Assembly (NCBI GenBank): GCA_030630935.1
Contig: DAOVMD010000177.1
Span: forward strand, 1-6,561
Length of the DNA stretch: 6,561 bases
Direction of reading: 5' to 3'
From: Candidatus Mcinerneyibacteriota bacterium
GTDB lineage: Bacteria; AUK180; JAQVHJ01
The translations under genes and the position numbers were made by a program. Under the pieces are notes generated by a model. The model did no database searches. It was not told where the DNA came from and saw only the letters and a program-made list of their open reading frames with translations. Within the stretch, counting starts at the first letter, position 1. Each line of letters starts with the position of its first letter. This document shows, one piece after another, positions 1-6,561 of this stretch.

Positions 1-1730
1 TAATAACCAACCAATAATTTTAACTTGAATTTTTTAGTATTAAACTCAGATATTTTCAACCTAAATCCTTTTAAATCATACCAGTCAACATCGATAGATT
101 CCCTGGTAAAATAAAACCAATCTGAATAAGCAGTATGTGTGATAAATGAATCATAATAGTAAGAATCTAATACATAATGTTCCAAAGTTAAAAGAAATAA
201 TTTAAATTTAAAACGGAACCCGGCTCTTAAATATCCGATTTGTTCTTTTCCTTCTCCGAAAATAAAAAAAGCAGCATTTTTAGAAAAAAGATTAAACCCC
301 AGACCTAACTTAAAAGAAAGATTATTAATATTATATTCGTCATACTTGCTTATCCAATATTTGTTCCGTCTTAAATAATTTTCCTCTTCAATAAAGTCAG
401 TTGTATAGTATTTAATACAAAATATAAACCAAAATAAATCATAACTTGTTTTTGTTCCTAAACTAAGCCGAAATTCATCAATGGTCAATCTTTGGTAATT
501 AGTTTCAAATCCATCAGGGGAATATTTAAAATTAGCATGATTTATTGAAGAGGCAAAATAACTTTCATTAGTCGCACGAAAAAAACGTGATGTTAAAACA
601 CCATATAAATTTGTGAAGAAGATATTGTTTGAATCATAGTCAGCACTGCAATAGTCATTCATATATGTTCTAAATGAAATATCATCATTATAAAAACCAA
701 AGCCTGAATTAAAAAAGAACTGAAAATTATTTCGTTTTTTATGGAGATCACTAAATAAATTAAGTGAAATAGTCATAAAATCCTTCTTAAGTGAAAAGTC
801 TGGAATTTCTGTTACATTAAATAAATAAGAAAAAGAACCTCCAATAAAAAGGTTATGTGTATGTTTGTTTCTCTTTAATTTAAGTTTTTTTAGATACGTT
901 ACTTTATGAATTTGAGTGGTTGATTCCAGAGAATCGGGAGCAAAACAATAATAAGAAGAATAACCCTTTCGACATTCCTGATCATGAAATGATGATTTTC
1001 TTACACTCGAAGTTAGTTGGAAAATATTATCATTTGGTAAATCAAAGTTACTTTTAATTTTCAAGTTGGTTATCTGCCCTTTTGTGAAACCACCATCTTT
1101 ATAATTATTCCTTGTATAGAATGTCTCGAATTTTACAGAGTCATTAAAGGAATTGGGATTATATAAAAAAACTTCATCTGTTAAATCAAAAATATAATAA
1201 TTAATATTTTGATGATATATCTCTGTAATATCTATTGAAGAAATAGCCGTTCTATTAATATCGACAGTTTTATCTTTCTTAACCCCTAGTTTTATGGATT
1301 TTAATTTCCGTGCAGCCCTGTCAAAATCATTCATTATAAGAAATATCTTTATCTCTTTTTCATTAGGTAATTTATAAGTTATTACCGTCTTATCCGGAGT
1401 AATTTTAAAAAAGCCCAAGTATGCAAAAAATAGCGGATAGAATGGAATAAGGATTAACCTCGGTTCATCAAACGTGCTTTTTAATTTGAATTCACCAATT
1501 TTATTATCTTCAAAATAAATTTCAATAGAATGATCTATATTTGTATAAAGATAAAAGAGAGTAGCTTCTGTAAATTCCTTCACCTTATTACCCTTGTTAT
1601 CTAATACCACAACCTTCAAGTCAATATCCTTAGGCTCTGAATATACAAGATATTTCTGAACTGATGACGATGACAAAGTATATAATAATATGAAAATAAA
1701 TACCAACAGGAACTTAAAAGGATATTTCAT
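1..1730 (-). CDS. Secreted, probable outer-membrane β-barrel protein of unknown function (3' end at window edge)
   Basis: Reading the minus strand from the ATG at 1730 gives 576 codons with no stop. The frame ends in the partial codon TA at the window edge, so the next base decides between a stop and Tyr. Residues 1-23 form a signal peptide: MKYPFK, a hydrophobic core of about 13 residues, then a serine run before VQ. Residues 24 to about 215 look like a periplasmic domain with a second hydrophobic stretch at 91-110. From about 215 onward there are repeated alternating polar/aromatic segments rich in Tyr, Phe, Asn and Lys (for example FFFNSGFGFYNDD at 338-350 and GYLRAGFRFKFKLFLLTLEH near 499-518). 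This is typical of transmembrane β-strands joined by acidic/Asn loops. Four Cys are present (253, 262, 361, 438), which is unusual for a barrel; 253 and 262 could pair. The start is supported by AAGAGGG four bases upstream and a consensus promoter. I recognise no family. The coding call is firm; the barrel assignment is inference from composition and periodicity. Confidence 0.8.
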   Translation of the reverse strand, partial: MKYPFKFLLVFIFILLYTLSSSSVQKYLVYSEPKDIDLKVVVLDNKGNKVKEFTEATLFYLYTNIDHSIEIYFEDNKIGEFKLKSTFDEPRLILIPFYPLFFAYLGFFKITPDKTVITYKLPNEKEIKIFLIMNDFDRAARKLKSIKLGVKKDKTVDINRTAISSIDITEIYHQNINYYIFDLTDEVFLYNPNSFNDSVKFETFYTRNNYKDGGFTKGQITNLKIKSNFDLPNDNIFQLTSSVRKSSFHDQECRKGYSSYYCFAPDSLESTTQIHKVTYLKKLKLKRNKHTHNLFIGGSFSYLFNVTEIPDFSLKKDFMTISLNLFSDLHKKRNNFQFFFNSGFGFYNDDISFRTYMNDYCSADYDSNNIFFTNLYGVLTSRFFRATNESYFASSINHANFKYSPDGFETNYQRLTIDEFRLSLGTKTSYDLFWFIFCIKYYTTDFIEEENYLRRNKYWISKYDEYNINNLSFKLGLGFNLFSKNAAFFIFGEGKEQIGYLRAGFRFKFKLFLLTLEHYVLDSYYYDSFITHTAYSDWFYFTRESIDVDWYDLKGFRLKISEFNTKKFKLKLLVGY

Positions 1731-1740
1731 AATCCCTCTT
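1731..1740 (-). promoter_or_regulatory. Ribosome binding site of the β-barrel gene
   Basis: On the minus strand AAGAGGG is followed by ATT and then the ATG at 1730. This strong Shine-Dalgarno match fixes the start codon and the signal peptide behind it. Confidence 0.75.
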
Positions 1741-1756
1741 ATTCTTTTGTTTATTT

Positions 1757-1785
1757 ATTATACATTTTATCTTCATAAAAGTCAA
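1757..1785 (-). promoter_or_regulatory. σ70-type promoter of the β-barrel gene
   Basis: The minus strand carries TTGACT (1785-1780), a 17-bp spacer and a perfect TATAAT (1762-1757). The predicted start is near 1750, giving a leader of about 20 nt that contains the ribosome binding site. It lies downstream of the mscS-like gene, so the barrel gene can be transcribed independently of it. Confidence 0.8.
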
Positions 1786-1865
1786 CCATTTTTCGATCTC
1801 CTTTTATCTTGCCAATAACCATTGATAATTATTAATTGAAGATTGGGTTAGCATTACGTATTAAA

Positions 1866-1916
1866 ATGCTGCTATCTATAAAACGACTGCTCTCTGTTCT
1901 CTGCTATCTGCTCTCT
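1866..1916 (+). repeat. 51-bp interspersed repeat, copy A
   Basis: This block matches 6459-6509 at 46 of 51 positions in direct orientation. Differences are at 1871, 1872, 1895, 1904 and 1911. The core is TATCTATAAAACGACTGC followed by a CTCTGTTCTCTG-like pyrimidine-rich run. It lies just past the stop of the mscS-like gene. Like copy B it is followed within about 10 bases by a small hairpin. Confidence 0.8.
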
Positions 1917-1924
1917 ACTAAACA

Positions 1925-1937
1925 CATGCAAAGCATG
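1925..1937. repeat. Hairpin attached to repeat copy A
   Basis: CATGC, loop AAA, GCATG. It occupies the same place relative to the 51-bp block as the 9-bp hairpin of copy B, but the stem sequence is different. It sits 11 bases beyond the mscS-like stop codon. It lacks a clear T-run, so it is at best a weak terminator for that gene. Confidence 0.55.
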
Positions 1938-1947
1938 CATTGATCTT

Positions 1948-2994
1948 TCATTCCTTCCTTGAATCACTCTCCCGGCGTTCAATCTCTAACTTCACGCGTT
2001 CCTTTCGTAGTTCTAATTTCTTAATCTGGATATCTAAAGATTTCTTTTCCTTCTCCTCTTTTGACTTCTTCAAAACTTCCAGAAGTTTTTTTATCTCGGA
2101 TGCGTATTGATCAAAAGTGAGTTTTAATTTCTCCATTACTTCAGCCTTAAGCGCCTTGTCAAATAGCATTTCATCAGGCTTGGAATCTGAATGTTTCTTC
2201 TTCTTTTCTTCTGATTCAGGAATAAATTGAGAACGTGTATTATATGTTCTGATATTTTGGAAATTTGGAGAAACAATCTCAATACCTGCTTCATGGATCG
2301 CATCCATTACCTCACAATTAAGTTGGGACCGGACAAAAATTAAAGCGTCCAGCTCTTTAAGAAGACCATTTACTCTATAAGTAACGGAAAAATCACCCAG
2401 TTCAATTACACTCACAAAAGGATTTTCCAACCCGGCCTTCTTGGCCGCCTTCAGCATTGCCGCCTGGATTTTATTCCGCGATTCATCATAGCCCAATGAT
2501 ACAGTTGATGAAATAATCGTTCCTGAATTTCTTAAAGTAGTCACCGGGGTTTGGATAATGAAATAATTTGGGAATGTAACCAAATCTCTCTCAATTGTCT
2601 GAATCTCCGTATGTAATAAATCTAACTCTGTAACTTTACCAAAATGTTCATTTACCTTGATAAAATCCCCTATCTTATAACCCTTGATTAATTTTATCAT
2701 TATCCCCGCAACAAGGTTTGAAAAGAATGTGGTAGATGCAAATGCAATAAGGGCAGTAAAGATTAGACCTATTAATTTTAATACTTGTTCCTTTGCTGAA
2801 GCTTCCATAGGTAATAAAACTACAAATATAAAAACTCCTAATATTGCAACAGTTAAAACAATAACTCTCTTGACCATTGCCCGACCCTTAGTGACCGTGA
2901 ACTTCTCGCCCATTACCTTATTTATAATGATAATTATTAAAAACGTGAGGACAACTGCAATTAAACTGGGAAGAATAGCAAATAAAATTTCCAT
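1948..2994 (-). CDS. MscS-family mechanosensitive ion channel
   Basis: Inner-membrane channel expected to open under membrane tension and release small solutes during hypo-osmotic shock. Numbering from the ATG at 3006 (352 residues), helices lie at about 8-30, 47-67 and 76-107. The third is the pore helix and leads into the family hallmark GYKIGDFIKV (109-118). The β-domain follows (119-160, with DLVTFPN at 141-147 and TTLRNSG at 156-162), then the mixed α/β cytoplasmic vestibule ending near IVSPNFQNIR (244-253). Residues 261-352 are an added, highly charged Lys/Glu tail predicted to be helical or coiled coil, absent from the compact E. coli MscS (286 residues). I prefer the ATG at 2994 (residue 5, 348 residues) because GGAG lies six bases before it, whereas the 3006 ATG has only a weak AAG upstream. 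The gene has its own promoter. The exact channel subtype cannot be told. Confidence 0.93.
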   Translation of the reverse strand: MEILFAILPSLIAVVLTFLIIIIINKVMGEKFTVTKGRAMVKRVIVLTVAILGVFIFVVLLPMEASAKEQVLKLIGLIFTALIAFASTTFFSNLVAGIMIKLIKGYKIGDFIKVNEHFGKVTELDLLHTEIQTIERDLVTFPNYFIIQTPVTTLRNSGTIISSTVSLGYDESRNKIQAAMLKAAKKAGLENPFVSVIELGDFSVTYRVNGLLKELDALIFVRSQLNCEVMDAIHEAGIEIVSPNFQNIRTYNTRSQFIPESEEKKKKHSDSKPDEMLFDKALKAEVMEKLKLTFDQYASEIKKLLEVLKKSKEEKEKKSLDIQIKKLELRKERVKLEIERRESDSRKE

Positions 2995-3000
2995 ATTAAA

Positions 3001-3004
3001 CTCC
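3001..3004 (-). promoter_or_regulatory. Ribosome binding site deciding the mscS-like start
   Basis: GGAG on the minus strand lies six bases before the ATG at 2994. The alternative in-frame ATG at 3006 overlaps this motif and has no comparable one of its own, so 2994 is the better start. Confidence 0.6.
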
Positions 3005-3048
3005 ATCTTAGATTGTAAATGAACTTATTCATTATTACTCTATGATTC

Positions 3049-3077
3049 ATTATAATTTATTTGACCCAAAAAGTCAA
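3049..3077 (-). promoter_or_regulatory. σ70-type promoter of the mscS-like gene
   Basis: The minus strand has TTGACT (3077-3072), a 17-bp spacer and TATAAT (3054-3049), the same hexamers and spacing as the barrel-gene promoter. The predicted start is near 3042, giving a leader of about 48 nt to the preferred ATG. Confidence 0.8.
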
Positions 3078-3085
3078 GAAAATAG

Positions 3086-3102
3086 TTTCGCTTCGCTCAA
3101 CA
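3086..3102 (+). repeat. 17-bp direct repeat, copy 1
   Basis: TTTCGCTTCGCTCAACA recurs exactly at 5996-6012 in the same orientation. This copy lies nine bases upstream of the -35 box of the mscS-like gene. Both copies run into AT-rich, low-complexity tails. Confidence 0.8.
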
Positions 3103-3130
3103 ATGAAGAATGAATAGTGAAGAATGAATA
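3103..3130 (+). repeat. Tandem 14-bp repeat (two units)
   Basis: RTGAAGAATGAATA occurs twice without a gap (3103-3116 and 3117-3130), differing only in the first base. It directly follows the 17-bp repeat. Confidence 0.7.
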
Positions 3131-3173
3131 AGTAATAATTATTTGCATTAAAGATTTCAATGCTTATGTTTAA

Positions 3174-3198
3174 AGCGATATTTCTTAATATAAACTTT
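3174..3198 (+). repeat. 25-bp inverted repeat, left copy
   Basis: AGCGATATTTCTTA, two variable bases, then ATAAACTTT. The reverse complement occurs at 6410-6434 with only the two central bases changed. It lies outside the 100-bp composite element on both sides of natAB. Confidence 0.6.
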
Positions 3199-3254
3199 TT
3201 AATTATTTATTCGAAGACCAAGGAATTGTTTCCCAAACGAAGTAGGGGCGATTA

Positions 3255-3293
3255 TTTGCTTTCGCAAACAACAGTTTGAGTAATCAGTTTGAG
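3255..3293 (+). repeat. Small hairpin followed by a doubled 9-mer
   Basis: TTTGC, loop TTTC, GCAAA (3255-3268), then CAGTTTGAG at 3272-3280 and again at 3285-3293. The upstream GTAGGGGCGATT (3242-3253) resembles the start of intergenic repeats seen in many AT-rich genomes. I know of no function. Confidence 0.5.
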
Positions 3294-3297
3294 TTTG

Positions 3298-3313
3298 CTC
3301 CTATATATAGGAG
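3298..3313. repeat. 16-bp perfect palindrome
   Basis: CTCCTATATATAGGAG is identical to its reverse complement. It could be a dimeric protein site or a small hairpin with a TATA loop. No promoter is adjacent. Confidence 0.55.
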
Positions 3314-3368
3314 TGTCTTACAAATAACGTATTAAATTATTAAGCGTTTCACAAACGAAGTGAAGTGA

Positions 3369-3405
3369 TCCCGATCAATTTCAGGAATATGAAATTCAAT
3401 CGGGA
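3369..3405. repeat. 14-bp stem-loop
   Basis: Outer stem TCCCGAT (3369-3375) pairs with ATCGGGA (3399-3405). Inner stem AATTTCA (3377-3383) pairs with TGAAATT (3390-3396). The loop is GGAATA, with a 1-by-2 internal bulge. A nearby smaller hairpin, CGTTT-CAC-AAACG, lies at 3345-3357. No T-run follows, so it is not a classical terminator. Confidence 0.7.
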
Positions 3406-3441
3406 TAATCTTACTGAAAAATTAAATCTTTTTTTTTTTAA

Positions 3442-3543
3442 AATCGTTTACGATTTTTATGAAAAAGATTCGTAGCCTGGGGCTTCAGCCCTAGGAAAAC
3501 GATTGAAAAATATTCGACATTTATGTCGAGTTATGAAAACAAT
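3442..3543 (+). repeat. Composite three-hairpin element, left copy
   Basis: Parts in order: an 11-T tract just upstream; hairpin 1 (AATCG-TTTA-CGATT, 3442-3455); 20 bases; hairpin 2 (CCTGGGGC-TTCA-GCCCTAGG, 3476-3495); AAAA; 15 bases; hairpin 3 (CGACA-TTTA-TGTCG, 3515-3528); two bases; TTATGAAAACAAT (3531-3543). The same parts occur at the same spacings, on the other strand, at 6107-6207. Stem differences between the copies are compensated by matching changes on the opposite arm. Function is unknown. Confidence 0.85.
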
Positions 3544-3715
3544 AATTTTTTATTTTTTTTGTTCTCATCCGTTCTCTTTAGTTCCCTGTTAATTAATTTT
3601 TTGCATTCTCTAATTACTTTAAACATCAATCGCTCTAAACAATTATAAACAGTATAATTAAGTCCATTACAAGTCCCTTCCAGTCACTGTTAAAATTTTT
3701 CCTTTTGTTTGTTTT

Positions 3716-3752
3716 CTCCGTGTCCGGAGTTTACCCTGAATTCACTTCGGGG
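3716..3752 (+). other. Two adjacent hairpins before a T-rich run
   Basis: CTCCG-TGTC-CGGAG (3716-3729) is followed by TTTA and then CCCTGAA-TTCAC-TTCGGGG (3734-3752, one G-T pair). A T-rich stretch runs from about 3764 to 3805. This resembles an intrinsic terminator pair on the plus strand, but no plus-strand gene lies upstream. It may be a repeat, or the end of an unrecognised non-coding transcript. Confidence 0.4.
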
Positions 3753-3830
3753 CGGTGAAATATTTTTGCTCTTTTTGTTGTTTTTCTTTGTTTTGGTTTT
3801 CTTTTGTAATGAGTGATTAATGGAACACCC

Positions 3831-3882
3831 TTGATAAATTTAGAAATTACATTTCTTTGGAAACAGAAAAATGTTTTATCAA
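3831..3882. repeat. Nested stem-loop
   Basis: TTGATAAA (3831-3838) can pair with TTTATCAA (3875-3882), enclosing AGAAAT-TAC-ATTTCT (3842-3856). All stems are AT-rich, so part of this may be chance. Confidence 0.35.
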
Positions 3883-3999
3883 TAATGCTACTTTATTTTA
3901 TTAACAGAATGTCCCAAGTTTTTTCTTTTTTTATGTTCTTCGTACTTTCTTGTTTTCGTGGCAAAAAAAATATTTTCGTGACTTCATAATAAAAATCAC

Positions 4000-4028
4000 T
4001 TGATTTTACTAAATAACTATGTTAAAAT
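4000..4028 (+). promoter_or_regulatory. Promoter of natAB
   Basis: TTGATT (4000-4005), a 17-bp spacer and TAAAAT (4023-4028). Only six bases separate the -10 box from the natA ATG, so the predicted transcript starts at or next to that ATG. Two TTTTCGTG copies lie upstream (3953-3960 and 3973-3980, 20 bp apart) and could be activator or repressor sites. Confidence 0.6.
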
Positions 4029-4034
4029 GCATCC

Positions 4035-4784
4035 ATGTTAAAAGTAACGAATCTTCATAAGACATTTAAGCAAAAGAAAGAGACTATTAAAGCAGTCGCT
4101 GGAGTCTCGTTTGACGTTCGACCCGGTGAAGTTTATGGATTACTCGGACCTAATGGCGCAGGGAAAACAACTATTCTCAGAATGATCTCAACACTGTTAA
4201 AACCTGATGAAGGTGAAATCTTTATCAATGATGAGAACATTAAAGATAACCCTGTCAAATCAAAGAGAGCTTTGGGTTTTCTATCAGGAACAACGGGTTT
4301 ATATGATAGGTTGACTGCTGAAGAAATGGTAAGATATTTCGGAGACTTATATGGCCTGGAAGAAGAAATTTTAAATTCCCGGATAGAAAGTATCTTTGCA
4401 CTTCTTGATATGAAGGATTTCAGAAAAGTGCGCTGTTCAAAATTATCAACAGGAATGAAACAAAAGGTTTCTATTGCCAGGACTCTAATTAATAATCCAC
4501 CTTTACTCGTCCTTGATGAACCTACAATGGGTCTTGACGTATTAAGTGCAAAAAATATAATCGATTTTATTAGAAAAAGTAAAGACGACAAGAAAGCAAT
4601 AATCTTTTCAACTCATATTATGTCTGAAGCAGAATATCTCTGTGATCGAGTCGGGATCTTACATAAAGGTAAGATTTACTTTTCAGGAACTTTAAAAGAG
4701 ATAAAAGCTAAAGCTGGTGTTGATCATCTTCAAGATTTATTCTTTTTACTCGATAAAAAGGAAAAGGTTCTAAGTGAAAATTAG
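4035..4784 (+). CDS. natA: ABC transporter ATP-binding subunit, NatA type
   Basis: Cytoplasmic ATPase (249 residues) expected to power the membrane partner encoded next. Visible motifs: Walker A GPNGAGKT (38-45), signature LSTGM (137-141, replacing LSGGQ), Walker B LLVLDEP (157-163) with catalytic Glu162, D-loop GLD (166-168) and switch His194. At the Q-loop position the sequence is GFLSGTTGLYDRLT (81-94), with no Gln. This form is familiar from NatA-like proteins and so is a subfamily trait, not damage. Length is normal for the family. The ATG at 4035 has no Shine-Dalgarno sequence, but the N-terminus MLKVTNLHKTF matches family starts, and the promoter position suggests a leaderless message. 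The 3' end overlaps the permease gene by 11 bases. B. subtilis NatAB exports Na+; many relatives have unknown substrates, so the substrate here is not proven. Confidence 0.93.
   Translation: MLKVTNLHKTFKQKKETIKAVAGVSFDVRPGEVYGLLGPNGAGKTTILRMISTLLKPDEGEIFINDENIKDNPVKSKRALGFLSGTTGLYDRLTAEEMVRYFGDLYGLEEEILNSRIESIFALLDMKDFRKVRCSKLSTGMKQKVSIARTLINNPPLLVLDEPTMGLDVLSAKNIIDFIRKSKDDKKAIIFSTHIMSEAEYLCDRVGILHKGKIYFSGTLKEIKAKAGVDHLQDLFFLLDKKEKVLSEN
4762..4767 (+). promoter_or_regulatory. Ribosome binding site of natB, inside natA
   Basis: AAAAGG lies six bases before the GTG start at 4774, within the last codons of natA. This supports the GTG start and translational coupling. Confidence 0.65.
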
Positions 4785-5991
4785 AAATATATTTATTATA
4801 TTTAAAAAAGAATTTACTGACTTGCTTCGTGATAAAAGAACAATCATTGCAATGGTTGTTGTACCAATTGTTGTCATGCCGCTACTATCTTTAGGTGTAT
4901 TTTCTTTAATGATGGTTCAGATGAAAAAGATTGAAGAAAAAACCATAAAGATTGGAATTGTAAATTATTCTGAATCTAATTTAATTCAGGGAGAGATTGA
5001 AGCACCCGATGAAAACGATAAAAAATTAAAAGTACAATTTATAAAAGCTTCTAATGAAGAAGACCTCAATGAGAAATTAAATAATAAAGAAATCCAGATC
5101 GGTTTAATCGTTAATGAAGACTTAACTGAAAAATTGAAATCAAATGAAAGTTCAGAATTAATTATAGTTTTTGACCAATCCCGTGAAGTATCTCAAATGG
5201 CAAGTCGAAAGATTTCTGCAAAAATACGGACCTTCAGAGATGTCATTAGAGATGAAAGATTAAAGGGAATCGGGCTCTCAGATAATTTTATCTATCCTAT
5301 TAAAATATCCTATCACGACCTGAGTACTCCTAAGAAGATAGGTGCTTTTATAATTGGAATGCTTCTTCCATATATGCTTATAATTCTTTCAGTCGCCGGA
5401 GCGTCTAACCCCGCAATGGATATCACTGCAGGTGAAAAGGAAAGAGGAACTCTTGAAACAATACTCGTTTCACCTGCTTCAATTACTGAAATTACATTTG
5501 GAAAATTCTTCACTATTCAAGCTGTTTCAATAATCTCAACATTCCTAATATTGGCAAGTTATTTTGTCTTTCTGAAATTTGGACTCTTTGCTACAATGGC
5601 TGATATGCAATTAAAAATAAATATTCCATTTAAATCATTAGCGTTAATCCTGTTTCTATTCTTACCTATCTCAGGAATGTTCAGCGCACTGTTACTAACT
5701 CTTTCAATCTATGCAAAATCCCTGAAAGAAGCTCAAAGTTATATGGCTCCCATTATGGTAATGACAATCTTCCCCGCGATGATTTCGCTTCTCCCGGGAA
5801 TTGAGCATAGTGTTTTGCTATCTTTCATTCCAATTATGAATATCAGCCTTACCATAAAAGGAATTATCAGGGATGATTTCAATCTCTTGTATTACTCCCT
5901 CACATTCCTCGCATCAACTATCTATGCCCTGATTTGCCTCTTCATTGCAATGAATATATTCAAACGTGAAAGCGTCCTGTTCAGAGCATAG
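4774..5991 (+). CDS. natB: ABC-2 type permease subunit, NatB type
   Basis: Inner-membrane partner of the upstream ATPase (405 residues, GTG start). The cytoplasmic N-terminus IFIIFKKEFTDLLRDKRTI is typical of this family. TM1 is at about 24-47, followed by a large extracytoplasmic domain (50-187) rich in charged residues. The remaining helices cluster at about 188-210, 246-268, 288-311, 324-341 and 373-395, with a further hydrophobic segment near 346-359. The cytoplasmic motif GEKERGTLETILVSPAS (220-236), between TM2 and TM3, is the hallmark of ABC-2/NatB permeases and contacts the ATPase. The sequence SFIPIMNISLTIK (350-362) is also typical. The gene is intact. The pair probably forms an A2B2 exporter. 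Sodium export is the textbook role for the family; a peptide or drug substrate is equally possible. No terminator with a T-run follows. Confidence 0.92.
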   Translation: MKIRNIFIIFKKEFTDLLRDKRTIIAMVVVPIVVMPLLSLGVFSLMMVQMKKIEEKTIKIGIVNYSESNLIQGEIEAPDENDKKLKVQFIKASNEEDLNEKLNNKEIQIGLIVNEDLTEKLKSNESSELIIVFDQSREVSQMASRKISAKIRTFRDVIRDERLKGIGLSDNFIYPIKISYHDLSTPKKIGAFIIGMLLPYMLIILSVAGASNPAMDITAGEKERGTLETILVSPASITEITFGKFFTIQAVSIISTFLILASYFVFLKFGLFATMADMQLKINIPFKSLALILFLFLPISGMFSALLLTLSIYAKSLKEAQSYMAPIMVMTIFPAMISLLPGIEHSVLLSFIPIMNISLTIKGIIRDDFNLLYYSLTFLASTIYALICLFIAMNIFKRESVLFRA

Positions 5992-5995
5992 CCAA

Positions 5996-6012
5996 TTTCG
6001 CTTCGCTCAACA
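5996..6012 (+). repeat. 17-bp direct repeat, copy 2
   Basis: Exact copy of 3086-3102, beginning four bases after the natB stop codon and therefore probably in the natAB transcript. Confidence 0.8.
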
Positions 6013-6106
6013 TTTATGATTTATAATTGATAGTTGATAATTATTAAACCGATTTCTCATCGTTTATTACCCATTCATTAGTTGTTTTAATTATCTTTGT
6101 TTTTTT

Positions 6107-6207
6107 ATTGTTTTCATAAGCAGCATAAATGCTGTGTGTTCTTCTGTCATTTTCCTAGGGTTGAAACCCCAGGTTATACATTGTTGTCATAAGAATCGTA
6201 AACGATT
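6107..6207 (-). repeat. Composite three-hairpin element, right (inverted) copy
   Basis: Read on the minus strand: a 7-T tract, hairpin 1 (6207-6194, identical to the left copy), 20 bases, hairpin 2 (CCTGGGGT-TTCA-ACCCTAGG, 6174-6153 including its flanks), AAAA, 15 bases, hairpin 3 (CAGCA-TTTA-TGCTG, 6134-6121), one base, TTATGAAAACAAT (6119-6107). Hairpin 2 differs from the left copy by a C-G to T-A pair swap. Hairpin 3 has a different stem around the same TTTA loop. All spacings match the left copy except for one base. Confidence 0.85.
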
Positions 6208-6321
6208 AAAAAAAGGAATATCTTATCTAAAGACTTTATCATTTAATTGTTTTCATATATTGAAATTATCTTTTATCGTTTTGTCAACTGTAAATCATTT
6301 AACATAGATTGGAAGCTATTC

Positions 6322-6358
6322 GGTTAACTCTGTTAACCTCACCGAGAACAGAGAGCAG
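6322..6358 (-). repeat. Partial inverted member of the CTCTGTTCTC repeat family with hairpin
   Basis: On the minus strand CTGCTCTCTGTTCTC (6358-6344) equals positions 1887-1901 of copy A. Five bases later comes GGTTAAC-AGA-GTTAACC (6338-6322). The AGA loop is the same as in copy B, while the stem is unrelated. Confidence 0.65.
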
Positions 6359-6398
6359 AGAGTTGAGAACAGAAAAATAATTTTTTATATAATAATTA

Positions 6399-6434
6399 AG
6401 GATAACTATAAAGTTTATCCTAAGAAATATCGCT
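6399..6434 (-). repeat. 25-bp inverted repeat, right copy, with overlapping hairpin
   Basis: 6410-6434 is the reverse complement of 3174-3198 apart from two central bases. In this copy those two bases create a 7-bp stem, AGGATAA (6399-6405) with TTATCCT (6415-6421). Confidence 0.6.
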
Positions 6435-6458
6435 CTTACAAAAACATTTTAATTCATA

Positions 6459-6509
6459 ATGCTTATATCTATAAAACGACTGCTCTCGGTTCTCTGATAT
6501 CTGTTCTCT
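6459..6509 (+). repeat. 51-bp interspersed repeat, copy B
   Basis: Direct copy of 1866-1916 with five substitutions and no gaps, about 4.6 kb away. It is followed directly by a hairpin, as in copy A. Confidence 0.8.
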
Positions 6510-6511
6510 GT

Positions 6512-6532
6512 TCAAGCAACAGAGTTGCTTGA
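6512..6532. repeat. 9-bp perfect hairpin attached to repeat copy B
   Basis: TCAAGCAAC, loop AGA, GTTGCTTGA. It is the strongest hairpin of this repeat family. No T-run follows. Confidence 0.7.
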
Positions 6533-6561
6533 GAATGGGATTGACGGGATGAGTGCGCCAA

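Follow-up and report, generated by a model that had tools for sequence, protein, structure and literature searches.

Introduction

Several kinds of small hairpin-forming repeats have been described in bacterial genomes. GTAG-tagged REPs (Di Nocera et al. 2013, PMC3733652) are short palindromes with a small loop and a GTAG foot at one end, which occur as many intergenic copies with compensatory stem variants in several phyla, the GTAG-REP superfamily being characterized by short-looped palindromic stems of about 6-13 bp, a 5' foot that is GTAG or of GYRG type, many copies and a mostly extragenic location. In REPtrons (PMC2817692, PMC6006769, PMC8266576), an HUH-Y1 gene encoding TnpAREP (RAYT) is flanked by genome-dispersed hairpins, and TnpAREP processes single-stranded REPs in vitro (PMC8266576). 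BIMEs and REPINs (PMC3116915) are composite REP-containing intergenic mosaics, a REPIN being a pair of tagged REPs of the same type in inverted orientation, while TIRtrons/TIRYTs have hairpin-containing inverted repeats around a Y1 transposase gene (PMC3733652) mainly of subclass 2.1 (PMC6006769). Pseudomonas putida has repeats in which a GTAG-1 unit is joined to another stem-loop (subclass 2.5), and in the IS200/IS605 family a Y1 transposase, using a tetranucleotide guide, recognizes subterminal hairpins in their single-stranded form. TnpA-Y1 subclass 1.2, on the other hand, was listed with "no" structures in the 2018 survey of Quentin et al. (PMC6006769) and described there as not sharing IS properties.

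The element described here lies twice in a window of 6,561 nt (the whole stretch of DNA analyzed, from a draft genome of a Candidatus Mcinerneyibacteriota bacterium) and consists of three hairpins, H1, H2 and H3, of which H2 with its 5' GTAG foot is best read as a GTAG-tagged REP core flanked at fixed distances by the other two. Unlike the described GTAG-tagged REPs, its GTAG hairpin occupies the center of a fixed three-hairpin arrangement, about 102 nt long, and has a foot that reads RTAG; and unlike in REPINs, a single tagged B hairpin stands between two A hairpins (H1 and H3) that lie in the same strand and lack a tag. The element has no gene inside and is a multi-hairpin repeat dispersed without a transposase, which sets it apart from IS200/IS605, and the gene with which modules of this plan are associated belongs to subclass 1.2 (Y---Q--HH), neither to the class-2 TnpAREP of REPtrons nor to the subclasses of the TIRYTs and the P. 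putida repeats.

Results and Discussion

The coordinates given by the initial annotation for two copies of a three-hairpin element on opposite strands were right to the base, and the parts are as follows.

3442..3543, + strand: left copy of the three-hairpin element (102 nt; R1 match of 119.4 bits, E 2.1e-16)
6107..6207, - strand: right copy of the three-hairpin element (101 nt; R1 match of 108.2 bits, E 1.8e-14)
3434..3548, + strand: left copy with its T-rich left and A-rich right borders, the likely full extent judging by information content
3442..3455, + strand: hairpin H1 (A type), AATCG-TTTA-CGATT, helix 97.4% paired
3472..3475, + strand: GTAG foot, a REP-type tetranucleotide abutting H2 on its 5' side, from the alignment
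3476..3495, + strand: hairpin H2 (B type), CCTGGGGC-TTCA-GCCCTAGG, helix 98.8% paired
3514..3529, + strand: hairpin H3 (A' type), TCGACA-TTTA-TGTCGA, helix 84.4% paired

The two copies are 77% identical. Among the full-length copies the length stays within 100-103 nt, with H1, H2 and H3 occupying alignment columns 1-14, 35-54 and 75-90, a spacer of 20 nt between H1 and H2 and one of about 20 nt between H2 and H3. As information content drops to the background beyond about -8 and +5 relative to the borders first drawn, conservation is lost some 8 nt before the 102 nt and about 5 nt after them, so that the full unit is approximately TTTTTTAA-(102 nt)-AAAAA. The consensus reads AATCGTTTACGATT or AGCCATTTATGGCT at the H1 (A) end, followed by NN-TATGAAAATGATTC and RTAG, then CCTRGGGN-TTYA-NCCCTAGG for H2 (B; eight pairs and a TTYA loop), the spacer AAAACGATWGAARAAYA, and stem-TTTA-stem followed by NN-TATGAAAACAAT at the H3 (A') end. 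The foot of H2 is GTAG in 18 of 31 copies (58%), ATAG in 12 and ATAA in a single one, which is the right copy of the window; this variation sits at position 1 and differs from the degeneracies given in PMC3733652, and an A there, being unlike most described GTAG families, counts against the explanation proposed below.

The suspicion that the stems are maintained by compensated changes was borne out strongly when pairs were counted over 31 aligned full-length copies, with shuffled and slid partners as controls: standard pairs fill 93.9% of the pair cells (82.3% when shuffled, 26-47% with slid partners), and double-sided changes occur in 78 cells versus 24.8 in shuffles, a count reached by none of 500 shuffles. 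Such double changes are found in three pairs of H1 (whose stems fall into the classes AATCR/YGATT and AGCCA/TGGCT) and in five of the six pairs of H3, whereas the loop-closing pair of H2, for which a C-G to T-A swap between the window copies had been noticed, is found as C-G, T-A and G-C, both of the noticed states thus being present among the copies. Columns 38 and 51 pair as GU in 21 copies, AU in eight and GC in one, and because this common G-T pair exists on the GTAG strand only, that strand is the structured one. A longer alternative pairing of the H1 arm with AAACGATT 3' of H2, which appears in the minimum-energy fold, was rejected, showing no covariation (74.6% paired versus 75.1% in shuffles).

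The source genome is a 3.16 Mb draft in 471 contigs (80% complete), in which about 40-60 copies of this REP-like repeat lie between genes. Further copies were indeed found when a covariance model made from 31 full-length copies was run on it (59 matches with E<=0.1; 44 have E<1e-5, and 36 are close to full length), a DNA search found at least 40 places at E<=1e-3 (89 first-look candidates), and a degenerate pattern search returned 42 H2 hairpins (none for the reversed-pattern control). No full-length copy lies within a convincing ORF, two overlapping short, dubious ones of 312-333 nt. The flanks of the copies are mosaics of other intergenic repeats, some copies consist of H1 and H2 only, five of them stopping at GGAAAA(C) immediately after H2 on its 3' side, and in other partial copies an insertion element interrupts H2. 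From position 17 onward the C327 copy matches the left copy of the window at 97% identity, yet their H1 hairpins differ, and hairpins therefore seem to be swapped as modules. Of the interpretations offered by the initial annotation, an interspersed structured (REP/MITE-like) repeat is the one that stands, given the many intergenic copies, the maintained stems and the GTAG-type foot; those of a terminator or boundary device and of a transferred or invertible natAB cassette, both returned to below, do not.

A covariance-model search of 40 relatives gave a match in the same-family genome only. The layout per se is a widespread module. When some 85,000 species genomes were scanned for GTAGCCTNGGGNTTNANCCCNAGG, it turned up in 90 stretches, which belong to Bacteroidota, Chlamydiota, Planctomycetota, Chloroflexota, Desulfobacterota, Acidobacteriota, cyanobacteria and others. 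On the upstream side, 44 of 82 GTAGCCT hairpins have another hairpin at 5-20 nt from the foot (3.6% at random positions of the same loci), on the downstream side 22 have one at 10-35 nt (control 5.3%), and 16 have hairpins on both sides (control 0.2%), bearing in mind that these 82 usable sites are not independent, about fifteen coming from one Chlamydiae MAG. Spacing in these genomes varies little, 6-10 nt on the upstream side and 19-25 nt on the downstream side being typical, which gives the plan A-hairpin, 6-10 nt, NTAG, B-hairpin, about 20-25 nt, A'-hairpin (A-NTAG-B-A') in at least six phyla; stems vary by lineage (GTCGCGGAGCGAC, CCCCGAAGGGG, TTCCCCATCGGGGAA), but the plan is constant. 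It also occurs with other stems in the nearest relative, a genome of the same family (G001), often as head-to-head inverted pairs, which is a further likeness to BIMEs and REPINs. The gap between the A hairpin and the foot is 16 nt in the source genome versus the 6-10 nt found elsewhere (9 nt in G001), and this counts against the explanation proposed below.

Y1_Tnp genes are present in 16 of 20 hairpin-bearing genomes; in the other four, the isolate Algoriphagus terrigena included, no Y1_Tnp match was found, which counts against the proposal. The Y1 genes inside module arrays encode short proteins (about 150 aa) with the motifs DHVH, FxWQxGYG and YIxNQxEHH and match TnpA-Y1 subclass 1.2 of Quentin et al. 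(PMC6006769), having its DH[IV]H, WQ and YI-NQ--HH signatures, and in an alignment of one of them (L166) with 11 others D59, H60, H62, Y120, Q124, H127 and H128 are invariant. Genes flanked by repeats of the same plan were found in other genomes: in Desulfoferrobacter (L212) inverted A-B-A' copies enclose a subclass-1.2 gene, and their B hairpin, CCTGGGG..CCCCAGG, is essentially that of the window H2 (feet GAAG in the left copy and ATAG in the right one, with an extra GTAG copy downstream), in Holophagales (L213) such a gene likewise lies between inverted module copies, and hairpin arrays are seen at five further subclass-1.2 loci (L203, L204, L206, L210 and L214).

The association is also seen at 42 subclass-1.2 loci that were sampled independently from 386 genomes and not picked for hairpins: up to 350 nt from the gene there are 4.56 hairpins per kb, compared with 0.95 at larger distances and 0.39 in shuffled sequence (2.22 near the gene at IS200 loci). 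As a GTAG-only foot test proved too narrow around these genes and was broadened to TAG, the layout counted was A-TAG-B, found near the gene at 9 of 42 loci versus far from it at 1 of 42 (p=0.007) and versus 1 of 29 IS200 loci (p=0.03), in six cases on both sides of the gene, statistics that are modest, the strict layout being present in only these nine loci and loci sharing genomes. The foot near these genes is NTAG, mostly GTAG or TTAG.

Closer to the window, G001 has an intact subclass-1.2 gene (YINNQEEHH) with A-GTAA-B-A' hairpin arrays on both flanks. In the source genome, a single subclass-1.2 gene (L046) was found. It is truncated ahead of the Y motif and runs on in frame, as its 3' part, into a tandem array of CTCYGTARGAGC hairpins that have GTAA/GCAG feet. 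Its position among a different hairpin family counts against the proposal, as does the fact that the assembly, which is 80% complete, yielded no intact gene of this subclass. Neither does any Y1 gene of that assembly adjoin the 102-nt element, as would be seen in a REPtron.

Taken with the placement of the module around subclass-1.2 genes, the explanation that we favor, and regard as rather probable, is that the element is a non-autonomous composite REP-like repeat which an HUH protein of subclass 1.2 spreads in trans. The element would act as folded single-stranded DNA; by analogy with TnpAREP, the protein would recognize the NTAG foot and the hairpins once the strand becomes single-stranded, its tyrosine would nick that strand, and the module would be re-joined elsewhere, nicking and re-joining in trans leading to dispersed, mosaic copies, while the protein of the source genome would by now be truncated, lost or unassembled. 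While the association is an observation, recognition, cleavage and movement are inferred from the TnpAREP precedent, and that no excision or insertion event was observed counts against the proposal. Whether the A-NTAG-B-A' module and the subclass-1.2 gene form a separate, so far unrecognized REPtron-like class, spanning at least six phyla and with the gene decayed in the source genome, seems to us evenly balanced; a REPtron-like pairing with subclass 1.2 is probable and would, as judged from the open-access literature, be new.

In the main rival, which we consider unlikely, a class-2 TnpAREP (RAYT) would have spread H2 as it does any other GTAG REP, H1 and H3 being chance accessory hairpins. 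A GTAG foot is, after all, the hallmark of class-2 TnpAREP substrates (PMC3733652, PMC6006769), several class-2 Y1 genes are present in the source genome and its class, and the P. putida repeats, a degenerate GTAG-1 with an unrelated stem-loop, provide a precedent. The class-2 genes of this class, however, are about 290 aa long and resemble subclass 2.1, reported to be without REPs; this family was rejected as the cognate gene, being absent from 80 hairpin loci and having a tagged hairpin within about 1.5 kb at none of its own 28 loci, and no element adjoins either of the two such genes of the source genome (L047 and L048). Moreover, H1 and H3 covary and keep a fixed spacing, and the A-B-A' plan is found across phyla.

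Less probable still is that the element works as RNA, with three stems stabilizing, terminating or attenuating transcripts from intergenic DNA. The maintained stems do include G-U pairs on the GTAG strand, the fold of that strand is more stable than those of shuffled sequences (RNA z of -4.7 for the left copy and -2.7 for the right one), and REPs are thought to be partly active at the RNA level (PMC3733652). Full-length copies, though, lie both upstream and downstream of genes in both orientations, with no strand or side bias relative to the neighboring genes, no T-run was found 3' of the hairpins on the structured strand, and no Rfam family matches the element. An intrinsic terminator would combine a hairpin with a T-run in a single orientation downstream of genes, and the earlier idea of a terminator or boundary device was accordingly given up; a secondary RNA effect could still accompany the element.

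That the element is a MITE of a cut-and-paste (DDE) transposase, the T-rich and A-rich ends serving as short terminal inverted repeats, is quite improbable: discrete borders (TTTTTTAA...AAAAA), small size and many copies would fit, but the ends are merely homopolymer-like (a T-run and an A-run), the internal stems covary, the plan recurs beside HUH genes, and a target duplication is not readable in the A/T-rich flanks. A MITE of this kind would be expected to have terminal inverted repeats of 15-30 bp and a target-site duplication.

As for the genes enclosed by the two copies, they are the following.

4035..4784, + strand: natA-like ABC ATPase, bystander gene (PF00005, E 9.4e-35)
4774..5991, + strand: natB-like ABC-2 permease, bystander gene (PF12698, E 2.3e-30)

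natA is 77% identical in G001, and natB, a single-copy gene in all seven genomes of the class examined, is 66% identical in G001 and 34-39% identical in the others. The contig stretch examined at the G001 natAB locus has different neighbors and no element beside natAB, so the bracketing is probably a coincidence and natAB a bystander. It needs no explanation, since about 1.6 pairs at most 2.7 kb apart are expected by chance (simple arithmetic from about 44 copies per 3.16 Mb), which agrees with the earlier remark that bracketing may be chance in a repeat-rich genome; and the left and right copies, being 23% divergent, are no recent duplicate pair. The window, moreover, contains no recombinase gene. 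A mobile or invertible natAB cassette bounded by the pair is therefore scarcely credible, even though the inverted copies enclose exactly natAB in the window.

Conclusions

The element represents a composite type of REP, its tagged hairpin being enclosed by two that lack a tag, and the module ties together scattered intergenic repeats from several phyla. For subclass 1.2, a concrete candidate substrate is provided by the conserved module of three hairpins that surrounds its genes: if the proposed explanation is true, an orphan HUH subclass would gain its substrate, and the window would show dispersed copies of the module in a genome whose own subclass-1.2 gene has decayed.

Surroundings and variants of the three-hairpin element

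Window 3-1730 (-): ORF of 576 aa, running off the end of the contig
Window 1860-1920, 6310-6370 and 6464-6532: a further intergenic repeat family (CTGCTCTCTGTTCTCTG...)
Window 3089-3105 and 5996-6012: TTTCGCTTCGCTCAACA, a short repeat

The 576-aa ORF had no match in Pfam, and its N-terminus resembles a signal peptide. The CTGCTCTCTGTTCTCTG family, which is often accompanied by the palindrome GGTTAACnnnGTTAACC, also occurs in the flanks of many copies of the three-hairpin element. CTCGCTTCGCTCA stretches resembling the short repeat adjoin copies L026 and L045. Copies with the AGCC-type H1 (L032, L039, L041, L068 and L070) have a further ~60 nt (GAGACTTGTAAGAGATAATATATAAAAAAGAATTTATTGTTTAAATCAAATGTTTTTGAA) upstream in common, and a longer composite unit therefore exists. 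Degenerate copies with a decayed H2 lie in tandem at L017:2001-2230 (G000:C130 of the source genome).

Truncated subclass 1.2 gene

L046:740-1207 (G000:C247): subclass 1.2 Y1 transposase gene, truncated

The C-terminus of its product is a tandem hairpin array (KDIALTELQRYRSY...) translated in-frame, and GCTCCGTAGGAGC hairpins lie upstream of the gene.

An insertion sequence found mostly in H2

L045, L070, L072, L073 and L301-L307 (G000 contigs C79, C308, C120, C115, C30, C143 and C151): ends of an insertion element whose terminal repeat is CGTGRGTTTATCACG

Only the ends of this element are present on these contigs, its interior being absent from the assembly there. All seven ends found in G000 lie at CTAG, five of them within H2, where CTAG flanks the inserted element on both sides, probably as a duplication. 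The insertion element is a REP-targeting IS, of a kind that PMC1525189 reports from other genomes.
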